Positions 1-64,000 of a DNA stretch of 64,000 nt are shown here, one piece after another; position 1 is the stretch's first letter; each line of letters begins with the position of its first letter. The notes under the pieces are model-generated. The model did not search any database and was not told the DNA's origin. It saw nothing but the letters and a program-made list of their open reading frames with translations. Both the position numbers and the translations under genes were made by a program. Source of the DNA: Bordetella sp. H567 (GTDB lineage Bacteria; Pseudomonadota; Gammaproteobacteria; Burkholderiales; Burkholderiaceae_B); assembly GCF_001704295.1 (NCBI RefSeq), contig NZ_CP012334.1, positions 1,624,084 to 1,688,083 of the forward strand. Reading direction: 5' to 3'.

Positions 1-585
1 GTGGAAGGCGAGGTAAAGACGCCGGGGCCGCTGCCCATCACTGATGTGCCCATGACCTTGCCGCAAGCCATCAACACGGCGGGCGGGGCGCTTGCTACGG
101 CGGATCGCAGCCGCGTCTACGTGACGCGTAACGGTCAAACGACACGCGTGGATTTGCCGATGCTTCAGCAGGCGGGGATCGATCCGACCGCCATCCTGCT
201 GCAGCCCAACGACATTGTTCGCGTCGTTCCGCGCGACGAGAACAAGGTCTATGTAATGGGAGAAGTAACGCAGCCCCTGGCGTTGACCATGCACGACGGC
301 GTACTGACGTTGGGCGATGCCTTGGGCGAGACCGGAGGTCCCAGTCAACTGACCAGCGAGCCCGCGGACATCTATGTCGTCCGCGCCCTGCCCAACGCAA
401 CACCGGAGGTATTCCGCCTGAACAGTGCATCGCCCCAGGCCATGGCAGTCGCCCAGAAGTTCCCGCTGCAGTCCAAGGACGTGGTCTTTGTCGACGCGGG
501 CAACCTGGTGCGGTGGAATCGCTTTATCTCGCTCTTGTTCCCCAGCGCGCAGACGGTCCAGACCGTGGACTCGGTGCGCAAATAG
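1..585 (+). CDS. Polysaccharide export outer-membrane protein (Wza-type), 3' part only
   Basis: This is the C-terminal 194 residues of a Wza/polysaccharide-export protein; the reading frame is open at the window edge, so the N-terminal signal, lipobox and poly-export domain lie upstream. Two SLBB-like segments can be seen, at about residues 1-65 and 80-150, with the pattern of a short sandwich followed by QPNDIVRV and LQSKDVVFV, the usual ends of SLBB domains. Wza-family proteins form the outer-membrane channel that carries exopolysaccharide or capsule out of the cell, working with the Wzc kinase encoded next. The GTG at position 1 is probably not the real start. The role is from family knowledge; which polysaccharide is exported cannot be told from this window. 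Confidence 0.85.
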   Translation: MEGEVKTPGPLPITDVPMTLPQAINTAGGALATADRSRVYVTRNGQTTRVDLPMLQQAGIDPTAILLQPNDIVRVVPRDENKVYVMGEVTQPLALTMHDGVLTLGDALGETGGPSQLTSEPADIYVVRALPNATPEVFRLNSASPQAMAVAQKFPLQSKDVVFVDAGNLVRWNRFISLLFPSAQTVQTVDSVRK

Positions 586-682
586 CAATCTCTTCCGCAC
601 GCGGCCCGCATGGTGTTGCGATGCGGGCCACGACGTGCCGGCCGTTGCCGGCGCGATGTTTCTTACTACTAGCGAGTCGACA

Positions 683-2941
683 ATGAAGCAGCCTCCTCTC
701 CAGCTGGAATACGCCAATGCCGGGGGTACACCCCCGGACACCCCGATGATGTCGTACGTGGACGTATTGCTGGCGAACCGTTTCATGATCATCGTCGTGA
801 CCCTGCTCGCGACGTTAGTCGGAGTGGCTTACTACCTCATCAGGCCACCCGTGTACCAGTCCGACATCGCGGTGCAGGTGGAAGAGGAGTTGCCGACGGG
901 ACAACGGACCAGCATGCTGGGCGACGTCTCGTCCATCTTCGACATCAAACAGGCGGCATCGGGCGAAATGGAAATCCTGCGTTCGCGCCTGGTGGTGGGG
1001 CATGCCGTGGACTATTACCAGCTCTATGTCCACGCCACGCCGGACTACTTTCCGGTCATCGGCCGCTGGCTGGCCAAGCGGCGTGAGAGCTTCGCGCTGC
1101 CGACCGCCGTCACCGACGCGATTCCAGGCGGCTGGGCCTGGGGTGGCGAGCGCATCCAGCTCAATCGCATCGATGTGCCGGACGACCTGATCGGCAAGAA
1201 GCTGCGCGTGGTGGCGCTGGGCGCCGGCGCCTACGAGCTGGTGGACCCGGTGCACGACCGGCGTTTCGAAGGCCGTGTCGGGCAGCTGGAGCGCTTTGAA
1301 GTGCCCGGCGGCGCGATCGAAATGCAGATCGACACGCTGCATGCCCGGCCGGAGACCAGCTTCACCGTGGTGCGCGAGTCGCGTCTGGAAGCGATCGAAT
1401 CGCTGCAGACGCGCATGGGCATCTTCGAACGGGGACGCCAGTCCAACGTCATCGGCGTGACGCTGCAGGGCCAGGATCCGGTGCTGACGGCGGCCGTGCT
1501 GAACGAAATCGGCCAGGAGTATGTGCGGCAGAACACCAACCGCAAAACCGCCCAGGCGGAAAAATCCCTGGCTTTCCTGGACCAGCAGCTGCCGGTGCTG
1601 AAAAAGCAGCTGGAAGAATCGGAGACCCGCTACAACGCCCTGCGCAATTCACGCGGGACCATCGACCTGACCGAGGAAGCCAAGCTGATCCTGGGCCAAT
1701 CGGTGGAAACGCAGAACAAGATCTTCGAACTGAAGGCCCGGCGTCAGGAACTGGTCACGCGCTTCGCGGCCTCGCATCCTAGCATCGCCGCCATCGACCG
1801 GCAGATCGCTTCGCTGACCGGCGACATGAACAAGCTGAACAGCAAGATCCGCGAACTCCCCGACCTGGAACAGGACGTCGTGCGCCTGACTCGCGACGTC
1901 AAGGTCAACACCGACTTGTACACGGGCCTGCTGAACAACGCGCAGCAACTGCGCATGATCCGCGCGGGCAAGGTCGGCAATGTCCGGGTGGTCGATACGG
2001 CCGTCGCGGCGGAAAAGCCGCTGAGCCCGAAGGCGCCTATCGCGCTGGGCGTGGCAGCGCTGGCCGGCCTGGTGCTTGGCGTGGTCGCGGCCTTCCTGCG
2101 CAACGCACTGTTCGGCGGACTGACGGACCCGGACGAGATCGAGCGCTATACCGGCCTGCCCGTGCTGGCGACGGTGCCCTACAGCGATCTGCAGGACCGG
2201 TTGTGGCGCCGCGCGCGCCGCAAGAATGCGCGCATCCCGGCACTGCTGGCGCAGAGCAACGGCAGTACGCCGCCCATTGAAAGCCTGCGCAGTTTCCGCA
2301 CCGTGCTGCAGGTGGCCATGCGCGATTCTTCCAACAACATCGTCGTGTTCACGGGGCCGCTGGCCGGCGTGGGCAAGTCCTTCCTGTCGGCCAACTTCGC
2401 CTTCATCCAGGCGGCGGTCGGTAAGCGGGTGCTGCTGATCGACGCCGACTTCCGCCGCGGTACGCTGAACCGCTACTTCGCCACGCCGGCCGAGAACGGC
2501 CTGTTCGAGGTGCTGGCGGGCACGGTGCCGCTGGAGGCGGTCACCAAGCGCAACATCATGAACGGCGTGGACTTCATCTCCACCGGCAGGGTCACCTTCG
2601 ATCCTTCCGAACTGCTGGCTTCCGAAGCCTTCGGCGAGTGCCTGCATGCGCTGGCGGCCGACTACGACATCGTGATCGTCGATACGGCGCCGGTGCTGTC
2701 CTCGTCCGACGCCGCGGTGGTGGGTGCGCATGCCGCGGCGGTCATGGTGGTGGTGCGGTCCGGCATGAACACGGTGGGCGAGATCCGGGAAACCAACAAG
2801 CGCCTGCAGCAGGCCGGCGCGCCGGTCGCGGGCGTGGTCTTCAATGGCCTGAAGCTGCAGTCCGAAGGCTGGGGCTATCGCTCCAAGTATGGTCCCTATC
2901 GATATTCGCGCGCGTCGTATTACGGCGAAAACCAGCCCTAG
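683..2941 (+). CDS. Wzc-type polysaccharide copolymerase / bacterial tyrosine autokinase
   Basis: A 752-residue inner-membrane protein that controls polysaccharide chain length and export. An N-terminal Wzz domain begins with a membrane segment at about residues 28-56, followed by a long periplasmic coiled-coil region and a second membrane segment at about 450-476. The cytoplasmic BY-kinase domain follows, with Walker A GPLAGVGKS near 557-565, Walker A' VLLIDADFR near 583 and Walker B IVIVDTAP near 663. The tail carries six tyrosines in its last 25 residues (YRSKYGPYRYSRASYYGE), the autophosphorylated cluster of this family. The start at 683 was chosen because the protein begins as family members do; no clear ribosome site precedes it, and an in-frame ATG at 656 is possible. 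It lies 97 bp after the export gene and 15 bp before the mutase homologue. Confidence 0.92.
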   Translation: MKQPPLQLEYANAGGTPPDTPMMSYVDVLLANRFMIIVVTLLATLVGVAYYLIRPPVYQSDIAVQVEEELPTGQRTSMLGDVSSIFDIKQAASGEMEILRSRLVVGHAVDYYQLYVHATPDYFPVIGRWLAKRRESFALPTAVTDAIPGGWAWGGERIQLNRIDVPDDLIGKKLRVVALGAGAYELVDPVHDRRFEGRVGQLERFEVPGGAIEMQIDTLHARPETSFTVVRESRLEAIESLQTRMGIFERGRQSNVIGVTLQGQDPVLTAAVLNEIGQEYVRQNTNRKTAQAEKSLAFLDQQLPVLKKQLEESETRYNALRNSRGTIDLTEEAKLILGQSVETQNKIFELKARRQELVTRFAASHPSIAAIDRQIASLTGDMNKLNSKIRELPDLEQDVVRLTRDVKVNTDLYTGLLNNAQQLRMIRAGKVGNVRVVDTAVAAEKPLSPKAPIALGVAALAGLVLGVVAAFLRNALFGGLTDPDEIERYTGLPVLATVPYSDLQDRLWRRARRKNARIPALLAQSNGSTPPIESLRSFRTVLQVAMRDSSNNIVVFTGPLAGVGKSFLSANFAFIQAAVGKRVLLIDADFRRGTLNRYFATPAENGLFEVLAGTVPLEAVTKRNIMNGVDFISTGRVTFDPSELLASEAFGECLHALAADYDIVIVDTAPVLSSSDAAVVGAHAAAVMVVVRSGMNTVGEIRETNKRLQQAGAPVAGVVFNGLKLQSEGWGYRSKYGPYRYSRASYYGENQP

Positions 2942-2956
2942 CCCATTGGAGACGTC

Positions 2957-4360
2957 ATGGATTCCCTGGGTGTTCCGGAATCGTCCGGATTCCCGCCGCA
3001 CGTCTTCCGCGCCGATGAGATACGTGGCCGCGTCGGCCACGACATCAACGCCCACTTCGCGCACGCGTTGGGGGTGGCGCTGGGGGGCTGGGCGGCCGAG
3101 CAGGGCCGGCGCGCCGTGGTCATCGGCAAGGACGCGCGGCTAAGCAGTGTCGAATTGGCTGCAGCGCTGCAGGCCGGCGTGCGCGAGTCCGGGATGGCGG
3201 TGATCGATATCGGCATGGCGACGACGCCGCTGACATGGTTCGCCGCGCGCCTGACGGATACGGGCACGGCGGTATCGGTGACCGGTGGCCACGACGACGA
3301 CGGCTACAACGGCTTCAAGCTCATGCTGGACGGCGATGTCGTGGGCCATGCGGGCTTGCACGCCCTGCGCGGGCGCATGCAGGCGCAGGCCAGCAGCGTT
3401 GCGCGTCCCGGTGCACGGACGCTGATCAGCGCCGCGCCCTGCTACGTGTCCAGGCTGGTCAGTGATATCCGCCTGGAACGCTCGCTGAAAGTGGCGCTGG
3501 ACTGCGGCCATGGCGTGGCCGGCAGCCTGGCACCCGATGCGCTGCGCGAACTGGGCTGCGAGGTCACCGAACTGGCCTGCGACATGACGGGTGCATACCC
3601 CGACGACGAGCCCAGGCCCGGCGAAGCGCGCTACCTGGCCGACCTCGCGGCGCGCCTGCGCTACAACGGCTGCGAGCTGGCGCTGTCGATCACCGGCGAC
3701 GGCGATCGCGTGACGGTGATCAGCAAGTCGGGAGCGCGCGTGTGCGCGGACCGCCTGCTGATCCTCTTCGCCCGCGACATCCTGGGCGCGGCTCAGGGCG
3801 GGGCGGTCGTCCACGACGTGAAAAGCAGCCGCAACCTCGCGCGCGAGATCCGCGCGCTGCGCGGCGCGTCGGTGGTCAGCCGGGGCGGCGATGCGCATAT
3901 CGGCGAAAAGATGCGCGAGACGGGGGCGCTGCTGGGCGGCGAAACGGGCGGCGGCATCCGCTTCAAGGACCGCTGGCTTGGCCATGGCGACGGCCTGTAC
4001 ACCGCGGCACGATTGTTGGAGCTGCTGTCGCGGCATCGAGATGCCTCGGCGGTGCTTGATGCCTTGCCGCAGTCCTGCGCCACGCCGGAGCTGCGCGTGG
4101 ACATGGCCGACGGCGAACAGCACCGCCTGGTCGAGGCGCTGCGCACGCGGGGCCGCTTCATGGGCGCGCGGGAAATCATCCACCTGGACGGCGTGCGCGT
4201 CGAATACGAGGACGGTTTTGGCCTGGCGCGCGCGGCCGCGGCGCAGCCCGCCGTCATGCTGCGGTTCGAGGGCGACAACGGTATCGCACTGTCGCGCATC
4301 CAGGAGGACTTCCGCCGACAGCTGCTTAGCGTGGCACCAGGATTGCGACTGCCTTTTTAA
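2957..4360 (+). CDS. Phosphomannomutase/phosphoglucomutase homologue with altered active-site motifs
   Basis: A 467-residue, full-length member of the alpha-D-phosphohexomutase family (ManB/AlgC type), which normally converts sugar-6-phosphate to sugar-1-phosphate for nucleotide-sugar synthesis. The four-domain fold is recognisable, including YNGFK at 117-121 and a family-like end VMLRFEGDN...IQEDFRRQLL. Every catalytic loop differs from the family pattern. The phosphoserine loop TGSHNP is TGGHDD (109-114), so the Ser is Gly111. The metal loop DGDGDR is TGDGDR (246-251). The sugar loop GEMSGH is GETGGG (328-333). The phosphate loop RASNTTP is RAAAAQP (425-431). The KTGH motif reads RGGD (309-312). 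The frame is intact and the protein is not truncated, so it looks maintained rather than decaying. It lies between the Wzc kinase and galE, probably in one transcript. Normal mutase activity is doubtful. Confidence 0.85.
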   Translation: MDSLGVPESSGFPPHVFRADEIRGRVGHDINAHFAHALGVALGGWAAEQGRRAVVIGKDARLSSVELAAALQAGVRESGMAVIDIGMATTPLTWFAARLTDTGTAVSVTGGHDDDGYNGFKLMLDGDVVGHAGLHALRGRMQAQASSVARPGARTLISAAPCYVSRLVSDIRLERSLKVALDCGHGVAGSLAPDALRELGCEVTELACDMTGAYPDDEPRPGEARYLADLAARLRYNGCELALSITGDGDRVTVISKSGARVCADRLLILFARDILGAAQGGAVVHDVKSSRNLAREIRALRGASVVSRGGDAHIGEKMRETGALLGGETGGGIRFKDRWLGHGDGLYTAARLLELLSRHRDASAVLDALPQSCATPELRVDMADGEQHRLVEALRTRGRFMGAREIIHLDGVRVEYEDGFGLARAAAAQPAVMLRFEGDNGIALSRIQEDFRRQLLSVAPGLRLPF

Positions 4361-4382
4361 CGTGTAGGGCAACGGAGCGGCA

Positions 4383-5420
4383 ATGACGACGCTATTGGTC
4401 ACCGGCGGGGCCGGCTACATCGGCAGCCATACCTTGATAGAGCTTATCGGGGCGGGATACCGCCCCATCATCATCGACAACCTGTGCAATGGCAGCCGTG
4501 CCGCCGTGCGCCGCGTCGAGCGCATCGCCGGTGCGCGGATCTCGTTCGTGGAAGGCGATATCCGCTCCGCGTCGCTGCTCGACACGCTGTTTTCGCTGCA
4601 GAAACGACAAGGGCATCCCATCGAGTGCGTGTTGCATCTGGCGGGCGTCAAGGCGGTGGGGGAGTCGGTTCGAGACCCTATCAAGTATTTCGACAACAAT
4701 GTCTCCGGGACGGTGGCGCTGCTGTCGGCGATGCGGGCGCACGGCGTTCGGCGGCTGGTCTTCAGTTCTTCCGCCACCGTGTACGGGGTGCCGCGCTTCC
4801 TGCCGTTCACCGAGGAACATCCGCTTCAGCCGACCAACCCGTATGGACGGTCCAAGTTGATCGTCGAGCAGATGCTGCAGGACGCCTGCGCCGCCGACCC
4901 CGACTTCAGCGCCGTGACCCTGCGCTATTTCAACCCGATTGGCGCGCATCCCAGCGGCTTGATCGGCGAGAATCCGCGCGACGTGCCCAACAACCTGTTC
5001 CCGTACATCACGCAGGTGGCGGTGGGCCGCCAGCCGCACTTGAAGGTCTTCGGCAACGACTACGACACCGAGGACGGCACGGGGGTGCGCGATTACCTTC
5101 ATGTCATGGACCTGGCCGCGGGGCATGTGCGCGCGGTCGATTATGCGCTGCGCCATGCCGGTTTTGTTGCCGTCAACCTGGGGACGGGGAAGGGTACCAG
5201 CGTGATGGAGCTGGTGCGCACTTTCGAGCGCGTCAATGGGCTGCGCATCCCCTGCCGGATCGAAGCCCGGCGCCCTGGGGATGTGGACCGGGTCTGGGCC
5301 GACCCCAGCCTGGCCCGCAGGCTATTGCGTTGGCAGACCTCCCACGGCGTGGAGAGCATGTGCAGGGATGGCTGGCGCTGGCAGCAGTCCAACCCGGAGG
5401 GCTACGGGGCGGTGCAGTGA
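4383..5420 (+). CDS. galE: UDP-glucose 4-epimerase
   Basis: A 345-residue extended short-chain dehydrogenase that interconverts UDP-glucose and UDP-galactose with tightly bound NAD. The N-terminal TGGAGYIGS matches the GxxGxxG dinucleotide loop, SSSATVYG carries the catalytic Ser/Thr, and YGRSK gives the catalytic Tyr and Lys of the YxxxK pair. The substrate region RYFNPIGAHPSG and the later DGTGVRDYLHVMDLA are typical of GalE rather than of dehydratases. Length fits the family (about 338). A GGAG-like ribosome site lies a few bases before the ATG, and only 22 bp separate it from the mutase homologue, so it is likely the last gene of the polysaccharide operon and supplies UDP-Gal for export or for LPS. 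Confidence 0.95.
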   Translation: MTTLLVTGGAGYIGSHTLIELIGAGYRPIIIDNLCNGSRAAVRRVERIAGARISFVEGDIRSASLLDTLFSLQKRQGHPIECVLHLAGVKAVGESVRDPIKYFDNNVSGTVALLSAMRAHGVRRLVFSSSATVYGVPRFLPFTEEHPLQPTNPYGRSKLIVEQMLQDACAADPDFSAVTLRYFNPIGAHPSGLIGENPRDVPNNLFPYITQVAVGRQPHLKVFGNDYDTEDGTGVRDYLHVMDLAAGHVRAVDYALRHAGFVAVNLGTGKGTSVMELVRTFERVNGLRIPCRIEARRPGDVDRVWADPSLARRLLRWQTSHGVESMCRDGWRWQQSNPEGYGAVQ

Positions 5421-5522
5421 CCGTATAACTGGGCACGGCGGTTGCTCTGGGTGAGCACTTACAACACAACATGGCGTCCCTCAGGCCGCCGGTAGCACGA
5501 CACCCCTGAATCGTCGCCCTCC

Positions 5523-6710
5523 ATGAGCTCACAGCCACGCGTGCCGTCCGTCAACACGACGACGGTGTCCGCCGCCGCCCCCACCGTTTCCGTCGCCGGC
5601 GCCGCAGCCGGCGAGACCGCCACGGCGATGCCGCCGCCGCGTGCCTTCGACCGGCGGCACGCGCCCTTGTCCGTCATCGCGGTGCTTGCGGTCGTGTTCG
5701 CCTTGCACCTGGCCAGCGACTTCATCATCCCGCTGGTCATTTCCATCATCCTGTCGTACGCGCTGGATACGCCCGTCACGTTCCTAAACCGCCGCGTTCG
5801 CTTGCCTCGCGCGGTGGCCGCGACCATCGTGGTGGTGGCGCTGCTCGCAGTCGTGGCCTTCGGCATTTCGTCGTTGCGCGGCCAGGTCATGTCCATCGTG
5901 GATAGCCTGCCGCAAACGGCGCAGAAAGTGTCGCGCTCCGTGGCAAGCTTCAATGCCGGCAACGGCTCGGTCCTGGAAAAGCTGCGCGCCGCCGCCAACG
6001 CGGTCAATGCCCCGGAGAAGCCGCGCTCCGATGGCGCACGGGTGGTGGTGACGCGGCCCGCCGACAAGCTGGACGAAATGCTGCTCGCGGGTTCCAAGGG
6101 CATCGCGCAGTTCCTCGGCCAGGCGCTCATGGTGATTTTCCTGGTGTTCTTCCTGCTGCTGTCGGGCGACACCTTCAAGCGCAAATTCGTCCACGTTTGC
6201 GGCCACAACCTGACCGAGAAAAAAATCAGCGTGCACATGCTGGACGAGATCCACCGCTCCATCCGGCTGTACATGATGATGATGGTGGTCACCAATGTCC
6301 TGCTGGGCCTGTTGACCTGGCTCGCCTTCCGCTGGATAGGCCTGCACAACGCCGGTACATGGGCCGTCGTCGCCGGCGCCCTGCACGTGGTCCCCTATTT
6401 CGGCCCGCTGCTGGTCGCCCTGTTCACCGGCGTCGCCGCGGTGGTGCAGTTCGGCGAATTGGGCACCGCGCTGCTGGTGGCCGGGGTGTCGCTGCTGATC
6501 GCGGCCCTGATCGGTTTCGTCATCCAAACCTGGATGACGGGCCGCATCGCCAAGATGAACCCCGTGGCGGTCTTCGTCATCCTGCTGCTGTTCACATGGG
6601 CCTGGGGCCTGTGGGGCACGCTGTTGTCCATTCCCATCGCGGTCATCGTGAAGGTTGTCGCGGACCACGTGGAAGGCTTCCAGGGCGTGGCGGAGTTCCT
6701 GGGCGAATAG
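5523..6710 (+). CDS. AI-2E family transporter (PerM-like permease)
   Basis: A 395-residue integral membrane protein of the UPF0118/AI-2E family. After a polar, Ala/Thr/Pro-rich N-terminus of about 45 residues there are hydrophobic segments near residues 50-90 and 95-120, a soluble loop of roughly 80 residues, and then several more helices. These include VVPYFGPLLVALFTGVAAVV and the C-terminal LLFTWAWGLWGTLLSIPIAV, which contains the family's W-G-x-x-G-xxx-S-x-P signature. Members are linked to export of autoinducer-2 or to Na+/H+ exchange; the true substrate here cannot be told from sequence. The gene stands about 100 bp after galE and is followed by a repeat element. Confidence 0.85.
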   Translation: MSSQPRVPSVNTTTVSAAAPTVSVAGAAAGETATAMPPPRAFDRRHAPLSVIAVLAVVFALHLASDFIIPLVISIILSYALDTPVTFLNRRVRLPRAVAATIVVVALLAVVAFGISSLRGQVMSIVDSLPQTAQKVSRSVASFNAGNGSVLEKLRAAANAVNAPEKPRSDGARVVVTRPADKLDEMLLAGSKGIAQFLGQALMVIFLVFFLLLSGDTFKRKFVHVCGHNLTEKKISVHMLDEIHRSIRLYMMMMVVTNVLLGLLTWLAFRWIGLHNAGTWAVVAGALHVVPYFGPLLVALFTGVAAVVQFGELGTALLVAGVSLLIAALIGFVIQTWMTGRIAKMNPVAVFVILLLFTWAWGLWGTLLSIPIAVIVKVVADHVEGFQGVAEFLGE

Positions 6711-6749
6711 TCCGGCACGTCGTATGCTTCAGCTGCCATTTACCCTGGC

Positions 6750-6838
6750 GGTTGTCCACAGCTTCTGTGGACAACCCTCTGGATAGTCTGCGAACAGCCC
6801 CGAAAAAACCTTGTATGACAAGGGCTTGCGCCCAGAGG
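6750..6838 (+). repeat. Dispersed 3' repeat element, copy 1
   Basis: About 90 bp shared with two elements at 9980-10060 and 10097-10175, which lie in the opposite orientation. The common core is tgtggacaaccct followed by ggatag, then an A-run and a second block ending near acaagggcttg. This copy starts with a perfect 11-bp inverted repeat with a 3-base loop (gttgtccacag / ctgtggacaac, 6751-6775). The ttgtccaca in it resembles a DnaA box. The element lies just 3' of the AI-2E permease gene, in the same orientation, and directly abuts the stop codon of the convergent sirtuin gene. Confidence 0.7.
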
Positions 6839-7741
6839 TCAAAATCCTCCCAGGCCGTGGGCACCGCCCTCCGGCCGTGCGCCGGCTTCCTCGTCCTTGG
6901 ACAAAAGCGGCAGCAGCGCGGCCAGGGTGTCGGCGCAAGGCTGTTCTATCTTCAGGGCCAGCAGCGGATCGGCCCGGGTACGGCCCAGGTTGATGGCGGC
7001 AACGGGCAGCCCCGCGCGGTCCGCGGCGGCGACGAAGCGGTAGCCCGAATACACCATCAGGGACGACCCCACCACCAGCACGGCGTCGGCATGGGCCAGG
7101 CCGTCATTGGCGCGCGCCACGCGATCGCGCGGCACGGTTTCGCCGAAGAACACCACGTCGGGCTTGAGGATGCCGCCGCAGACGGGACAGGGAGGCACCT
7201 GAAATCCGGAAAAGTCCAGTCCGTCCAGGTCGGCGTCGCCGTCCGGAGCGTCTGTGGCATCCAGGTCTAGCCAGTCGGGATTCAGCGATTCCAGTGACGC
7301 CTGCATGTGCGCGCGCGGCAGCATGTGCCCGCATTGGGTGCAGATGACGCGGTCCATGCGGCCGTGCAAGTCGACGACGTCGCGGCTGCCGGCTCTTTCG
7401 TGCAGGCCGTCGACGTTCTGCGTCACCAGGCACGAAAGCCGGCCCTGGCTTTCCAGCCGCGCCAGCGCCAGATGCGCCGCATTGGGCGCGACGTTGCCGA
7501 ACATGCGCCAGCCGATCATGCCGCGCGCCCAATAGCGCGAGCGCGACAGGGCGCTGCCCATGAAGGTGCTGAAGTTCATCGGCGGGCGGCGCTTCCACGC
7601 GCCCTCGCTGTCGCGGTAATCGGGGATGCCGGAACCGGTACTGCAGCCCGCACCCGTGAGCACGAACAGCCGCGGATGCGCCAGCACGAAATCCCGCAGG
7701 GCACCCGCCCCGCCGCCTACCATCGCCATATCAGAGTCCAT
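6839..7741 (-). CDS. Sir2-family NAD-dependent protein deacylase, SIRT4-like (class II)
   Basis: A 300-residue sirtuin that removes acyl groups from lysine using NAD+. The NAD loop GAGCSTGSGIPDYRD (31-44), TQNVDGLHERAGS (108-119) with catalytic His126 in LHGRMDR, and two CxxC zinc pairs (Cys134/137 and Cys185/188) are intact. GSSLMVYSGYRF and INLGRTRADPL match human SIRT4 rather than bacterial CobB, so this is class II, a group associated with unusual acyl or ADP-ribosyl activities. The start at 7741 is chosen because the open frame continues 56 codons further upstream only through a dispersed repeat; Met5 and Met7 are alternatives. It is not obviously co-transcribed with a partner. Confidence 0.9.
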   Translation of the reverse strand: MDSDMAMVGGGAGALRDFVLAHPRLFVLTGAGCSTGSGIPDYRDSEGAWKRRPPMNFSTFMGSALSRSRYWARGMIGWRMFGNVAPNAAHLALARLESQGRLSCLVTQNVDGLHERAGSRDVVDLHGRMDRVICTQCGHMLPRAHMQASLESLNPDWLDLDATDAPDGDADLDGLDFSGFQVPPCPVCGGILKPDVVFFGETVPRDRVARANDGLAHADAVLVVGSSLMVYSGYRFVAAADRAGLPVAAINLGRTRADPLLALKIEQPCADTLAALLPLLSKDEEAGARPEGGAHGLGGF

Positions 7742-7778
7742 CGCACATTGAACTAGCCGCGTCGAACCACCCACGCCG

Positions 7779-7893
7779 CATGAAACAGGTGTCGCCCGAT
7801 CGGGGACGCCGCGGATCCGGCTCCGCCGGTCCGCCAGCGTCGCCCCCCTTGAGGGGGGAAGCGCGCAGCGCTTCGGGGGGTGGGTCTCTCCAG
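7779..7893. repeat. Dispersed intergenic repeat (cccccttgaggggg type), copy 1
   Basis: About 115 bp lying between the sirtuin start and the cysE stop. It matches 57966-58066 closely: catgaaac, then ggacgccgcggatccggct, ccggtccgccagcgtcgcc, a cccccttgaggggg-type hairpin and gcgcagcgcttcgggg. The element contains several small palindromes (ggatcc, the cccccc/gggggg arms, agcgct). It holds no convincing gene; an in-frame extension of the sirtuin reading frame through it is a by-product of high GC. Confidence 0.7.
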
Positions 7894-7898
7894 GCCCT

Positions 7899-8843
7899 CT
7901 ACCCCCCAAGCCCGGCGTCGGGCGAGGTGTTCAGCGTGCCGGCCTGGGTCACGTTGGAGCCGGGCGGCACGTCGCGCGTCAGCCAGACATTGCCGCCGAT
8001 GACGGAGCCGCGGCCGATGGTGATGCGGCCGAGGATGGTCGCGCCGGCATACACCACCACGTCGTCTTCCAGCACCGGATGGCGCGGCAGTCCTTTCTTC
8101 AGCTCGCCGTTTTCGCCGGGGGGAAAACGCTTCGCGCCCAGCGTCACCATCTGGTATAGCCGCACGCGGTCGCCGATCACGGCGGTTTCGCCGATCACCA
8201 CGCCGGTACCGTGATCGATGAAGAAGCTGCGCCCGATGGTCGCGCCGGGATGGATATCGATGCCCGTATCGGCATGCGCGATCTCGGCAACGATGCGGGC
8301 CAGCAGCGGTACGCCGAGCAGGTAGAGTTCATGCGCCAGGCGGTGGTGGATCATCGCCAGCACGCCGGGATAGCACAGCAGCACTTCATCGACGCTGCGC
8401 GCCGCCGGATCGCCCTGGTAGGCCGCGATCACGTCGGCGTCCAGCTTGCGGCGCACCGCGGGCAGCCGCGCGCCGAAGGCACGCACGATTTCTTCCGCGC
8501 GCTGTTCGGTTTCCGTACGGATGGGGCCGCGATTGCGTTCCGCATGGTTCAGTTCCAGCCGCACCTGGTGCAGCAGGGCATCGAGCGCGGTACCGATGGT
8601 ATGGCCCACGTAGAAGTCTTCCAGCTCTTCGCGCAGGTCGATGGGGCCCAGGCGCATGGGGAAGAGGGCGCCGCACAGCGCCGCGACGATCTGGCGGATA
8701 CTTTCCTGTGATGGGAATTCGCGGCCGCCGGCATCGCGCAGGCGACCGAGCGGCTCGCGCCATTCCGTACGGACGCCGCGCAGTTCCGAAACGATACGGT
8801 CCAGGTTCCAGGATGCGCTGTGGTGGTTCAGGGGTGCGTTCAT
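7899..8843 (-). CDS. cysE: Serine O-acetyltransferase
   Basis: A 314-residue enzyme that makes O-acetylserine from serine and acetyl-CoA, the first committed step of cysteine synthesis. An N-terminal helical region (about 1-160) precedes a left-handed beta-helix built from hexapeptide repeats: DIHPGATIGRSFFIDHGTG, VVIGETAVIGDRV, VYAGATILGRITIG and GSVIGGNVWLTRDVPPGS. The His in DIHPGA and the His in IDHGTG are the usual catalytic and binding residues. The length fits the longer EpsC-like serine acetyltransferases. The start at 8843 (MNAPLN) is preferred to an upstream in-frame ATG at 8876. The C-terminus is short and lacks an obvious CysE-type final Ile, so complex formation with CysK may differ. 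Confidence 0.9.
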   Translation of the reverse strand: MNAPLNHHSASWNLDRIVSELRGVRTEWREPLGRLRDAGGREFPSQESIRQIVAALCGALFPMRLGPIDLREELEDFYVGHTIGTALDALLHQVRLELNHAERNRGPIRTETEQRAEEIVRAFGARLPAVRRKLDADVIAAYQGDPAARSVDEVLLCYPGVLAMIHHRLAHELYLLGVPLLARIVAEIAHADTGIDIHPGATIGRSFFIDHGTGVVIGETAVIGDRVRLYQMVTLGAKRFPPGENGELKKGLPRHPVLEDDVVVYAGATILGRITIGRGSVIGGNVWLTRDVPPGSNVTQAGTLNTSPDAGLGG

Positions 8844-9057
8844 GGCGCTCAGGCTGCGGGTGGAGGTGACATACACGCGCCGGCACCGGAGCGCGGCGGT
8901 GGCGTAATCCTAATTTACCCCGATGGCAGCTCGTCCGCCGGGGCAAACCTTGCCATGCAAAGGGTTTATGGCGCACCGCGGGCGGGAATGCGCGCGTCTG
9001 GCCGGTGTGTGTCGCGCGGGCGTCGCGATGCGGCCGCCGGGCCCGCCAGGGCGGATG

Positions 9058-9894
9058 CTAATCCGCCCCCAACAGCAGGCGCCGCGCCGCTTTCCAGCTG
9101 CCCGCGTCCGGCGCATAGAGCAGGCCGCCGCCGCGATGCGTGGGCTTGTACGGCGATCCGTCGAAATGGGCGCTGTAGCCGCCGGCCTCGTGATGCAGCA
9201 GCCAGCCGGCCGCGTGGTCCCAGGGCATCAGGCGACCGTACAGCAGCACGTCGGCATGGCCGCCCGCGATCATGCGGTACTCATGGGCGGAACAGTTCAG
9301 GATGGTCGACGACGCCAGGCCTAGTGCATTGGCGTTGACGGTGGTGCGCAGTGGCTCGTCCAGATGGCGCACAGCGATCAGGCCGGTCATTTCCTCCGCA
9401 GGCACCGGCGTCGCCACGCGCAGGGGCGTCTGGACGCCGTGTTCGTTTTCCAGCCACGCGCCTTCGCCGCGCACCGCGATGGCGGCATCGCGGCAGAGGG
9501 GGTCGTAGATGATGCCCGCCATGACTTCGCCGCGGCTGACCACGGCCACCATGACGCCGAACAAGGGCAGGCCGGCCACGTAGTTGCGCGTGCCGTCGAT
9601 GGGGTCGATGAGGAAGGCCAGTTCGGCGTCGATCCACACGTTCAGCAGCGTCGGGTTGCGCGAACAGGCTTCTTCGCCCACCACGACGGCGCCCGGATAG
9701 GCGCGCGACAGCCGTTCGCCGATCAGGCGTTCGGCCGCTTCATCGGCGTCCGTGACGACGTCCAGCGGGGAGGTCTTGCTGCGCACGGCAGCCGCGGCCA
9801 GATGGCGGAAGCGCGGCATGATTTCGGCGTCCGCCGCCTCGGCCATGAGCGCGGCGATGCGGCGCGTGTCTTCACGGGTGATGGATCGGAGCAT
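9058..9894 (-). CDS. Inositol monophosphatase family protein
   Basis: A 278-residue Mg-dependent phosphatase of the IMPase/HisN/CysQ superfamily. Metal-binding motifs are clear: VVGEEACS supplies the first Glu pair, DPIDGTRNYVAGLPLFG is the DPxDGTxN(Y/F) motif, and WDHAAGWLLHHEAGG is the second WDxAAG motif. Specificity within the family (inositol phosphate, histidinol phosphate or PAP) cannot be read from these motifs. Its place near cysE might suggest a role in sulfate assimilation by removing PAP, but the two genes are more than 200 bp apart and this is only inference. The next stretch on its 5' side (9895-10175) holds two repeat elements. Confidence 0.85.
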   Translation of the reverse strand: MLRSITREDTRRIAALMAEAADAEIMPRFRHLAAAAVRSKTSPLDVVTDADEAAERLIGERLSRAYPGAVVVGEEACSRNPTLLNVWIDAELAFLIDPIDGTRNYVAGLPLFGVMVAVVSRGEVMAGIIYDPLCRDAAIAVRGEGAWLENEHGVQTPLRVATPVPAEEMTGLIAVRHLDEPLRTTVNANALGLASSTILNCSAHEYRMIAGGHADVLLYGRLMPWDHAAGWLLHHEAGGYSAHFDGSPYKPTHRGGGLLYAPDAGSWKAARRLLLGAD

Positions 9895-9979
9895 GGGATG
9901 CCGAATCTACCACGAGACGGGCCGGCCGGGGCCGGCATGGCGGCCCCGGCATCCCTGCGCCGATTTTGCCCGGCATGGC

Positions 9980-10060
9980 CAAGTGCTTGTACGGCAAGGC
10001 ATTTTTGAAACTCCCCCGAAGCTATCCCTAGGGTTGTCCACAAAACGTGGGGATAAGCCT
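9980..10060 (-). repeat. Dispersed 3' repeat element, copy 2
   Basis: Read on the minus strand this has cttatccccacgttttgtgg, then acaaccctagggatag, an A-run and acaagcacttggcc. It is very similar to copy 3, about 117 bp away, and to copy 1 at 6750-6838 on the plus strand. Both a ttatcc-cca and a ttgtccaca-like motif are present, resembling DnaA boxes. It lies in the 281-bp gap between the phosphatase start and the dehydrogenase stop; apart from copies 2 and 3 I see no gene in that gap. Confidence 0.7.
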
Positions 10061-10096
10061 GGGGCGGGGCGCCTGGGCCATCCCTGCTCGCCAGGC

Positions 10097-10175
10097 GCAA
10101 GTGCTTGTGCGCAAAAGGGTTTTTGAATCTGCCCAAGGGCTATCCCTAGGGTTGTCCACACAATGTGGGGATAAA
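10097..10175 (-). repeat. Dispersed 3' repeat element, copy 3
   Basis: Immediately 3' of the short-chain dehydrogenase stop codon and in the same orientation as that gene. Read on the minus strand: tttatccccacattgtgtgg, acaaccctagggatag, then caaaaaccc and acaagcacttgcgcc. It is a tandem partner of copy 2. In all three copies the element follows a gene's stop in the sense orientation, which suggests it is transcribed as part of the 3' untranslated region. Confidence 0.7.
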
Positions 10176-10934
10176 TCAGGCGCGGATCAGGCCACCGGCG
10201 ATGAAGCCGCCGTCCACGCAGATGACCTGGCCGGTGACATAGCCCGACCTGCGGTCGTCCAGCAGCCAGCTGATCGTCCCGCTCAATTCCGAAGGCTCGG
10301 CATAGCGTTTCTGCGGCACGTGCGCCAGCCAGCGTTGGCGCGCTTCCGGGGCATGCATGCGGCTGACCAGCGGCGTGTCGATGGGGCCGGGCGCCACGGC
10401 GTTGACGCGGATGCCATACTCGGCGAGCTCGATCGCCATGACCTGCGTCAGCGTCACCACGCCGCCCTTGGATGCACCATAGGCCGCGCGGCCCAGATTG
10501 CCGCGCAGTCCCGAGACCGAGGTGATGTTGACGATGGCGCCGTGTCCGCGCCCCCGCATGCGACGCGCCGTTTCGCGAGCCACGACGAAGGTACCGACCA
10601 GGTTCACTTCCAGAGTGCGGCGCAGCAGCGCGACGTCGGTATCCAGGAAGGGCACGTCGCGGCCGATACCGGCGCAATTGACCAGCCCCGCGAGGGGCGC
10701 GAAGTGCCTTTCGACATGCTCCAGCGTGTCCGCCACCGCGGCTTCGTCGGTGACGTCGAGCACGACGCAGCGGGCGTGGTCCGAGGGCATGCTGGCCCGC
10801 GCGGCATCGATGCTGTTGGCGTCGACGTCCGCCACCACGACCTTCCAGCCTTCTTCCAGCAGGCTGTGTGCGACAGCGAGTCCGATGCCGGACGCACCGC
10901 CGGTGATAAGAACCGCATAGGCGTTGAAGTCCAT
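10176..10934 (-). CDS. SDR-family oxidoreductase
   Basis: A 252-residue classical short-chain dehydrogenase/reductase, NAD(P)-dependent. TGGASGIG near the N-terminus is the cofactor loop, VADVDANS after beta-strand 2 has an Asp that favours NAD(H), and NCAGIG is the structural NNAG-type motif. The catalytic Ser is in NITSVSGLRG, with Tyr and Lys in YGASK. The C-terminal VICVDGGF is the usual dimer segment. The substrate is unknown. It is divergent from a TRAP uptake system, with 178 bp between the two starts, so the enzyme may act on the compound that transporter imports; this is inference from position only. Confidence 0.88.
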   Translation of the reverse strand: MDFNAYAVLITGGASGIGLAVAHSLLEEGWKVVVADVDANSIDAARASMPSDHARCVVLDVTDEAAVADTLEHVERHFAPLAGLVNCAGIGRDVPFLDTDVALLRRTLEVNLVGTFVVARETARRMRGRGHGAIVNITSVSGLRGNLGRAAYGASKGGVVTLTQVMAIELAEYGIRVNAVAPGPIDTPLVSRMHAPEARQRWLAHVPQKRYAEPSELSGTISWLLDDRRSGYVTGQVICVDGGFIAGGLIRA

Positions 10935-11112
10935 GATGTCTCCTTGTAATAGCGCAGGAACATTCTTAAGCCATGTGCAATGTCTCTATGATCTAATACT
11001 TTCGCCGCGCGCGGGGAGGGGCTGTTTTTACGGTACCGTGGCGCGTGCGCGTAAACCCGCACATCGCGCAGCGATGCAGCGGAAAAACAAAACGGAGACG
11101 AGAGGACACAGG
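10935..11112. promoter_or_regulatory. Divergent promoter region between SDR gene and TRAP operon
   Basis: This 178-bp gap must hold the promoters of both divergent units. It includes an AT-richer stretch near 10965-11005 (cttaagccatgtgcaatgtc, then atgatctaatac), a plausible place for -35/-10 elements, and a GAGACGAGAGG-like ribosome site close to the DctP start at 11113. I could not assign an exact promoter or operator. Confidence 0.4.
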
Positions 11113-12126
11113 ATGGACCAGACACGACGGAAGTTGATGCTTGCCGCCGCAGGCGGCGCGACGCTCGCCGCCACGCCGATGCGGCAAGCCCTTGCGGCCC
11201 CCGAATTCCGCTACAAGTACGCCAACAACCTGCCCGCCACGCACCCCATGAACGTGCGCGCGCGTGAAGCCGCGGCCGAGATCGCCAAGGACACGAACGG
11301 CCGCTTCCAGCTGGATGTATTTCCCAGCAGCCAGCTGGGCTCGGACACCGACACCTTGAGCCAGCTGCGCTCGGGCGCGGTCGAATTCTTCACCCTGTCC
11401 GGACTGATTCTTTCCACGCTGGTGCCGACCGCGTCGATCAGCGGCGTGGGCTTTGCCTTCCCGGACTACGACACCGTGTGGAAGGCCATGGACGGCGACC
11501 TGGGCGCTTTCATTCGCAAGGAAATCAACGCCAAGGGCCTGCTGGTGATGGACAAGATCTGGGATAACGGCTTTCGCCAGGTCACGACCAGCACGCATCC
11601 GATCAACGGCCCGGGCGACTTCAAGGATATGAAGATCCGCGTGCCGGTCAGCCCGCTGTGGACGTCCATGTTCCAGGCGCTGGGCGCGGCGCCGGCCAGC
11701 ATCAACTTCAACGAGACCTATTCGGCGCTGCAGACGCGGATCGTGGACGGCCAGGAAAATCCGCTGGCCATCATCCAGACCGCCAAGCTCTACGAAGTGC
11801 AGAAGTACTGCTCGATGACCAACCACATGTGGGACGGCTTCTGGTTCCTGATGAACCGTCGCGCATGGGAAAAACTGCCCAAGGACATCCAGGGCATCGT
11901 CGAGAGGCACATCAACGACGCCGGCATGAAGATGCGCGCCGACACGTTCAAGCTGAACGGCGAACTGCAAACGCAATTGGCGCAGCAGGGGCTCACCTTC
12001 AACACGCCCGATCCCGCCCCCATCCGCGAGGCCTTGCGCAAGGCCGGTTTCTACAAGGAGTGGCAGGGCAAGTACGGCGAGAAAGCCTGGGCCGTCCTGG
12101 AACAGTCGGTCGGCAAGCTGTCGTGA
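11113..12126 (+). CDS. TRAP transporter substrate-binding protein (DctP family)
   Basis: A 337-residue periplasmic binding protein for a tripartite ATP-independent transporter. The N-terminus MDQTRRKLMLAAAGG has a twin-arginine-like start followed by a hydrophobic stretch and an ALAAP cleavage region. The mature part is typical of DctP: YANNLPATHPMNVRAREAA, VFPSSQLGSDTDTLSQLRSG, and a conserved Arg in DMKIRVPVSP that usually salt-bridges to a carboxylate. The ligand is therefore probably an organic acid, but which one is not shown. The start at 11113 is chosen over an upstream in-frame ATG because of the signal sequence and a purine-rich ribosome site. Its stop overlaps the permease start (ATGA). 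Confidence 0.92.
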   Translation: MDQTRRKLMLAAAGGATLAATPMRQALAAPEFRYKYANNLPATHPMNVRAREAAAEIAKDTNGRFQLDVFPSSQLGSDTDTLSQLRSGAVEFFTLSGLILSTLVPTASISGVGFAFPDYDTVWKAMDGDLGAFIRKEINAKGLLVMDKIWDNGFRQVTTSTHPINGPGDFKDMKIRVPVSPLWTSMFQALGAAPASINFNETYSALQTRIVDGQENPLAIIQTAKLYEVQKYCSMTNHMWDGFWFLMNRRAWEKLPKDIQGIVERHINDAGMKMRADTFKLNGELQTQLAQQGLTFNTPDPAPIREALRKAGFYKEWQGKYGEKAWAVLEQSVGKLS

Positions 12127-14021
12127 TGCACGACGCGCACACGCAGGCCGCCGGGCCTGCCGTTCCGCCTGCGGGCGGCGGCACTGGCGCGGGTCCAGCC
12201 TGGGTGGGCCGTGCCGACGCCGTGCTGGGCTGGCTGGTCGAGATCCCGGCGGTCATGCTCGTGGTCGCGGAAATCGTGGTGCTGTTCGCCGGGATCGTCG
12301 CTCGCTACGTCTTTCACACGCCCCTGGTGTGGTCGGACGAATTGGCGTCCATCCTGTTCCTGTGGCTGGCCATGCTGGGCGCCGTGGTGGCGTTTCGCCG
12401 CGGCGAACACATGCGCATGACGGCGCTGGTGAACCGCGCCTCGCCGGTGGCGCGGGCCTTCCTGGAAGTGGTGGCGGTGGCCGGCGCCCTGGCCTTCCTG
12501 CTCATGACCGCCATGCCGGGCTACGAGTACGCGATCGAGGAACAGTACGTCACCACGCCAGCCCTGGAGATTTCCAATATCTGGCGCGCCGCGGCGCTGC
12601 CGGTGGGCACCGCGCTGATGATCCTGATCGCCTTGCTGCGGCTGGCGGGGCGCGGCGCATGGCGCGTGACGCTGGGCGCGGTGGCGCTGGTGGCGGCGAT
12701 CGTCGCCGCCATGACGGTGCTGCAGCCGGTATTCGCGGGATTGGGCAATGCCAACCTGGTCGTGTTCTTCGTCGGCATCGTCGCCGTCTGCGTTTTCGCG
12801 GGCGTGCCCATCGCGTTCTGCTTCGGCCTGGCGACCTTCGGCTATCTGGCCCTGACCACGGGCACGCCGATGATGGTGGTGGTCGGGCGCATGGACGAAG
12901 GCATGTCGCACCTGATCCTGCTGGCGGTGCCGATGTTCGTTTTCCTGGGCGTACTGATCGAGATGACGGGCATGGCCGAACGCATGGTCGGTTTCCTGGC
13001 CAGCCTGCTGGGCCATGTGCGCGGCGGCCTGTCCTACGTACTGATCGGCGCGATGTACCTGGTATCCGGCATATCCGGCGCCAAGGCCGCCGACATGGCC
13101 GCGGTCGCGCCGGTGCTGTTCCCCGAAATGCGCAAGCGCGGCGCGCGCGAAGGGGACCTGGTGGCACTGCTGTCGGCCACGGGCGCCCAGACCGAAACGA
13201 TTCCGCCCAGCCTGGTGCTGATCACCATCGGCTCCGTGACCGGCGTGTCCATTACCGCGCTGTTCACCGGCGGGCTGCTGCCGGGCGTGGTGCTGGGCAT
13301 CATGTTGTGCTTCGTGGTGTGGCGCCGCAGCCGCCACGAGAACGTCGATAGCGTGGCGCGGGCGACCCGGGCCGAGATCCTGCGCGCGCTCTTGATCGCC
13401 CTGCCGGCGCTCGCGCTGCCGTTCGTGATCCGTGCGGCCGTCGTCGAAGGCGTGGCCACCGCGACGGAAGTGTCGACCATCGGCATCGTGTATTCGGCCC
13501 TGGTCGGCCTGCTGGTGTACCGGCGTTTCGACTACAGGCGCCTGTGGCCCATGCTGGTCGACACGGCCAGCCTGTCCGGCGCCATCCTGTTGATCATCGG
13601 CGCGGCCACCGGCATGGCGTGGGCGCTGACGCAATCGGGGTTTTCGCACCAGCTGGCCGATATGATGGCGAAGCTGCCCGGTGGCGCGTTCACCTTCATG
13701 GCCGTATCCATCGTGGCCTTCGTGATCCTGGGCAGCGTGCTGGAAGGGATTCCGGCCATCGTGCTGTTCGGGCCGCTGTTGTTCCCGATCGCCAGGCAGA
13801 TCGGCGTGCACGAAGTCCATTACGCCATGGTGGTGATATTGGCCATGGGCATAGGCCTGTTCGCGCCGCCTTTCGGCGTGGGGTATTACGCCGCCTGCGC
13901 CATCAGCCGCGTGCCGCCGGACCGCGGCATGCGGGCCATCGTGGGATATATGGCCTCCATCGCGATCGGCCTGGTCATCGTCGCCGCGATTCCCTGGTTG
14001 TCCATCGGATTCCTGAAGTAG
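12126..14021 (+). CDS. TRAP transporter fused small-large permease (DctQ-DctM)
   Basis: A 631-residue inner-membrane protein joining both TRAP membrane subunits. The N-terminal roughly 200 residues are DctQ-like, with membrane segments and VWSDELASILFLWLAMLGA followed by RRGEHMRM, a DctQ hallmark. The rest is a DctM large subunit of about 12 helices with GVPIAFCFGLATF, LLAVPMFVFLGVLIE, SGISGAKAADMAAVAPVL and FAPPFGVGYY. Such fusions occur in many TRAP systems. It uses a sodium gradient rather than ATP. The ATG overlaps the DctP stop, so the two genes are translationally coupled. The last codons form the first unit of a 16-bp tandem repeat. Confidence 0.93.
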   Translation: MHDAHTQAAGPAVPPAGGGTGAGPAWVGRADAVLGWLVEIPAVMLVVAEIVVLFAGIVARYVFHTPLVWSDELASILFLWLAMLGAVVAFRRGEHMRMTALVNRASPVARAFLEVVAVAGALAFLLMTAMPGYEYAIEEQYVTTPALEISNIWRAAALPVGTALMILIALLRLAGRGAWRVTLGAVALVAAIVAAMTVLQPVFAGLGNANLVVFFVGIVAVCVFAGVPIAFCFGLATFGYLALTTGTPMMVVVGRMDEGMSHLILLAVPMFVFLGVLIEMTGMAERMVGFLASLLGHVRGGLSYVLIGAMYLVSGISGAKAADMAAVAPVLFPEMRKRGAREGDLVALLSATGAQTETIPPSLVLITIGSVTGVSITALFTGGLLPGVVLGIMLCFVVWRRSRHENVDSVARATRAEILRALLIALPALALPFVIRAAVVEGVATATEVSTIGIVYSALVGLLVYRRFDYRRLWPMLVDTASLSGAILLIIGAATGMAWALTQSGFSHQLADMMAKLPGGAFTFMAVSIVAFVILGSVLEGIPAIVLFGPLLFPIARQIGVHEVHYAMVVILAMGIGLFAPPFGVGYYAACAISRVPPDRGMRAIVGYMASIAIGLVIVAAIPWLSIGFLK

Positions 14022-14066
14022 CGGATTCCTGACGTAGCGGATTCCTGAAGGAGCGGATTCCTGTAG
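14005..14066. repeat. Four-unit 16-bp tandem repeat over the TRAP permease stop codon
   Basis: Units of 16 bp run from 14005: tcggattcctgaagta, gcggattcctgacgta, gcggattcctgaagga, and a partial gcggattcctgtag. The first unit encodes the last residues (GFLK) and stop of the permease, so the 3' end of the gene appears to have been duplicated three times downstream. The spacing is exactly 16 bp and the units differ at one to three positions. Confidence 0.85.
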
Positions 14067-14120
14067 GCGCCCGCTGGTTCTTTTCACCGCCGCTGCGGCT
14101 TGCCGGCGCGGCGCCGGTTT

Positions 14121-15029
14121 TCATGCCGGCAGCCGCTGCAGCGCCTGCATCAGGCCTTGGGCGTTGCGCACACCCTGGTCCTCGAAATTGGTGTTCAGGA
14201 TGACGTGGGTCTTGCCTGCCCGTTGCGCCAGCGCACGGACGCGCCGGGCCATCTCCTCCAGTTCGGCCACGCTGTACACGTAGTTGAACCGGCTGGACGA
14301 AGCCTTGCCGGACGATGCCCAGGCCGCGGTATTGCGGCCGTGCATGCGGACCATGGCCATATCGTCGCGCGTGATTTCCCACACCGCCGGCACGCTGTCT
14401 TCCGATGCCGATGGCGAGTCCACCACCGTATGTACGGCGCGCAGCTCCCGCAGGAAGTCCAGCGTGGCCGTTGCGGCGCCGTCCTCGAACCAGGCGCGAT
14501 GGCGGAACTCGACCGATGCGATATGGTCTTCGAGGCGGGCGACGCAGTCGGCGACGCGCGCTCGGCCACGGCGATCCGGCTTGATCCAGCGCGGAAACTG
14601 GAAATGCACCGTGCCCAGCTTGCCGGTCATGCGCAGGGGCTCCAGTGCGAACACGAAGCGGCGCCAGGCTTCGTCCACGATATCGCGCGGCAGGTCGTCG
14701 ACGAATACGACCGCGTTCTCCTCATCGGGCAGTTCGCGGCGCAGGTCCGCGTCCAGGGCGGACGGCGGTGTCTGGTGTCCGGTGAACAGCCGGAATGCCT
14801 TTACATTGACCACGAAGGCCGGTGGCGTGCGCGTGGCCCAGGCCTGCGCCGCGCGGGCGGAGGGCAGGGCGTAAAAGCTGGAGTCCACTTCCACCAGGGG
14901 AAAGCGCGAGGCGTAGTAGCGCAGCCGCCCTTCGGCCGTATCGACCTCGGGTGGATAGAAGCGCCCGCAAGCCAGCAGGGTGGGGTCGGTCCAGGAGGCG
15001 GTGCCGACCAGGATGGACGGGGACATCAT
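14121..15029 (-). CDS. DUF72 domain-containing protein
   Basis: A 302-residue protein of the DUF72 (YecE-like) family, which has a TIM-barrel fold and no firmly established function. Visible family features are an N-terminal ILVGTASWTDPTLL, the FYPPEVDTAEGRLRYYASRF block, VEVDSSFYALPS, FQFPRW, SVEFRHRAWF, and RMHGRN near the C-terminus. It stands alone, convergent with the TRAP operon. A second member of the family lies at 21628-22578; the two are only moderately similar, so they do not look like a recent duplication. Confidence 0.88.
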   Translation of the reverse strand: MMSPSILVGTASWTDPTLLACGRFYPPEVDTAEGRLRYYASRFPLVEVDSSFYALPSARAAQAWATRTPPAFVVNVKAFRLFTGHQTPPSALDADLRRELPDEENAVVFVDDLPRDIVDEAWRRFVFALEPLRMTGKLGTVHFQFPRWIKPDRRGRARVADCVARLEDHIASVEFRHRAWFEDGAATATLDFLRELRAVHTVVDSPSASEDSVPAVWEITRDDMAMVRMHGRNTAAWASSGKASSSRFNYVYSVAELEEMARRVRALAQRAGKTHVILNTNFEDQGVRNAQGLMQALQRLPA

Positions 15030-15075
15030 CAGGCCTTAGACGCTGCCGCGATTCGGCAGGCCCCGATTTTACGGC

Positions 15076-16287
15076 CTAGATCTGCACCGCATCCACGTCG
15101 TAGGTAAACAGCCATTCGTACCGCTCGCGCACGCGGTCTTCATTCCATTCGCGGGCCACATAGGACGCCGCGCCATCGGCGTGGGCGAGGGCGGGGTTGT
15201 GGAAGCGCCGGGCGTTTTCCGCCGACCCGCGCACCACCCTGGCCGTACGGTCCTTGCGCAGTGCTTCATAGCGCCTCAGGGCCTCCTCGATGCCGGCTTG
15301 CCCTTCGTCCAGGCAGCGCGCGAGGATGTAGCCGTCCTCGATCGCCATCGCCGCGCCCGACGCCAGCATCGGCAGGGTCGGATGGCAGGCGTCGCCCAGC
15401 AACGTGATACGGCCTTGCGTCCAGACGGACAAGGGCTCGCGCAGCATCAGCGCCCATTTGAACGGCTGGTCCAGGGCGCGGATCAGTGTTTGCACGTCCT
15501 CGTGCCAGCCCGCGAAATCCGCCAGGCATTCCTCGATGGACCCCTGCTGGGTCCAGGACTCCACCTGCCAGTCGTCGCGTTCCAGGATCCCCACGAAGTT
15601 GACCAGCTCGCCGCGCCGCAGCGGGTAATGGATCACGTGCGCGCCGGGTCCGACCCAGTTCACGGCATACGGTTCGCGTAGATGCGCGGGCAAGCGCGCG
15701 GCGGGAATGACGCCGCGCCATGCCAGCGCGCCCGAGAATGCGGCGTCGTCCGCGCCGAACAGGTGGGCCCGTATCCGAGAGTGCACGCCGTCGGCGCCAA
15801 TCAGGATGTCACCATGGCGCGTGCTGCCGTCCGCCAGCGTGGCGAGGACCTGCGCACCCTCCTGGCGGACCGCTTCCACCTTCGCGTTCAGCTCGATGGC
15901 GTGTGGATCCATCGCCCGCACGGCGTCGACCAGGCAGGCGTGGAGATCGGCACGGTATATGGTCAGGTAGGGATAGCCGTAGCGTGATACGGACTCCGCG
16001 CCCAGGTCGAACAGCGGCCAGGTCTGGCCGGTATTCCACAGGCGTATGCGCTTGCCGGCCGCGGTGCTGGCGCGGCGCGTCAGATCCTCGCCCAGGCCCA
16101 GCTTGAAGAGGGCGTGGTTGGCGTTGGCGCTCAGCTGTATGCCGGCGCCCAGTTCGCGCAGTTCCGGCGCCTGTTCCAGCACGCGTACGGGGAAGCCGCG
16201 CCGCTGCAGGGCCAGGGCCGCCGTCAGGCCTCCCAGGCCGGCGCCGGCGATCAGGATCCGTGGTTTGCGCGCATCGCTGCTATGCAT
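15076..16287 (-). CDS. FAD-dependent monooxygenase (aromatic hydroxylase type)
   Basis: A 403-residue group A flavoprotein monooxygenase. The Rossmann motif ILIAGAGLGGLTAALALQ binds FAD, IGADGVHSRIR is the DG motif linking FAD and NAD(P)H, and GDACHPTLPMLASGAAMAIED is the GD motif for the flavin ribityl chain. The sequence resembles salicylate or 3-hydroxybenzoate hydroxylases, enzymes that hydroxylate aromatic acids before ring cleavage, but the exact substrate is not evident. It follows the Bug binding-protein gene by 75 bp in the same direction, and a LysR gene is divergent, which together looks like a small inducible catabolic unit. No ring-cleavage gene is adjacent. Confidence 0.88.
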   Translation of the reverse strand: MHSSDARKPRILIAGAGLGGLTAALALQRRGFPVRVLEQAPELRELGAGIQLSANANHALFKLGLGEDLTRRASTAAGKRIRLWNTGQTWPLFDLGAESVSRYGYPYLTIYRADLHACLVDAVRAMDPHAIELNAKVEAVRQEGAQVLATLADGSTRHGDILIGADGVHSRIRAHLFGADDAAFSGALAWRGVIPAARLPAHLREPYAVNWVGPGAHVIHYPLRRGELVNFVGILERDDWQVESWTQQGSIEECLADFAGWHEDVQTLIRALDQPFKWALMLREPLSVWTQGRITLLGDACHPTLPMLASGAAMAIEDGYILARCLDEGQAGIEEALRRYEALRKDRTARVVRGSAENARRFHNPALAHADGAASYVAREWNEDRVRERYEWLFTYDVDAVQI

Positions 16288-16362
16288 GATTCATTCCTTG
16301 TTGCGGTGAAGAGCGGCCCGAGCCCTGTCCGTGTCCTTGGCGGCCATATCGGCGGCATCCCC

Positions 16363-17403
16363 TTACTCGGGTTTGACGTTGGCCTGCTTGACGATATCGG
16401 TCCACTTGGCCAGATCGGCCGCGATGGCCGCCGCATAGTCCTGCGGCGAGCCGCCGACGGGTTCCAGGCCCAGGTCCTGCATCTGCCTGACGACGTCCGC
16501 ATCCTTGGCGGCGGCGGTAAGGGCTGCCGCCAGCTTATCGACGACGGGCCGCGGCGTGCCGGCGGGCGCCAGCAAGCCGAACCACGAGTACGCTTCGTAC
16601 GGTTGGCCCAGTGCCTCGGCCAGCGTTGGAACATCGGGCAGCTTGGCATAGCGATGCGCGCCGGTGGTGGCGTAGGCGCGCAGCTTGCCGGCGGCGATCT
16701 GCGGATAGAGCAGCGTCACGGTGTCGAACAGCAGATCGACCTGTCCTCCCATGACGTCGGTCATCGCGGGCGCGCCGCCGCGATACGGCACATGCAGCAG
16801 ATGGAGGCCGGCCGTTTTATTGAAGAGCTCCGCGGCCAGATGGTCGATGGAGCCCGTGCCGGCGGACGCCACCGTGACGCGATGGTCCTTCGCATACGCG
16901 ACCAGCGCGGCCAGCGTGTCGGGCGGGAAGTCGGGCCGGCCGACCAGGATGAGCGGGCCGCGCACCGCCATGCCGATGGGCGTGAAGGATTTCACCGGGT
17001 CGTATTGCAAATGCGGGTACAAGGCGGGCGCGACGACCATGCTGCTGGTGCCGCCCCATAGCAGGGTGTAGCCATCGGCGGGGGCGCGGGTGACGGCCGC
17101 GGTTCCCACCGTACCGCCGGCGCCAGCGCGGTTCTCCACGATGACCGCCTGTCCCAGCCGCTCTCCCATGACCTTGCCGAACAGGCGTGCGCTGCTGTCG
17201 GTCGGGCCTCCCGGCGGAAAGGGCACGACCAGGGTGATGGGCTTGGCCGGATAGTCCGACGCGGCGCCGGCAGGCGGCGCGCCAAGGACGAGCAGGGCCA
17301 GCAGGCCCAGCAGCGCCGCCCGTACAGTGGACCCGGCGCCGCGGCCGCGATGCCGCGGCAGGCTGCCTGGACAGCGGTCCGCACCGGCAAGAAAGTTGGA
17401 CAT
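16363..17403 (-). CDS. Bug/TctC-family tripartite tricarboxylate transporter binding protein
   Basis: A 346-residue periplasmic binding protein of the Bug family, greatly expanded in Bordetella and relatives. The N-terminus is long and Arg-rich, followed by a hydrophobic run (ALLGLLALLVLGAPPAGAAS) that should be a signal peptide. The mature start DYPAKPITLVVPFPPGGPTD and the later IVENRAGAGGTVGTAAV are diagnostic. No TctA/TctB permease genes are near, as is usual for Bug proteins. The start at 17403 (MSNFLAG) was preferred; the open frame extends 34 codons further. Its position upstream of the monooxygenase suggests it binds that enzyme's aromatic substrate or a precursor (inference). Confidence 0.9.
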   Translation of the reverse strand: MSNFLAGADRCPGSLPRHRGRGAGSTVRAALLGLLALLVLGAPPAGAASDYPAKPITLVVPFPPGGPTDSSARLFGKVMGERLGQAVIVENRAGAGGTVGTAAVTRAPADGYTLLWGGTSSMVVAPALYPHLQYDPVKSFTPIGMAVRGPLILVGRPDFPPDTLAALVAYAKDHRVTVASAGTGSIDHLAAELFNKTAGLHLLHVPYRGGAPAMTDVMGGQVDLLFDTVTLLYPQIAAGKLRAYATTGAHRYAKLPDVPTLAEALGQPYEAYSWFGLLAPAGTPRPVVDKLAAALTAAAKDADVVRQMQDLGLEPVGGSPQDYAAAIAADLAKWTDIVKQANVKPE

Positions 17404-17562
17404 GGTTGTCTCCGAGCGTGATTCTTGTTGGGATGGGCCTGCCGTTCCACGGGAGGGCAATGCCTGCATGCATTTCAACAAAACCGTCTGGACAAGTGAA
17501 TGCACATTGTCTACTCAATTAACAACTAGAATTTGTGAATCGAGGAGAGCCCGGGGGAAACC
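17404..17562. promoter_or_regulatory. Divergent LysR-type control region
   Basis: The 159-bp space between the Bug gene and the divergent LysR gene. Near 17506-17519 there is attgtctactcaat, an ATTG-N6-CAAT inverted repeat within an AT-rich stretch, a plausible LysR-family operator. A GAGGAGAG ribosome site precedes the LysR start at 17563. The exact promoter elements are not certain. Confidence 0.45.
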
Positions 17563-18534
17563 ATGAATTTTTCGCTGCGCCAGTTGAACGCCTTCATCGC
17601 GGTCGCGCGCAATGCCAGTTTCACCAAGGCTGCCGAGCAGTTCCACATCACCCAGGCAGGATTGAGCGCGATGGTCCGCGAACTGGAAGAGCAGCTGAAT
17701 TGCCGGCTTTTCGAACGCACCACGCGCGTGGTGCGGCTGACGCCAGCCGGCGCGCGGCTGCTGCCGGTGGTCGAACGCACCGTGGGCGAGCTGGGCGCCG
17801 CGGCCGCGGACGTCGCCAGCCTGGAGCGACCCCAACGCAATCGCGCGCGCATCGGCGTGACCCCGTTGATTGCCTGTAGCGTGATTCCCGACGTGCTCAA
17901 GCGCCTGCAGCGGATCGTGCCGGAGGCGGATTTCGAAGTGTCGGACCTGGATCGCGCCCTGATCCAGGGACAGGTGGAACGTGGCGAACTCGATGCCGGT
18001 TTCGGCGCATTCTTCAATCGCGTATCGGGCATACGCCGGCGCGCCCTGTTCCAGTGGCATCCGGTCCTGGCCGTGGCGCCCGGCTCTCGCCGCACGACCA
18101 GTCCGACGGCATGGACCGACGTTGCCATCGACAACCTGATTTCGCTGCCGCGCGACAATCCCATCCAGCAGCTGGTCGACCGGCGCCTGCATATCACGCC
18201 GGCCGATGCGCCGAAGGGCCGCACCGTGACTCACCTGGAAACCGCCATGGCGATGGTGGAAGCGGGGTTGGGCCAAGCCATCGTGCCCTCTTTCGCGGCC
18301 GTGGCGCGATCGCGTTGGCGCGTACGGTTCGTGACGATGGAGCCCGTCCTGGCGCTGAACTACTACTGCATCACCCCGGCGGGACGTCCCGTGCCCCCGC
18401 TGGTGGAGCACTTCGCCGCGGTCTTCACGGCGGTGGCGGGCATGCACATGAAAACGCCGAAAAAAACGCCGCTTTCGCAGCGGCGTCCAACGCGCATCGG
18501 GAACGATATGGCGCGTCAGGTGCTGGCACGATAG
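17563..18534 (+). CDS. LysR-family transcriptional regulator
   Basis: A 323-residue activator/repressor with an N-terminal winged helix-turn-helix (LRQLNAFIAVARNASFTKAAEQFHITQ then a recognition helix ending in LEEQLNCRLFERTTR) and a C-terminal periplasmic-binding-protein-like effector domain. It is divergent from the Bug-monooxygenase pair and probably controls it in response to an aromatic or related ligand. The C-terminal tail of about 25 residues (KTPKKTPLSQRRP onward) is not typical of the family; it is encoded over a terminator that serves the convergent gene, and the two coding regions overlap by 19 bp. Confidence 0.9.
   Translation: MNFSLRQLNAFIAVARNASFTKAAEQFHITQAGLSAMVRELEEQLNCRLFERTTRVVRLTPAGARLLPVVERTVGELGAAAADVASLERPQRNRARIGVTPLIACSVIPDVLKRLQRIVPEADFEVSDLDRALIQGQVERGELDAGFGAFFNRVSGIRRRALFQWHPVLAVAPGSRRTTSPTAWTDVAIDNLISLPRDNPIQQLVDRRLHITPADAPKGRTVTHLETAMAMVEAGLGQAIVPSFAAVARSRWRVRFVTMEPVLALNYYCITPAGRPVPPLVEHFAAVFTAVAGMHMKTPKKTPLSQRRPTRIGNDMARQVLAR
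18461..18486 (-). terminator. Rho-independent terminator of the DUF2383-type gene, inside the LysR gene
   Basis: Read on the minus strand: acgccgct, loop gcgaa, agcggcgt, then six T. An 8-bp perfect stem followed by a T-run is a classic intrinsic terminator, about 30 bp past the stop of the gene ending at 18516. It lies within the last codons of the convergent LysR gene. Confidence 0.85.
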
Positions 18535-18965
18535 CGGTCGCGCAGCGCCCGGATCTGGTCGTGATTGCGCAACACGCCTTCATACTGCCTTTGCACCACC
18601 GCGCGGATGTCCTCCGGCAGGGGCTCGCGCAAGGCGTTGGTGTAATCGTGCTTGGCGACGTCCTCGCCGCGTTCGCATTCTTCCAGGATGGCGGCGTCGC
18701 TGCGGCCGGTGACGGCGGCCTTCAGGTTGACCCATCCGCGATGCACGGCGCCGGCCACGCTGCCGCCGGTTTCGGGCTTGCCGCCCAGCCGCGAGACGAT
18801 GGCCTGCAGCTCAGCCGCGCCGGCCGCGCAGTCGTTCGCACGGTTCTGGAAAAGTCCCCGCAGTTCCGGGTCCTTGGTGTCTTCGGCGGCCGCCAGAAAA
18901 CCCTTTTCTCCGTTCTTGCTGGTTTCGGTCAGGTCGTTCAGCAGTTTGACGATACGATCGGCCAT
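18516..18965 (-). CDS. DUF2383 / PA2169-family four-helix-bundle protein
   Basis: A 149-residue, helical, ferritin-like protein. The N-terminus MADRIVKLLNDLTETSKNGEKGF, the ELRGLFQNRANDCAAGAAEL block and EDVAKHDYTNAL, with spaced Glu, His and Cys residues, match the PA2169 family whose members resemble rubrerythrin-like helical bundles and are often stress-induced. No function is established. The start at 18965 sits after a purine-rich ribosome site (AAGGAGAAT); an upstream in-frame ATG at 19046 is less likely. It is convergent with and overlaps the LysR gene by 19 bp. Confidence 0.8.
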   Translation of the reverse strand: MADRIVKLLNDLTETSKNGEKGFLAAAEDTKDPELRGLFQNRANDCAAGAAELQAIVSRLGGKPETGGSVAGAVHRGWVNLKAAVTGRSDAAILEECERGEDVAKHDYTNALREPLPEDIRAVVQRQYEGVLRNHDQIRALRDRYRAST

Positions 18966-19159
18966 GGCATTCTCCTTGGTGAGTAAAACCGCGCGCCGCC
19001 TTCCGCGGACGCGCACACAGGGGCATTCCGCAAACCCCGTACCCATGGGCGGCTCCCGGACGGACTGAGGTTTTATCCAGTATCATGGCGGCCTGTCGCG
19101 CCGTCTTGTTGGCGGCGCCTGCCCATCCACGACGCGGCTCCAGCCCGTCTCGCCCGCCC

Positions 19160-21244
19160 ATGTCCGAACGCCCCGCCACCGGCGCCGAAGCGCCCGATCC
19201 GCTTGCGGAATTGAACCCCAGCCAGCGCGAAGCCGCCGAATATGGCGCCGGGCCGGCGGGGGGCGGCCCGCTGCTGGTCATCGCCGGGGCGGGATCGGGC
19301 AAGACGAGCACGCTGGCCCATCGCGTCGCCAACCTGATCCTGAAGGGCGCGGACGCGCAGCGCATGCTGCTGCTGACGTTCTCGCGGCGCGCGGCCATCG
19401 AAATGGAAAGACGGGCCGGGGCGGTATTGCAGAAGGTGCTGCGGCTGGGCGCCGGCCACGTACCTCCCGCCCTGCCATGGGCCGGCACGTTCCACGCCAT
19501 CGGCGCGCGCCTGCTGCGCGAGTTCGCCCCGCGCATCGGCCTGGCCGAGTCCTTCACCATCCACGACCGCGGCGATTCCGAAGACCTGATGGGCATGCTG
19601 CGCCACGAACTGGGGCTCTCGTCCACCGAATCGCGTTTTCCGCTGAAGGGCACCTGCCTGTCCATCTATTCACGCGTGGTGAACAGCCAGACGCCGCTGG
19701 ACGGTATCCTGAAGGAAGTCTATCCCTGGTGCGCGCAGTGGGAAGAACAGCTCAAGCGCCTGTTCCGCGCCTACGTGGAAGCCAAGCAGGCCCAGCAGGT
19801 CCTGGACTACGACGACTTGCTGCTTTATTGGTCGGAAATGATGGCCCACCCCGACATCGCGGGCGACGTGGGCGGCCGCTTCGATCACGTCATGGTGGAC
19901 GAATACCAGGACACCAATCGCCTGCAGGCCGCCATCCTGCTGGCGATGAAGCCGGACGGCCGTGGGCTGACGGTGGTGGGCGACGACGCGCAGGCCATCT
20001 ATTCCTTCCGCGCCGCGACGGTGCGCAACATCCTGGATTTCCCCGCGCAATTCGGCGCGCCCGCCAAAGTGGTCACGCTGGAACGCAACTACCGTTCGAC
20101 ACAGCCCATCCTGGATGCGTCCAACGCGGTCATCGCGCTCGCGCGGGAACGCCACGCCAAGCAGTTGTGGACCGAGCGCAAGTCGTCGAACCGTCCCAAG
20201 CTGGTCACGGTCAGCGATGAAGCCGGCCAGGCCCGCTGGGTGGCGGACCAGGTGTTGGCGCAGCGTGAAGCCGGCGCCACGCTGAAATCCCAGGCCGTGC
20301 TGTTCCGCGCCTCTGGCCACAGCGCCGCAGTGGAGCTGGAGCTGACACGCCGGAATATTCCCTTCGTCAAGTTCGGTGGGCTGCGCTTCCTGGAAGCCGC
20401 CCACATCAAGGACTTGCTGGCGCTGCTGCGTTGGGCGCAGAACCCGCGCGGCCGCATGTCGGGATTCCGCGTGGCGCAACTGGTGCCCGGCATCGGTCCC
20501 GCCACGGCAGCGCGCCTGCTGGATGCGATGGACAGCGCGCCGGACCCGCTCGCGGTACTGGACGACTTCAAGCCGGGTAGCGCCGCGCGCGAGGACTGGC
20601 AGGGGTTCGCGAAGGTGTACAAGGATTTGTGCGCACCGGGCCTGGCGTGGCCGGCGGACCTCGACATTGCCCTGCGCTGGTATGCGCCGCATCTCGAACG
20701 GCTGTACGAGGACGCGCGAGTGCGCAAGGCAGACCTGGACCAGCTGGCCCGGATCGCGTCGGGCTATGCCTCGCGTGAACGCTTCCTGACCGAGCTCACG
20801 CTGGATCCTCCCGACGCCACCAGCGCGGAATCGGGCCCGCCGCTGCGCGACGAGGACTACATGATTCTCTCGACCATCCATTCGGCCAAGGGCCAGGAAT
20901 GGAAGTCCGTCTATGTGCTGAACGTCGTGGACGGCTGCATTCCCTCGGACATGGCCACCGGCTCGGCCGAGGAAATCGAGGAAGAACGCCGCCTGCTGTA
21001 CGTGGCGATGACGCGTGCCAAGGAAGACCTCCACCTGATCGTGCCGCAGCGCTTCTACGTGCACCAGCAAACGGGCATGGGCGATCGGCACGTCTATGGC
21101 TCGCGTACGCGCTTCATCCCGGACGACCTGGGCGCGCTATTCGAATCCTTGCCCAAGGCGCCCGAGCTTGCGCCCCGGCGCGGCGCCGCGCCGGCGCCCG
21201 TGGCGCAAGTGGACGTGGCGGCGCGGCTGCGCAAGCTCTTCTAG
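19160..21244 (+). CDS. ATP-dependent DNA helicase, UvrD/Rep family
   Basis: A 694-residue superfamily 1A helicase (3'-5') with all motifs in order: Q-motif LNPSQREAAEYG, motif I AGAGSGKT, Ia LLLTFSRRAA, II VDEYQDTN, III VGDDAQAIYSFR, IV ERNYRST, V STIHSAKGQEWKSVYVLN and VI RLLYVAMTRAKEDL. It is shorter in its 2B region than UvrD of E. coli (720) and near Rep (673). Family roles are DNA repair, replication-fork restart or removal of bound proteins. The start at 19160 (MSERP) was chosen; an in-frame ATG at 19085 would add 25 unlikely residues. It stands alone. Confidence 0.92.
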   Translation: MSERPATGAEAPDPLAELNPSQREAAEYGAGPAGGGPLLVIAGAGSGKTSTLAHRVANLILKGADAQRMLLLTFSRRAAIEMERRAGAVLQKVLRLGAGHVPPALPWAGTFHAIGARLLREFAPRIGLAESFTIHDRGDSEDLMGMLRHELGLSSTESRFPLKGTCLSIYSRVVNSQTPLDGILKEVYPWCAQWEEQLKRLFRAYVEAKQAQQVLDYDDLLLYWSEMMAHPDIAGDVGGRFDHVMVDEYQDTNRLQAAILLAMKPDGRGLTVVGDDAQAIYSFRAATVRNILDFPAQFGAPAKVVTLERNYRSTQPILDASNAVIALARERHAKQLWTERKSSNRPKLVTVSDEAGQARWVADQVLAQREAGATLKSQAVLFRASGHSAAVELELTRRNIPFVKFGGLRFLEAAHIKDLLALLRWAQNPRGRMSGFRVAQLVPGIGPATAARLLDAMDSAPDPLAVLDDFKPGSAAREDWQGFAKVYKDLCAPGLAWPADLDIALRWYAPHLERLYEDARVRKADLDQLARIASGYASRERFLTELTLDPPDATSAESGPPLRDEDYMILSTIHSAKGQEWKSVYVLNVVDGCIPSDMATGSAEEIEEERRLLYVAMTRAKEDLHLIVPQRFYVHQQTGMGDRHVYGSRTRFIPDDLGALFESLPKAPELAPRRGAAPAPVAQVDVAARLRKLF

Positions 21245-21291
21245 CGGTGGCAGGGCCTGGCGTTAACAGGCCCTGGCGATGACAGGCCCGG

Positions 21292-21555
21292 CTATTTCTT
21301 CTTGCCGCTCTTATCGTTCTGGCCGCTCTTGCCGCTCTTGTCGTGCGAGGCTTTCCAATCGACCTCGTCCTTGGACGTGGATACCTTGCGGTCGGCTTTT
21401 TCCGCGACGCCCGGCGAAATGGGGTCGCTGGCGGGGAAGCTTTCCTCCACCGCCTCGTCCAGGGCTTCCTGGTAGGTGGGCACCTTATCGCCCGTGTGAT
21501 CGGCGTCCTTGTCCGCCTTGGCCTGGCCACCGTGTTTCGGGTTTTCTCGCGTCAT
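21292..21555 (-). CDS. Small acidic/lysine-rich protein with EAVEESFPASDP motif
   Basis: An 87-residue hydrophilic protein, probably disordered. The central YQEALDEAVEESFPASDPIS contains the EAVEESFPASDP motif shared by small uncharacterised proteins in many proteobacteria; the remainder is Lys, Asp and Ser rich and ends in GKKK. It has a GGAGAA ribosome site before the ATG at 21555, which supports it as a real gene. Function is unknown. Confidence 0.7.
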   Translation of the reverse strand: MTRENPKHGGQAKADKDADHTGDKVPTYQEALDEAVEESFPASDPISPGVAEKADRKVSTSKDEVDWKASHDKSGKSGQNDKSGKKK

Positions 21556-21627
21556 GGCGTTCTCCGTCTGACGCGGCGGGTCGGCCCGCACCGTCCGCCG
21601 CGGTTTTCTCCGGGATACGGAGCAGGC

Positions 21628-22578
21628 TCATTCCCGCTCCACCGGCTGCCCATCAGCAATCGGCATGCCTTCGCCGGGCGCTTCGGGATGCATGGGCAGC
21701 CGCAGCGCGCCCATCAAGGCCCGCGCGTCGCGGGGGGCCATGACCTTGATGTCGTTGTCGAAATAACAATAGACGTCACGCGGTCCCGTCGCGCGCGGGC
21801 GTGGTCCGGCCAGGCGCGCCCCGCGCGGCGTGGCGCCGCGCGACCAGGCGCCGATGCGCCGCGCCCAATCGGCGATGGCCTCGTCGCTGTAGCCGCTGCT
21901 GTACAGCGCCTTGTCCCCATGCAGCCGCACATAGGCGAAGTCGGCGGTGGCATCCTCCAGCAGTGGCCACTTGCCGGCGGTGTCAGCCGTGACCAGGGCG
22001 ACGCCATGCCGGCGCAGCGCGGCGATGAACGCCGGGCAGGCAAAGCTGGGGTGGCGGATTTCCACGGCGTGGCGCAAGGGGCGCCGGGCATCCGTTTCCG
22101 TCAGGCTGCGGCCCGCCATGCGCCGGCCATGGCGCCGGGCCAGGGCCGCCGCGGCCTCGGTATCGCGGGGCAGCATTTGCAAAAAGGGTTCGATGCGCGC
22201 GGCGTCCCAAGGCAGGGTGGGGGGCAGTTGCCATAGGAAAGGCCCCAGCTTTTCGTGCAGTGCCAACACCCCCGACGCGAAGAAATTCGCCAGCGGTTCA
22301 TCGATATTGCGCAGGCGCAGCGTGTGGGTGATGAAGCGCGGCCCTTTCACGGCGAAGACAAAGCCGCCCGGGGTCTCATCGCGCCAATGGGCGAAGAATT
22401 CGGGGCGCTGCAGGGAATAGAAGGTGCCGTTGATCTCCACCGTGCATACCTGGTGGGAAGCGTAGGCCAGCTCCTTGTCCTGCGGCAGGTCCTTGGGATA
22501 AAAGCGCCCGCGCCAGGGCGCATAGCGCCATCCTGAAATGCCGATGCGTATGGCGGATCGTTGCGGATGTTCAGCCAT
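21628..22578 (-). CDS. DUF72 domain-containing protein, second copy
   Basis: A 316-residue YecE/DUF72 protein. Family blocks include IRIGISGWRYAPWRGRFYP, VCTVEINGTFYSLQRP, FVFAVKGPRFITH, HAVEIRHPSF, FAYVRLHGDKALYSSGYSD and a C-terminal YCYFDNDIKVMAPRDA, the last corresponding to the YVYFNND motif of the family. The start at 22578 (MAEHPQ) fits family length; the open frame continues 107 codons upstream with no family similarity. It is convergent with nothing and faces the corA promoter. Function unknown in the family; it differs clearly from the DUF72 protein at 14121-15029. Confidence 0.88.
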   Translation of the reverse strand: MAEHPQRSAIRIGISGWRYAPWRGRFYPKDLPQDKELAYASHQVCTVEINGTFYSLQRPEFFAHWRDETPGGFVFAVKGPRFITHTLRLRNIDEPLANFFASGVLALHEKLGPFLWQLPPTLPWDAARIEPFLQMLPRDTEAAAALARRHGRRMAGRSLTETDARRPLRHAVEIRHPSFACPAFIAALRRHGVALVTADTAGKWPLLEDATADFAYVRLHGDKALYSSGYSDEAIADWARRIGAWSRGATPRGARLAGPRPRATGPRDVYCYFDNDIKVMAPRDARALMGALRLPMHPEAPGEGMPIADGQPVERE

Positions 22579-22771
22579 GCGTGGGATCCAATACGGGACA
22601 ATATCGCGGTCGACCCCATTGCAAGCGCCATGCCATGCTCCGCCTTGGCTGCCTGACAGACGGCGGGCGCGGATGGCCGCATGCCCGGTGCTATCATCGT
22701 CGGCTGCCTGAAACGGCGACCCGCTGGCCGCATGGCGCGCGCGCCTTTCAAGAGACCTGAAGGAAGGACTT

Positions 22772-23809
22772 ATGCAGGATCCCGAATCCAAACCGGCCGC
22801 CGGTCCCGATGCGGCGCAGGGCGCGGGGGGCGAGTACAACGGCGAGGTCGTCGCGTCGATCTCGTACGTGAAGGGCCGCCGCGACGCCGCGGTCCCCATC
22901 GAGCAGATCCATTCCTACGTGGGCCAGTCGGAGCGGCTGCTGTGGCTGGGTGTGCGCAATCCCCATCCCGACCTGCTGGCGCGCGTAGGCGAAGAGCTGC
23001 GCCTGGGGCCCAAGGCGATGGAAGAAATCATGGAGCCGCACAAGCGCCCGAAGATCATCGACTACGGGAATGTGGTCCAGGTGGTGGCGGTGACGCTGGA
23101 AGTGGACGGCGACCGGCCGCTGTTCGGCGAAACCCAGTTGATCATCGGCGACGGCTTCTTGCTCACCATACGGCGCGGCTCGACGGCGCCCTACAGCGCC
23201 TTGCGCGAGCGGCTGGAAGCCGCGCCGGACCTGCTGGCGCGCGGCAGCGACTACGTCGCCTCCGAGCTGCTGGACTTCCTTGTCGATCGCTACGTGCAGG
23301 CGGTGACGAAGCTGGAAAGCGTGGTGGAGAACGCGGAACAAAAACTCCTGATACGCGGGGCGAAGGACACGGATATCCGCAGGCTTTACCGGCAGCGGCG
23401 CGACCTGCTGCGGATACACAACGCCATTGCGCCGATGTCGGAAATCTGCCGCCGGCTGGCGCGCGTCGAAATGACGGCCATCGACGAGCATGCCAGGCCC
23501 TACTTCGCGGAAGTGGCGGACCGCGTCATGCGCATCGATGAACTGGTGGCGGCGCTGCGCGATGCGCTGGCGTTCGCCTTCGAGGCCAGCCTGATGATCG
23601 GGCAGTCGCAGCAGAACGACACGACCCGCCGGCTGGCGTCCTGGGCGGCCATCCTGGCCGTGCCGACGGCAGTGGCGGGCATCTATGGCATGAACTTCAA
23701 GAACATGCCGGAATTGGATTGGACGTATGGATATCCGGTGACGCTGGGCGGGATCGGGCTGGCGTGCGGGTTGTTGTATTGGCGGTTTCGGAGAGCAGGG
23801 TGGTTGTAG
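22772..23809 (+). CDS. corA: CorA-family divalent metal (Mg2+) transporter
   Basis: A 345-residue channel protein. A large cytoplasmic N-terminal domain (about 1-280), helical in its second half, precedes two membrane segments: the first (WAAILAVPTAVAGIYGMNF) ends in the signature Gly-Met-Asn, and the second is YPVTLGGIGLACGLLYWRFR. Between them the short loop KNMPELDW carries the acidic residues seen at the pore mouth. Members take up Mg2+, Co2+ or Ni2+. A GAAGGA ribosome site lies just before the ATG. The next gene starts only 27 bp after the stop. Confidence 0.92.
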   Translation: MQDPESKPAAGPDAAQGAGGEYNGEVVASISYVKGRRDAAVPIEQIHSYVGQSERLLWLGVRNPHPDLLARVGEELRLGPKAMEEIMEPHKRPKIIDYGNVVQVVAVTLEVDGDRPLFGETQLIIGDGFLLTIRRGSTAPYSALRERLEAAPDLLARGSDYVASELLDFLVDRYVQAVTKLESVVENAEQKLLIRGAKDTDIRRLYRQRRDLLRIHNAIAPMSEICRRLARVEMTAIDEHARPYFAEVADRVMRIDELVAALRDALAFAFEASLMIGQSQQNDTTRRLASWAAILAVPTAVAGIYGMNFKNMPELDWTYGYPVTLGGIGLACGLLYWRFRRAGWL

Positions 23810-23835
23810 GGGCAGTGCGCGCCGTTTTGCGGCGC

Positions 23836-24426
23836 ATGGGAGTTCCGCGTGTTGTTATCGCGCTGGTGGCCGCGACGGCGAGTGCCGGCGTGGCGTATTG
23901 CTCGTCGCCGCGCGGGCCGGCTGCCGCGGCGCGGCCGGGCTACACGCTGGAAGGGCGCATCGTGCGCGTCGCGGACGGCGATACGGTGAGCTTGCTGGGC
24001 AGCAACAACAGGCAGTACAAGATCCGGCTGGCCAGCATCGATGCGCCGGAAACCGGGCATGGCAAGGACAAGCCGGGGCAGCCTTACGCCCAGGCGTCGC
24101 GACGCAATCTGGAAAGCCTGGTGGCCGGCCATACCTTGACGGCGCGCTGCTACGAGCAGGACCAGTACGGCCGGGACGTCTGCGACCTGCCGCTCGACGG
24201 CGGCGAAACCGCCAACCGGCGGCAGGTGGCGGGCGGATTCGCCTGGGCCAACACCGTGCGTCGTGGGGAATATCTGCGCGACGCATCGCTGCCGGCACTG
24301 GAACGCGCGGCCCGCGAGGCCCGCAAGGGGATATGGGCCCAGCCGGGCGCGGTCGCCCCCTGGGTGTGGCGCTTCGACTGCTGGAAGCAGCGACTATGCG
24401 CGGTAACCGCCCAGGCCGCGCCCTGA
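23836..24426 (+). CDS. Staphylococcal-nuclease-like (TNase) protein, exported
   Basis: A 196-residue protein with an N-terminal hydrophobic segment (VVIALVAATASAGVAYC, possible signal or lipobox) and an SNase domain from about residue 35. RVADGDTVSL holds the DGDT motif, YKIRLASIDAPE gives the catalytic Arg and Glu with the calcium-site Asp, and EQDQYGRDVCDL gives the second catalytic Arg. AREARKGIWA is the usual end of the domain. It probably degrades DNA or RNA in the periplasm or outside. The start at 23836 was selected for the signal; upstream in-frame codons run back into corA. A 9-bp inverted repeat follows the stop. Confidence 0.85.
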   Translation: MGVPRVVIALVAATASAGVAYCSSPRGPAAAARPGYTLEGRIVRVADGDTVSLLGSNNRQYKIRLASIDAPETGHGKDKPGQPYAQASRRNLESLVAGHTLTARCYEQDQYGRDVCDLPLDGGETANRRQVAGGFAWANTVRRGEYLRDASLPALERAAREARKGIWAQPGAVAPWVWRFDCWKQRLCAVTAQAAP

Positions 24427-24444
24427 TCCGCTGCCCGGGATTAC

Positions 24445-24464
24445 CCCCGGATCGTGATCCGGGG
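24445..24464. terminator. Inverted repeat after the nuclease gene
   Basis: ccccggatc, gt, gatccgggg: a perfect 9-bp inverted repeat 18 bp past the nuclease stop. It has no T-run, so it may be a rho-dependent or mRNA-stabilising hairpin rather than an intrinsic terminator. Confidence 0.5.
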
Positions 24465-24553
24465 CGATGCACCGGCGGTTAATTGGTCCTATATTGCAGC
24501 CCAGTTTGCTATCCTTGCCGCGACACAGACTCGCGGGCAGCATCGGAGTAAAC

Positions 24554-26809
24554 ATGGGGAGCATCAGGCGGCTTTGGGTCATCGCGGCGCTGTGCGTGGC
24601 CGCGCTGGCGGGCTGCGGGCAGGAAAGCCCGATCAACAGCCCTTATCCGTCGGGCGCGGAAAAGGACAATACGCTGTATACGGCGTTCACCCGCAATTCC
24701 CCCAAGTACCTCGATCCCGCCAGTTCCTATTCGGTGGACGAGACGCCGTTCACCTACAACATCTACGAGCCGCTGTACGGCTACGACTACCTGGCGCGTC
24801 CGTACAAACTGGTCCCGCGCGCGGCGGCGCGCATCGATCCGCCCACCTATCTGGATGCCCAGGGGCACGTCTTGCCGGCGGACGCGCCCGGCGAGGCCAT
24901 CGCCGAGAGCGTGTACGAAATCCCGATTCGCCCGGGTATCCGCTTCCAGCCGCATCCGGCCTTTGCGCGCAACCCGGATGGCAGCTACGTCTATTTCCCG
25001 CTGCGGCCGGGCGAGCTGGACGACAAGTCGGCGATTCCGGATTTCCCGCGGACGGGAACCCGCGAGCTCACCGCCGACGATTATGTCTATGCGTTCCGCC
25101 GCCTGGCCAGCCCGCGCCTGGCGTCGCCGATTTATTCCCTGATGGCCGATTACGTCGTGGGCATGAAGGCGTATGGCGACCGGTTGCGGGCGCTGGACCA
25201 GGCCGCTCGCGCCAAGCAGCCCCCGGACGCGCGCGATCTACCGTGGCTGGACCTGCGCCAGGCCGGCTTCGACGGCGTGACCGCGCCCGATCCGCATACG
25301 CTGCGCATCCGCATCAAGGGCAAGTATCCGCAGTTCAAATACTGGCTGGCGATGACCTTCACCGCGCCGGTGCCCTGGGAGGCGGAACGCTTCTACAGCC
25401 AGCCCGGGATGGCGACGCGCAACCTGTCCTTGAATACCTGGCCGGTCGGGACGGGCCCCTACATGATGGTGGAGTCGCTGCAGAACCGCCGGCACGTCCT
25501 GGCGCGCAATCCGGATTTCCATGGCGAAGCCTATCCCTGCGACGGCGAGCCCGCCGACCGCGCCGCGGGACGCCTGGACGATTGCGGCAAGCCGACGCCT
25601 TTCATCGACCGCGTGGTCTTCAGCATCGAAAAGGAGTCGACACCGCTGGCCGGCAAGTTCATGCAGGGCTATTACGACATTCCGCAGGTGGAGCGCGGCG
25701 AATATGGCGTGTCGATGCTGGTGGCCGCGGGGGATTCGCCCGACAAGGCGGCGCTCTACCGCGAGCACGGCATCCAGCTGCCGACCACGGTGGAAACCCA
25801 GAACTGGTACTTGGGCTTCAACTGGAACGACCCGGTCGTGGGCAAGGGGGATACGCCGGAGCGGCAGGCGCGCAACCGCAAGCTGCGCCAGGCCATCAGC
25901 ATCGCCTTCGACTGGGAAGAGTACGTCGCGATCTTCGAGAACAGCCAGGCAGCGGTGGCGTACGGTCCCGTGCCGCCCGGCGTACTGGGCTACAAGCCCG
26001 CGCCGGAGGGCATCAACCCGGTCGTCTATGACGTGGTGGACGGCAAGCCGGTACGCAAGTCCATCGAGGTGGCCAGGAATCTGCTGGCCGAGGCAGGCTA
26101 CCCGGGCGGCCGCGACGCGGCGACGGGCGAACCGCTGGTGCTCCACTACGACGCCATGACGGGCATGGGGGCCAACCCGATGTTCGATTGGATGCGTCGG
26201 CAGCTGGACAAGCTGGGCATCCAGCTGGACGTGCGATCAACCGACTACAGCCGTTTCCAGGACAAGATGCGGCGCGGCACGGCGCAGATGTTCTTATGGG
26301 GCTGGAACGCGGATTATCCCGATGCGGAAAATTTCCTGTTCCTGCTGTACGGGCCCAACGCCAAGGCGGCGTCGGGCGGCGAAAACGCGGCCAATTACGC
26401 GAATCCCGAGTTCGACAAGCTGTTCGACCAGATGAAGTTCCTGGACGACGGCCCGCAGAAGGCCGCCATCATCGACCGCATGGTGGCGCTGGTGCAGCGG
26501 GACGCGCCCTGGATGTTCGGTTATTTCCCGATGTCGGCGGGGGCGTACCAGCAATGGGTGGGCAATGCCAAGCCGACGCAGATGGTGCGCAACACCCTGC
26601 AGTACATGAAGCTGGATACCGCCCTGCGGCTCAGGAAAATAGATGAATGGAACCGGCCGCTGTGGTGGCCGGTGCTCCTGCTCGCGGCGCTGGTCGTCCT
26701 GGCCATATGGCCCTCGTACCGCGTCATGCGCCGGCGCGAGAAGCAGACGGCCTTCGGCGATCACGCCCCGGCACCGGCAACGCCGTCCTCGGCCAGGGAG
26801 TCGACATGA
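24554..26809 (+). CDS. Peptide-type ABC transporter substrate-binding lipoprotein with C-terminal membrane anchor
   Basis: A 751-residue family 5 (OppA/DppA/YejA-like) binding protein. It starts with a lipoprotein signal, hydrophobic VIAALCVAALAGCGQ with lipobox Cys at about residue 21. The binding fold includes TYNIYEPLYGYDYLARPYKLVP, DDYVYAFRRLASP, GTGPYMMVE and QNWYLGFNWNDP. Unlike most family members it also has a C-terminal hydrophobic helix (WWPVLLLAALVVLAIWP, about 700-720) followed by RRRE, so it may be tethered at both ends. It is longer than usual (500-620). It is the first gene of a four-gene operon; its stop overlaps the permease start. Confidence 0.9.
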   Translation: MGSIRRLWVIAALCVAALAGCGQESPINSPYPSGAEKDNTLYTAFTRNSPKYLDPASSYSVDETPFTYNIYEPLYGYDYLARPYKLVPRAAARIDPPTYLDAQGHVLPADAPGEAIAESVYEIPIRPGIRFQPHPAFARNPDGSYVYFPLRPGELDDKSAIPDFPRTGTRELTADDYVYAFRRLASPRLASPIYSLMADYVVGMKAYGDRLRALDQAARAKQPPDARDLPWLDLRQAGFDGVTAPDPHTLRIRIKGKYPQFKYWLAMTFTAPVPWEAERFYSQPGMATRNLSLNTWPVGTGPYMMVESLQNRRHVLARNPDFHGEAYPCDGEPADRAAGRLDDCGKPTPFIDRVVFSIEKESTPLAGKFMQGYYDIPQVERGEYGVSMLVAAGDSPDKAALYREHGIQLPTTVETQNWYLGFNWNDPVVGKGDTPERQARNRKLRQAISIAFDWEEYVAIFENSQAAVAYGPVPPGVLGYKPAPEGINPVVYDVVDGKPVRKSIEVARNLLAEAGYPGGRDAATGEPLVLHYDAMTGMGANPMFDWMRRQLDKLGIQLDVRSTDYSRFQDKMRRGTAQMFLWGWNADYPDAENFLFLLYGPNAKAASGGENAANYANPEFDKLFDQMKFLDDGPQKAAIIDRMVALVQRDAPWMFGYFPMSAGAYQQWVGNAKPTQMVRNTLQYMKLDTALRLRKIDEWNRPLWWPVLLLAALVVLAIWPSYRVMRRREKQTAFGDHAPAPATPSSAREST

Positions 26810-27783
26810 TCGCCTATATCGTTCGCCGGCTGCTGTACGGTGTGCTGATCCTCATCGGCGTGAACCTGTTCACCTTCGTGCTGTTCTTCGCGGTCAACAC
26901 GCCGGACGACATGGCGCGCCTGTCGATCGGCGGGCAGCGGGTCAGCCAGGATGCCATCGACAAATGGAAGGCCGAACGCGGCTACGACAAGCCGTTGTTC
27001 TACAACGCCGCGGCGCCGGATACCGGGCGCTTCACGGACACCATCTTCTACCAGCGCTCCGTGCCCTTGCTGCGCATGGACTTCGGCGCTTCCGATGCGG
27101 GCCGCGACATCGGCCGCGAGATCCGCACGCGCATGTGGCCCAGCCTGGCCCTGGCGGTGCCGACCTTCGTGCTGGGCTTGTGGGCCAGCATTGCGTTTTC
27201 GCTGCTGCTGGTGTTCTTCCGCGCCACGAAGCTGGATTTCTGGGGCGTGGTGCTGTGCGTCGTACTGCTCTCGATATCGGGACTGTTCTACATCATTGCC
27301 GGTCAGTGGATGTTCTCCAAGCTGTTGAGGCTGGTGCCGTATTCGGGCTTTGCGGGCGGGTGGGATGCCGTCAAGTTCCTGGCCCTGCCGGTGGTGGTGG
27401 CGGTGGTATCGCGGCTGGGGCCGGAAGCGCGCTTCTACCGCACGCTGTTTCTGGAGGAGATCGGCAAGGACTACGTACGCACGGCGCGCGCCAAGGGCCT
27501 GGGCGAAACCGCCGTGCTGTTTCGTCACGTGCTGCGCAATGCCTTGCTCCCCATCCTGACCGGCACCGTGGCGACGCTGCCGCTGCTGTTCATGGGCAGC
27601 CTGATCGCCGAATCCTTCTTCGGCATCCCCGGCCTGGGCAGCTACACCATCGACGCCATCAACGCGCAGGATTTTTCCATTGTGCGCGCGATGGTTTTCC
27701 TGGGATCCGCCCTGTATATCGTCGGCCTGATCATGGCCGATATTTCCTATACGCTGGCCGACCCCCGCGTGCGTTTCGAGTGA
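26806..27783 (+). CDS. Peptide-type ABC transporter permease 1 (DppB/YejB-like)
   Basis: A 325-residue inner-membrane permease. It opens with MIAYIVRRLLYGVLILIGVN, the standard start of DppB-type subunits, has about six membrane segments, and carries the EAA loop FYRTLFLEEIGKDYVRTARA-KGLGE that contacts the ATPase. The C-terminal part has FFGIPGLGSYTIDAI as in YejB and OppB. Its ATG overlaps the stop of the binding-protein gene (ATGA), and the next gene starts 5 bp after its stop. It forms the translocation path with the second permease. Confidence 0.93.
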   Translation: MIAYIVRRLLYGVLILIGVNLFTFVLFFAVNTPDDMARLSIGGQRVSQDAIDKWKAERGYDKPLFYNAAAPDTGRFTDTIFYQRSVPLLRMDFGASDAGRDIGREIRTRMWPSLALAVPTFVLGLWASIAFSLLLVFFRATKLDFWGVVLCVVLLSISGLFYIIAGQWMFSKLLRLVPYSGFAGGWDAVKFLALPVVVAVVSRLGPEARFYRTLFLEEIGKDYVRTARAKGLGETAVLFRHVLRNALLPILTGTVATLPLLFMGSLIAESFFGIPGLGSYTIDAINAQDFSIVRAMVFLGSALYIVGLIMADISYTLADPRVRFE

Positions 27784-27788
27784 CCGCC

Positions 27789-29315
27789 ATGCCTTTGATC
27801 GTTCTGCTCTGGACCGACGTCGCCCTGTACCTGATCGTGGCGGCGGTACTGGCGTATGCGTGGCACGTGCGCCGTACCTCCACGCTGCGCGCAACCTGGC
27901 TGCGTGTCGCGCAGGACGCCCCCGCGATGTGCGCCGCGGTGGTCCTGGCGGTGTTCGCCGTCATCGGGCTGCTGGATTCCGTGCATTACCGGCCGCGCCT
28001 GCCACCCCTGCCCGGGGCCCCCGCGCATGCGCCGGTGGCCTATGCGCCGTCGGCCCGTTCGCTGTTGGACGCGATGCTGGCCGATACCGTGCTGACCCGG
28101 CCGGAGAAGACCTATTCGGCGCCGCTGGCGGTGCGCCAGTTCACCAAGGAGACCATGCTGGTCGACGGCCATCCCACGCGCGACTTTCCGCGCTTGCGCG
28201 CCGGCGGAGCGCACCTGGCGGACCCGGACGCGCAACGGTGGCCGGACGCCGCGTGGCGCGCGGCCGCCGGCCTGGGCGGCGGCCTGCTGGCGGCGCTGGC
28301 GGCAGCCGCCGCGCTGGGCATGGCCTTGGCGCGGCGCCGCGCATCCTGGCGCGCCGCGATGCGCGACCTGCTGCGCGGCGATACGGACATACGGTGGCGG
28401 CCCATGTTCATCACCCTGTGCGGGCTGTGCGCCGCCGCCGGCATCCTGGCCGGGCTGGCCACCGGCTATCACCCCTTGGGTACGGACCGCACGGGCAATG
28501 ACGTGCTGTGGCAAGCCATCAAGAGCGTGCGCACCGCCCTGGTCATCGGCAGCCTGACCACGCTGGCCATGCTGCCCCCGGCCCTGGGCTTCGGCATCGC
28601 CGCGGGCTACTTCAAGGGCAAGGTCGACGACGCCATCACCTACCTGTACACCACGCTGACGTCCATTCCCGGCGTGCTGCTGGTGGCGGCCTGCGTGCTG
28701 ATGATGCAGGTCTATATCGACAACAACGCTGCCCGCTTCCCGACCTCGGCCGAGCGTGCGGACCTGCGTCTTTTCCTGCTGTGCCTGATCCTGGGACTGA
28801 CCGGCTGGGCGGGATTGTGCCGGCTGGTGCGGGCCGAGGTGCTGAAGCTGCGCGAACTGGAGTACGTGCAGGCCGCGCGCGCCTTCGGCGTATCGAAGTG
28901 GGGCATCATGCGGCGCCACCTGGTGCCCAATGTGATGCATATCGTGCTGATCACCGTGGTGCTGGAGTTTTCTTCCCTGGTGCTGTACGAAGCGGTGCTT
29001 TCCTATCTGGGGATAGGGGTGGACCCCAGCATGAATTCCTATGGCTCGATGATCAATGCCGCCCGCCTGGAAATGTCGATGGACCCGATGATCTGGTGGA
29101 ACCTGGGCGCCGCCTTCGTTTTCATGCTGGCGCTGGTGCTGTCCGCCAATCTGTTCGCCGACGGCGTGCGCGCCGCCTTCGACCCGCGCGCGCGCAAGTT
29201 CCGGGCGCGCCGCCTCCCCGTGCTGGCGCCGCCGCCCACGGGCGGGCTGTTCGCCATATCGCCGCTGGGCGCCGAGGCGCGCGAAGTCACGCGCCAGCGC
29301 GGAGAAAGGCAATGA
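27789..29315 (+). CDS. Peptide-type ABC transporter permease 2 (DppC/YejE-like), extended
   Basis: A 508-residue permease, well above the 300-340 usual for DppC/YejE. The conserved part is C-terminal: HPLGTDRTGNDVLWQAIKSV, the EAA loop RELEYVQAARAFGVSKWGIM and YEAVLSYLGIGVDPSMNSYG are typical. The first roughly 230 residues contain two or three extra hydrophobic segments and an Ala-rich linker. YejE-type subunits also have long N-terminal parts, which supports a YejABEF-like system. The stop overlaps the start of the ATPase gene. Confidence 0.9.
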   Translation: MPLIVLLWTDVALYLIVAAVLAYAWHVRRTSTLRATWLRVAQDAPAMCAAVVLAVFAVIGLLDSVHYRPRLPPLPGAPAHAPVAYAPSARSLLDAMLADTVLTRPEKTYSAPLAVRQFTKETMLVDGHPTRDFPRLRAGGAHLADPDAQRWPDAAWRAAAGLGGGLLAALAAAAALGMALARRRASWRAAMRDLLRGDTDIRWRPMFITLCGLCAAAGILAGLATGYHPLGTDRTGNDVLWQAIKSVRTALVIGSLTTLAMLPPALGFGIAAGYFKGKVDDAITYLYTTLTSIPGVLLVAACVLMMQVYIDNNAARFPTSAERADLRLFLLCLILGLTGWAGLCRLVRAEVLKLRELEYVQAARAFGVSKWGIMRRHLVPNVMHIVLITVVLEFSSLVLYEAVLSYLGIGVDPSMNSYGSMINAARLEMSMDPMIWWNLGAAFVFMLALVLSANLFADGVRAAFDPRARKFRARRLPVLAPPPTGGLFAISPLGAEAREVTRQRGERQ

Positions 29316-31033
29316 GCGGGACCGGCAACGTGCTGCGGGTGGAAGACCTGCGCGTGGAGATCGCCGGCGAACGCGGCGTCGCGGTCGCGGTCAAGCGGCT
29401 GGCGCTGGCGATTTCGCGAGGGGAAACCTTCGCCCTGGTGGGCGAGTCCGGCAGCGGCAAGAGCGTCACCGCGCTGGCGCTGCTGCGCCTGCTGCCGGAC
29501 GCCGGCCGCATCGTCGCGGGCCAGGTAGACCTGGCGGGCGAAGATCTGAACCGGCTGCCCGAAAGCGCCATGCGGCGCGTGCGCGGCGGCCGTATCGGCA
29601 TCATCTTCCAGGAACCGTCCACCAGCCTGAACCCGGTGATGCGCGTGGGCGAGCAGATCGTGGAAACCTTGCGGGTGCACACCCCTTTGCGTGGCGAAGC
29701 GGCGCGCGCGCGCGCCATCGACTGGCTGCGGCGGGTCGGCATTCCCGAGCCCGAGCGGCGCATCGACGACTATCCCATGCAGTTCTCCGGTGGCCAGAAA
29801 CAGCGCGTGATGATCGCCATCGCGCTGGCGGCCGAGCCGATGCTGCTGATCGCCGACGAGCCGACCACCGCGCTGGACGTCACCGTCCAGGCTCAGGTGC
29901 TGGAGCTGCTGGCGAGCATCCAGCGCGACATGGGCATGGCCATGCTGCTGATCACCCATGACCTGGCGGTGGTGCGCAATGTGGCGCAGCATGTCGCCCT
30001 GATGCGGGCCGGCGAGATTGTCGAGTGCGCGCCGGCCGAACAGTTCTTCACCGCGCCGCGCCATCCCTATGCGCGCCAGCTGTTCGATGCGATCCCGGCC
30101 TTCGCCAAGCGCGGCCGCCCGCTGTCGGGCGGATCGGCCGCGGGCGCCGCCGCCGTCCATCCTTCCAATGGCGAGGAGGGCCCCGTGGTGCTGGACGTCC
30201 GCGACCTGGCGGTCCATTACGCCATTCGCAAGGGGCCCCTGCGCCGGATCAAGTCCTGGGTCAAGGCCGTGGACGGGCTGAGCTTCAGCTTGCGCGCCGG
30301 CGAAACGCTGGCCTTGCTGGGCGAGTCCGGTTGCGGCAAGACAACCACCGGCAAGGCGCTGCTGCGCCTGATCGAAGGCGCGCGCATCGGCGGGCACGCG
30401 ATGCTGGACGGCACCGACCTGATGCAGGCGCGGGGCCGCGCCCTGGCGCGGCTGCGGGAGAGCATCCAGATCGTTTTCCAGGATCCCTTCGCGTCGCTCA
30501 ATCCGCGCATGCGCGTGGGCGATATCCTGCTGGAAGGCGTGCTCGCGTTGCGGCGCGACCTGTCCCGGCAGGCCTGCACCGACCGGGTCGGGCGGCTACT
30601 GGCACGGGTGGGTTTGCCGGAGGACACCGCGGCACGCTACCCGCATGAGTTTTCCGGCGGCCAGCGCCAACGCATCGCGATTGCCCGCGCGCTGGCGGTA
30701 GAGCCCAAGGTGCTCATCTGCGACGAGCCGACGTCCGCGCTGGATGTCTCCATCCAGGCACAAATCCTGGATCTGCTGCGCGACCTGCAGCGCGAGCTGG
30801 GCATTGCCTATTTGTTCATTACGCACAACTTCAGCGTGGTCGAATACCTGGCCGACCGCATCGCGGTCATGCACGGAGGCCGTATCGTGGAACTGGACGA
30901 CACCGCGACCGTGCTGCGGGCGCCTCGGCACGAGGTGACGCGGCGCCTGCTGGCCGCGGTGCCACGGCTGGATTTCGGCGCCAGCGAGCTGCCGGGGGAC
31001 GGACGGCCCCCCCTTCCGGCGGAAACGCTGTAG
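29312..31033 (+). CDS. Peptide-type ABC transporter ATPase with two nucleotide-binding domains (YejF-like)
   Basis: A 573-residue fusion of two ATP-binding domains of the Opp/Dpp type. Domain 1: Walker A GESGSGKS, signature [12 protein letters not shown], Walker [14 protein letters not shown]. Domain 2: Walker A GESGCGKT, signature [15 protein letters not shown], Walker [14 protein letters not shown]. Both are complete, so both sites should hydrolyse ATP. One fused ATPase with two permeases and one binding protein is the arrangement of YejABEF, which imports oligopeptides such as microcin C in enterics. It is the last gene of the operon. Confidence 0.93.
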
Positions 31034-31184
31034 CATTGAACATTGCCTGTTGCGCGTGCGCGACATCGCGCCGCGCGGCCGCGGCATCCTGGCGTACTAT
31101 TCGGCGACTTCGTCCTGGTCCGGATGGCCAGCGGGAAACGCGGCCGGGCTTGTATCGGCGGCGGCTGCCGCCATATTCCCCTCT

Positions 31185-31646
31185 ATGAAAGTATTCGACC
31201 TGCAATGCGACGAGCAGGGCCATCTCTTCGAAGGCTGGTTCGCTTCGCATGAAAACTACGACGAACAGCAGGCGCGCGGCCTGGTGTCATGCCCCATGTG
31301 CGGCGCGAACAAGGTGTCCAAGCGCCTGTCCGCGCCCCATTTGAACGTGTCCCACCTGAAGGCGCCGGAAACGCCGCCGCAGGCCGCAACCGCCGCTTCC
31401 GGTGGCGAGTCCACGGACATGGCTCGCCTGCAGGCGGCCGTCCTGCAACAGGTGCGCGACATGGTCCGCAAGGCGGAAAACGTCGGTCCGCGCTTCGCCG
31501 AGGAAGCACGCCGCATCCATGAAGGTGAGGCGGACGAGCGCCCGATACGCGGCACATCCACGCCGGAAGAGCGCCGGGCGCTGTCCGAGGACGGCATCGA
31601 TTTCATGGCGCTGCCGGATATTTTCGACGACGACAGGCTGCAATAA
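31185..31646 (+). CDS. DUF1178 family protein
   Basis: A 153-residue cytoplasmic protein. The N-terminal MKVFDLQCDEQGHLFEGWF followed by SCPMCGANKVSKRLSAP matches DUF1178, whose first part resembles a small zinc ribbon (one Cys near residue 8, CPMC pair near 37). The C-terminal GPRFAEEARRIHEGEADERPIRG and the ELLE-like end are also family features. Function is unknown. It stands alone, 150 bp after the ABC operon and convergent with the unrecognised gene that follows. Confidence 0.85.
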   Translation: MKVFDLQCDEQGHLFEGWFASHENYDEQQARGLVSCPMCGANKVSKRLSAPHLNVSHLKAPETPPQAATAASGGESTDMARLQAAVLQQVRDMVRKAENVGPRFAEEARRIHEGEADERPIRGTSTPEERRALSEDGIDFMALPDIFDDDRLQ

Positions 31647-31662
31647 GCCCTGCGCCGGGGCG

Positions 31663-32655
31663 CTACGACGCCTGCGCCGCGAGCGGCGCGTCGGACGGCG
31701 GGTCTCCCGCCTTGGGCACCGCCGCGATGCTGCGGCCATCCTCGGATTTCCACAGGTGGTAGTCGACGTTCAACTCGGGGCGCCCATGCAGGCGCAGGAT
31801 GTTGACGATGTGTTCGGCCGCGCGGGGCCCGTGGGCAAGAACGTATTCGCCGCCGGGGGCCGGCCGTATGCGCCAATGGCCGTGGGTCCTGTCCACATCG
31901 CCGGCAAACTTCGCACCGGCCTTGCCCAGGCGGAGGAACCTCATGTCGTCCCAATACCCCAGGGCGATGCCTTCGCGGGTGGCCAGGGCCGATAGGGACG
32001 CTGCCGTTGCCCGCCGTTCAGCGGCGTCTGTCCGGGAAGCCACGGGGCTGGCAAGGTTGCCGGCCGCGGGCTGTGACGATTCGGCTGTCTGCAGGGCGAG
32101 CGCCGCGTCCCGCTGTCGGCGGCCCCAGTCGGTGATCCCGCCGTCCTTGCCGTAGGCGCGAAAGACCGTCCCGTGGTCGTAGCCGTACAGGTCGCAGAAC
32201 AGTGTGCGGGACATCTTGCCCACGGTCCTGCCCAGCCGTTTGTCCGCCAAGTCGAAATCTTCCGGTTTCAACACGGTCTTGTGTTCGATGGGTTGCCTGG
32301 CCGCATCCCGGTCGCCCGGAGCGAGGAGGGTACCCGTGTCGATCTTGCGTCCCAACTCCGTCAGCTTGCCTTCGGCGTCGACGAAGTTGGCCAGGGTCCA
32401 TTTCGACACGCCGACGTTCGTGGCGCATTCGCGCAGGCCACGACATTTTTCGTGGAGCATGAGCAGGGCGGCGTTGCGTACGGTGTCAGCGGTGACCGGG
32501 CGTCGCAACTGGGGCGGGAGCTGCCCCTTGACGCGCTTGTTGCGGTGCCGGGGTGCGCGGGGCGGCGGGCCGCCGCGCGCCACGAATGGCGCGCCGGACG
32601 GCTGCGTATCGGCCGGCGGGCGGGGGGCGTGAGAAGATCCTTGGATGGGGAACAT
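31663..32655 (-). CDS. Unrecognised protein with a duplicated helix-turn-helix-like segment
   Basis: A 330-residue protein I do not recognise. Residues 1-50 are Pro/Arg/Gly-rich and basic, probably disordered. Two segments look like copies of one unit: 80-104 (NVGVSKWTLANF... GKLTELGRK) and 156-180 (LYGYDHGTVFRAY... GGITDWGRR), sharing G, T, G, T, G and R at equal spacing and a helix-turn-helix look. A linker of about 60 Ala/Ser-rich residues follows, then a C-terminal region (about 215-315) with GYWDDMRFLRLG and HGHWRIRPAPGGEYVLAHG. No signal peptide or membrane segment is visible. The start at 32655 has a GAGGT ribosome site; the open frame continues further upstream. It is flanked by conserved core genes. 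Confidence 0.6.
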   Translation of the reverse strand: MFPIQGSSHAPRPPADTQPSGAPFVARGGPPPRAPRHRNKRVKGQLPPQLRRPVTADTVRNAALLMLHEKCRGLRECATNVGVSKWTLANFVDAEGKLTELGRKIDTGTLLAPGDRDAARQPIEHKTVLKPEDFDLADKRLGRTVGKMSRTLFCDLYGYDHGTVFRAYGKDGGITDWGRRQRDAALALQTAESSQPAAGNLASPVASRTDAAERRATAASLSALATREGIALGYWDDMRFLRLGKAGAKFAGDVDRTHGHWRIRPAPGGEYVLAHGPRAAEHIVNILRLHGRPELNVDYHLWKSEDGRSIAAVPKAGDPPSDAPLAAQAS

Positions 32656-32836
32656 GGCGGCGACCTCGTATTCGAAGACATCGTTGCGGCGGAATCTGCC
32701 GTCCACGCCGGCGCCGTGCCGGATGGACGAAGCCCATGGGTCGGCCGGCGGCCACGGCGGTTCCGCGCCGCAGGGGCGCTTCGTCCCGTTTCCATGCGCA
32801 AGCGCAGCCCCATGCCGGGCACGCAACGCAAAAGCA

Positions 32837-32859
32837 AAGGCCCTCCATCGGAGGGCCTT
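32837..32859 (-). terminator. Intrinsic terminator after efp
   Basis: Minus strand: aaggccctcc, loop gat, ggagggcctt, then tgctttt. A 10-bp perfect stem with a short T-rich tail, about 50 bp past the efp stop. The 250-bp gap 32656-32907 holds this and, further left, only the 5' region of the unrecognised gene. Confidence 0.8.
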
Positions 32860-32907
32860 GCTTCAGGTCGGCGCGGACGGCGCGGGAACGCCGTAGGGCA
32901 ACCGCGC

Positions 32908-33468
32908 TTAGTTGTTCACGCGGCTGCGGTATTCGCCGGTCCGGGTGTCGATTTCGATCTTGTCACCGATCGCGCAAAACAGCGGCACGTTGATGTCGTA
33001 GCCGGTGTTGATCTTGGCCGGCTTGAGCACCTTGCCCGAGGTATCGCCGCGCACGGCGGGCTCGGTGTAGGTGATCTCGCGCACCACGCTGGTCGGCAGC
33101 TCCACCGAGATGGCCCGGCCGTCGTAGAACACGACTTCGACCGGCATGCCTTCTTCCAGGTAGTTGAGCGCGTCGCCCATGCTTTCGGCTTCGATCTCGT
33201 ACTGGTTGTATTCCTCGTCCATGAAGACGTACATCGGGTCGCCGAAGTAGGAGTACGTGCATTCCTTGCGGTCCAGCACGACGACGTCGAATTTTTCGTC
33301 GGCCTTGTAGACCGATTCGCTGCCGGCGGCGGTAAGCAGGTTCTTGAACTTCAGCTTGACCACGGCCGCGTTGCGGCCCGACTTGTTGTATTCGGCCTTC
33401 TGGACCACGAGCGGATCCTTGCCGACCATGACCACGTTGCCGACTCGCAATTCCTGAGCGGTTTTCAT
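32908..33468 (-). CDS. efp: Elongation factor P (arginine-32 type)
   Basis: A 186-residue translation factor that rescues ribosomes stalled on polyproline. Three beta-barrel domains are intact, with the family end ending in GEYRSRV. The loop that reaches the peptidyl-transferase centre reads [12 protein letters not shown], with Arg32 at the tip in place of the Lys of E. coli. This is the type activated by rhamnosylation, and the enzyme for that, EarP, is encoded directly upstream. The gap to earP is 102 bp. A strong terminator follows. Confidence 0.97.
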
Positions 33469-33570
33469 CGATTAAAAACTCCGGGGAGATTCCTGGTTCT
33501 ACCCGGTCCGGCCACGATGTCGGAACGGGAGCAGACGGTTGCCTGGCCTATGCCTGCAAAACCCATGAGT

Positions 33571-34728
33571 TTAGCATTTTCGCCGTAGCTCTGCGCAAAA
33601 TTCGATCAACTTGGTCGCCAGGTCCGGTTGCCCGGAAAGGCTCTCGTCCCAGGCACGGGCCGCGCCTTCCCAGGCCGCCCAGGCAGCGCCCGAAGTGGCG
33701 TTGCCCCATGCCGCCGCCAGCACGGCGGGCGGGGCGCCGGTATTCCAGGCGTGGAATAGCGCACGGGCCGGCGCCGGCGGCCGATAGCGGTCCAGCCAGG
33801 CATCCAGCTTGTCCAGGTGGACGCCGTCCGCCTGCGGATAAATCTGCCAGACCAGCGGGCGGCCCGCCCAGCCGGCGCGCACGACGGAATCTTCCCCACG
33901 CACGAAATTCAGGTCGGCACACCAGAGCAGGCGGTCGTAGTCGTCTTGCGGCAGGAAGGGGATGCGCACGATGCGCGGCCCCGTCACCTTTCCCGTCCCT
34001 GCCGCGCCCGCCACGGCTTCCAGCCGCGGCGCCACGCCCTCGGGCACCAGCAGCAGGGTACGGACGGGATCCCCGCGCATGGCGCCGATCAGCCCGTCCA
34101 GGGGGGCATCCGGATAGCAGAACAGGGTTACCAGCCGTGGGGACGGGCGCCCCGCATCGCCGTGTTCGGATGGCGCCAGGTCCACCGTGACGCCCAGTTC
34201 GCGCAGGAAGACCTGCCGTGCCTGCGGCGACCGCTGGAAGGCATCGCGCCGCGCGGCCAGGCCGGCCTCGCGCAGCAGCCCGCCCGTCGCCGGGGTGAAG
34301 CCCGGAAAGAAGAAGTACTTCATCAGGCCGTCGGGCTGCGGCGAAGGCAGCCCATGGTGCGATTCCACCCAGGCCTCGGCACTCAGGTATTCCAGGTTGA
34401 TCCAGATCGGCGGACGCCCGCGCATGGCGGCGCGGAACGCAGCGGGCGGGTCGCAGGCGAAGGCTTCGATGACCACGTCGCCCGGCGGTAGCGCCGGCGG
34501 CTGGGCGGACCACGCCACGATGGCAATCCCGCCGATGTCCTGCAGCGGCAGGCGCGGGTCGCAGCGCGGCTCCATGCGCGCGAATGCCGCGAGGTCGTCA
34601 ATCCACAGGCGGACACGCCATCCGCCGGCCTGGCGCAGGCCGCGCGCCAGGCGCCAGCAGACGCCGACATCGCCGTAGTTGTCGACCCGCCTGCAGAAGA
34701 TATCGGCATGCATTTCCGATATCGGCAT
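33571..34728 (-). CDS. earP: EF-P arginine-32 rhamnosyltransferase
   Basis: A 385-residue GT-B glycosyltransferase (formerly DUF2331) that moves rhamnose from dTDP-rhamnose to Arg32 of EF-P. The N-terminal FCRRVDNYGDVGVCWRLARG carries the two Asp of the active site. Further motifs are INLEYLSAEAWVES, KYFFFPGFTPATGG and the nucleotide-sugar block NFVRGEDSVVRAGWAG with WQIYPQ. The start is uncertain: ATG at 34728 or 34713; the latter gives the shorter N-terminus common in the family. The two candidate starts lie in a 13-bp direct repeat (34699-34711 and 34718-34730). It begins 11 bp after the DUF2863 stop and precedes efp. Confidence 0.95.
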   Translation of the reverse strand: MPISEMHADIFCRRVDNYGDVGVCWRLARGLRQAGGWRVRLWIDDLAAFARMEPRCDPRLPLQDIGGIAIVAWSAQPPALPPGDVVIEAFACDPPAAFRAAMRGRPPIWINLEYLSAEAWVESHHGLPSPQPDGLMKYFFFPGFTPATGGLLREAGLAARRDAFQRSPQARQVFLRELGVTVDLAPSEHGDAGRPSPRLVTLFCYPDAPLDGLIGAMRGDPVRTLLLVPEGVAPRLEAVAGAAGTGKVTGPRIVRIPFLPQDDYDRLLWCADLNFVRGEDSVVRAGWAGRPLVWQIYPQADGVHLDKLDAWLDRYRPPAPARALFHAWNTGAPPAVLAAAWGNATSGAAWAAWEGAARAWDESLSGQPDLATKLIEFCAELRRKC

Positions 34729-34739
34729 GCGTCGCGGCC

Positions 34740-35942
34740 CTAGTGGAAGCGGGCCGGCGCCGATTCGGCGTCTTCGGGCAGTTCGGCGTGCACCATTTCG
34801 CCCAGCGGATTGGGGAAGTACGGTGTACCGCAATCCTCGCAATAGTCGGCCGGCAGCACGCCCGGAATGCGGCGGACTTCGTTCACGCCCAGCTCCTTGA
34901 GCAAGGCGGCGATTTCCTCCACGGGATCGGGCTTGTCGTCCTCGCCTGCCGTTTCGTCCTCGCGGCCATACAGGGGCCAGACGCAGCCGTAGATGACGTC
35001 GTTGCTATTGCGGGCCGTGAACGAGACCCGGTATTCGTCGATGCGCCCTTCGCCGCACCCGGCAACGACCGCACGCAGGCGGGCCGGTTCCAGGTTCACC
35101 GCGCCTTCCAGCCAGGTCACGGCGGCGCGCAGTGCCAGCGGGCGCACGCGGCGGTCCGCTTCGCGGTTGCTGACATAGTAGGCATCGGGCAGCAGGCATT
35201 CGAAGCTGCAGCCGGGCAGCAGCGTGGCCAGCGTGGGCTGCGCCTGTTCCACCCATTGCGCCAGGCAGGCTTCGCGCGTGGCGACGGCATCGCCGGGGCT
35301 TTCCTGCCAGCGGAAGATGGCCGCGCCGCGCGGCACGGCCACGGCCCCGACGAGATAGCGCGTATCGGCCAGCATATTGGCCGTTTCGGCTTCTTCGCCG
35401 ATGGCTGGCTTCATCGTTTCCGCGCCCAGCGCCTGCGACCCCAGCCGCTGCAGCCAATGCCAGGTTTCGGAGAACGTGCGCGGCATCTGGTCGATACTGA
35501 CCAGGTAGGGCATGAGCGACAGGCGTACCTCTTGCGCCAGCACATGGCCGTGCAACTGCGCCGTCAGCGCCTGCAAGGCGGCGGGCGTAACAGGACCGGT
35601 GGGGATGGTGTAGCGCGTCCAGGCCACCATGGGGGCAACGATCAGCAGGACGTCGTAGCCGACGCCGTTCTTTTCGATGACGGTCGACTCGGTGAAGGTC
35701 TCGGCCTGCTCGATCAGGACCTCGTAGGCGCCGGGATTCGTCTGGGAGAGGTGATCTAGCGCGGATTCCAGCGGCGCGTCGTTGCCGGCGCGCAGCAGCT
35801 TCGAGATGGAAGCGCGCAGTTGCTCTTCCCAGAACACGTCTTCCACGCGGCTGCCTGAACTGTTCAGGGCGAGCGCGAGAGTGGCCAGGCGCGAGGCGTC
35901 GCGAGTCAGACGCGAGGAGGGTTGGCTGCGGGAGCGAGGCAT
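34740..35942 (-). CDS. DUF2863 family protein
   Basis: A 400-residue betaproteobacterial protein of unknown function. The N-terminus is basic and Ser-rich (MPRSRSQPSSRLTRD), the middle has LLIVAPMVAWTRYTIP and SLMPYLVSIDQMPRTFSETW, and the C-terminal end has YCEDCGTPYFPNPLGEMVH, a CxxC pair that may bind metal. The start at 35942 fits. It lies 11 bp before earP in the same direction, so it probably shares the transcript, but a link with EF-P modification is only inference. Confidence 0.85.
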   Translation of the reverse strand: MPRSRSQPSSRLTRDASRLATLALALNSSGSRVEDVFWEEQLRASISKLLRAGNDAPLESALDHLSQTNPGAYEVLIEQAETFTESTVIEKNGVGYDVLLIVAPMVAWTRYTIPTGPVTPAALQALTAQLHGHVLAQEVRLSLMPYLVSIDQMPRTFSETWHWLQRLGSQALGAETMKPAIGEEAETANMLADTRYLVGAVAVPRGAAIFRWQESPGDAVATREACLAQWVEQAQPTLATLLPGCSFECLLPDAYYVSNREADRRVRPLALRAAVTWLEGAVNLEPARLRAVVAGCGEGRIDEYRVSFTARNSNDVIYGCVWPLYGREDETAGEDDKPDPVEEIAALLKELGVNEVRRIPGVLPADYCEDCGTPYFPNPLGEMVHAELPEDAESAPARFH

Positions 35943-36067
35943 GGCGATGAATGACGGAGCCTGGGGAGGAGAACCATATAGTGTACTGCTACGGCAAGGC
36001 CGGGGCCGGCTCGCCGCCGGGCGGCATCGCGGCGCTACCATAAGCCACCCTTTTGCAGGAGCCGCCG

Positions 36068-36837
36068 ATGCGTTGGCCCGTCTTATTTGTTTCCCATGGT
36101 TCGCCCATGCTGGCGCTCGAACCCGGCCAGGCCGGCGCGGCGCTGGCCGGTTGGTCGCGCGGGCGCGAGCGTCCCTCCGCCATCCTGGCGGTCTCTCCCC
36201 ATTGGCACCGGCATGGCCTGGCCGTTTCCACCCGCGCGCACCAGCAGGCCTGGCACGACTTTGGCGGCTTTCCCCCGAGTTGTACGCGCTGGGCTATGCG
36301 CCCGCCGGATCGCCGGCCCTGGCGGCCCGCGTCGCGGCGCTGTTGGGCGAGCAGGGCGCCGCCGTCGAGGAGGATGCGGCGCGGCCCCTGGATCATGGCG
36401 TTTGGGTCCCGCTGCGTTACCTGTACCCCGATGCCGATATCCCGGTCGTTGCGCTTTCGCTGGATGCCGGGCGCGATGCCCGCGGCCAGTACCTGCTGGG
36501 CCAGGCGCTCAAGCCACTGCGCGACGAAGGCGTATTGATACTCGCGACGGGCTCGTTGACGCACAACCTGCGCCACGTGCAGCGGCGCCACGACGCGGCC
36601 GCGCTGCCGTATGTGCCCCCGTTCCAGCAGTGGTTTGCCGACCGCCTGGCGGCCGCCGACACGGCCGCCTTGCTGGATTGGCGGGCGCGGGCCCCCGGCG
36701 CGCGCGAGGCGCACCCGCACGAAGACCACCTGCTGCCCCTCTTCGTGGGGTGGGGGGCGGGCGAAGGCGCCGCGATCCGGCTCGTGGACGAGGTAGCCTA
36801 CGGCGCCCTGGCGATGGACGCTTATCAGTTCGACTGA
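36068..36837 (+). pseudogene. DODA-type extradiol dioxygenase (YgiD-like), frameshifted
   Basis: The product would be a 4,5-DOPA-dioxygenase/LigB-like protein of about 256 residues. The first 70 residues are read from 36068 (LFVSHGSPMLALEPGQ, VSPHWHRHG, HDFGGFPP), with metal-binding His residues present. The rest is in the +1 frame from about 36277 (ELYALGYAPAGSPALA, DHGVWVPLRYLYPDADIPV, LATGSLTHNL, HEDHLLPLFVGWG). The shift falls in ttt-ccccc-gag at 36271-36279: one more C would give FPPELYALGY, the family sequence. So one base has been lost in a C run, or the assembly is wrong there. All else is intact, so the event is recent, reversible or artefactual. Confidence 0.85.
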
Positions 36838-37049
36838 AGCGTGGGGCGCCGATCGGCGCCTGTGGCGGGTAGTCGTCGTACATCCCTTCCGCCCGGCCGC
36901 GAAATCGGCAGGGTCGTGGGCGCCCGCCACGCGCCGTGACGGATCGTCCCCTAATGATCGGATTGACGCGGCGCCGAATTCTCCGGCAGAATCGCCTTGC
37001 AGTCATATGATGTCCTATAACAACACGCCCTATTCGAGGAGATAACCCC

Positions 37050-38027
37050 ATGCCTCTGTCCCGCCGATCCTTCCTGACCGCCGCCGGCGCGGCCGCGCTG
37101 TACGGCGCGGTACCCGCGGCGCGGGCGCAGCAGACCTGGCCCGAACGCAACGTCCGCCTGCTGGTGCCCTATCCCGCCGGCGGGTCTTCCGACATCATCG
37201 CCCGCGCGATCAGCCAGCCCTTGTCCGAGACCCTCAAGCAGACGGTGATCGTGGACAACCGGCCCGGCGCCAACGGCAACCTGGGCGCGGCCATCGTGGC
37301 GCAGTCCGGCGAGGACCGGCATACCCTGCTGCTGTGCGACGTGGGTGCGTTGATGATCAGCCCCTCGGTCTATACCAAGCTCAATTTCGACCCCAACAAG
37401 GACCTGCGCGGCGTCAGCATGCTGGCTTATTCGCCGCATATCCTGGCCGTGCATCCTTCCGTGCCGGTCAATACGCTGCCCGAACTGGTGGCGCTCTCCA
37501 AGCGCGAACGCATGAACTTTGCCGTCACGGCCATGGGCAGCGCGCCTCATGTAGCGGGCGTGGCGGTGGAGCAGGCCACGCAGGCGCAATGGCAGTACGT
37601 GCCCTACAAGGGCGGATCGCAGGCAATCACCGACACCATCGGCGGCCAGACGCAGATCATCATGAACGGCATGCTGGCCACGCTGCCGCACATCCAGAGC
37701 GGCAAGCTCAAGGCCATCGCCGTGTCCAGCCGCAATCGCATGCCTCAGTTACCGAACATTCCGACCATCGCCGAGCAGGGCGTGGCGGGATTCGAATCCG
37801 GCACCTGGCAGGGGGTGGTCGCGCCCGCGTCGATGCCGCCGGAAGTGGCGGCCAGGCTCAGCAAGGATCTGGCGAGCATCATGAATGCGCCGGCATTGAA
37901 GGCCAAGCTGGCGGAACAGGGCGCCGACGTCGTGGTCATGACGCCCGCCGAGATGGACAAGTGGCTGGCGGCCGAACGCCAGCGCTGGGCCGCGGTGGTG
38001 CAAAAGGCCGATATCCGGCTGGACTGA
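37050..38027 (+). CDS. Bug/TctC-family tripartite tricarboxylate transporter binding protein
   Basis: A 325-residue periplasmic binding protein of the Bug family. MPLSRRSFLTAAGAAALYG is a twin-arginine signal, cleaved near ARAQQ. The mature protein has TWPERNVRLLVPYPAGGSSD, IVDNRPGANGNLGAA and YKGGSQAITDTIGGQTQ, all family hallmarks. No permease genes are adjacent. A GAGGAG ribosome site lies 12 bases before the ATG. It stands alone and converges on acnA, with a bidirectional terminator between. The ligand is unknown. Confidence 0.92.
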   Translation: MPLSRRSFLTAAGAAALYGAVPAARAQQTWPERNVRLLVPYPAGGSSDIIARAISQPLSETLKQTVIVDNRPGANGNLGAAIVAQSGEDRHTLLLCDVGALMISPSVYTKLNFDPNKDLRGVSMLAYSPHILAVHPSVPVNTLPELVALSKRERMNFAVTAMGSAPHVAGVAVEQATQAQWQYVPYKGGSQAITDTIGGQTQIIMNGMLATLPHIQSGKLKAIAVSSRNRMPQLPNIPTIAEQGVAGFESGTWQGVVAPASMPPEVAARLSKDLASIMNAPALKAKLAEQGADVVVMTPAEMDKWLAAERQRWAAVVQKADIRLD

Positions 38028-38045
38028 CCGCGCCGGCCGCAAGGC

Positions 38046-38087
38046 AAAAAAAGGACCAGGCCCGCAAAGGCCTGGTCCCTTTTTTTG
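38046..38087. terminator. Bidirectional terminator between the Bug gene and acnA
   Basis: ggaccaggcc, loop cgcaaa, ggcctggtcc (38053-38078): a perfect 10-bp stem, preceded by seven A and followed by seven T, so it works for both convergent genes. Confidence 0.92.
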
Positions 38088-38127
38088 CATGCCTCCGCCC
38101 CGCTGGCGGGCGGCATGCGAACCGCGT

Positions 38128-40833
38128 TCAGGCGGCCAGCAACTGGCGCAGCACGAAGGGCAGGATGCCGCCGTGCTGGTAGTAGTCGACCTCGATCGGG
38201 GTATCGATGCGCAGCAGGACCTGCACCTGCTGCGACGAGCCGTCCTTGCGGTGGATCGTCAGCGTCACGTCCTGCTGCGGCTTGATGCCTTTTTCCAGGC
38301 CCGACACGTCGAAGGTTTCCTCGCCCGTGATGTTCAGCGACTGCGTGCTGTCGTCGCCCTTGAACTGCAGGGGCAGCACACCCATGCCGACCAGGTTGCT
38401 GCGGTGGATCCGTTCGAAGCTGCGCGCCACGACGGCCTTCACGCCCAGCAGCTGGGTGCCCTTGGCCGCCCAATCGCGCGACGAACCCGTGCCGTATTCC
38501 TCGCCGCCGAAGACCACCGTGGGTACGCCGGCCTCGATGTACTTCATGGCCGCGTCGTAGATGGGCATCTGTTCGCCGGAGGGTTGGTACAGGGTTTCGC
38601 CGCCTTCGAAGCGGCTGCCGTCCGCGCGCGGCGGGATCATCAGGTTCTTGATCCGCACGTTGGCGAAGGTGCCCCGCATCATGATCTCATGATTGCCGCG
38701 GCGCGAGCCGTAGCTGTTGAAATCCGCCTTCATGACGCCGTGTTCCTTCAGCCACTTGCCGGCCGGGGAGCTTTCTTTGATCGAACCGGCGGGCGAGATG
38801 TGGTCGGTGGTGACCGAATCGCCGAAGATGCCCAGGGCGCGCGCGCCCTTGACCGTTGGCATGCGCGCGGGCTCCATCCCGAAATCCTTGAAGAAAGGCG
38901 GTTCGGCGATGTAGGTGGACGTCGGCCAGTTGTAGACCTCGCCGGTCACGCCCTTGATGTTTTCCCACAGCTTGCCGGGGTTGGTGCGGACGTCGCTGTA
39001 GTTTTCGCGGAAGGCGGTCGGGTCCAGCGCGAACTTCAGCAGGTTTTGCACTTCCTCGGTGGAGGGCCAGATGTCGCCCAGCCAGACGTCGCCATTCTTG
39101 CCTTTGGCCACCGGTTCCGTCATCAGGTCGCGCAGCATCGTGCCGGCCAGCGCGTAGGCCACGACCAGCGGCGGCGATGCCAGGAAGTTGGCCTTGATGT
39201 TGGGGTGGATGCGGGCTTCGAAGTTGCGGTTGCCCGACAGGACGGCCGCGCACACCAGGTCATTGGTATTGATGGCTTCGTTCAGGTCGGCCGCCAGGTC
39301 GCCGGCGTTGCCGATGCAGGTGGTGCAGCCGTAGGCCGCGACGTCGAAACCCAGTTTTTCGAGGTAGGGCAGCAGGCCGGTCTTGGTGAGGTATTCCGTG
39401 ACTACCCGGGATCCCGGCGCCAGGGACGTCTTGATGTGCGGCGGCACCTTCAGGCCCGCTTCCACCGCCTTCTTGGCCAGCAGGCCGGCCGCCAGCATGA
39501 CGCTGGGGTTGGAGGTATTGGTGCACGACGTGATGGCGGCAATCAGGATGTCGCCGTTCTTGACCTTGGTGCCGGCGCTGGTGGTGTATACCTGGGCCAG
39601 CTTTTCGGCCGGCTGGTTGAAGCCGTTTTCAGCGACCGGCTTGGAGAACAGCGAGGTGAAGGTGTTCTTCACGTTGCCGATCTCGATGCGATCCTGCGGG
39701 CGCTTGGGGCCGGCAAGCGAAGGCGTCACGGTACCCAGGTCCAGCGTCAGCAGCTTGCTGTAGGTGATGTCCTTGGCCTTGGGCACGCCGAACATCTTCT
39801 GGGCCTTGAAGTACGCCTCGAACGCGGCGATTTCCTCTTCGGTGCGGCCGGTGCCCTTGAAGTAGTCGATGGTGCGGTCGTCGACCGGGAAGAATCCCAT
39901 GGTCGCGCCGTATTCGGGGGCCATGTTGCCGATGGTGGCGCGGTCGGTGACGGACAGGCTGGCCGTGCCTTCGCCGCAGAACTCCACGAATTTGCCGACA
40001 ACTTTTTCGCGGCGCAGCATTTCCGTGATGGTCAGCACCAGGTCGGTGGCGGTGACGCCGCCGCGCAGCTGGCCTTTCAACTCCACGCCGACGACGTCCG
40101 GCGTCAGGAAGTACACGGGCTGGCCCAGCATGCCCGCCTCGGCCTCGATGCCGCCCACGCCCCAGCCCACCACGCCGATCCCGTTGATCATGGTCGTGTG
40201 GCTGTCCGTGCCGACCAGCGAGTCCGGGTAATAGACGTTGTTGGCCTTGTCGAAGTGCACGCCGCGGGCCAGGTATTCCAGGTTGACCTGGTGCACGATG
40301 CCGAAGCCGGGCGGCACGACGCGGAAGGTATCGAAGGCCTCCATGCCCCATTTCATGAACTGGTAGCGCTCCTGGTTGCGCTTGAATTCCAGCTTCATGT
40401 TCAGGTCCAGGGCCTGCTTGGTCCCGAAGTAGTCGATCATGACGGAGTGGTCCACCACCAGGTCCACGGGCACCAGCGGCTCGATGCGCTTGGGATCCGC
40501 GCCCATCGCCTGGGCCACCGAGCGCATGGCGCCGATATCGGCCAGCAGGGGCACACCCGTGAAGTCCTGCAGGACCACGCGGGCCACCACGAAGGGGATT
40601 TCCTCTTCGCGCTTGGCGTTGGGCTGCCAGTTCGCCAGCTGCTTGACGTGCTCTTCGGTCACCTTCTGGCCGTCGCAATTGCGCAGCACGGACTCCAGCA
40701 CGATGCGCATTGACAGCGGCAGTCGTTGAACGTCCACGCCCAGCGCCTTGCCCAGCGCCGGCAACGAGTAGTACTGACAGGTCTTGTTGCCGATCTTGAA
40801 TGTCTTAAGTGTGTCGAACACGTTGTGCGGCAT
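38128..40833 (-). CDS. acnA: Aconitate hydratase A
   Basis: A 901-residue cytosolic 4Fe-4S enzyme that interconverts citrate and isocitrate in the TCA cycle. The cluster Cys residues are in [10 protein letters not shown] and YGCTTCIGN. Further AcnA/IRP1 features are [34 protein letters not shown] and a C-terminal swivel domain with [15 protein letters not shown]. Length matches E. coli AcnA (891). The start at 40833 is chosen because the sequence begins [12 protein letters not shown] as in family members. A 14-bp palindrome lies about 110 bp upstream. The gene is followed by a bidirectional terminator. Confidence 0.97.
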
Positions 40834-40941
40834 GATGAACTCCAAGGTAGTGGACCGCGAAAAAGCAGCCATTTTCATGCGTTTCCCTGCGCTTGTCATG
40901 TACTGCGGCAGGGTGGATTGAATCGATGTTTTATATCTTAT

Positions 40942-40955
40942 GTCTTATATAAGAC
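40942..40955. promoter_or_regulatory. 14-bp palindrome upstream of acnA
   Basis: gtcttatataagac is a perfect 14-bp palindrome in a locally AT-rich stretch (ttttatatcttatgtcttat), about 110 bp before the acnA start. Part of it is repeated directly (tcttatg before it). This looks like an operator for a dimeric regulator, for example of the GntR family, on the acnA promoter; the regulator is not identified. Confidence 0.6.
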
Positions 40956-41087
40956 CTTGCCAACCTGAAAAAGTTTCGGCCGTTTCCCCGTCGGGGCGTG
41001 CCGCATGCTCTTCCAGACAGGCGTATAGCATAGCCAAAACACATGGCAGAACGTACAACATGTTGCGTGGCATCCGGCGAGCGCGTT

Positions 41088-41402
41088 TCAAGTCCTGCCG
41101 TCGCGCCACAGACTGACCAGGGGTTCCGGGGCGGCCGCCTCCGGGACGCTGAAGCGCAACGGTTCCACTTCGCCGTCCTGCAGGATCTCGATGGTGAAGT
41201 AGCGCTGGTCGCCGCTGCCGCACTCCTCGGCTGCCATGGCCGCGGCCTGGGTGATGGCCGCGCACAGGCGCCCGCGTTCGTCCTGGGGGAAATGCCGCAG
41301 CGAAATCGTGCGCGGCCGTGCCAGCGCCGGCACGCCGGCCACGCCGCCCTGGCGCTTGACCAGCACCGCGACCACCGTCTCCCAGGGAGGAAGGGTTGTC
41401 AT
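41088..41402 (-). CDS. Emfourin-type M4 protease inhibitor
   Basis: A 104-residue protein starting MTTLPPWETVVAVLVKRQGG. The pattern of ARPRTISLRHFPQDERGRL, a helix rich in Ala, RYFTIEILQDGE and a final LRFSVPEAAAPEPL fits the protealysin-associated family (emfourin), small cytoplasmic inhibitors of M4 proteases. The start codon overlaps the stop of the M4 protease gene (ATGA), the arrangement known for protealysin and emfourin in Serratia. Identification rests on size, sequence pattern and this coupling. The inhibitor would keep the protease silent inside the cell. Confidence 0.75.
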   Translation of the reverse strand: MTTLPPWETVVAVLVKRQGGVAGVPALARPRTISLRHFPQDERGRLCAAITQAAAMAAEECGSGDQRYFTIEILQDGEVEPLRFSVPEAAAPEPLVSLWRDGRT

Positions 41403-42439
41403 GGCAATACTCCCACGTCGCGCCATGCCCGCCGGACCGCATCCCGCGCGCCGGCGCCGCCGGCGTGTTCGAGCGTAAGCGAGGCGAAGGCGGCAAAATC
41501 GGCATCGCGGGCCAGGGCGCCGTCGCACAGGGTGTCGTACCAGATGCGGCCGGCCGCTTCCCAGGCATGGCCGCCCAGCGCGCTGGCAACGAGATAGAAG
41601 GCCCGGTTCGGTATGCCGGAATTCAGGTGGACGCCGCCATTGTCGTCTTCGGTCTGGACGAAATCGCGCATGTGCGCGGGCTGCGGGTCGCGGCCCAGCA
41701 AGGGGTCATCATAGGCGGTACCCGGCGCCCGCATGGAACGCAATCCCCGCGCGCGGACGGCATCGGTGAACAGGCCCACCCCGATCAGCCAGTCCGCCTG
41801 GTCGGCGGTCTGGCCCAGCCGATACTGCTTGACGAGTGCGCCGAATACATCGGATATGGATTCATTCAGCGCGCCTGCCTGCCCGCGGTACACCAGGGCC
41901 GCCTCGTAGTCGATCACGCCATGCGCGAGCTCGTGCCCGACGATATCCATGGCGATGGTGAAGCGGTTGAAGACTTCCCCGTCGCCATCGCCGAATACCA
42001 TCTGCGTGCCGTTCCAGAACGCATTGTCGTAGTGCCGGCCGTAATGGACCGTGCCGATCAGTGCCATGCCCTTGCCGTCGAGAGAGTCCCGTCCGTACAC
42101 CTCGGCGAACAGAGCGCGCGTGGCGCCCAGGTAATCGTAGGCTTCGTCCGCGGCAGGGTCTTCCGTGGCGGGGTCGCCTTCGCGGCGGACCAGTTCGCCC
42201 GGCAGGGCGGTGCCGCCGCCGGCCGTGTGGATACGGCGTCCGGCGCCGTCGGCGGCTTCCGGCCGGGCCGCGAAGGCGCGTGCCTGCGCGGCGCCGCGCA
42301 GCGTGCCATCGTCCCCAATCAGGCTCAGGGTGGTGGCCGCGCAGGTGCGTACATGAGGGCTGCCCTGGTCGGCAAGCCGGTCCAGCAGATAGGGGGGCAC
42401 GATGGCGTGCCGGGACAGGCAGGGGCGGTGCGGGCGCAT
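41399..42439 (-). CDS. Protealysin-like M4 (thermolysin family) metalloprotease
   Basis: A 346-residue zinc protease. The propeptide is short (about 40 residues) with the IVPPYLLDRLA motif typical of protealysin-like precursors. The catalytic domain has H169-E-L-A-H173 (GHELAHGV), the third ligand Glu193 in GALNESISDVFG, and His271 in GGVHLNSGIPNRAF. There is no signal peptide, so the enzyme probably stays in the cytoplasm or leaves by a non-classical route. The start at 42439 was chosen to fit the propeptide. It is co-transcribed with the emfourin-like inhibitor. Related enzymes cut actin or other host targets, or act in competition between bacteria. Confidence 0.92.
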   Translation of the reverse strand: MRPHRPCLSRHAIVPPYLLDRLADQGSPHVRTCAATTLSLIGDDGTLRGAAQARAFAARPEAADGAGRRIHTAGGGTALPGELVRREGDPATEDPAADEAYDYLGATRALFAEVYGRDSLDGKGMALIGTVHYGRHYDNAFWNGTQMVFGDGDGEVFNRFTIAMDIVGHELAHGVIDYEAALVYRGQAGALNESISDVFGALVKQYRLGQTADQADWLIGVGLFTDAVRARGLRSMRAPGTAYDDPLLGRDPQPAHMRDFVQTEDDNGGVHLNSGIPNRAFYLVASALGGHAWEAAGRIWYDTLCDGALARDADFAAFASLTLEHAGGAGARDAVRRAWRDVGVLP

Positions 42440-42514
42440 GGCGGGTTCCTGGCGAACCGCTCCAGCATAATGCGCCCGCGCCACCGCGGCGAGCCTGGTT
42501 GCCTGCTGTTTCGG

Positions 42515-43492
42515 TCAGGCCGTCTTGCGCCGCCGCAGCAGGGCCTGGAATTCGCCCACGATGCCGCGGCGAAAGGCCATCACGCAGATCACGAAGATCA
42601 GGCCGATGACGATGGTCACCGATTCCCCCAGCTGGCGGAACCACTCGATGCCGGTCATGCTGGTCAGCGCCTGCCCGAAGTCGCCCACCTTGTTTTCCAG
42701 CAGAACGACGATGAAGGCGCCCAACACCGGGCCCAGGAAAGTACCCATGCCGCCGATCAGCGTCATCAGGATGACCAGGCCGGACATCTGCCACGTCGCG
42801 TCCGATAGCGTGGCGGACACGAAGACCAGCGTCTTGGCCGAGCCCGCCAGCCCCGCGATGGCCGCCGAGAGGACGAAGGCCAGCAGCTTGAAGCGGTCGA
42901 CGTCGTACCCCAGCGAGATCGCGCGCGGCTCGTTCTCGCGCAAGGCCTTGAGCACCTGACCGAAAGGCGAGTTGACCGTGCGCCAGATGACGGCGAAGCC
43001 GATCAGGAAGAGCGCCAGGACCAGGTAGTACAGGGTCAGGTCGCTGCTGAGATCGATCAGACCGAACAGGCGGCCGCGGGGCACCTGCTGCAGGCCGTCT
43101 TCACCGCCGGTGAAGCGGGCCTGCAAGAAGAAAAAGTAGGCCATCTGGGCCATGGCCAGCGTGATCATGGCGAAGTAGATGCCGCTGCGGCGTATGGCCA
43201 GGCCCCCCACCACCAGGCCCAGCAGGGCGGCCACGGCGACGCCGAAGACCAGCCCGATCTCCGGCGTGACGCCCCATGCCTTCAGCGCATGGCCGGTGGC
43301 GTAGGCCGCACTGCCCAGGAAGGCCGCGTGGCCGAAAGACAGGAGGCCGGTAAACCCCAGCAGCAGGTTGAAGGCGCAGGCGAACAGCGCATAGCACATG
43401 ACCTTCATGGCGAAAATGGGGTACACGCCCAGGAAGGGCAGCAGCGCCGCCGCGATGGCCAGGACCACATAGCCAGCGATGTGTCGATTCAT
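42515..43492 (-). CDS. livM: Branched-chain amino acid ABC transporter permease (LivM)
   Basis: A 325-residue inner-membrane permease with about eight to nine helices. LLLGFTGLLSFGHAAFLGSAAYA and the long GGLAIRRSGIYFAMITLAMAQ are LivM hallmarks, and ALRENEPRAISLGYDV is the loop that contacts the ATPases. The start (43492) overlaps the livH stop (ATGA). It is the last gene of the five-gene operon livG-livF-livK-livH-livM. Confidence 0.93.
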   Translation of the reverse strand: MNRHIAGYVVLAIAAALLPFLGVYPIFAMKVMCYALFACAFNLLLGFTGLLSFGHAAFLGSAAYATGHALKAWGVTPEIGLVFGVAVAALLGLVVGGLAIRRSGIYFAMITLAMAQMAYFFFLQARFTGGEDGLQQVPRGRLFGLIDLSSDLTLYYLVLALFLIGFAVIWRTVNSPFGQVLKALRENEPRAISLGYDVDRFKLLAFVLSAAIAGLAGSAKTLVFVSATLSDATWQMSGLVILMTLIGGMGTFLGPVLGAFIVVLLENKVGDFGQALTSMTGIEWFRQLGESVTIVIGLIFVICVMAFRRGIVGEFQALLRRRKTA

Positions 43493-44373
43493 TTTTCCTT
43501 CCCGAACAGTCCCGCCGGACGCAGCAGCAGCACGATGGCCATGATGACGAAGACGACCGTGTTGGATGCCTCGGGCCAGAACACCTTGGTCAACCCCTCG
43601 ATCACGCCCAGGCCCAGGCCCGTCAGGATGGCCCCCATGATGGAACCCATGCCGCCGATGACCACGACGGCGAACACCACGATGATCAGGTTGGATCCCA
43701 TCAAGGGCGATACCTGCAGCACCGGGGCGGCCAGCACCCCGGCGAAGGCGGCCAGGGCGACCCCGAAGCCGTAGGTCAGCGTGATCATGCGCGGCACGTT
43801 GACGCCGAAGGCTTCGACCAGCTTGGGGTTTTCCGTGGCGGCGCGCAGCAGCGCGCCCAGCGGCGTGCGCTCGATCACGAACCATGTGCCGAAACAGATG
43901 ATCAGCGAGGCCACCACGACCCAGCCGCGGTAATTCGGCAGGATCATGAAGCCCAGGTTGGTGGCGCCCTGCAGCAGGTCCGGCGTCGGGAAGGGCTGTC
44001 CCGATACACCGTAGACGCTGCGGAACAGGCCCTCGATCAGCAGCGTCAGGCCGAAGGTGAGCAACAGGCCGTAAAGATGATCCAGCCGGTACAGGTGGCG
44101 CAGCAGCAGGCGTTCGATGACGATGCCGAATACGCCGACCACCAGCGGCGCCAGGACCAGGACGATCCAGTAGTTCAGGCCGAGGTAGGCCACGCCCATC
44201 CACGCCACGAAGGCGCCCATCATGTACAGCGCGCCGTGGGCGAAGTTGATGACGTTGAGCAGACCGAAGATGACCGCCAGGCCGAGCGACAGCATGGCGT
44301 AGAAAGAACCGTTCACCAGGCCCAGCAGCAATTGCCCGAACAGGGCCTGCATGGGGATGCCGAAAACATTCAT
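43489..44373 (-). CDS. livH: Branched-chain amino acid ABC transporter permease (LivH)
   Basis: A 294-residue permease with about eight helices. LVNGSFYAMLSLGLAVIFGLLNVINFAHGAL is a LivH signature, and RTPLGALLRAATENPKLVEAFGVNV is the ATPase-contact loop. ILTGLGLGVIEGL near the C-terminus also fits. It lies about 100 bp after the binding-protein gene and overlaps livM. With LivM it forms the membrane channel. Confidence 0.93.
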   Translation of the reverse strand: MNVFGIPMQALFGQLLLGLVNGSFYAMLSLGLAVIFGLLNVINFAHGALYMMGAFVAWMGVAYLGLNYWIVLVLAPLVVGVFGIVIERLLLRHLYRLDHLYGLLLTFGLTLLIEGLFRSVYGVSGQPFPTPDLLQGATNLGFMILPNYRGWVVVASLIICFGTWFVIERTPLGALLRAATENPKLVEAFGVNVPRMITLTYGFGVALAAFAGVLAAPVLQVSPLMGSNLIIVVFAVVVIGGMGSIMGAILTGLGLGVIEGLTKVFWPEASNTVVFVIMAIVLLLRPAGLFGKEK

Positions 44374-44476
44374 GGTTTTTTGGAAGTCCTGCGCCGGTTA
44401 TGCATGGGCACGCGAAGGCAGGCGCGGTACGGCGCCCGGCGGCATGGCCGGGTGGCGCCGCACCGCGATGTCCTGC

Positions 44477-45694
44477 TTATTTCTTGACCAGCTTGCAGGT
44501 CGATTCAGACAGCTTGGTGTAGACCTGGTCGCCGGGCAGCGTGGCGACCACCTTGTAGTAGTCCCACGGACCCTTGGACTCCTTGGGTGTCTTCACCTGC
44601 ATCAGGTACATGTCGTGGATCATGCGGCCGTCTTCGCGCACATAGCCGCCCTGGGCGAACATATCGTTGATCTTGTTCGACTTCATCCACTTCATCACCG
44701 TGTCGGGATCGTCGGTGCCGGTGGCCTTGACCCCGCTCAGATAGAACGAGACCGACGAATAGTCGCCCGCCTGCAGCATCGACGGCTTGCGGCCGACCTT
44801 GGCTTCGAACTTCTTGCTCCAGGCGCGCGAGGCGTCGTTCTGGTCCCAGTACCAGCCGTCGGTCAGGTACATGCCCTGGGTGGCCGGCAGGCCCAGCGAA
44901 TGGATGTCGTTGATGAAGACCAGCAGGCCCGCCAACTTCATTGTCTTGGTGATGCCGAACTCGTTCGCCGCCTTGACGGAATTGATCGTATCGCCGCCCG
45001 CGTTGGCCAGGCCCAGGATCTGGGCCTTGGAGGCCTGCGCCTGCAGCAGGAAGGACGAGAAGTCCGATGCGCCCAGCGGGGCTCGCACCTGGCCCTTGAC
45101 CTCGCCGCCCGCGGCTTTCACCACGTTGGCCGTGTCGCGCTCCAGGGCGTGGCCGAACGCGTAGTCCGCGGTCAGGAAGAACCAGCTCTTGCCGCCGTCC
45201 TTCACCACGGCCGAACCGGTGCCGCGCGCCAGCGCCACGGTGTCGTAGGCGTAGTGCACGGTATAGGGCGTACATTGCGCGTTGGTCAGGTCCGAGGCGC
45301 CCGCCCCGATGGCGATGAAGGGCTTCTTCTTCTCGGCGGCAACCGCGGCCATGGCCAGGCTGGTCGCGGAGTTGGTGCCGCCGATCAGCACGTCCACGTG
45401 CTGCTGGTCGAACCATTCGCGCGCCCGCGATGACGCCACGTCGGCCTTGTTCTGGTGGTCGGCGTACATCACTTCGATCTTCTTGCCGTTGATGTTGCCG
45501 CCGGCATCCTCGATCGCCATGCGGATGGCTTCCACGCCGGCCTTGCCGTCGATGTCGGAATACACGCCCGACATATCGGTAATGAAGCCGATGCGGATGA
45601 CATCATCGGAGATGCCTTGCGCCTGGACGGCCGGCGCCGCGGCGAGTCCGAAACCGGCCAGGGCCAGCGCGGCGGTAAGGGTATGCAGCTTCAT
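44477..45694 (-). CDS. Branched-chain amino acid-type ABC transporter substrate-binding protein
   Basis: A 405-residue periplasmic protein of the Leu/Ile/Val-binding (family 6) type. A standard signal peptide (MKLHTLTAALALAGFGLAA, cleaved near VQAQG) precedes IRIGFITDMSGVYSDIDG, a family start, and VLIGGTNSATSLAMAAVAAEKKKPF. The DAFGHALERDT-like segment binds the ligand backbone. In Alcaligenaceae such systems often take aromatic acids or amides rather than leucine, so the ligand is open. It sits between livF and livH. Confidence 0.92.
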   Translation of the reverse strand: MKLHTLTAALALAGFGLAAAPAVQAQGISDDVIRIGFITDMSGVYSDIDGKAGVEAIRMAIEDAGGNINGKKIEVMYADHQNKADVASSRAREWFDQQHVDVLIGGTNSATSLAMAAVAAEKKKPFIAIGAGASDLTNAQCTPYTVHYAYDTVALARGTGSAVVKDGGKSWFFLTADYAFGHALERDTANVVKAAGGEVKGQVRAPLGASDFSSFLLQAQASKAQILGLANAGGDTINSVKAANEFGITKTMKLAGLLVFINDIHSLGLPATQGMYLTDGWYWDQNDASRAWSKKFEAKVGRKPSMLQAGDYSSVSFYLSGVKATGTDDPDTVMKWMKSNKINDMFAQGGYVREDGRMIHDMYLMQVKTPKESKGPWDYYKVVATLPGDQVYTKLSESTCKLVKK

Positions 45695-45748
45695 TTTGAC
45701 TCCTCTCCCTCTTGTAGGGGGTTGCCGGTTTTCCGGCGGGTGGCACAT

Positions 45749-46462
45749 TCAAACGCCCAGCAGGTCGTTGAGCGCTTCCTGTTTTTCAGTCAGCTGAGAT
45801 GCGTCGAAATGCTCGACGATCTGGCCGTGCTCCATGACGTAGAAGCGGTCGGCCAGCGGCGCGGCGAAGTGGAAATTCTGTTCCACCATCACGATGGTGT
45901 ACCCGCGCTGTTTCAGCGCCGTGATCATGCGCCCCAGCGCTTGCACGATAACCGGGGCGAGGCCCTCGGATATCTCGTCCAGAAGCAGCAGGCTGGCGCC
46001 GGTGCGCAGGATGCGCGCCACGGCCAGCATCTGCTGCTCGCCGCCGGACAGCCGGGTCCCCGGCGAATGGCGGCGTTCGTGCAGGTTGGGGAACATGTCG
46101 TAGATTTCGGCCAGCGACATGCCGCCGCCCAGCGCGCCGCCGATGACCGGCGGCAGCAGCAGGTTTTCCTCACACGACAGGCTGGCGAAAATGCCGCGTT
46201 CCTCGGGGCAATAGCCCACGCCCAGGTGCGCGACGCGAAAGGTCGGCAGGCCGATGGACTCGGTGCCGTTGATGCGCACCGAGCCGCGGCGGCTGCCCGT
46301 CAGGCCCAGGATGGCCCGCAGCGTGGTGGTGCGGCCGGCGCCGTTGCGTCCCAGCAGGGTGACGACTTCGCCCTGGGCCACGCGCATGTCCACCCCATGC
46401 AGGATGTGGGATTCGCCGTACCAGGCGTGCAGATCGGAGATTTCCAATGCCGGCGCTGTCAT
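45749..46462 (-). CDS. livF: Branched-chain amino acid-type ABC transporter ATPase (LivF), Walker A Lys replaced by Arg
   Basis: A 237-residue ATPase. The signature RLSGGEQQMLAVARIL, Walker B LLLLDEISEGLAP and switch His (IVMVEQNFHFA region) are present. Walker A, however, reads GRNGAGRTTT (38-47), so the nucleotide-binding Lys is Arg44; the codon is cgc on the coding strand, so a single-base misread cannot restore Lys. The start overlaps the livG stop. It pairs with LivG, whose Walker A is normal, so the complex may have one strong and one weak ATP site. Confidence 0.93.
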   Translation of the reverse strand: MTAPALEISDLHAWYGESHILHGVDMRVAQGEVVTLLGRNGAGRTTTLRAILGLTGSRRGSVRINGTESIGLPTFRVAHLGVGYCPEERGIFASLSCEENLLLPPVIGGALGGGMSLAEIYDMFPNLHERRHSPGTRLSGGEQQMLAVARILRTGASLLLLDEISEGLAPVIVQALGRMITALKQRGYTIVMVEQNFHFAAPLADRFYVMEHGQIVEHFDASQLTEKQEALNDLLGV

Positions 46463-47232
46463 GCGTGTGCTCCTTGCAATTCACCCGCGGTGGTCCCCAT
46501 ATAAGCCTGCATCACCTCGGGATTGCGTGAGACTTCGGCATAGCCGCCTTCGGCCAGGACGGCGCCGCGCGCCAGCACGGTAATCTGGTCGGCAATGGAC
46601 GAGACCACGTTCATATTGTGTTCGACCATCAGGATGGTGCGGCCTACGCCGACGCGCTTGATCAGGCGGGTGACGCGGTCCACGTCCTCGTGGCCCATGC
46701 CCTGCGTGGGCTCGTCCAGCAGCATCAGTTCCGGCTCCATGGCCAGCGTGGTGGCGATTTCCAGCGCGCGCTTGCGGCCGTAGGGCAGGTTCACGGTCAT
46801 CTCTTCCGCGAAACTGCCCAGGTCGACTTCGTCCAGCAGCTCGTGCGCCTTCGCATTCAGGCTGTCCAGCCGTTTCTCGCTGCGCCAGAAGTGGTAGGAC
46901 AAACCCGTTTTGCGCTGCAAGCCGATGCGCACGTTTTCAAGCACCGTCAGGTGAGGGAATACGGCGGAAATCTGGAACGAGCGGATGATGCCGCGGCGTG
47001 CGATCTGCGCAGGCTTTTCGCCCGTGATGTCCACGCCGTTGAAAACGATGCGTCCGGCGCTGGGCGCCAGGAACTTCGTCAGCAGGTTGAAGCACGTGGT
47101 CTTGCCGGCCCCATTGGGGCCGATCAGCGCATGGATATGGCCGCGGCGGACGCGCAGGTCGACACCTTTCACCGCGACAAATCCGCGGAATTCCTTGGTC
47201 AGTCCCTGGGTCTCCAGAATGGTGTCTTCCAT
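46459..47232 (-). CDS. livG: Branched-chain amino acid-type ABC transporter ATPase (LivG)
   Basis: A 257-residue ATPase and first gene of the liv operon. Walker A IGPNGAGKTT is canonical, Walker B is LMLLDEPTQGM, and the switch His is in MVEHNM. The signature is NLPYGRKRALEIA; a degenerate LSGG is common in LivG proteins. RRGIIRSFQISAVFPHLTVLENV is the Q-loop region and QAYMG at the end is the family tail. The promoter should be in 47233-47365, which I could not resolve. Confidence 0.93.
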   Translation of the reverse strand: MEDTILETQGLTKEFRGFVAVKGVDLRVRRGHIHALIGPNGAGKTTCFNLLTKFLAPSAGRIVFNGVDITGEKPAQIARRGIIRSFQISAVFPHLTVLENVRIGLQRKTGLSYHFWRSEKRLDSLNAKAHELLDEVDLGSFAEEMTVNLPYGRKRALEIATTLAMEPELMLLDEPTQGMGHEDVDRVTRLIKRVGVGRTILMVEHNMNVVSSIADQITVLARGAVLAEGGYAEVSRNPEVMQAYMGTTAGELQGAHA

Positions 47233-47365
47233 ACTCCACCATCGTTCATTGTGCGTAATTGTTGCGGCGAGTATGCGGACGCCCAGGGCAAAATACTATG
47301 CGGGTTTTACATAGGTTTTTTCTAAGGAATACGGGGACTTGACAGCCGTGTGACAACTTGCGGGT

Positions 47366-48010
47366 TCACGCCGGCTTGGCCGGCGTTTTATGGCGGTATT
47401 CGCACAGGTCGGCGATGCCGCATTGCGGACATTTCGGGGTGCGCGCCACGCAGACGTAGCGGCCGTGCAGGATCAGCCAGTGATGCGCATCCTGCAGGTA
47501 TTCCCTGGGCACCAGCCGAGTCAGCTTGAGTTCGACTTCCAGCACGTTCTTGCCGGGCGCCAGTCCGGTGCGATTGGCCACGCGAAAGATGTGCGTGTCC
47601 ACGGCCATCGTCGCCTGGCCGAAGGCGGTATTGAGCACCACGTTCGCGGTCTTGCGGCCGACGCCGGGCAGGGCCTCCAGCGCTTCGCGGCTCTGGGGCA
47701 CTTCGCCGCCATGCTGTTCCAGGATCAGCCGCGCGGTGGCGACGGCGTTCTTCGCCTTGGTGCGGTACAGGCCGATGGTCTTGATGTATTCCGTCAGCCC
47801 GGCTTCGCCCAGCTCCACCAGCCCCTGAGGGGTGCCGTAGTGGGGAAAGAACTTGCGGGTGGCGATGTTCACCGACTTGTCGGTCGCCTGCGCGGACAGC
47901 AGCACGGCGATCAGCAACTGGAACGGTGTCGCGTATTCGAGTTCGGTGGTCGGCGTGGGATTGGCGGCTTGCAGGCGGGCGAAGATTTCCCGGCGTTTGG
48001 CGGCGTTCAT
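47366..48010 (-). CDS. nth: Endonuclease III
   Basis: A 214-residue base-excision repair enzyme that removes oxidised pyrimidines and cuts at abasic sites. The helix-hairpin-helix LPGVGRKTANVV gives catalytic Lys120, AVDTHIFRVANR gives Asp138, and the 4Fe-4S cluster Cys are 187, 194, 197 and 203 (C-x6-C-x2-C-x5-C), the same numbers as in E. coli. It lies 102 bp after rnfB in the same direction; the rnfB-nth pair is common in betaproteobacteria. Both carry iron-sulfur clusters. Confidence 0.97.
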   Translation of the reverse strand: MNAAKRREIFARLQAANPTPTTELEYATPFQLLIAVLLSAQATDKSVNIATRKFFPHYGTPQGLVELGEAGLTEYIKTIGLYRTKAKNAVATARLILEQHGGEVPQSREALEALPGVGRKTANVVLNTAFGQATMAVDTHIFRVANRTGLAPGKNVLEVELKLTRLVPREYLQDAHHWLILHGRYVCVARTPKCPQCGIADLCEYRHKTPAKPA

Positions 48011-48112
48011 CGTTGGCGTTGTTCCTTTTCTTGGTGTTTTCCGCGTCCCGCCGTACGTCCGCGTCGCTGTATCGACCGGTGCGGGCCGCGCGAGCGGAGG
48101 CCGTCCCGGCTT

Positions 48113-48742
48113 TCAAGGCCCCGGGCGGCTACGCCGGGCACGGGCGCGCGCCAGCGCGTTCTCGATGGCGGCGCGCTTGCGGGCCTCGGCCTCGTGGGGC
48201 GGAACCTCCTCCGCGGCGGCATCGCCGCGGCGGTCGGCGTCGGCATCGGCGCCGGCGCCTTCGCGCAGCCGGCGCGCACGGCCGTCGTGGCGCGCGCGCG
48301 CATGGCGGGCGTCGTCCGCGGTCCAGGCACGGCCGGCCGGCACCATCGCGATGCAATCCACGGGGCAGGGCGCGACGCACAGGTCGCAGCCGGTGCACAC
48401 GTCGTCCAGCACCGTATGCATGCGCTTGGGCGCGCCCACGATGGCGTCCACCGGACAGGCGTCGATGCACAGGGTGCAGCCTATGCAATGGGCTTCGTCG
48501 ACCACGGCCAGCATCAGCGGTCCGGGATGCCCGCGCGACAGGTCCAGTGCCGGCGCCGGTCTATCCAGCAGGGCGGCCAGGGCGCGCACGCCGTCCTCCC
48601 CGCCGGGCGGGCAGCGATTGATATCGGCTTCGCCGGCGGCGATGGCCGCGGCATAAGGCCGGCAGCCGTCATAGCCGCACTTCGTGCATTGCGTCTGGGG
48701 CAGCAGGCCGTCGATGCGGTCCGCGAGGGTAATGGTGGACAT
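48113..48742 (-). CDS. RnfB-like electron transport protein (soluble ferredoxin type)
   Basis: A 209-residue protein. The N-terminal [17 protein letters not shown] with a later Cys (NRCPPGG) is the Fe-S domain of RnfB, and two 4Fe-4S motifs follow: [15 protein letters not shown] and [15 protein letters not shown]. The N-terminal membrane helix of true RnfB is missing and no other rnf genes are near, so it is not part of an Rnf complex here; it may pass electrons to the cluster of Nth or to other partners. The C-terminal part is long, Ala/Arg-rich and probably disordered. The start is immediately after a terminator T-run, with no ribosome site (see findings). Confidence 0.85.
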
Positions 48743-48743
48743 G

Positions 48744-48768
48744 AAAAAAAAGGGGCCTGGACGGCCCC
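48744..48768 (-). terminator. Intrinsic terminator of phaZ
   Basis: Minus strand: ggggcc, loop gtcca, ggcccc, then eight T. It ends the phaZ transcript about 40 bp past its stop and directly abuts the rnfB start codon at 48742. Confidence 0.88.
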
Positions 48769-48808
48769 GTATCGGAATGATCGGCGGCCGCGCCGCCGTG
48801 GCCCGGCT

Positions 48809-50032
48809 TCAGGCGTATTGGCGGATGAATTCCGCGATTTTAGGACAGATGATTTCGCGCCACCGGCGGCCCGAGAAAATCCCGTAGTGGCCGCATTTCT
48901 GCGCCGTATAGTGGGTCTTGCGATCGGCGGGAATGCCGCTGCACAAGTCCAGCGCCGCGCGGGTCTGGCCCAGGCCCGAGATATCGTCCAGTTCGCCTTC
49001 GATGGTCATCAGCGCGACGTTCTTGATGTCGGCCGGCTTCACGAGCTGCCCATCCACCTTCCATTTGCCCCTGGGCAGCTGGTGTTCCTGGAACACCATC
49101 TTGATGGTATCCAGGTAGAACTCCGCCGCCATATCCAGTACGGCGTTGTATTCGTCGTAGAAGCGGCGGTGCGCTTCCGCGTCGCTGTCGTCGCCGCGGA
49201 CCAGGTCCTGGTAGAAATCGTAGTGCGATTTGAGGTGGCGGTCCGGGTTCATGGCGACGAAGCCGGCATGCTGCAGGAAACCCGGATAAACCGGCCGCCC
49301 GGTGCCGGGATAACGGCCGGGTACGCGGTGTATGAGCTGGTTCTCGAACCACGAGTACGGCTTGGTGGTCGCCAGGTTGTTGACCTGCGTGGGGCTTTTT
49401 CGCGGATCGATGGGGCCGCCCATCATGATCATGGTGCGTGGCTGGCAGGGGTCGTTGCTGGACGCCATCAGCGAAATCGCGGCGAGCACGGGCACCGTGG
49501 GCTGGCACACCGAAATCACATGCGTGTCCGCGCCCAGGAAGCGCAGGAAGTCCTGCACATAGCGCACGTAATCGTTCAGGTGGAAGGGGCCTTCCGACAG
49601 CGGCACCATGCGCGCGTCGACCCAGTCGGTCACGTAGACGTCGTGCCGGGGCAGCAGGGCGCGCACCGTGTCGCGCAGCAGGGTGGCGTGATGGCCCGAA
49701 AGCGGGGCCACCAGCAGCACCTGCGGGTCCTTGCGCTTGGCCAGGCCCTGGCGCTCGAAGTGGATCAGCCGGCAGAACGGTTTGTCGACCGCCACCTTTT
49801 CCACCACTTTCACGTGTTTGCCGTCGATCTCGGTAGTCGGCAGGCCCCATGCCGGCTTTTCGTATTCCTTGCCGATGCGGTGCATCAGTTCGTAGCCGGC
49901 GGCCAGTTGGCGCGAGACGGGGGTATAGGCCCAAGGGCTATAGGGGTTGGAGAATAGCTGCGAGCCGACGTCCGTGAACGCGGCAAAGGGCGTCAAAAAG
50001 GCGCGCTGCAGCTCGTGCAATTGATACAGCAT
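48809..50032 (-). CDS. phaZ: Intracellular polyhydroxyalkanoate depolymerase
   Basis: A 407-residue enzyme that hydrolyses stored PHB granules. The family start MLYQLHELQRAFLTPFAAF is intact. The lipase-like box is SVCQPTVP with catalytic Cys176 in place of Ser, the usual arrangement for intracellular PHB depolymerases. Near the C-terminus, CGHYGIFSGRRWR gives the catalytic His. No signal peptide is present. A good ribosome site (AAAGGAA) precedes the start at 50032. It has its own terminator. No PHA synthase gene is in the window. Confidence 0.93.
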   Translation of the reverse strand: MLYQLHELQRAFLTPFAAFTDVGSQLFSNPYSPWAYTPVSRQLAAGYELMHRIGKEYEKPAWGLPTTEIDGKHVKVVEKVAVDKPFCRLIHFERQGLAKRKDPQVLLVAPLSGHHATLLRDTVRALLPRHDVYVTDWVDARMVPLSEGPFHLNDYVRYVQDFLRFLGADTHVISVCQPTVPVLAAISLMASSNDPCQPRTMIMMGGPIDPRKSPTQVNNLATTKPYSWFENQLIHRVPGRYPGTGRPVYPGFLQHAGFVAMNPDRHLKSHYDFYQDLVRGDDSDAEAHRRFYDEYNAVLDMAAEFYLDTIKMVFQEHQLPRGKWKVDGQLVKPADIKNVALMTIEGELDDISGLGQTRAALDLCSGIPADRKTHYTAQKCGHYGIFSGRRWREIICPKIAEFIRQYA

Positions 50033-50336
50033 CGAATATTCCTTTCCAGACCCGGAGCCATCGGCCCCGCACCGCCTGGATCTGTCCTCATGCATGTTGG
50101 ACTGATCCGCGGCGGGTTCGTGCGGGTTATTTTACGCACTGCAACAGAACTGACGGCACATAGGACGCTTTCGCAGCGTATTCCGCCCAACATGTGTTGC
50201 CAAAAAGGGAAATTTCAGCCTGTTGTCAACCGCGTGGGGCCGATCGCGCCGGTAGGCGATGCGTCCCCAGGTCGGCCCGGGAACATGGCAAGGCACGTGC
50301 CCGGGATGTTGCGAAGGATTGCAGCGGCGTGGTGGA
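50033..50336. other. 304-bp intergenic region between phaZ and fpr
   Basis: This gap holds the phaZ promoter and the 3' region of fpr. Near the fpr end is an imperfect hairpin (cccgggaacatg and cacgtgcccggg, 50276-50305), a likely end of the fpr transcript without a T-run. The middle (about 50110-50230) is AT-richer (gggttattttacgcactgca, ccaaaaagggaaatttcag) and probably carries the phaZ promoter; I could not fix its elements. No gene is seen. Confidence 0.5.
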
Positions 50337-51161
50337 CTACCAGTAGTTTTCCACCGCGAGGTTGCCCGGCACGCCGCGGCGCCCCGGCGCGAAGCCTCTT
50401 TCCCCGAGCAGTTTACGGGCGTCCGCCAGCATGGCGGGATTGCCGCAAAGCATGACCTTGGCATGAGCCGGGTCCAGTCTTTCGCCCACCAGTGATTCCA
50501 GCCGTCCGTCCTGGATCAGCGTGGTCAGGCGGGCTTGCGGCACGCCAGGCAGGGTTTCGCGCGTGGCGATGGGCAGATAGATCAGCTTGCGTGGGTCCGC
50601 GCGATATATCCCGGCGAATTCGGGCAGGTCGGACCAGCCTTCGATCTCCTGGCGGTAAGCCAGTTCCTGCGCGGTGCGCACCCCATGCACCAGGATGATG
50701 CGGCGGAAGGTGGTCCAGGTGGCGGGGTCGCGGAGGATGGACAGATAGGCGGACAGGCCGGTGCCGCTGGCCAGCAGCCACAGGTCACTGTACGCGCCGG
50801 ATTGAGCGGTGGACGGCTGCGTGGCGAAGCGGTCTATCGTCAGGAAACCGTAGGGCGTCTTTTCGACATACAGCGGATCGCCGGGCTTCAGGGCCGCCAG
50901 CCGGGGACTGAACGGGCCCTCCGGCACCACGATGGAATAGAACTCGAGTTCGTTGTCCAGGGGGCCGGACACCATCGAATAGGCGCGCCACAAGGTGGGT
51001 TCCGCACCGGGCGTATTGCTTTCCGGCAACCCCACCCGCGCGAACTGCCCGGCCTTGAACACAAAGGCGGGATCCCGCGTCACCCGCAGGGAAAACAGCT
51101 TGCCCGGTACCCACTGGCGTACCTCGGTGACGGTCTGGCGCGTGTACTTGCTTTCGGTCAT
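50337..51161 (-). CDS. fpr: Ferredoxin--NADP reductase
   Basis: A 274-residue FAD enzyme that moves electrons between NADPH and ferredoxin or flavodoxin. The FAD domain has FKAGQFARVGL and RAYSMVSGPLDNELEFYSI, the latter the RxYS motif. The NADP domain has LLASGTGLSAYLSILRD and MLCGNPAMLADARKLL, and the protein ends in VENYW, with a terminal aromatic residue over the flavin as in Fpr of Azotobacter. Length is about average. It lies 90 bp after fdxA, the probable partner ferredoxin. Confidence 0.93.
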   Translation of the reverse strand: MTESKYTRQTVTEVRQWVPGKLFSLRVTRDPAFVFKAGQFARVGLPESNTPGAEPTLWRAYSMVSGPLDNELEFYSIVVPEGPFSPRLAALKPGDPLYVEKTPYGFLTIDRFATQPSTAQSGAYSDLWLLASGTGLSAYLSILRDPATWTTFRRIILVHGVRTAQELAYRQEIEGWSDLPEFAGIYRADPRKLIYLPIATRETLPGVPQARLTTLIQDGRLESLVGERLDPAHAKVMLCGNPAMLADARKLLGERGFAPGRRGVPGNLAVENYW

Positions 51162-51251
51162 GGGCGGATCGGTGTCCCCACTGCTGCGCCGGCAAGCCGG
51201 CTTTGGACCCGCGAAGGGCGTTAATCCAGGGACGGCCCGCGGCCGGCCGGC

Positions 51252-51575
51252 TTATTTTTCCAGTAACGGCAGCTTGTCCGGCTTGCCGTTCCATTCGTCG
51301 GCATCGGGCAGCGGCTTCTTGGCGCGGCTGATGCTGGCGAACTCGGGCGACAGTTCGGCATTGATCTTGATGAATTGCAACTGGTCCTGCGGAACGTCTT
51401 CTTCGGCGTAGATGGCGTTGGCCGGGCATTCCGGAATGCACACCGCGCAATCGATGCATTCGTCCGGATCGATGACCAGGAAGTTCGGTCCTTCGCGGAA
51501 GCAATCAACGGGGCACACGTCGACGCAATCGGTGTACTTGCATTTGATACAGTTTTCGGTGACGACGTGAGTCAT
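51252..51575 (-). CDS. fdxA: 7Fe ferredoxin (FdxA)
   Basis: A 107-residue seven-iron ferredoxin. [25 protein letters not shown] provides the Cys for the 3Fe-4S cluster and part of the 4Fe-4S cluster, and [12 protein letters not shown] the remaining Cys. The C-terminal extension to [20 protein letters not shown] is typical of FdxA. A GGGAG ribosome site precedes the ATG. It is upstream of fpr and divergent from pncB. Confidence 0.95.
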
Positions 51576-51781
51576 GCGGCAACTCCCGGTGGGGCGTTTT
51601 TTATTCTGGGGAAAAATGAGATTTTACCCAATTGCGTTCAACGCCTCCCGGCATAACCCTGACCCGGGTAATGTCGCGGCTTGGTCCAGCCGCCGTGGCC
51701 TCCCTGTCGCGCCAATGGCGGGATAATCCCGGCCGCCCCGTCATCGCACGCCGGCATACTATGGTTGAATACGGTTTTCCT

Positions 51782-51819
51782 CGCGGTGTCCGGCCGCAGC
51801 GATGCCGCCGGACACCGCG
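51782..51819. promoter_or_regulatory. 13-bp perfect inverted repeat in the pncB leader
   Basis: cgcggtgtccggc (51782-51794), a 12-base loop and gccggacaccgcg (51807-51819) form a perfect inverted repeat ending about 50 bp before the pncB start. It could be a leader hairpin or an operator. The whole gap 51576-51870 (295 bp) is the divergent fdxA/pncB control region; no gene is seen in it. Confidence 0.6.
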
Positions 51820-51870
51820 GACGGCAGTCCCCTTTTGCGGCCGGCGCGCACGCAAGCGACCAAGCGAATC

Positions 51871-53067
51871 ATGATAATCACCTCGCTGTTAGACACCGAC
51901 CTGTACAAGTTCAGCATGATGCAGGTCGTCCTGCATCATTTCCCGGCTGCCCAGGTGGAGTACCGCTACAAGTGCCGCACGCCAGGCGTGAACCTGCGTC
52001 CCTACATGGACGAAATCCGCGCCGAGATCCATCATCTGTGCCAGCTGCGCTTCGCCGACGACGAACTGGACTATCTGCGCGGGTTGCGTTTCATCAAGAG
52101 CGACTTTGTCGATTTCCTTGGCCTGTTCCACCTGCCCGAGCGCTGCATCGTCGTGGGCGAGGGTGATCATCCCGGCGAAATCTCGATCGAGGTCAAGGGC
52201 CCGTGGCTGCACACCATACTTTTCGAAATCCCCGTGCTGGCCATCGTCAACGAGGTCTATTTCCGCAATACGCGCGCGCACCCGGACCTGGAAGAAGGCC
52301 GGGCGCGGCTGCAGTCCAAGATGGACCTGGTGGTGAAGGCGCCGGACATGGCCGATTTCCGGGTGGCGGAATACGGCACGCGCCGGCGCTTTTCCAAGGT
52401 GTGGCACGACGAGGTCGTGGCAACGATGAAGGCCACGATGGGCAAAATGTTTGCCGGCACCAGCAATGTGGCGCTGGCGCGCAAGTACGACGTCCTGCCC
52501 TTGGGGACGATGGGTCATGAATACCTGCAGGCCTGCCAGGCGCTGGGCCCGCGCCTGCGCGACTCCCAGGTCTTCGCGCTGGAGGTCTGGGCCAAGGAAT
52601 ATCGCGGCGACCTGGGCATCGCGCTGTCCGATGTCTACGGCACCGACGCCTTCCTGCGCGACTTCGATATGTATTTCTGCAAGCTGTTCGACGGCGCGCG
52701 CCACGATTCCGGAGACCCCTTCGTGTGGGGTGAGCGCATGATCGCGCACTACCTGGGCAACCGCGTCGATCCGCGCACCAAGACCCTGGTGTTTTCCGAT
52801 GCGCTGACCTTCCCGCGCGCGATCGAGCTGGCGCGGCGCTTTGCCGGGCGCTGCCGGGTATCGTTCGGCATCGGCACCAACCTGACCAACGACCTGGGTC
52901 ACCAGCCCTTGCAGATCGTGATGAAGATGGTCCGCTGCAATGGCCAGCCGGTGGCCAAGGTCTCGGACTCGCCCGAAAAGACCATGTGCGACGACCCCGC
53001 CTACCTGGCCTACCTGCGCCAGGTGTTCCAGTTGCCGCCGATACGCGAGGAAGGCGGGGCGAAATAG
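51871..53067 (+). CDS. pncB: Nicotinate phosphoribosyltransferase
   Basis: A 398-residue enzyme that joins nicotinate and PRPP to give nicotinate mononucleotide, the salvage entry to NAD. The family start [20 protein letters not shown] is intact; [28 protein letters not shown] includes the conserved His block, and [14 protein letters not shown] and [13 protein letters not shown] are phosphate-binding elements. Length matches E. coli PncB (400). The start at 51871 was chosen over an upstream in-frame ATG. A hairpin lies in its leader. Confidence 0.96.
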
Positions 53068-53123
53068 GCCCCCGGCGATCCGGCCACCGCAATCTTTTTC
53101 AACCCAGAACCGAAAGGAAACTC

Positions 53124-53477
53124 ATGAGCTCGATCAAGCGCGTCAACGTCGAAAAGCGTCTTTCCGACATGGCCGTCTACAACGGCGTAGCGTACCTGGC
53201 CGGCCAGGTGCCCGATGACGCCTCGCTGGACATCACCGGCCAGACCCAGCAGGTGCTGGCCACCATCGACCGCCTGCTGGCGGAAGCGGGCACGGACAAG
53301 ACCAAGATCCTGATGGCGCAGATCTTCGTCGCCAACATGAAGGAATTCGACGGCATGAACAAGGCATGGGACGCCTGGGTGCCCGCCGGCAACGCGCCTC
53401 CCCGTGCCACCGTCGAAGCCCGCCTGGCGAACCCCGACTACAAGGTCGAAATCGTCGTCACGGCGGCCGTGGCCTGA
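53124..53477 (+). CDS. RidA/YjgF family deaminase
   Basis: A 117-residue protein of the Rid family, which hydrolyses reactive enamine/imine intermediates released by PLP enzymes. The active-site Arg is Arg94 in APPRATVEARL, as in active members. YNGVAYLAGQVPDD is the N-terminal family pattern. The subfamily looks like Rid2-7 rather than RidA itself, given the lack of the SxAxGPYSQ start. A GAAAGGAAA ribosome site precedes the ATG. It follows pncB by 56 bp and converges on mtfA, with one base between stops. Confidence 0.88.
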   Translation: MSSIKRVNVEKRLSDMAVYNGVAYLAGQVPDDASLDITGQTQQVLATIDRLLAEAGTDKTKILMAQIFVANMKEFDGMNKAWDAWVPAGNAPPRATVEARLANPDYKVEIVVTAAVA

Positions 53478-53478
53478 T

Positions 53479-54324
53479 TCAGGCCTGGTCCGGACCTTGC
53501 CGCGACAGCGGATCCTGCCGGTAATAGGCGCGCAGCAAGCCATACCATTCCGGCAGGGCCTCCGCCAGCGGCGCCGGGTCCACGAAAAACGACTCGGAGC
53601 TGACGGCGAAGAATTCGGCTTCGTCGGTGGCTGCGTACGGGTCCATGGGCAATTGGCCGTACCAGGGGTCGGCATCCGGCCCTTCCGGGTCGATATGCGG
53701 CGGGATGGCCGCTTCCACGGCCTCCAGCGCCTGGGTGAAACGGTCCAGGCTGTCGTCCAGTACGCGGCGCCAGAGGCGGGCGTTCAGCTCGGCCCGGCCC
53801 GCCAGGCTGGGCATGCCGTCGGCGTCGCCCCCCATCAAGTCCAGCTTGTGGGCGAATTCATGGATGACGACGTTGAAGCCGCCTTCCGCGATGCGCGCGT
53901 CTTCCCAGGACAGCACGACCGGTCCGCCGTCCCAGGCCTCCCCCGCGGCGTCCTCCATATACTCATGCACCACGCCGATGTCGTCCTCGCGGCGCCGGGG
54001 TATCGCGAAGCCGCCGGGATACACGATGATCTCGTCCCAGCCCTCGTACAGGGCCGTCGGCAGCTTCAGGATGGGCAGCGCCGCCTGCGCGGCGATGGAC
54101 AGGCGCATGAAGTCGGTCAGCGCCAGGCCGCGCGCGCCGTTCATGGTCTTGCTGGCCAGCAGCCATGCGGCGCGGGCGCGCAGTTCACCGGCTTCCGCGG
54201 CCGGCAGGCCGGCCAGGAAGGGATAGGCCTGAAGGACTTGCTCCCACAGTGCGGGTTCGATGCGCGCTTGCACATCCGCGATCCGGGCCGCGGGCGCGCC
54301 GCGGCCAAGCAGCCATCGCAGCAT
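53479..54324 (-). CDS. mtfA: MtfA-type zinc-dependent peptidase
   Basis: A 281-residue gluzincin-like peptidase. The zinc motif is H155-E-F-A-H159 in NVVIHEFAHKLDLM, with the third ligand Glu in DEAEFFAVSSESFF. The YEGWDEIIVYPGGF and RREDDIGVVHEY blocks are family features. In E. coli MtfA binds the Mlc repressor and thereby affects the glucose PTS; whether that applies here is unknown. The 3' end nearly touches the RidA-family gene. Confidence 0.92.
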   Translation of the reverse strand: MLRWLLGRGAPAARIADVQARIEPALWEQVLQAYPFLAGLPAAEAGELRARAAWLLASKTMNGARGLALTDFMRLSIAAQAALPILKLPTALYEGWDEIIVYPGGFAIPRRREDDIGVVHEYMEDAAGEAWDGGPVVLSWEDARIAEGGFNVVIHEFAHKLDLMGGDADGMPSLAGRAELNARLWRRVLDDSLDRFTQALEAVEAAIPPHIDPEGPDADPWYGQLPMDPYAATDEAEFFAVSSESFFVDPAPLAEALPEWYGLLRAYYRQDPLSRQGPDQA

Positions 54325-54481
54325 AAGGGGATACTCCGTCCGGATTCATGGGCAAAGCGGCCGGCATCCGGGTCCGGACCGGGCGCGCCGTGGCGCCTTC
54401 CAGCGCCGACAGCCCCTAGTGTAGAGTGTGGGGATTCCCGTCCGGTCGATGCTTCGTTCCGTTTTCCAGTGCCACGCACCG

Positions 54482-56710
54482 ATGCCCGCGTTTCCCGATC
54501 ACGATACCTTGACGCCTTTTGACGCCGCCTGGTTCGACGGCGCCGCGGCCGGCCTGGACCCGCAAGGACGTGAACAGCTGCACAGGGCGGCGGCCTGGGC
54601 TTCGCCGCGCTTCGGTGAAGAACAGGCGCTCACCGGGGAGCCGCTGGCCAGCCATGCGGCCGGCGTGGCGCGCATCCTCGCCAGCCTGCAGACCGACGGC
54701 GCCACGCGCGTGGCGGCGGTCCTGGCCGCCTTGCCCGCCGATCTCTCGGTGCCGGCTCCCTCCACTCGCCACGATCCCATCGCGGCCGAATTCGGTCCGG
54801 AAGTCGGACGCCTGGTGCAGGGCGCCCGGGCCTTGCTGCGCCTGGGCACCGTCGCCCGGCTGGCCAGCGACAGTGCCGCCGAGACGGGCTCGCAGAAGGA
54901 AATGCAGCGGAAAATGCTGCTGGCCATGGCGGCGGATCTGCGCATCGTCCTGATGCGTTTGGCCTCGCGCCTGCAAAGCCTGCGCTGGCATGCCGCGTCG
55001 CGCATCGCCTGCCCGCCGGAGCTGGCGCGCGAAACCCTGGACCTGTATGCGCCGCTGGCCAATCGCCTGGGGATATGGCAGCTCAAATGGGAGCTGGAAG
55101 ACCTGGCCTTCCGCTTCCTGGATGCCGAGCGCTACAAGGAAATCGCGCGGCTGCTCGAAGAAAAACGGGTAGAGCGGGAAGCCTTCATCGCCGATGCCGT
55201 CGAGCGCGTGCGCACGGCCCTGCACAAGGCCGGCATCGACGCCGAGGTCAGCGGGCGCCCCAAGCATATCTACAGCATCTGGAACAAGATGCGCATCAAG
55301 AAGCTGGACTTCAACCAGATGTTCGACCTGCGGGCGCTGCGCGTCATCGTCAAGGATGTGCGGGAATGCTATACCGCGCTGGCGCTCGTGCATGAACTCT
55401 GGACGCCGCTGCTGGACGAGTTCGACGACTATATCTCGCGGCCCAAGCCCAACGGCTACCGCTCGCTGCACACGGTGGTCGTCGACAAGGACGGGCGGCT
55501 GTTCGAAGTCCAGATCCGCACGCACGAGATGCACCAGTTCGCGGAATACGGGATGGCGGCGCATTGGCGCTACAAGGAAGCCGGACCCCGGGGCGGGCAG
55601 GTTGCCGCGTCCAGCGACTACGATCGCCAACTGTCCTGGATGCGCCAGCTTCTGGCCTGGAATGCGGAGCTCGAGGCCGGGCCGGCCGGCGGCCAGGCCG
55701 GCCCGGCCGCCCGCGCCGTGGGCGAACACATCTATGTCCTGACGCCGCAGGCGCGCGTGATCGAATTGCCGGCCGGGTCCACGCCGGTCGACTTCGCCTA
55801 TCACCTGCATACGGATCTGGGCCATCGCTGCCGCGGCGCGCGGGTGGACGGCCAGATGGTGCCCCTGCAGACCCGCCTGGCCACGGGTCAGACCGTGGAA
55901 ATCGTCGCCGCCAAGGCCGGCGGGCCCTCGCGGGATTGGCTCAATCCCCAGCTGGGCTTCCTGGCCAGCTCGCGCGCGCGCGCCAAGGTGCGCAACTGGT
56001 TCAATGCCATCGAGCTGCAGCAGCGCATCACCCAGGGCCAGGCCCTGGTCGAAAAAGAGCTGCAGCGGCTGGGCAAGACCGCGGTGAACCTGGAACAGCT
56101 GGCGCAGCAGCTGGGGTTCGCGCGGGCCGACGATCTTTATGTCGCCGCGGCCAAGGACGAATTCAGCCTGCGGCAGATCGACGCGGTCTTCCAGCAGCCC
56201 GCCGCGCCCACCGGCGAACCGGGCGTGATCACGCATGCCAGCCGCGCCGAAAGCACGGAGAAAAGCGGCAAGAGCGGTGTACTGGTGGTCGGCGTGGGCT
56301 CGCTCATGACGCAACTGGCCCGCTGCTGCCGGCCGGCGCCGCCGGACGCGATCGTGGGCTTCGTCACGCGCGGGCGCGGCGTGTCCATCCATCGTGCGGA
56401 CTGCCATAGCTACGCCGCCCTGGCCGAGCGCGAGCCGGAACGCGTGATCGAGGTCGCCTGGGGCGACACAGGCAATACGATGTATCCCGTGGACATCAGC
56501 GTGCGCGCCCACGACCGCTCCGGCCTGCTGAGGGACCTGTCCGAAGTGTTTGCCCGCCTGCGCCTGAATGTCATCGGCGTCAATACGCAAAGCCGCAACT
56601 CGTTGGCCCATATGGTGTTCACCGTGGAAATCCACGGCGGCGAGGCGCTGTCGCGCGCGCTGGACGCCCTGGCCGAAGTGCCCGGCGTGACGGGCGCCGC
56701 CCGCAAATGA
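54482..56710 (+). CDS. relA: GTP pyrophosphokinase (RelA)
   Basis: A 742-residue (p)ppGpp synthetase of the stringent response. The hydrolase domain (about 20-200) lacks the HD metal pair (AVLAALPADL instead), so it is inactive. The synthetase domain has FDLRALRVIVKDV, E313-F-D-D316 (the EXDD type of RelA) in EFDDYISRPKPNGYRSLHT and QIRTHEMHQFAEYGMAAHW. A TGS domain (about 413-475), a helical and Zn-finger region with RCCRPAPPD, and a C-terminal ACT domain follow. Start: ATG at 54482 (MPAFPDH) preferred over a GTG at 54428. Its 5' end is 157 bp from the divergent mtfA. Confidence 0.95.
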   Translation: MPAFPDHDTLTPFDAAWFDGAAAGLDPQGREQLHRAAAWASPRFGEEQALTGEPLASHAAGVARILASLQTDGATRVAAVLAALPADLSVPAPSTRHDPIAAEFGPEVGRLVQGARALLRLGTVARLASDSAAETGSQKEMQRKMLLAMAADLRIVLMRLASRLQSLRWHAASRIACPPELARETLDLYAPLANRLGIWQLKWELEDLAFRFLDAERYKEIARLLEEKRVEREAFIADAVERVRTALHKAGIDAEVSGRPKHIYSIWNKMRIKKLDFNQMFDLRALRVIVKDVRECYTALALVHELWTPLLDEFDDYISRPKPNGYRSLHTVVVDKDGRLFEVQIRTHEMHQFAEYGMAAHWRYKEAGPRGGQVAASSDYDRQLSWMRQLLAWNAELEAGPAGGQAGPAARAVGEHIYVLTPQARVIELPAGSTPVDFAYHLHTDLGHRCRGARVDGQMVPLQTRLATGQTVEIVAAKAGGPSRDWLNPQLGFLASSRARAKVRNWFNAIELQQRITQGQALVEKELQRLGKTAVNLEQLAQQLGFARADDLYVAAAKDEFSLRQIDAVFQQPAAPTGEPGVITHASRAESTEKSGKSGVLVVGVGSLMTQLARCCRPAPPDAIVGFVTRGRGVSIHRADCHSYAALAEREPERVIEVAWGDTGNTMYPVDISVRAHDRSGLLRDLSEVFARLRLNVIGVNTQSRNSLAHMVFTVEIHGGEALSRALDALAEVPGVTGAARK

Positions 56711-56781
56711 CGCCAGCCCGTCGTAGACGGGCGGATCGGCGCCGGCCTACACTGGCGGTTTTCACGACAAGGCGCTAGTCC

Positions 56782-57933
56782 ATGGATACCCGACGCTGGC
56801 TGGAAACGCTGGTGGGTTTCGACACCACCAGCCGCAACAGCAATCTGGCCCTCATCGAAACCGTGCGCGATAGCCTCAGGGGACTAGGCGTGCAAGCCTG
56901 GCTGGTCCACAACGAGGATCGGACCAAGGCCAATCTGTTTGCCACGCTGCCCGCCCGCGACGGCGGCGAGCAGGGCGGCATCGTGTTGTCCGGCCATACG
57001 GACGTCGTGCCGGTGGATGGCCAGGAATGGACGAGCGATCCCTTCGCGCTGCGTGAACGCGACGGCCGGCTCTACGGCCGCGGCGCCTGCGACATGAAGG
57101 GCTTCATCGCGACGGCTTTGGCCCTGGTGCCGGAATTCCTGGCCATGCCGCGCGCCAAGCCGCTGCACCTGGCGTTTTCCTTCGACGAGGAAGTCGGCTG
57201 CGCGGGCGCACCCTATATGCTGGCGGATCTGCGCGATCGCGGCATCCGGCCCGAGGGCTGCGTGGTGGGCGAGCCCACCGGCATGCAGGTGGTGGTGGCC
57301 CATAAGGGCATCAACCTGTACCGCTGCCGGGTGCACGGCAAGGCGGCGCATTCGTCGCTGACGCCGCATGGCTGCAATGCCATCGAATACGCCGCGCGGC
57401 TGATCTGCCATATCCGCGACGTGGCCGATGCCTACAAGGCCAAGGGGCCGTACGACACCTTCTACGACGTGCCTTTCAGCACCTTGACCACCAACCTGAT
57501 CCGCGGCGGCATCGCCGTCAACACCATCCCGGACGACTGCGAATTCGCCTATGAATTCCGCAATCTGCCCGGTCTCGCGCCGGACGACATCCAGCGCGAA
57601 ATTCAACGCTATGTGGACGAGATACTGCTGCCGCGCATGCAGGCGGAGTTTCCGGAGGCGCGCATCGACATCGAGCGCGGCGCCGCGGCCCCCGGGCTGG
57701 AGGCTTCCGAGCAGGCGGCGATCACGCAGCTGGTGCGCGGTCTGACCCGCGATACCGCCACCCGCAAGGTCGCCTACGCCACCGAAGCGGGCCTGTTCCA
57801 GGGCATCGGCATCCCGACGGTGGTCTGCGGTCCCGGCCACATCGCCCAGGCCCACAAGCCGGATGAATTCGTCGCCGTGGACCAGATGGAGGCCTGCGCC
57901 ACCTTCCTGCGCCGCGTCGGACAGTCCATATAA
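56782..57933 (+). CDS. argE: Acetylornithine deacetylase
   Basis: A 383-residue M20-family zinc hydrolase that releases acetate from N-acetylornithine in arginine synthesis. VLSGHTDVVPVDGQEW has the first metal His, RGACDMKGF the bridging Asp, FSFDEEVGCAGA the catalytic Glu pair, and CGPGHIAQAHKPDEF the C-terminal metal His. The AHKGINLYRCRVHGKAAHSS block is the dimerisation domain. Length equals E. coli ArgE (383). It stands 71 bp after relA, and a repeat cluster follows. Confidence 0.92.
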   Translation: MDTRRWLETLVGFDTTSRNSNLALIETVRDSLRGLGVQAWLVHNEDRTKANLFATLPARDGGEQGGIVLSGHTDVVPVDGQEWTSDPFALRERDGRLYGRGACDMKGFIATALALVPEFLAMPRAKPLHLAFSFDEEVGCAGAPYMLADLRDRGIRPEGCVVGEPTGMQVVVAHKGINLYRCRVHGKAAHSSLTPHGCNAIEYAARLICHIRDVADAYKAKGPYDTFYDVPFSTLTTNLIRGGIAVNTIPDDCEFAYEFRNLPGLAPDDIQREIQRYVDEILLPRMQAEFPEARIDIERGAAAPGLEASEQAAITQLVRGLTRDTATRKVAYATEAGLFQGIGIPTVVCGPGHIAQAHKPDEFVAVDQMEACATFLRRVGQSI

Positions 57934-57965
57934 CCGTGGTCCATGGCGCTGCCACCACCCGCATC

Positions 57966-58130
57966 GCATGAAACGGCTATTGCCCCAGCGAGGACGCCGC
58001 GGATCCGGCTTTGCCGGTCCGCCAGCGTCGCCCCCTTGAGGGGGAAGCGCGAAGCGCTTCGGGGGGGGCTCCCCACCGGTCCGCCCGCGTCGCCCCCTTG
58101 AGGGGGAAGCGCGCAGCGCTTCGGGGATGG
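57966..58130. repeat. Dispersed intergenic repeat (cccccttgaggggg type), copies 2 and 3
   Basis: In the 304-bp gap between argE and trpB (57934-58237). The first part (57966-58066) matches 7779-7893, from atgaaac through ggacgccgcggatccggct, ccggtccgccagcgtcgcc, cccccttgaggggg and agcgcttcgggg. The second part (about 58074-58130) is a partial repeat of the same unit, 62 bp further. After it (58141-58237) comes the trpB leader, where ggtaaaa (58145) and ttttacc (58181) form an inverted pair. No gene is seen in the gap. Confidence 0.7.
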
Positions 58131-58237
58131 GCATCAGCCGGTCAGGTAAAATACCCGGTTGCTGAATCGGCGGCGGCGTGTTTTACCCGGACCGCCCGCT
58201 TCCCGCGAAGCCGTGGGGAATAACGTGGTGAAACAGA

Positions 58238-59440
58238 GTGGTCAAACCTTACGATTTTCCTGACGCCCAGGGCCATTTTGGTCCGTATGGCGGCGTGTTC
58301 GTGGCGGAAACGCTGATGCACGCGCTCGATGAATTGCGCGCGGCCTACGATCGCTATCGCGTGGATCCTCAATTCATCGAGGAATTCAACTACGAACTCA
58401 AGCACTTCGTCGGTCGTCCCAGCCCGGTGTATCACGCTCGCCGCTGGTCGCGCGAACTGGGCGGCGCCCAGATCTGGTTCAAGCGTGAAGACCTGAACCA
58501 CACCGGGGCCCACAAGGTCAACAACTGTATCGGGCAAGCGCTGCTGGCCCGCCGCATGGGCAAGCCCCGCGTCATCGCCGAAACCGGCGCCGGCCAGCAC
58601 GGCGTGGCCACCGCTACCGTGGCGGCGCGTTACGGCATGGAATGCGTGGTGTACATGGGCAGCGAAGACATCCGCCGCCAGGCCTCCAACGTATACCGCA
58701 TGAAACTGCTGGGGGCGACCGTGGTTCCGGTGGAGTCCGGTTCCCGCACGCTGAAGGATGCCCTGAACGAAGCCATGCGCGACTGGGTGACCAATATCGG
58801 CAACACCTTCTACATCATCGGCACCGTGGCGGGCCCGGATCCGTACCCCCGCATGGTGCGTGATTTCCAGACCGTCATCGGCAACGAATGCCTGTGGCAG
58901 ATGCCCGAGGAAACCGGCCGCCAGCCTGACATCGTCGTCGCGGCCGTGGGCGGCGGGTCCAACGCCATGGGCATCTTCCATCCTTATATTCCCTACGAGA
59001 ACGTCCAGTTGATCGGCGTGGAAGCGGCGGGCGAGGGCATGGACAGCGGCCGGCATGCGGCTTCCATCGCCGCCGGCCAGGTCGGCGTGCTGCACGGCAA
59101 CCGCACCTATGTGATCCAGGACGCGGACGGCCAGGTGCAGGAAACGCACTCGGTGTCCGCGGGGCTGGACTATCCCGGCGTGGGGCCGGAGCATGCGTGG
59201 CTGAAGGACAGCGGCCGCGCCTCGTACGTGGGCGTGACCGACGACGAAGCGCTCAAGGCCTTCCACGACTGCTGCCGCATCGAGGGCATCATGCCGGCGC
59301 TGGAATCCTCGCACGCGATCGCCCACGCTACCCGCATCGCGCCCACCTTGCCGCCGGACACGCATATCCTGGTCTGCCTGTCCGGGCGCGGCGACAAGGA
59401 CATGCACACCGTGGCGGAACGCGCCGGCCTGACGCTGTAA
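58238..59440 (+). CDS. trpB: Tryptophan synthase beta chain
   Basis: A 400-residue PLP enzyme that joins indole and serine to give tryptophan. Lys93 in [14 protein letters not shown] holds [13 protein letters not shown] binds its phosphate, and the [16 protein letters not shown] loop binds the serine carboxylate. The family start [20 protein letters not shown] is intact. The start codon is GTG at 58238. Ends 21 bp before trpA. In many betaproteobacteria trpF precedes trpB, but here a repeat cluster and argE do. Confidence 0.97.
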
Positions 59441-59461
59441 TCGACAGTGGTGATAGAGAGC

Positions 59462-60319
59462 ATGACCTCACGACAAGACCGTATTGCCGCCGCTTTTTCC
59501 CGCGCCAGCGGCGATAGCCGCGCGGCGCTGATTCCCTACGTCGCGGCCGGCGATCCGTCGCCCGCTTCCTGCGTGCCGCTGATGCATGCCCTGGTCCAGG
59601 CCGGCGCGGACATCATCGAGCTGGGCGTGCCGTTCTCTGACCCGATGGCCGACGGCCCGGTGATCCAGCGCGCCACGGAACGCGCGATCGCGCAGGGCAT
59701 GAATTTGCGTGGCGTGCTGGGCGCGGTCAAGCAGTTTCGCGTCCAGGATGATCGAACGCCCGTGGTCCTGATGGGGTATGCCAACCCCATTGAACGCATG
59801 GGCCAGGCTGCCTTTGCCGACGCGGCACTGGATGCCGGCGTGGATGGCGTCCTGGTGGTGGACTATCCGCCCGAAGAGGTGCAGGCCTTCGCCGACCTGC
59901 TGGGCGCCAAGGGCATCGCGCCGATCTTCCTCGTCGCGCCGACCACCACCGATGCGCGCATCCAGGCCGTGAGCAAGGTGGCGCGCGGCTACGTGTATTA
60001 CGTTGCGCTCAAGGGCGTGACGGGCGCCGGCCATCTGGATACGGACGACGTGGCGCGCCAGCTGGCCAACATCCGCCGCCACGTCCACATCCCCATCGGC
60101 GTGGGCTTCGGCATCCGCGACGCGGCCAGCGCCCAGCGCGTGGCCCAGGTGGCGGACGCCGTGGTGATCGGCAGCAAGCTCATCGAAACCATGGAGCAGG
60201 CGGTCTCCGGCGTTGCCGCCGAGCGGCGCGACGAAACCGCCATCGCGGCCGCGCGAGCATGGCTGGGCGGCATACGCTCGGCATTGGACCAAGCCAGGCA
60301 CGGCGCCGCCGCTGCCTGA
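59462..60319 (+). CDS. trpA: Tryptophan synthase alpha chain
   Basis: A 285-residue TIM-barrel lyase that frees indole from indole-3-glycerol phosphate and passes it to TrpB. Catalytic Glu and Asp are in [20 protein letters not shown], and the phosphate site includes VGFGIRDA and VVIGSKLIE. The start at 59462 ([12 protein letters not shown]) fits better than an upstream in-frame codon at 59447. It lies between trpB and accD. Confidence 0.97.
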
Positions 60320-60351
60320 CACCGTCTTCCTATCGGGATAATAAATAAACA

Positions 60352-61227
60352 ATGAGCTGGATCGAAAAACTCCTGCCACCTCGCATCAACAAGACGACGG
60401 AACCCAGCGCGCGGCGCGTGCCCGAGGGATTGTGGGTCAAGTGCCCGGCGTGCGAATCGGTGCTTTACAACGAAGACCTGGCGGCGAACCTGCACGTCTG
60501 CCCCAAGTGCGACCACCACATGCGCATCGGCGCGCGGGCGCGGATCGATTCGCTGCTGGATCTGGAAGGGCGGGTCGAGATCGGACAGAGCATCCGTTCG
60601 GTCGACACCCTGAAGTTCAAGGACAGCCGCAAATATCCGGAGCGCCTGCAGGAAGCCGTCAAGCAGACGGGTGAAACCGATGCACTGGTCGTCGTCAGTG
60701 GTTCCATCCGCAGCGTCCCGGCCGTGGTGGCCTGCTTCGAATTCGAATTCATGGGCGGTTCCATGGGGTCGGTGGTCGGCGAACGCTTTGCCCGCGGCGC
60801 ACAGGCGGCGCTGGACCAGAAGACCGGCTTCATCTGCGTGGCGGCCTCCGGCGGCGCACGCATGCAGGAAAGCCTGTTGTCGCTGATGCAAATGGCCAAG
60901 ACCAACGCCATGCTGACCCGCCTGGCGGCCGCGGGTCTGCCGTTCATCAGTGTGCTCACCGACCCCACCATGGGCGGCGTGTCGGCCAGCTTTGCCTTCA
61001 TGGGTGACGTGGTCATCGCGGAACCGAAGGCGCTCATCGGCTTCGCGGGCCCGCGCGTCATCGAGCAAACCGTGCGCGAAAAACTGCCGGAAGGCTTCCA
61101 GCGCGCGGAATTCCTGCTGCAGAAGGGCGCCGTCGACATGGTGGTGGATCGACGCCAGTTGCGCGAGGAAATCGCCCGGCTGCTGGCGCTGCTGACACGG
61201 CAGTCCGCCGACGTCGTCGCGGCCTGA
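60352..61227 (+). CDS. accD: Acetyl-CoA carboxylase carboxyltransferase beta subunit
   Basis: A 291-residue subunit that, with AccA, moves a carboxyl group from biotin to acetyl-CoA, the first step of fatty acid synthesis. The zinc ribbon is C31-x2-C34 and C50-x2-C53 (KCPACES / HVCPKCDHH). The crotonase-like core has [25 protein letters not shown] and the [17 protein letters not shown] block. It lies 32 bp after trpA; trpBA-accD is a conserved order in betaproteobacteria. Confidence 0.97.
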
Positions 61228-61490
61228 GCTCGCGTCCGCGGATTCCGCGGTGTCCCGACTTCGATGCCGCGGCCGCGGGTTGCGCCATCGCGCTAAACCG
61301 CCGCCGTTGGCCCCACCCTCCATCCGCTGGCCCCAGCCCGATACGGGCGTGGGGCTATTCGCCGATCTCCTGGAATAGCGGTTCCCTGTTCAAAGTTGGC
61401 GTTTTCAGACAACGCTCGCGTGGTGGGCATGCGGATTTTCTGATAAGTTACACAATCTTTTTGTTTTTCCTCATCGCTGGAGTAGTTTCC

Positions 61491-62039
61491 ATGAATCGTG
61501 ATCATAAAAAGAAGATCGTTGCCGGCGCGTTGACCGCACTGGCGATGACATGTGCGATGCCTCTGGCGCAGGCGCAGAGCCGCTCGAACGGCGGCATCAG
61601 CGTGCAAGGTGGTATTGGTTCCAAGTACAACCGCACCGCCGTGAATTACGAGACCGCGCCGTTGTGGAACTACGATTTCGGCGGCAATTGGGGTCGCCTG
61701 GACCTGACGGGCGAACTGGGCGTGGCCTATTGGTGGGCGCATCAAGGTGCCCATCCCGACAGCGCGTGGCAGCTGAACGCGATCCCCATGTTCCGCTGGT
61801 GGCTGGGCGACCGCTTCTTCGTCGAAGCCGGCGTGGGCCCCACGGTCTTCAACAAGACGCGCTTCGCGGATAAAACGATCAGCACGGCTTTCCAGTTCGG
61901 CGATCATATCGGCCTGGGCTTCCAGGTGACCGAATCCAGCCGTGTCAGCCTGCGCTATTCGCATTTCTCCAATGGCAGCATCAAGACGCCCAATCAAGGC
62001 CTGGACGTCGCCCAGCTCACCTACACCTATCTGTTCTAG
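61491..62039 (+). CDS. pagL: Lipid A 3-O-deacylase (PagL-like)
   Basis: A 182-residue outer-membrane beta-barrel enzyme that removes the 3-position acyl chain from lipid A. A signal peptide (KKKIVAGALTALAMTCAMPLAQAQ) precedes alternating strands. The active-site His158 and Ser160 lie in RYSHFSNGS. In Pseudomonas PagL the acid of the triad is a Glu 14 residues after the His; here that position is Asp172. The last residue is Phe in a YTYLF ending, as needed for barrel assembly. The 263-bp upstream region has AT-rich tracts near 61430-61480 (gataagttacacaatctttt) that may be its promoter. A strong terminator follows. Confidence 0.9.
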   Translation: MNRDHKKKIVAGALTALAMTCAMPLAQAQSRSNGGISVQGGIGSKYNRTAVNYETAPLWNYDFGGNWGRLDLTGELGVAYWWAHQGAHPDSAWQLNAIPMFRWWLGDRFFVEAGVGPTVFNKTRFADKTISTAFQFGDHIGLGFQVTESSRVSLRYSHFSNGSIKTPNQGLDVAQLTYTYLF

Positions 62040-62092
62040 CGTTCCAGCGTCCGGGCTTTTCCACCGGGCGCCGCCGCTGTCGGCGGCATCGT

Positions 62093-62129
62093 AAAAAAAG
62101 GGCTGTTCCGTCAAGGAACAGCCCTTTTC
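62093..62129. terminator. Bidirectional terminator between pagL and rne
   Basis: gggctgttcc, loop gtcaa, ggaacagccc (62100-62124): perfect 10-bp stem, with seven A before and four T after. It ends pagL and, on the other strand, the rne transcript. Confidence 0.92.
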
Positions 62130-62133
62130 GTTT

Positions 62134-62159
62134 CCTAGGCCGCCGTGCGGCGGCCTAGG
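62134..62159. repeat. 12-bp perfect inverted repeat beside the rne stop
   Basis: cctaggccgccg, tg, cggcggcctagg: a perfect 12-bp inverted repeat 8 bp from the rne stop. With the terminator at 62100-62124 it forms two successive hairpins at the 3' end of rne. Confidence 0.75.
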
Positions 62160-62166
62160 ATCACTC

Positions 62167-64000
62167 TTAGTGGCGGGTTTCCACCTGTTCCAGCGGGGCG
62201 GACGACACCGGCGGGACCGGCTTGCGTTCGCGTCCCAGGCGCACCGGCGTATGGCTGGCGGCCATGCGCTGCTGGGTCTGGGCGTGGCGATCGGGATCGG
62301 TCTCCACCCAGGTCAGGCCGGCGGCATTGACCACATCCTGCAGGTTCTGCTTGGTGGCAGGCTGCACGGCGGCGGCTGTCGGCGCGGGCTGGCTGGCGGC
62401 CGTTGCCGGGGCAGCGACGGCGCCGGCAATGGCTTCGTCGGTGCGCGGCGCCGCGGACGGCGGGACGGCCGCCGGCGTTTGCGCCGTCACCACCGGCTGC
62501 GCCGGTACAGGCTGGGCGGAAGCCGGCGCGGGCGCCACCGGCTGGGCGGCGTGTTCGGGCGCCACCGTGGCCGCCTGCGGGGCGTCAACGGGTGCGTCCG
62601 TGGCCGGCTGGGGCTGGGCGGGCGCCGATGTGGCCGATACGGGCTGGGCCGGTGCCGTCCAATCCGCCGCAGGCGCCACGGGGGCGGCCGAAGCGGCTTG
62701 ATCGGCCGGTTGTGCCGGCTCGGTGCTCACCTGCGATGCAGCCGGGGCGGTTGCCTGTTCGGCATGGCCTCGCGTGGCCTCGACCGGTGCGGCGGGGGTG
62801 GACGGATACACCGGCGTCACGGGAGCCGCGGCCGGAGAAACCGGCGCGGCCGCAACGGGCTGCGGCGTCATCGACCCCGGGATGGCGGTCTGGACGGGCG
62901 TGGGCTGCGTGGCTTGGCTACCCGTACCCTGGGCATCGGCCGCGAAGTGCGGACGATGACCGGATTCGACGGGCGTGGCAACTTCCGACAGCGCGGCTTG
63001 CGCTTCCGCGGCCAGGGCTTCCTCGCCTTCCGGCATTTCCTCGCCAGCCTCGCCGGCCTCGCCGGTCAGGCCCGTACCGTCTTCCGACGCGCGACGGCCA
63101 CGACGGCTGCGGCGGCGGCGGCGCTTGCGCTCCGGGTCGCTGCCCGCTTCGGCGCCCTGGCCTTGCTCGTCCAGGTCGGCGGCGTCCGCCGCCGCGTCGG
63201 CACGCTCATCGCCGGCATCGGGTGGCAGCGCGGCGGCCACCGTTTCAGCCAGGGCAGCGACCATGCTTTCCTGTTCGCTCATGGGCGTGTCCGCCTGGTC
63301 TTCCCGGCGTCCACGGCCACGGCCGCGCCGGCCGCGATTGCCGCGTGCCGGGGTGGCTTCATCCTGGGCTTCCGGCGCGAGCGCGCCTTCGGGGTGCGCC
63401 TGGGCCTGGACGACGGCATCGCGTTCGGCGCGCTGCTGCCCTTCCACGCGAGCCGGACGATCGGTGCGATCGGTGCGTTCGGGGCGGTCATTGCGTTCGG
63501 CACGCTCGGCCTCGGTACGGCGCCCGCCACGCACATGGTGGCGCAGGCCGTCGCCTTCGGCGGGTTCGGGACGGGGTTCGTGCCGGCGATTGCGGTTGCG
63601 CTCGGAGCCATGGCGTTCGCCGCGGCGTTCCTGGCCGTCGTGCGTACGCGACTTCGGCCGTGCGGGCGCACGCTTGGCATCCGCCTGCTGGGCAGGCGCG
63701 GCGGCGGGCGCGGCGTCGCCGCCGGTGAACCAGCCGACCAGGCGCTTGAACAGGCCACCCAGGCCGGGCGCGGCGGGCGCCGGCGCGGCCGCCACCGGGG
63801 CAGGGGTGGAGGACACGGGTGCGGGCTGCGCGGGCGTGATGCCCTTGACCAGCGCTTCCGGACGGGCCTTGATTTCCTGTTCGCGGGGAGCCCAGGCGAC
63901 TTCCGTGGCGGGGGCGTCGGCCAGTTCGAAGCTGGTCTTCATTTCCTCCAGGCGCGGGTCGTCATGGCGCAGCCGCTCGATATGGTGATGCGGGGTTTCC
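62167..64000 (-). CDS. rne: Ribonuclease E, C-terminal part
   Basis: The last roughly 611 residues of RNase E; the frame is open at the right edge, so the catalytic domain lies outside. The edge codes HHHIERLRHDDPRLEE followed by MKTSFELADAPATEVAWAP and EQEIKARPEALVKGITPAQP, which are typical of the region after the catalytic half in Alcaligenaceae RNase E. The rest is the non-catalytic, disordered arm: Ala/Pro/Gln/Thr-rich, with basic clusters (RKRRRRRSRRGRR and similar, Arg-rich blocks around RSERNRNRRHEPRPE) that bind RNA. It ends in a short conserved tail near RLGRERKPVPPVSS. An internal ATG at 63942 is not the start. Confidence 0.9.
   Translation of the reverse strand, partial: ETPHHHIERLRHDDPRLEEMKTSFELADAPATEVAWAPREQEIKARPEALVKGITPAQPAPVSSTPAPVAAAPAPAAPGLGGLFKRLVGWFTGGDAAPAAAPAQQADAKRAPARPKSRTHDGQERRGERHGSERNRNRRHEPRPEPAEGDGLRHHVRGGRRTEAERAERNDRPERTDRTDRPARVEGQQRAERDAVVQAQAHPEGALAPEAQDEATPARGNRGRRGRGRGRREDQADTPMSEQESMVAALAETVAAALPPDAGDERADAAADAADLDEQGQGAEAGSDPERKRRRRRSRRGRRASEDGTGLTGEAGEAGEEMPEGEEALAAEAQAALSEVATPVESGHRPHFAADAQGTGSQATQPTPVQTAIPGSMTPQPVAAAPVSPAAAPVTPVYPSTPAAPVEATRGHAEQATAPAASQVSTEPAQPADQAASAAPVAPAADWTAPAQPVSATSAPAQPQPATDAPVDAPQAATVAPEHAAQPVAPAPASAQPVPAQPVVTAQTPAAVPPSAAPRTDEAIAGAVAAPATAASQPAPTAAAVQPATKQNLQDVVNAAGLTWVETDPDRHAQTQQRMAASHTPVRLGRERKPVPPVSSAPLEQVETRH

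Follow-up and report, generated by a model that had tools for sequence, protein, structure and literature searches.

The window, by which we mean the whole analysed stretch of 64,000 nucleotides from Bordetella sp. H567, begins inside wza, and the gene studied here follows shortly after, between wzc and galE. Genes were called with our own script, and some of the starts are approximate.

1..585, plus strand: wza, 3' part (the gene start lies upstream of the window), with SLBB domains and Wza_C just under its cut-off (25.7 versus 25.8 bits)
635..2941, plus strand: wzc, polysaccharide co-polymerase / tyrosine kinase, ending 15 bases upstream of the mutase gene; start codon approximate
2957..4360, plus strand: putative pseudo-phosphohexomutase, locus paralogue of AlgC, 467 aa with an ATG start and an intact frame
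4383..5420, plus strand: galE, UDP-glucose 4-epimerase-like, 22 bases downstream of the mutase gene; Pfam gives the epimerase family only, and galE is our own reading
L056:4367-6024, upstream of the window: two LuxR-type regulator genes

Upstream, the order begins with the two LuxR-type genes, followed by an opposite-strand polysaccharide block (glycosyltransferases, Wzy_C, Polysacc_synt, an epimerase, a GDP-mannose dehydratase, a ManC-type protein, a NUDIX protein and a Bac_transf sugar transferase), after which come wza, wzc, the mutase gene and galE. Although Wzc is present, no member of the Wzb (low-molecular-weight tyrosine phosphatase) family was detected among the 19 locus proteins scanned (window 1-6710 and L056:2132-19147). 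We take the locus to resemble a colanic-acid locus, in which the local mutase normally feeds ManC. The E. coli colanic-acid cluster comprises similar families (Wza, Wzc, Bac_transf, NUDIX, ManC, Gmd, epimerase, flippase and polymerase), but its gene order differs and its local mutase, ManB/CpsG, is catalytic, whereas that of the window is, judging by its sequence, non-catalytic.

The open reading frame at 2957-4360 has a single stop codon, at its end. Pfam PGM_PMM domains I, II and III score above cut-off in its product and domain IV just below (22.4 bits versus 23.1), while the nearest solved structures are Burkholderia thailandensis 3uw2 (phmmer E = 1.7e-112) and P. aeruginosa PMM/PGM 4il8 (E = 5.3e-105). 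AlphaFold gave a mean pLDDT of 89.2 for the 467-residue protein from an alignment of 54 rows; TM-scores of this predicted model, normalised by the query, are 0.92 to 3uw2 and 0.93 to P. aeruginosa PMM/PGM 1k35, and they range from 0.88 to 0.94 over the eight best PDB entries. By descent and predicted fold the product is a full-length homologue of the AlgC-type alpha-D-phosphohexomutases, sharing the four domains of AlgC and 3uw2. Open reading frame, Pfam, phmmer and fold match all agree on the intact homologue that an earlier sequence-only reading had described. It differs from AlgC and 3uw2 in that the phosphoserine, the first metal Asp, His308, Ser327/His329 and Ser423-Asn424-Thr425 are replaced. 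Numbered by alignment to the P. aeruginosa chain 4il8, the replacements are as follows.

3287..3289, plus strand: codon 111, Gly for the phosphoserine (AlgC Ser108), loop TGGHDD
3692..3694, plus strand: codon 246, Thr for the first metal Asp (AlgC Asp242), loop TGDGDR
3881..3892, plus strand: RGGD (309-312) for KTGH, with D312 at the His308 position
3938..3955, plus strand: GETGGG (328-333) for GEMSGH, with G331/G333 at the Ser327/His329 positions
4229..4249, plus strand: RAAAAQP (425-431) for RxSNTTP, with A427-A428-A429 at Ser423-Asn424-Thr425

The residues named in that reading for the five motifs (G111, T246, RGGD, GETGGG, RAAAAQP) are right by this alignment. The protein carries neither the TGSHNP loop with the catalytic serine nor the KTGH, GEMSGH and RxSNTTP loops of an active enzyme, and the DGDGDR metal loop, altered here and read as AGDGDR in G005, is intact in four of the six congeners. 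The loss of all five motifs claimed earlier is thus true of this copy, but not of those four congeners or of G195 and G197, where the serine is kept. Among near-invariant columns (at least 97% invariant in 45 intact rows), 12 of 24 are kept inside the five motif windows versus 87 of 115 elsewhere (Fisher p = 0.023), leaving 28 of 115 lost beyond the motifs. As aligned, the active site is disproportionately affected, though other regions have lost residues too. Still present are R23, H112, R251, K289, E329 and R425, all of which correspond to ligand or catalytic positions in AlgC. For K289, passages in PMC3369874 describe ligand contacts made by the equivalent residue, K285.

Sequencing error or chance can be set aside as the cause of motif loss, since five congeners show the same kind of loss. 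Chance is also unlikely because, among the best 80 of 174 relatives from genome contigs, 77 have the serine and the DGD(G/A)DR loop (one of them, L131, readable only in part) and the remaining three are the same gene in three congeners.

Three members of the family occur in the genome, a single contig of 5.53 Mb: the 2957-4360 gene, an AlgC-type gene and a GlmM-like gene. The locus copy is thus not its sole mutase. The canonical second copy that the sequence-only reading had suggested looking for is the AlgC-type gene, located elsewhere, 47% identical and with intact motifs. The same three matches recur in all six genomes of the genus, with the AlgC-type copy motif-intact in each. Our searches covered 121 genomes, 268 genomes of the family, 13 selected genomes and 15 genomes of genus g36, with tblastn pieces shorter than 150 residues omitted from motif counts. 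Locus-type copies occur in two states, with intact or with decayed motifs. In Achromobacter (g4), two matches at E <= 1e-100 are present in 41 of 43 genomes (the remaining pair are 78% and 57% complete), and every locus copy read (23 in L159-L181 and 14 in L081 and L083-L095, sets that may overlap) carries TGSHNP and DGDGDR, with isolated changes at other places such as WKSGHS in L165. Decayed copies number 14: the six congeners, four of the 15 g36 genomes (G189, G192, G195, G197), and G013, G052, G053 and G015, so that the eight genomes outside the window's genus belong to three other genera. The KTGH histidine and the SNT asparagine are gone in all 14. The catalytic serine is lost in 12, being replaced by Gly in the six congeners, G189, G013 and G052, by Arg in G192 and by Ala in G053 and G015 (alignment-dependent in both). 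Every decayed-copy genome has an intact AlgC-type copy elsewhere, that of G015 in two pieces on two contigs. A GlmM-like phosphohexomutase with intact ISASHNP and DGDADR lies directly 3' of the mutase copies that have decayed furthest, those of G053 and G015 (L038:11028-12413, L271). In G191, a 3.7-Mb genome, the AlgC-type match consists of two pieces with a gap (C1:436731-438105; L189, L198), as if the gene were broken.

In a tree built without the motif columns, all 23 locus rows group in a single clade, apart from the 36 canonical rows (support 100/100); nine of these locus rows are Achromobacter sequences chosen from sets of 25 and 14 that possibly overlap, and the canonical rows were picked from many more. 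The 14 decayed rows lie on one side of a branch in the best tree, with weak support (78/57). Several of them (G053, G015, G189) are long branches, and the grouping of G013/G052 with G053/G015 may be artefactual. Coding Ser108 as kept or lost requires at least two changes, or four if the replacing residues are distinguished. We do not claim several proven independent losses, as with the branch at 78/57 a single early loss of the substrate loops is an equally good reading.

The setting of the gene varies. The order wza-wzc-mutase is common to the six congeners, G189, G013, G052 and Achromobacter G008/G049, and together with the close same-strand spacing between wzc and galE it speaks for a dead mutase serving as scaffold or regulator of the polysaccharide machinery, binding Wzc, ManC or AlgC and tuning sugar-nucleotide supply or export. 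However, five of the 14 decayed copies (G192, G195, G197, G053, G015) lie in genomes where no Wzc reaches E <= 1e-120, a threshold passed by 105 of 268 family genomes, and they are not flanked by a polysaccharide block: the order is LuxR-LuxR-mutase-isomerase-cysE-like in the first three and LuxR-mutase-GlmM-like-LuxR in the other two. Conversely, G198, G047, G266, G261 and G262 have the block and a first-LuxR match but no mutase beside wzc, so the locus can do without its mutase copy. Because of these two sets of genomes, binding to the Wzc kinase, which had been proposed earlier, is not favoured as a general role, and we consider a scaffold of the polysaccharide machinery unlikely.

Pairwise NG86 dN/dS values, obtained with our own script and without codon-bias correction, are given below. 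They range from 0.052 to 0.212 over seven close pairs of decayed copies; a wide pair and an intact Achromobacter pair follow.

G000-G005: locus copy 0.212, AlgC 0.088, scored neighbours 0.038 to 0.209
G001-G002: locus copy 0.176, AlgC 0.080, scored neighbours 0.064 to 0.158
G001-G004: locus copy 0.129, AlgC 0.069, scored neighbours 0.029 to 0.128
G002-G004: locus copy 0.084, AlgC 0.077
G003-G004: locus copy 0.064, AlgC not scored
G195-G197: locus copy 0.204, AlgC 0.083, scored neighbours 0.036 to 0.188
G013-G052: locus copy 0.052, AlgC 0 (identical proteins), scored neighbours 0 to 0.069
G000-G001 (wide pair): locus copy 0.401, AlgC 0.185
G008-G049 (Achromobacter, intact): locus copy 0.119, AlgC 0.151

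The close-pair values point to purifying selection on the decayed copies, weaker than that on AlgC, and none of the 14 matched stretches, across four genera, has an internal stop. With catalytic residues lost and fold and selection kept, the product is very probably a conserved pseudoenzyme, in agreement with the earlier suggestion. Part of the pattern is nevertheless relaxation, since dN/dS exceeds that of the genomes' own AlgC in six of six close-pair comparisons and in the G000-G001 pair; relative to scored neighbours it is at or above the top value in four of five pairs and within the range in one. Deep pairs give higher values in general (0.40 for the mutase in G000-G001, 0.82 for the isomerase in G192-G195). 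These features, the redundancy of the locus copy with AlgC, the long branches, the invariant columns lost beyond the motif windows and the missing mutase in some genomes with the locus are what one would expect of a redundant duplicate under relaxed selection that is slowly being lost. Such decay sits poorly with the low close-pair dN/dS, with the open frames and with a helix at 64-77 that evolves more slowly than in the AlgC copies (see below), and we rate it as somewhat less probable than the scaffold. The sequence-only reading had argued that drift would also blur the other regions; purifying selection agrees with its conclusion, but other regions do evolve faster than in AlgC (75% amino-acid identity for the locus copy versus 91% for the AlgC paralogue in G000-G005). 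A dN/dS well below 1 together with a shift of constraint to other helices is a better argument against drift. What that reading had named as evidence against itself, intact orthologues combined with relaxed selection or stop codons, is seen by half: the Achromobacter copies are intact and constraint is weaker than on AlgC, but the five congener copies have no internal stop and, in close pairs, dN/dS is far from neutral.

Relative site rates were derived from separate trees of the 14 decayed rows and 35 distinct canonical rows. The compared segments were picked post hoc, after earlier results, and the background is 452 equally long windows.

3146..3187, plus strand: helix 64-77 (SVELAAALQAGVRE), slowly evolving among decayed copies, common also to the intact Achromobacter copies; candidate contact surface

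Helix 64-77 evolves about four times more slowly in decayed copies (0.41 versus 1.59 in canonical ones; 11 of 452 windows are as low), and helices 442-459 (0.66 versus 1.69; 19 of 452 as extreme) and 160-170 (0.94 versus 2.02; 25 of 452) shift in the same direction. Loop 208-223 (1.69 versus 0.42; 1 of 452 as high), the phosphate loop (1.52 versus 0.43; 17 of 452), loop 17-27 (1.26 versus 0.27) and the serine loop (1.14 versus 0.35) have become faster; so have the metal (97 of 452), sugar (61 of 452) and KTGH (50 of 452) loops, the shifts of which are not extreme. The cleft has lost constraint, whereas helix 64-77 has gained it, as has the C-terminal helix in most lineages. The latter is unconserved in G195/G197, and its identity to Achromobacter (0.47) is no closer than to canonical copies (0.53). 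For helix 64-77, in contrast, identity is 0.82 between decayed and Achromobacter copies versus 0.52 between decayed copies and canonical AlgCs of the family, which suggests that this helix may be part of a contact surface that existed before catalysis was lost.

The old pocket, on the other hand, is variable: the six congeners differ at 9 of 19 active-site positions, five of their AlgCs at 0 of 19. Motif windows of the six congeners vary as often as the rest of the protein (16 of 33 versus 213 of 418 positions), so the pocket appears to be without special constraint rather than selected to change. This bears on a changed ligand or chemistry, in which R251, K289, E329 and R425 with the remaining Asp pair would make the protein a sugar-phosphate sensor or a weak phosphatase/phosphotransferase. 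Passages in PMC7761743 and PMC9426568 lend that idea some plausibility, the former reporting that the inactive vertebrate PGM5 still binds glucose-1-phosphate and the latter a different reaction in another bacterial phosphohexomutase subfamily. But pocket variability, including that at position 289 (R in G005, E in G001-G004), makes it the least probable of these alternatives.

Two LuxR-type genes accompany the locus mutase. A match to the first is found in all 14 decayed genomes, weakly in G053, and in all 43 Achromobacter genomes, as well as in the five block genomes without mutase beside wzc. The query is unspecific, since 132 of 268 family genomes match it at E <= 1e-12, but every genome that scores above 175 bits has the polysaccharide block or the locus mutase. 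Genomes without the locus reach 155 bits, a range that includes G053 (117 bits, in pieces, with adjacent LuxR genes seen at its locus) and G047 (152 bits, at a contig end); the G015 match has one TGA. In G261 and G262 (L266, L267) the usual place of the mutase, directly after wzc, is taken by a gene related to the first LuxR gene (54% identical). The second LuxR protein aligns over 5-210 of its 226 residues with the response regulator VraR (phmmer E = 1.2e-10) and over 2-207 with NarL, while a Pfam receiver domain was not found in either LuxR protein at E <= 0.5. The position expected to accept the phosphate has no Asp in any of 29 rows, nor in the G003/G004 genes: by the VraR alignment it is Leu in the second LuxR protein, and by our own reading, one residue further on, it is Gly in 27 of 29 rows and in the G003/G004 genes and Ser in G261/G262. 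Both regulators seem incapable of being phosphorylated.

The explanation we prefer is the following. A duplication of an AlgC-type gene would have taken place before the Achromobacter/Bordetella group diversified, in an ancestor of it, and the duplicate would have settled in a locus with two LuxR-type regulators, mostly also with a colanic-acid-like block and in some cases with a duplicate phosphoglucose isomerase. Achromobacter retains the catalytic motifs of this copy. The window's genus, like part of three further genera, has lost the substrate and phosphate loops, together with the serine in 12 of 14 genomes, with fold and frame kept. Mannose-1-phosphate and glucose-1-phosphate are presumably supplied there by the housekeeping AlgC. 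The decayed protein, presumably no longer a mutase, would work through protein contacts on a surface that includes helix 64-77. Either of the two LuxR-type regulators would be its most likely partner, and the protein would modulate the activity of that regulator. Action by contact rather than through a new ligand is the part we lean towards, while a LuxR-type partner is put forward tentatively; these genes may be merely neighbours by descent. Taken as a whole, a bacterial pseudo-phosphohexomutase with a probably regulatory contact role and a LuxR-type protein as its most likely partner has, in our judgement, about an even chance of being correct.

Both elements of a contact-acting pseudo-mutase have precedents. 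GlmM, a working bacterial phosphohexomutase, inhibits the cyclase CdaA through its domain-2 helices (passages in PMC8573169), so regulation by protein contact is possible for this family. GlmM acting on CdaA/DacA likewise regulates another protein by direct binding (PMC8573169 and PMC6368335, in the parts available to us), but it is an active enzyme with a diadenylate cyclase as target, and the likeness to the window protein, which lacks the catalytic motifs, is by analogy only. That a phosphohexomutase fold can persist as a pseudoenzyme is indicated by vertebrate PGM5 (aciculin), described in passages of PMC7761743 as a structural muscle protein and, like the window protein, an inactive paralogue beside an active one that evolution has kept. 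According to the same passages, however, PGM5 keeps the serine, phosphorylated in one structure, and glucose-1-phosphate binding, whereas the window protein is without serine and substrate loops. The latter is of bacterial AlgC-type origin, its best PDB matches being bacterial AlgC-type chains, and our tree was built from locus and canonical AlgC-type rows. Judged by the missing serine and by these matches, the window protein does not belong to the PGM5 family, and we do not suggest that the two share one loss. Another pseudoenzyme of a polysaccharide pathway, though an unrelated protein, is the tyrosine pseudokinase EcpK, which takes part in exopolysaccharide synthesis in Myxococcus (part of PMC12004946). 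In the open-access literature we found no bacterial phosphohexomutase pseudoenzyme in print. The same-place gene, intact in Achromobacter and dead in relatives with helix 64-77 conserved in both, makes it possible to ask, by natural comparison, whether a moonlighting role arose earlier and opened the way to the loss of catalysis. It also follows that a 'phosphomannomutase' annotation in such polysaccharide loci is not evidence for a local supply of mannose-1-phosphate.

The mutase is not the only altered sugar-phosphate enzyme at these loci. In G192, G195 and G197 a phosphoglucose isomerase adjoins the decayed mutase (L268:10828-12399, L269:7537-8976 and L270:8060-9553, respectively); its Pfam scores are 205, 95 and 91 bits versus 448 in Achromobacter, and the GIGGS, SKSFTT and ESLGK motifs are lost with the frame intact. 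In these genomes the locus could conceivably be a signalling module of non-catalytic sugar-metabolism and two-component relics, with the window gene as its polysaccharide-associated form, a reading we regard as doubtful. The neighbouring isomerase has a dN/dS of 0.188 in G195-G197, and an intact-looking isomerase lies next to AlgC in G192 and in G195.
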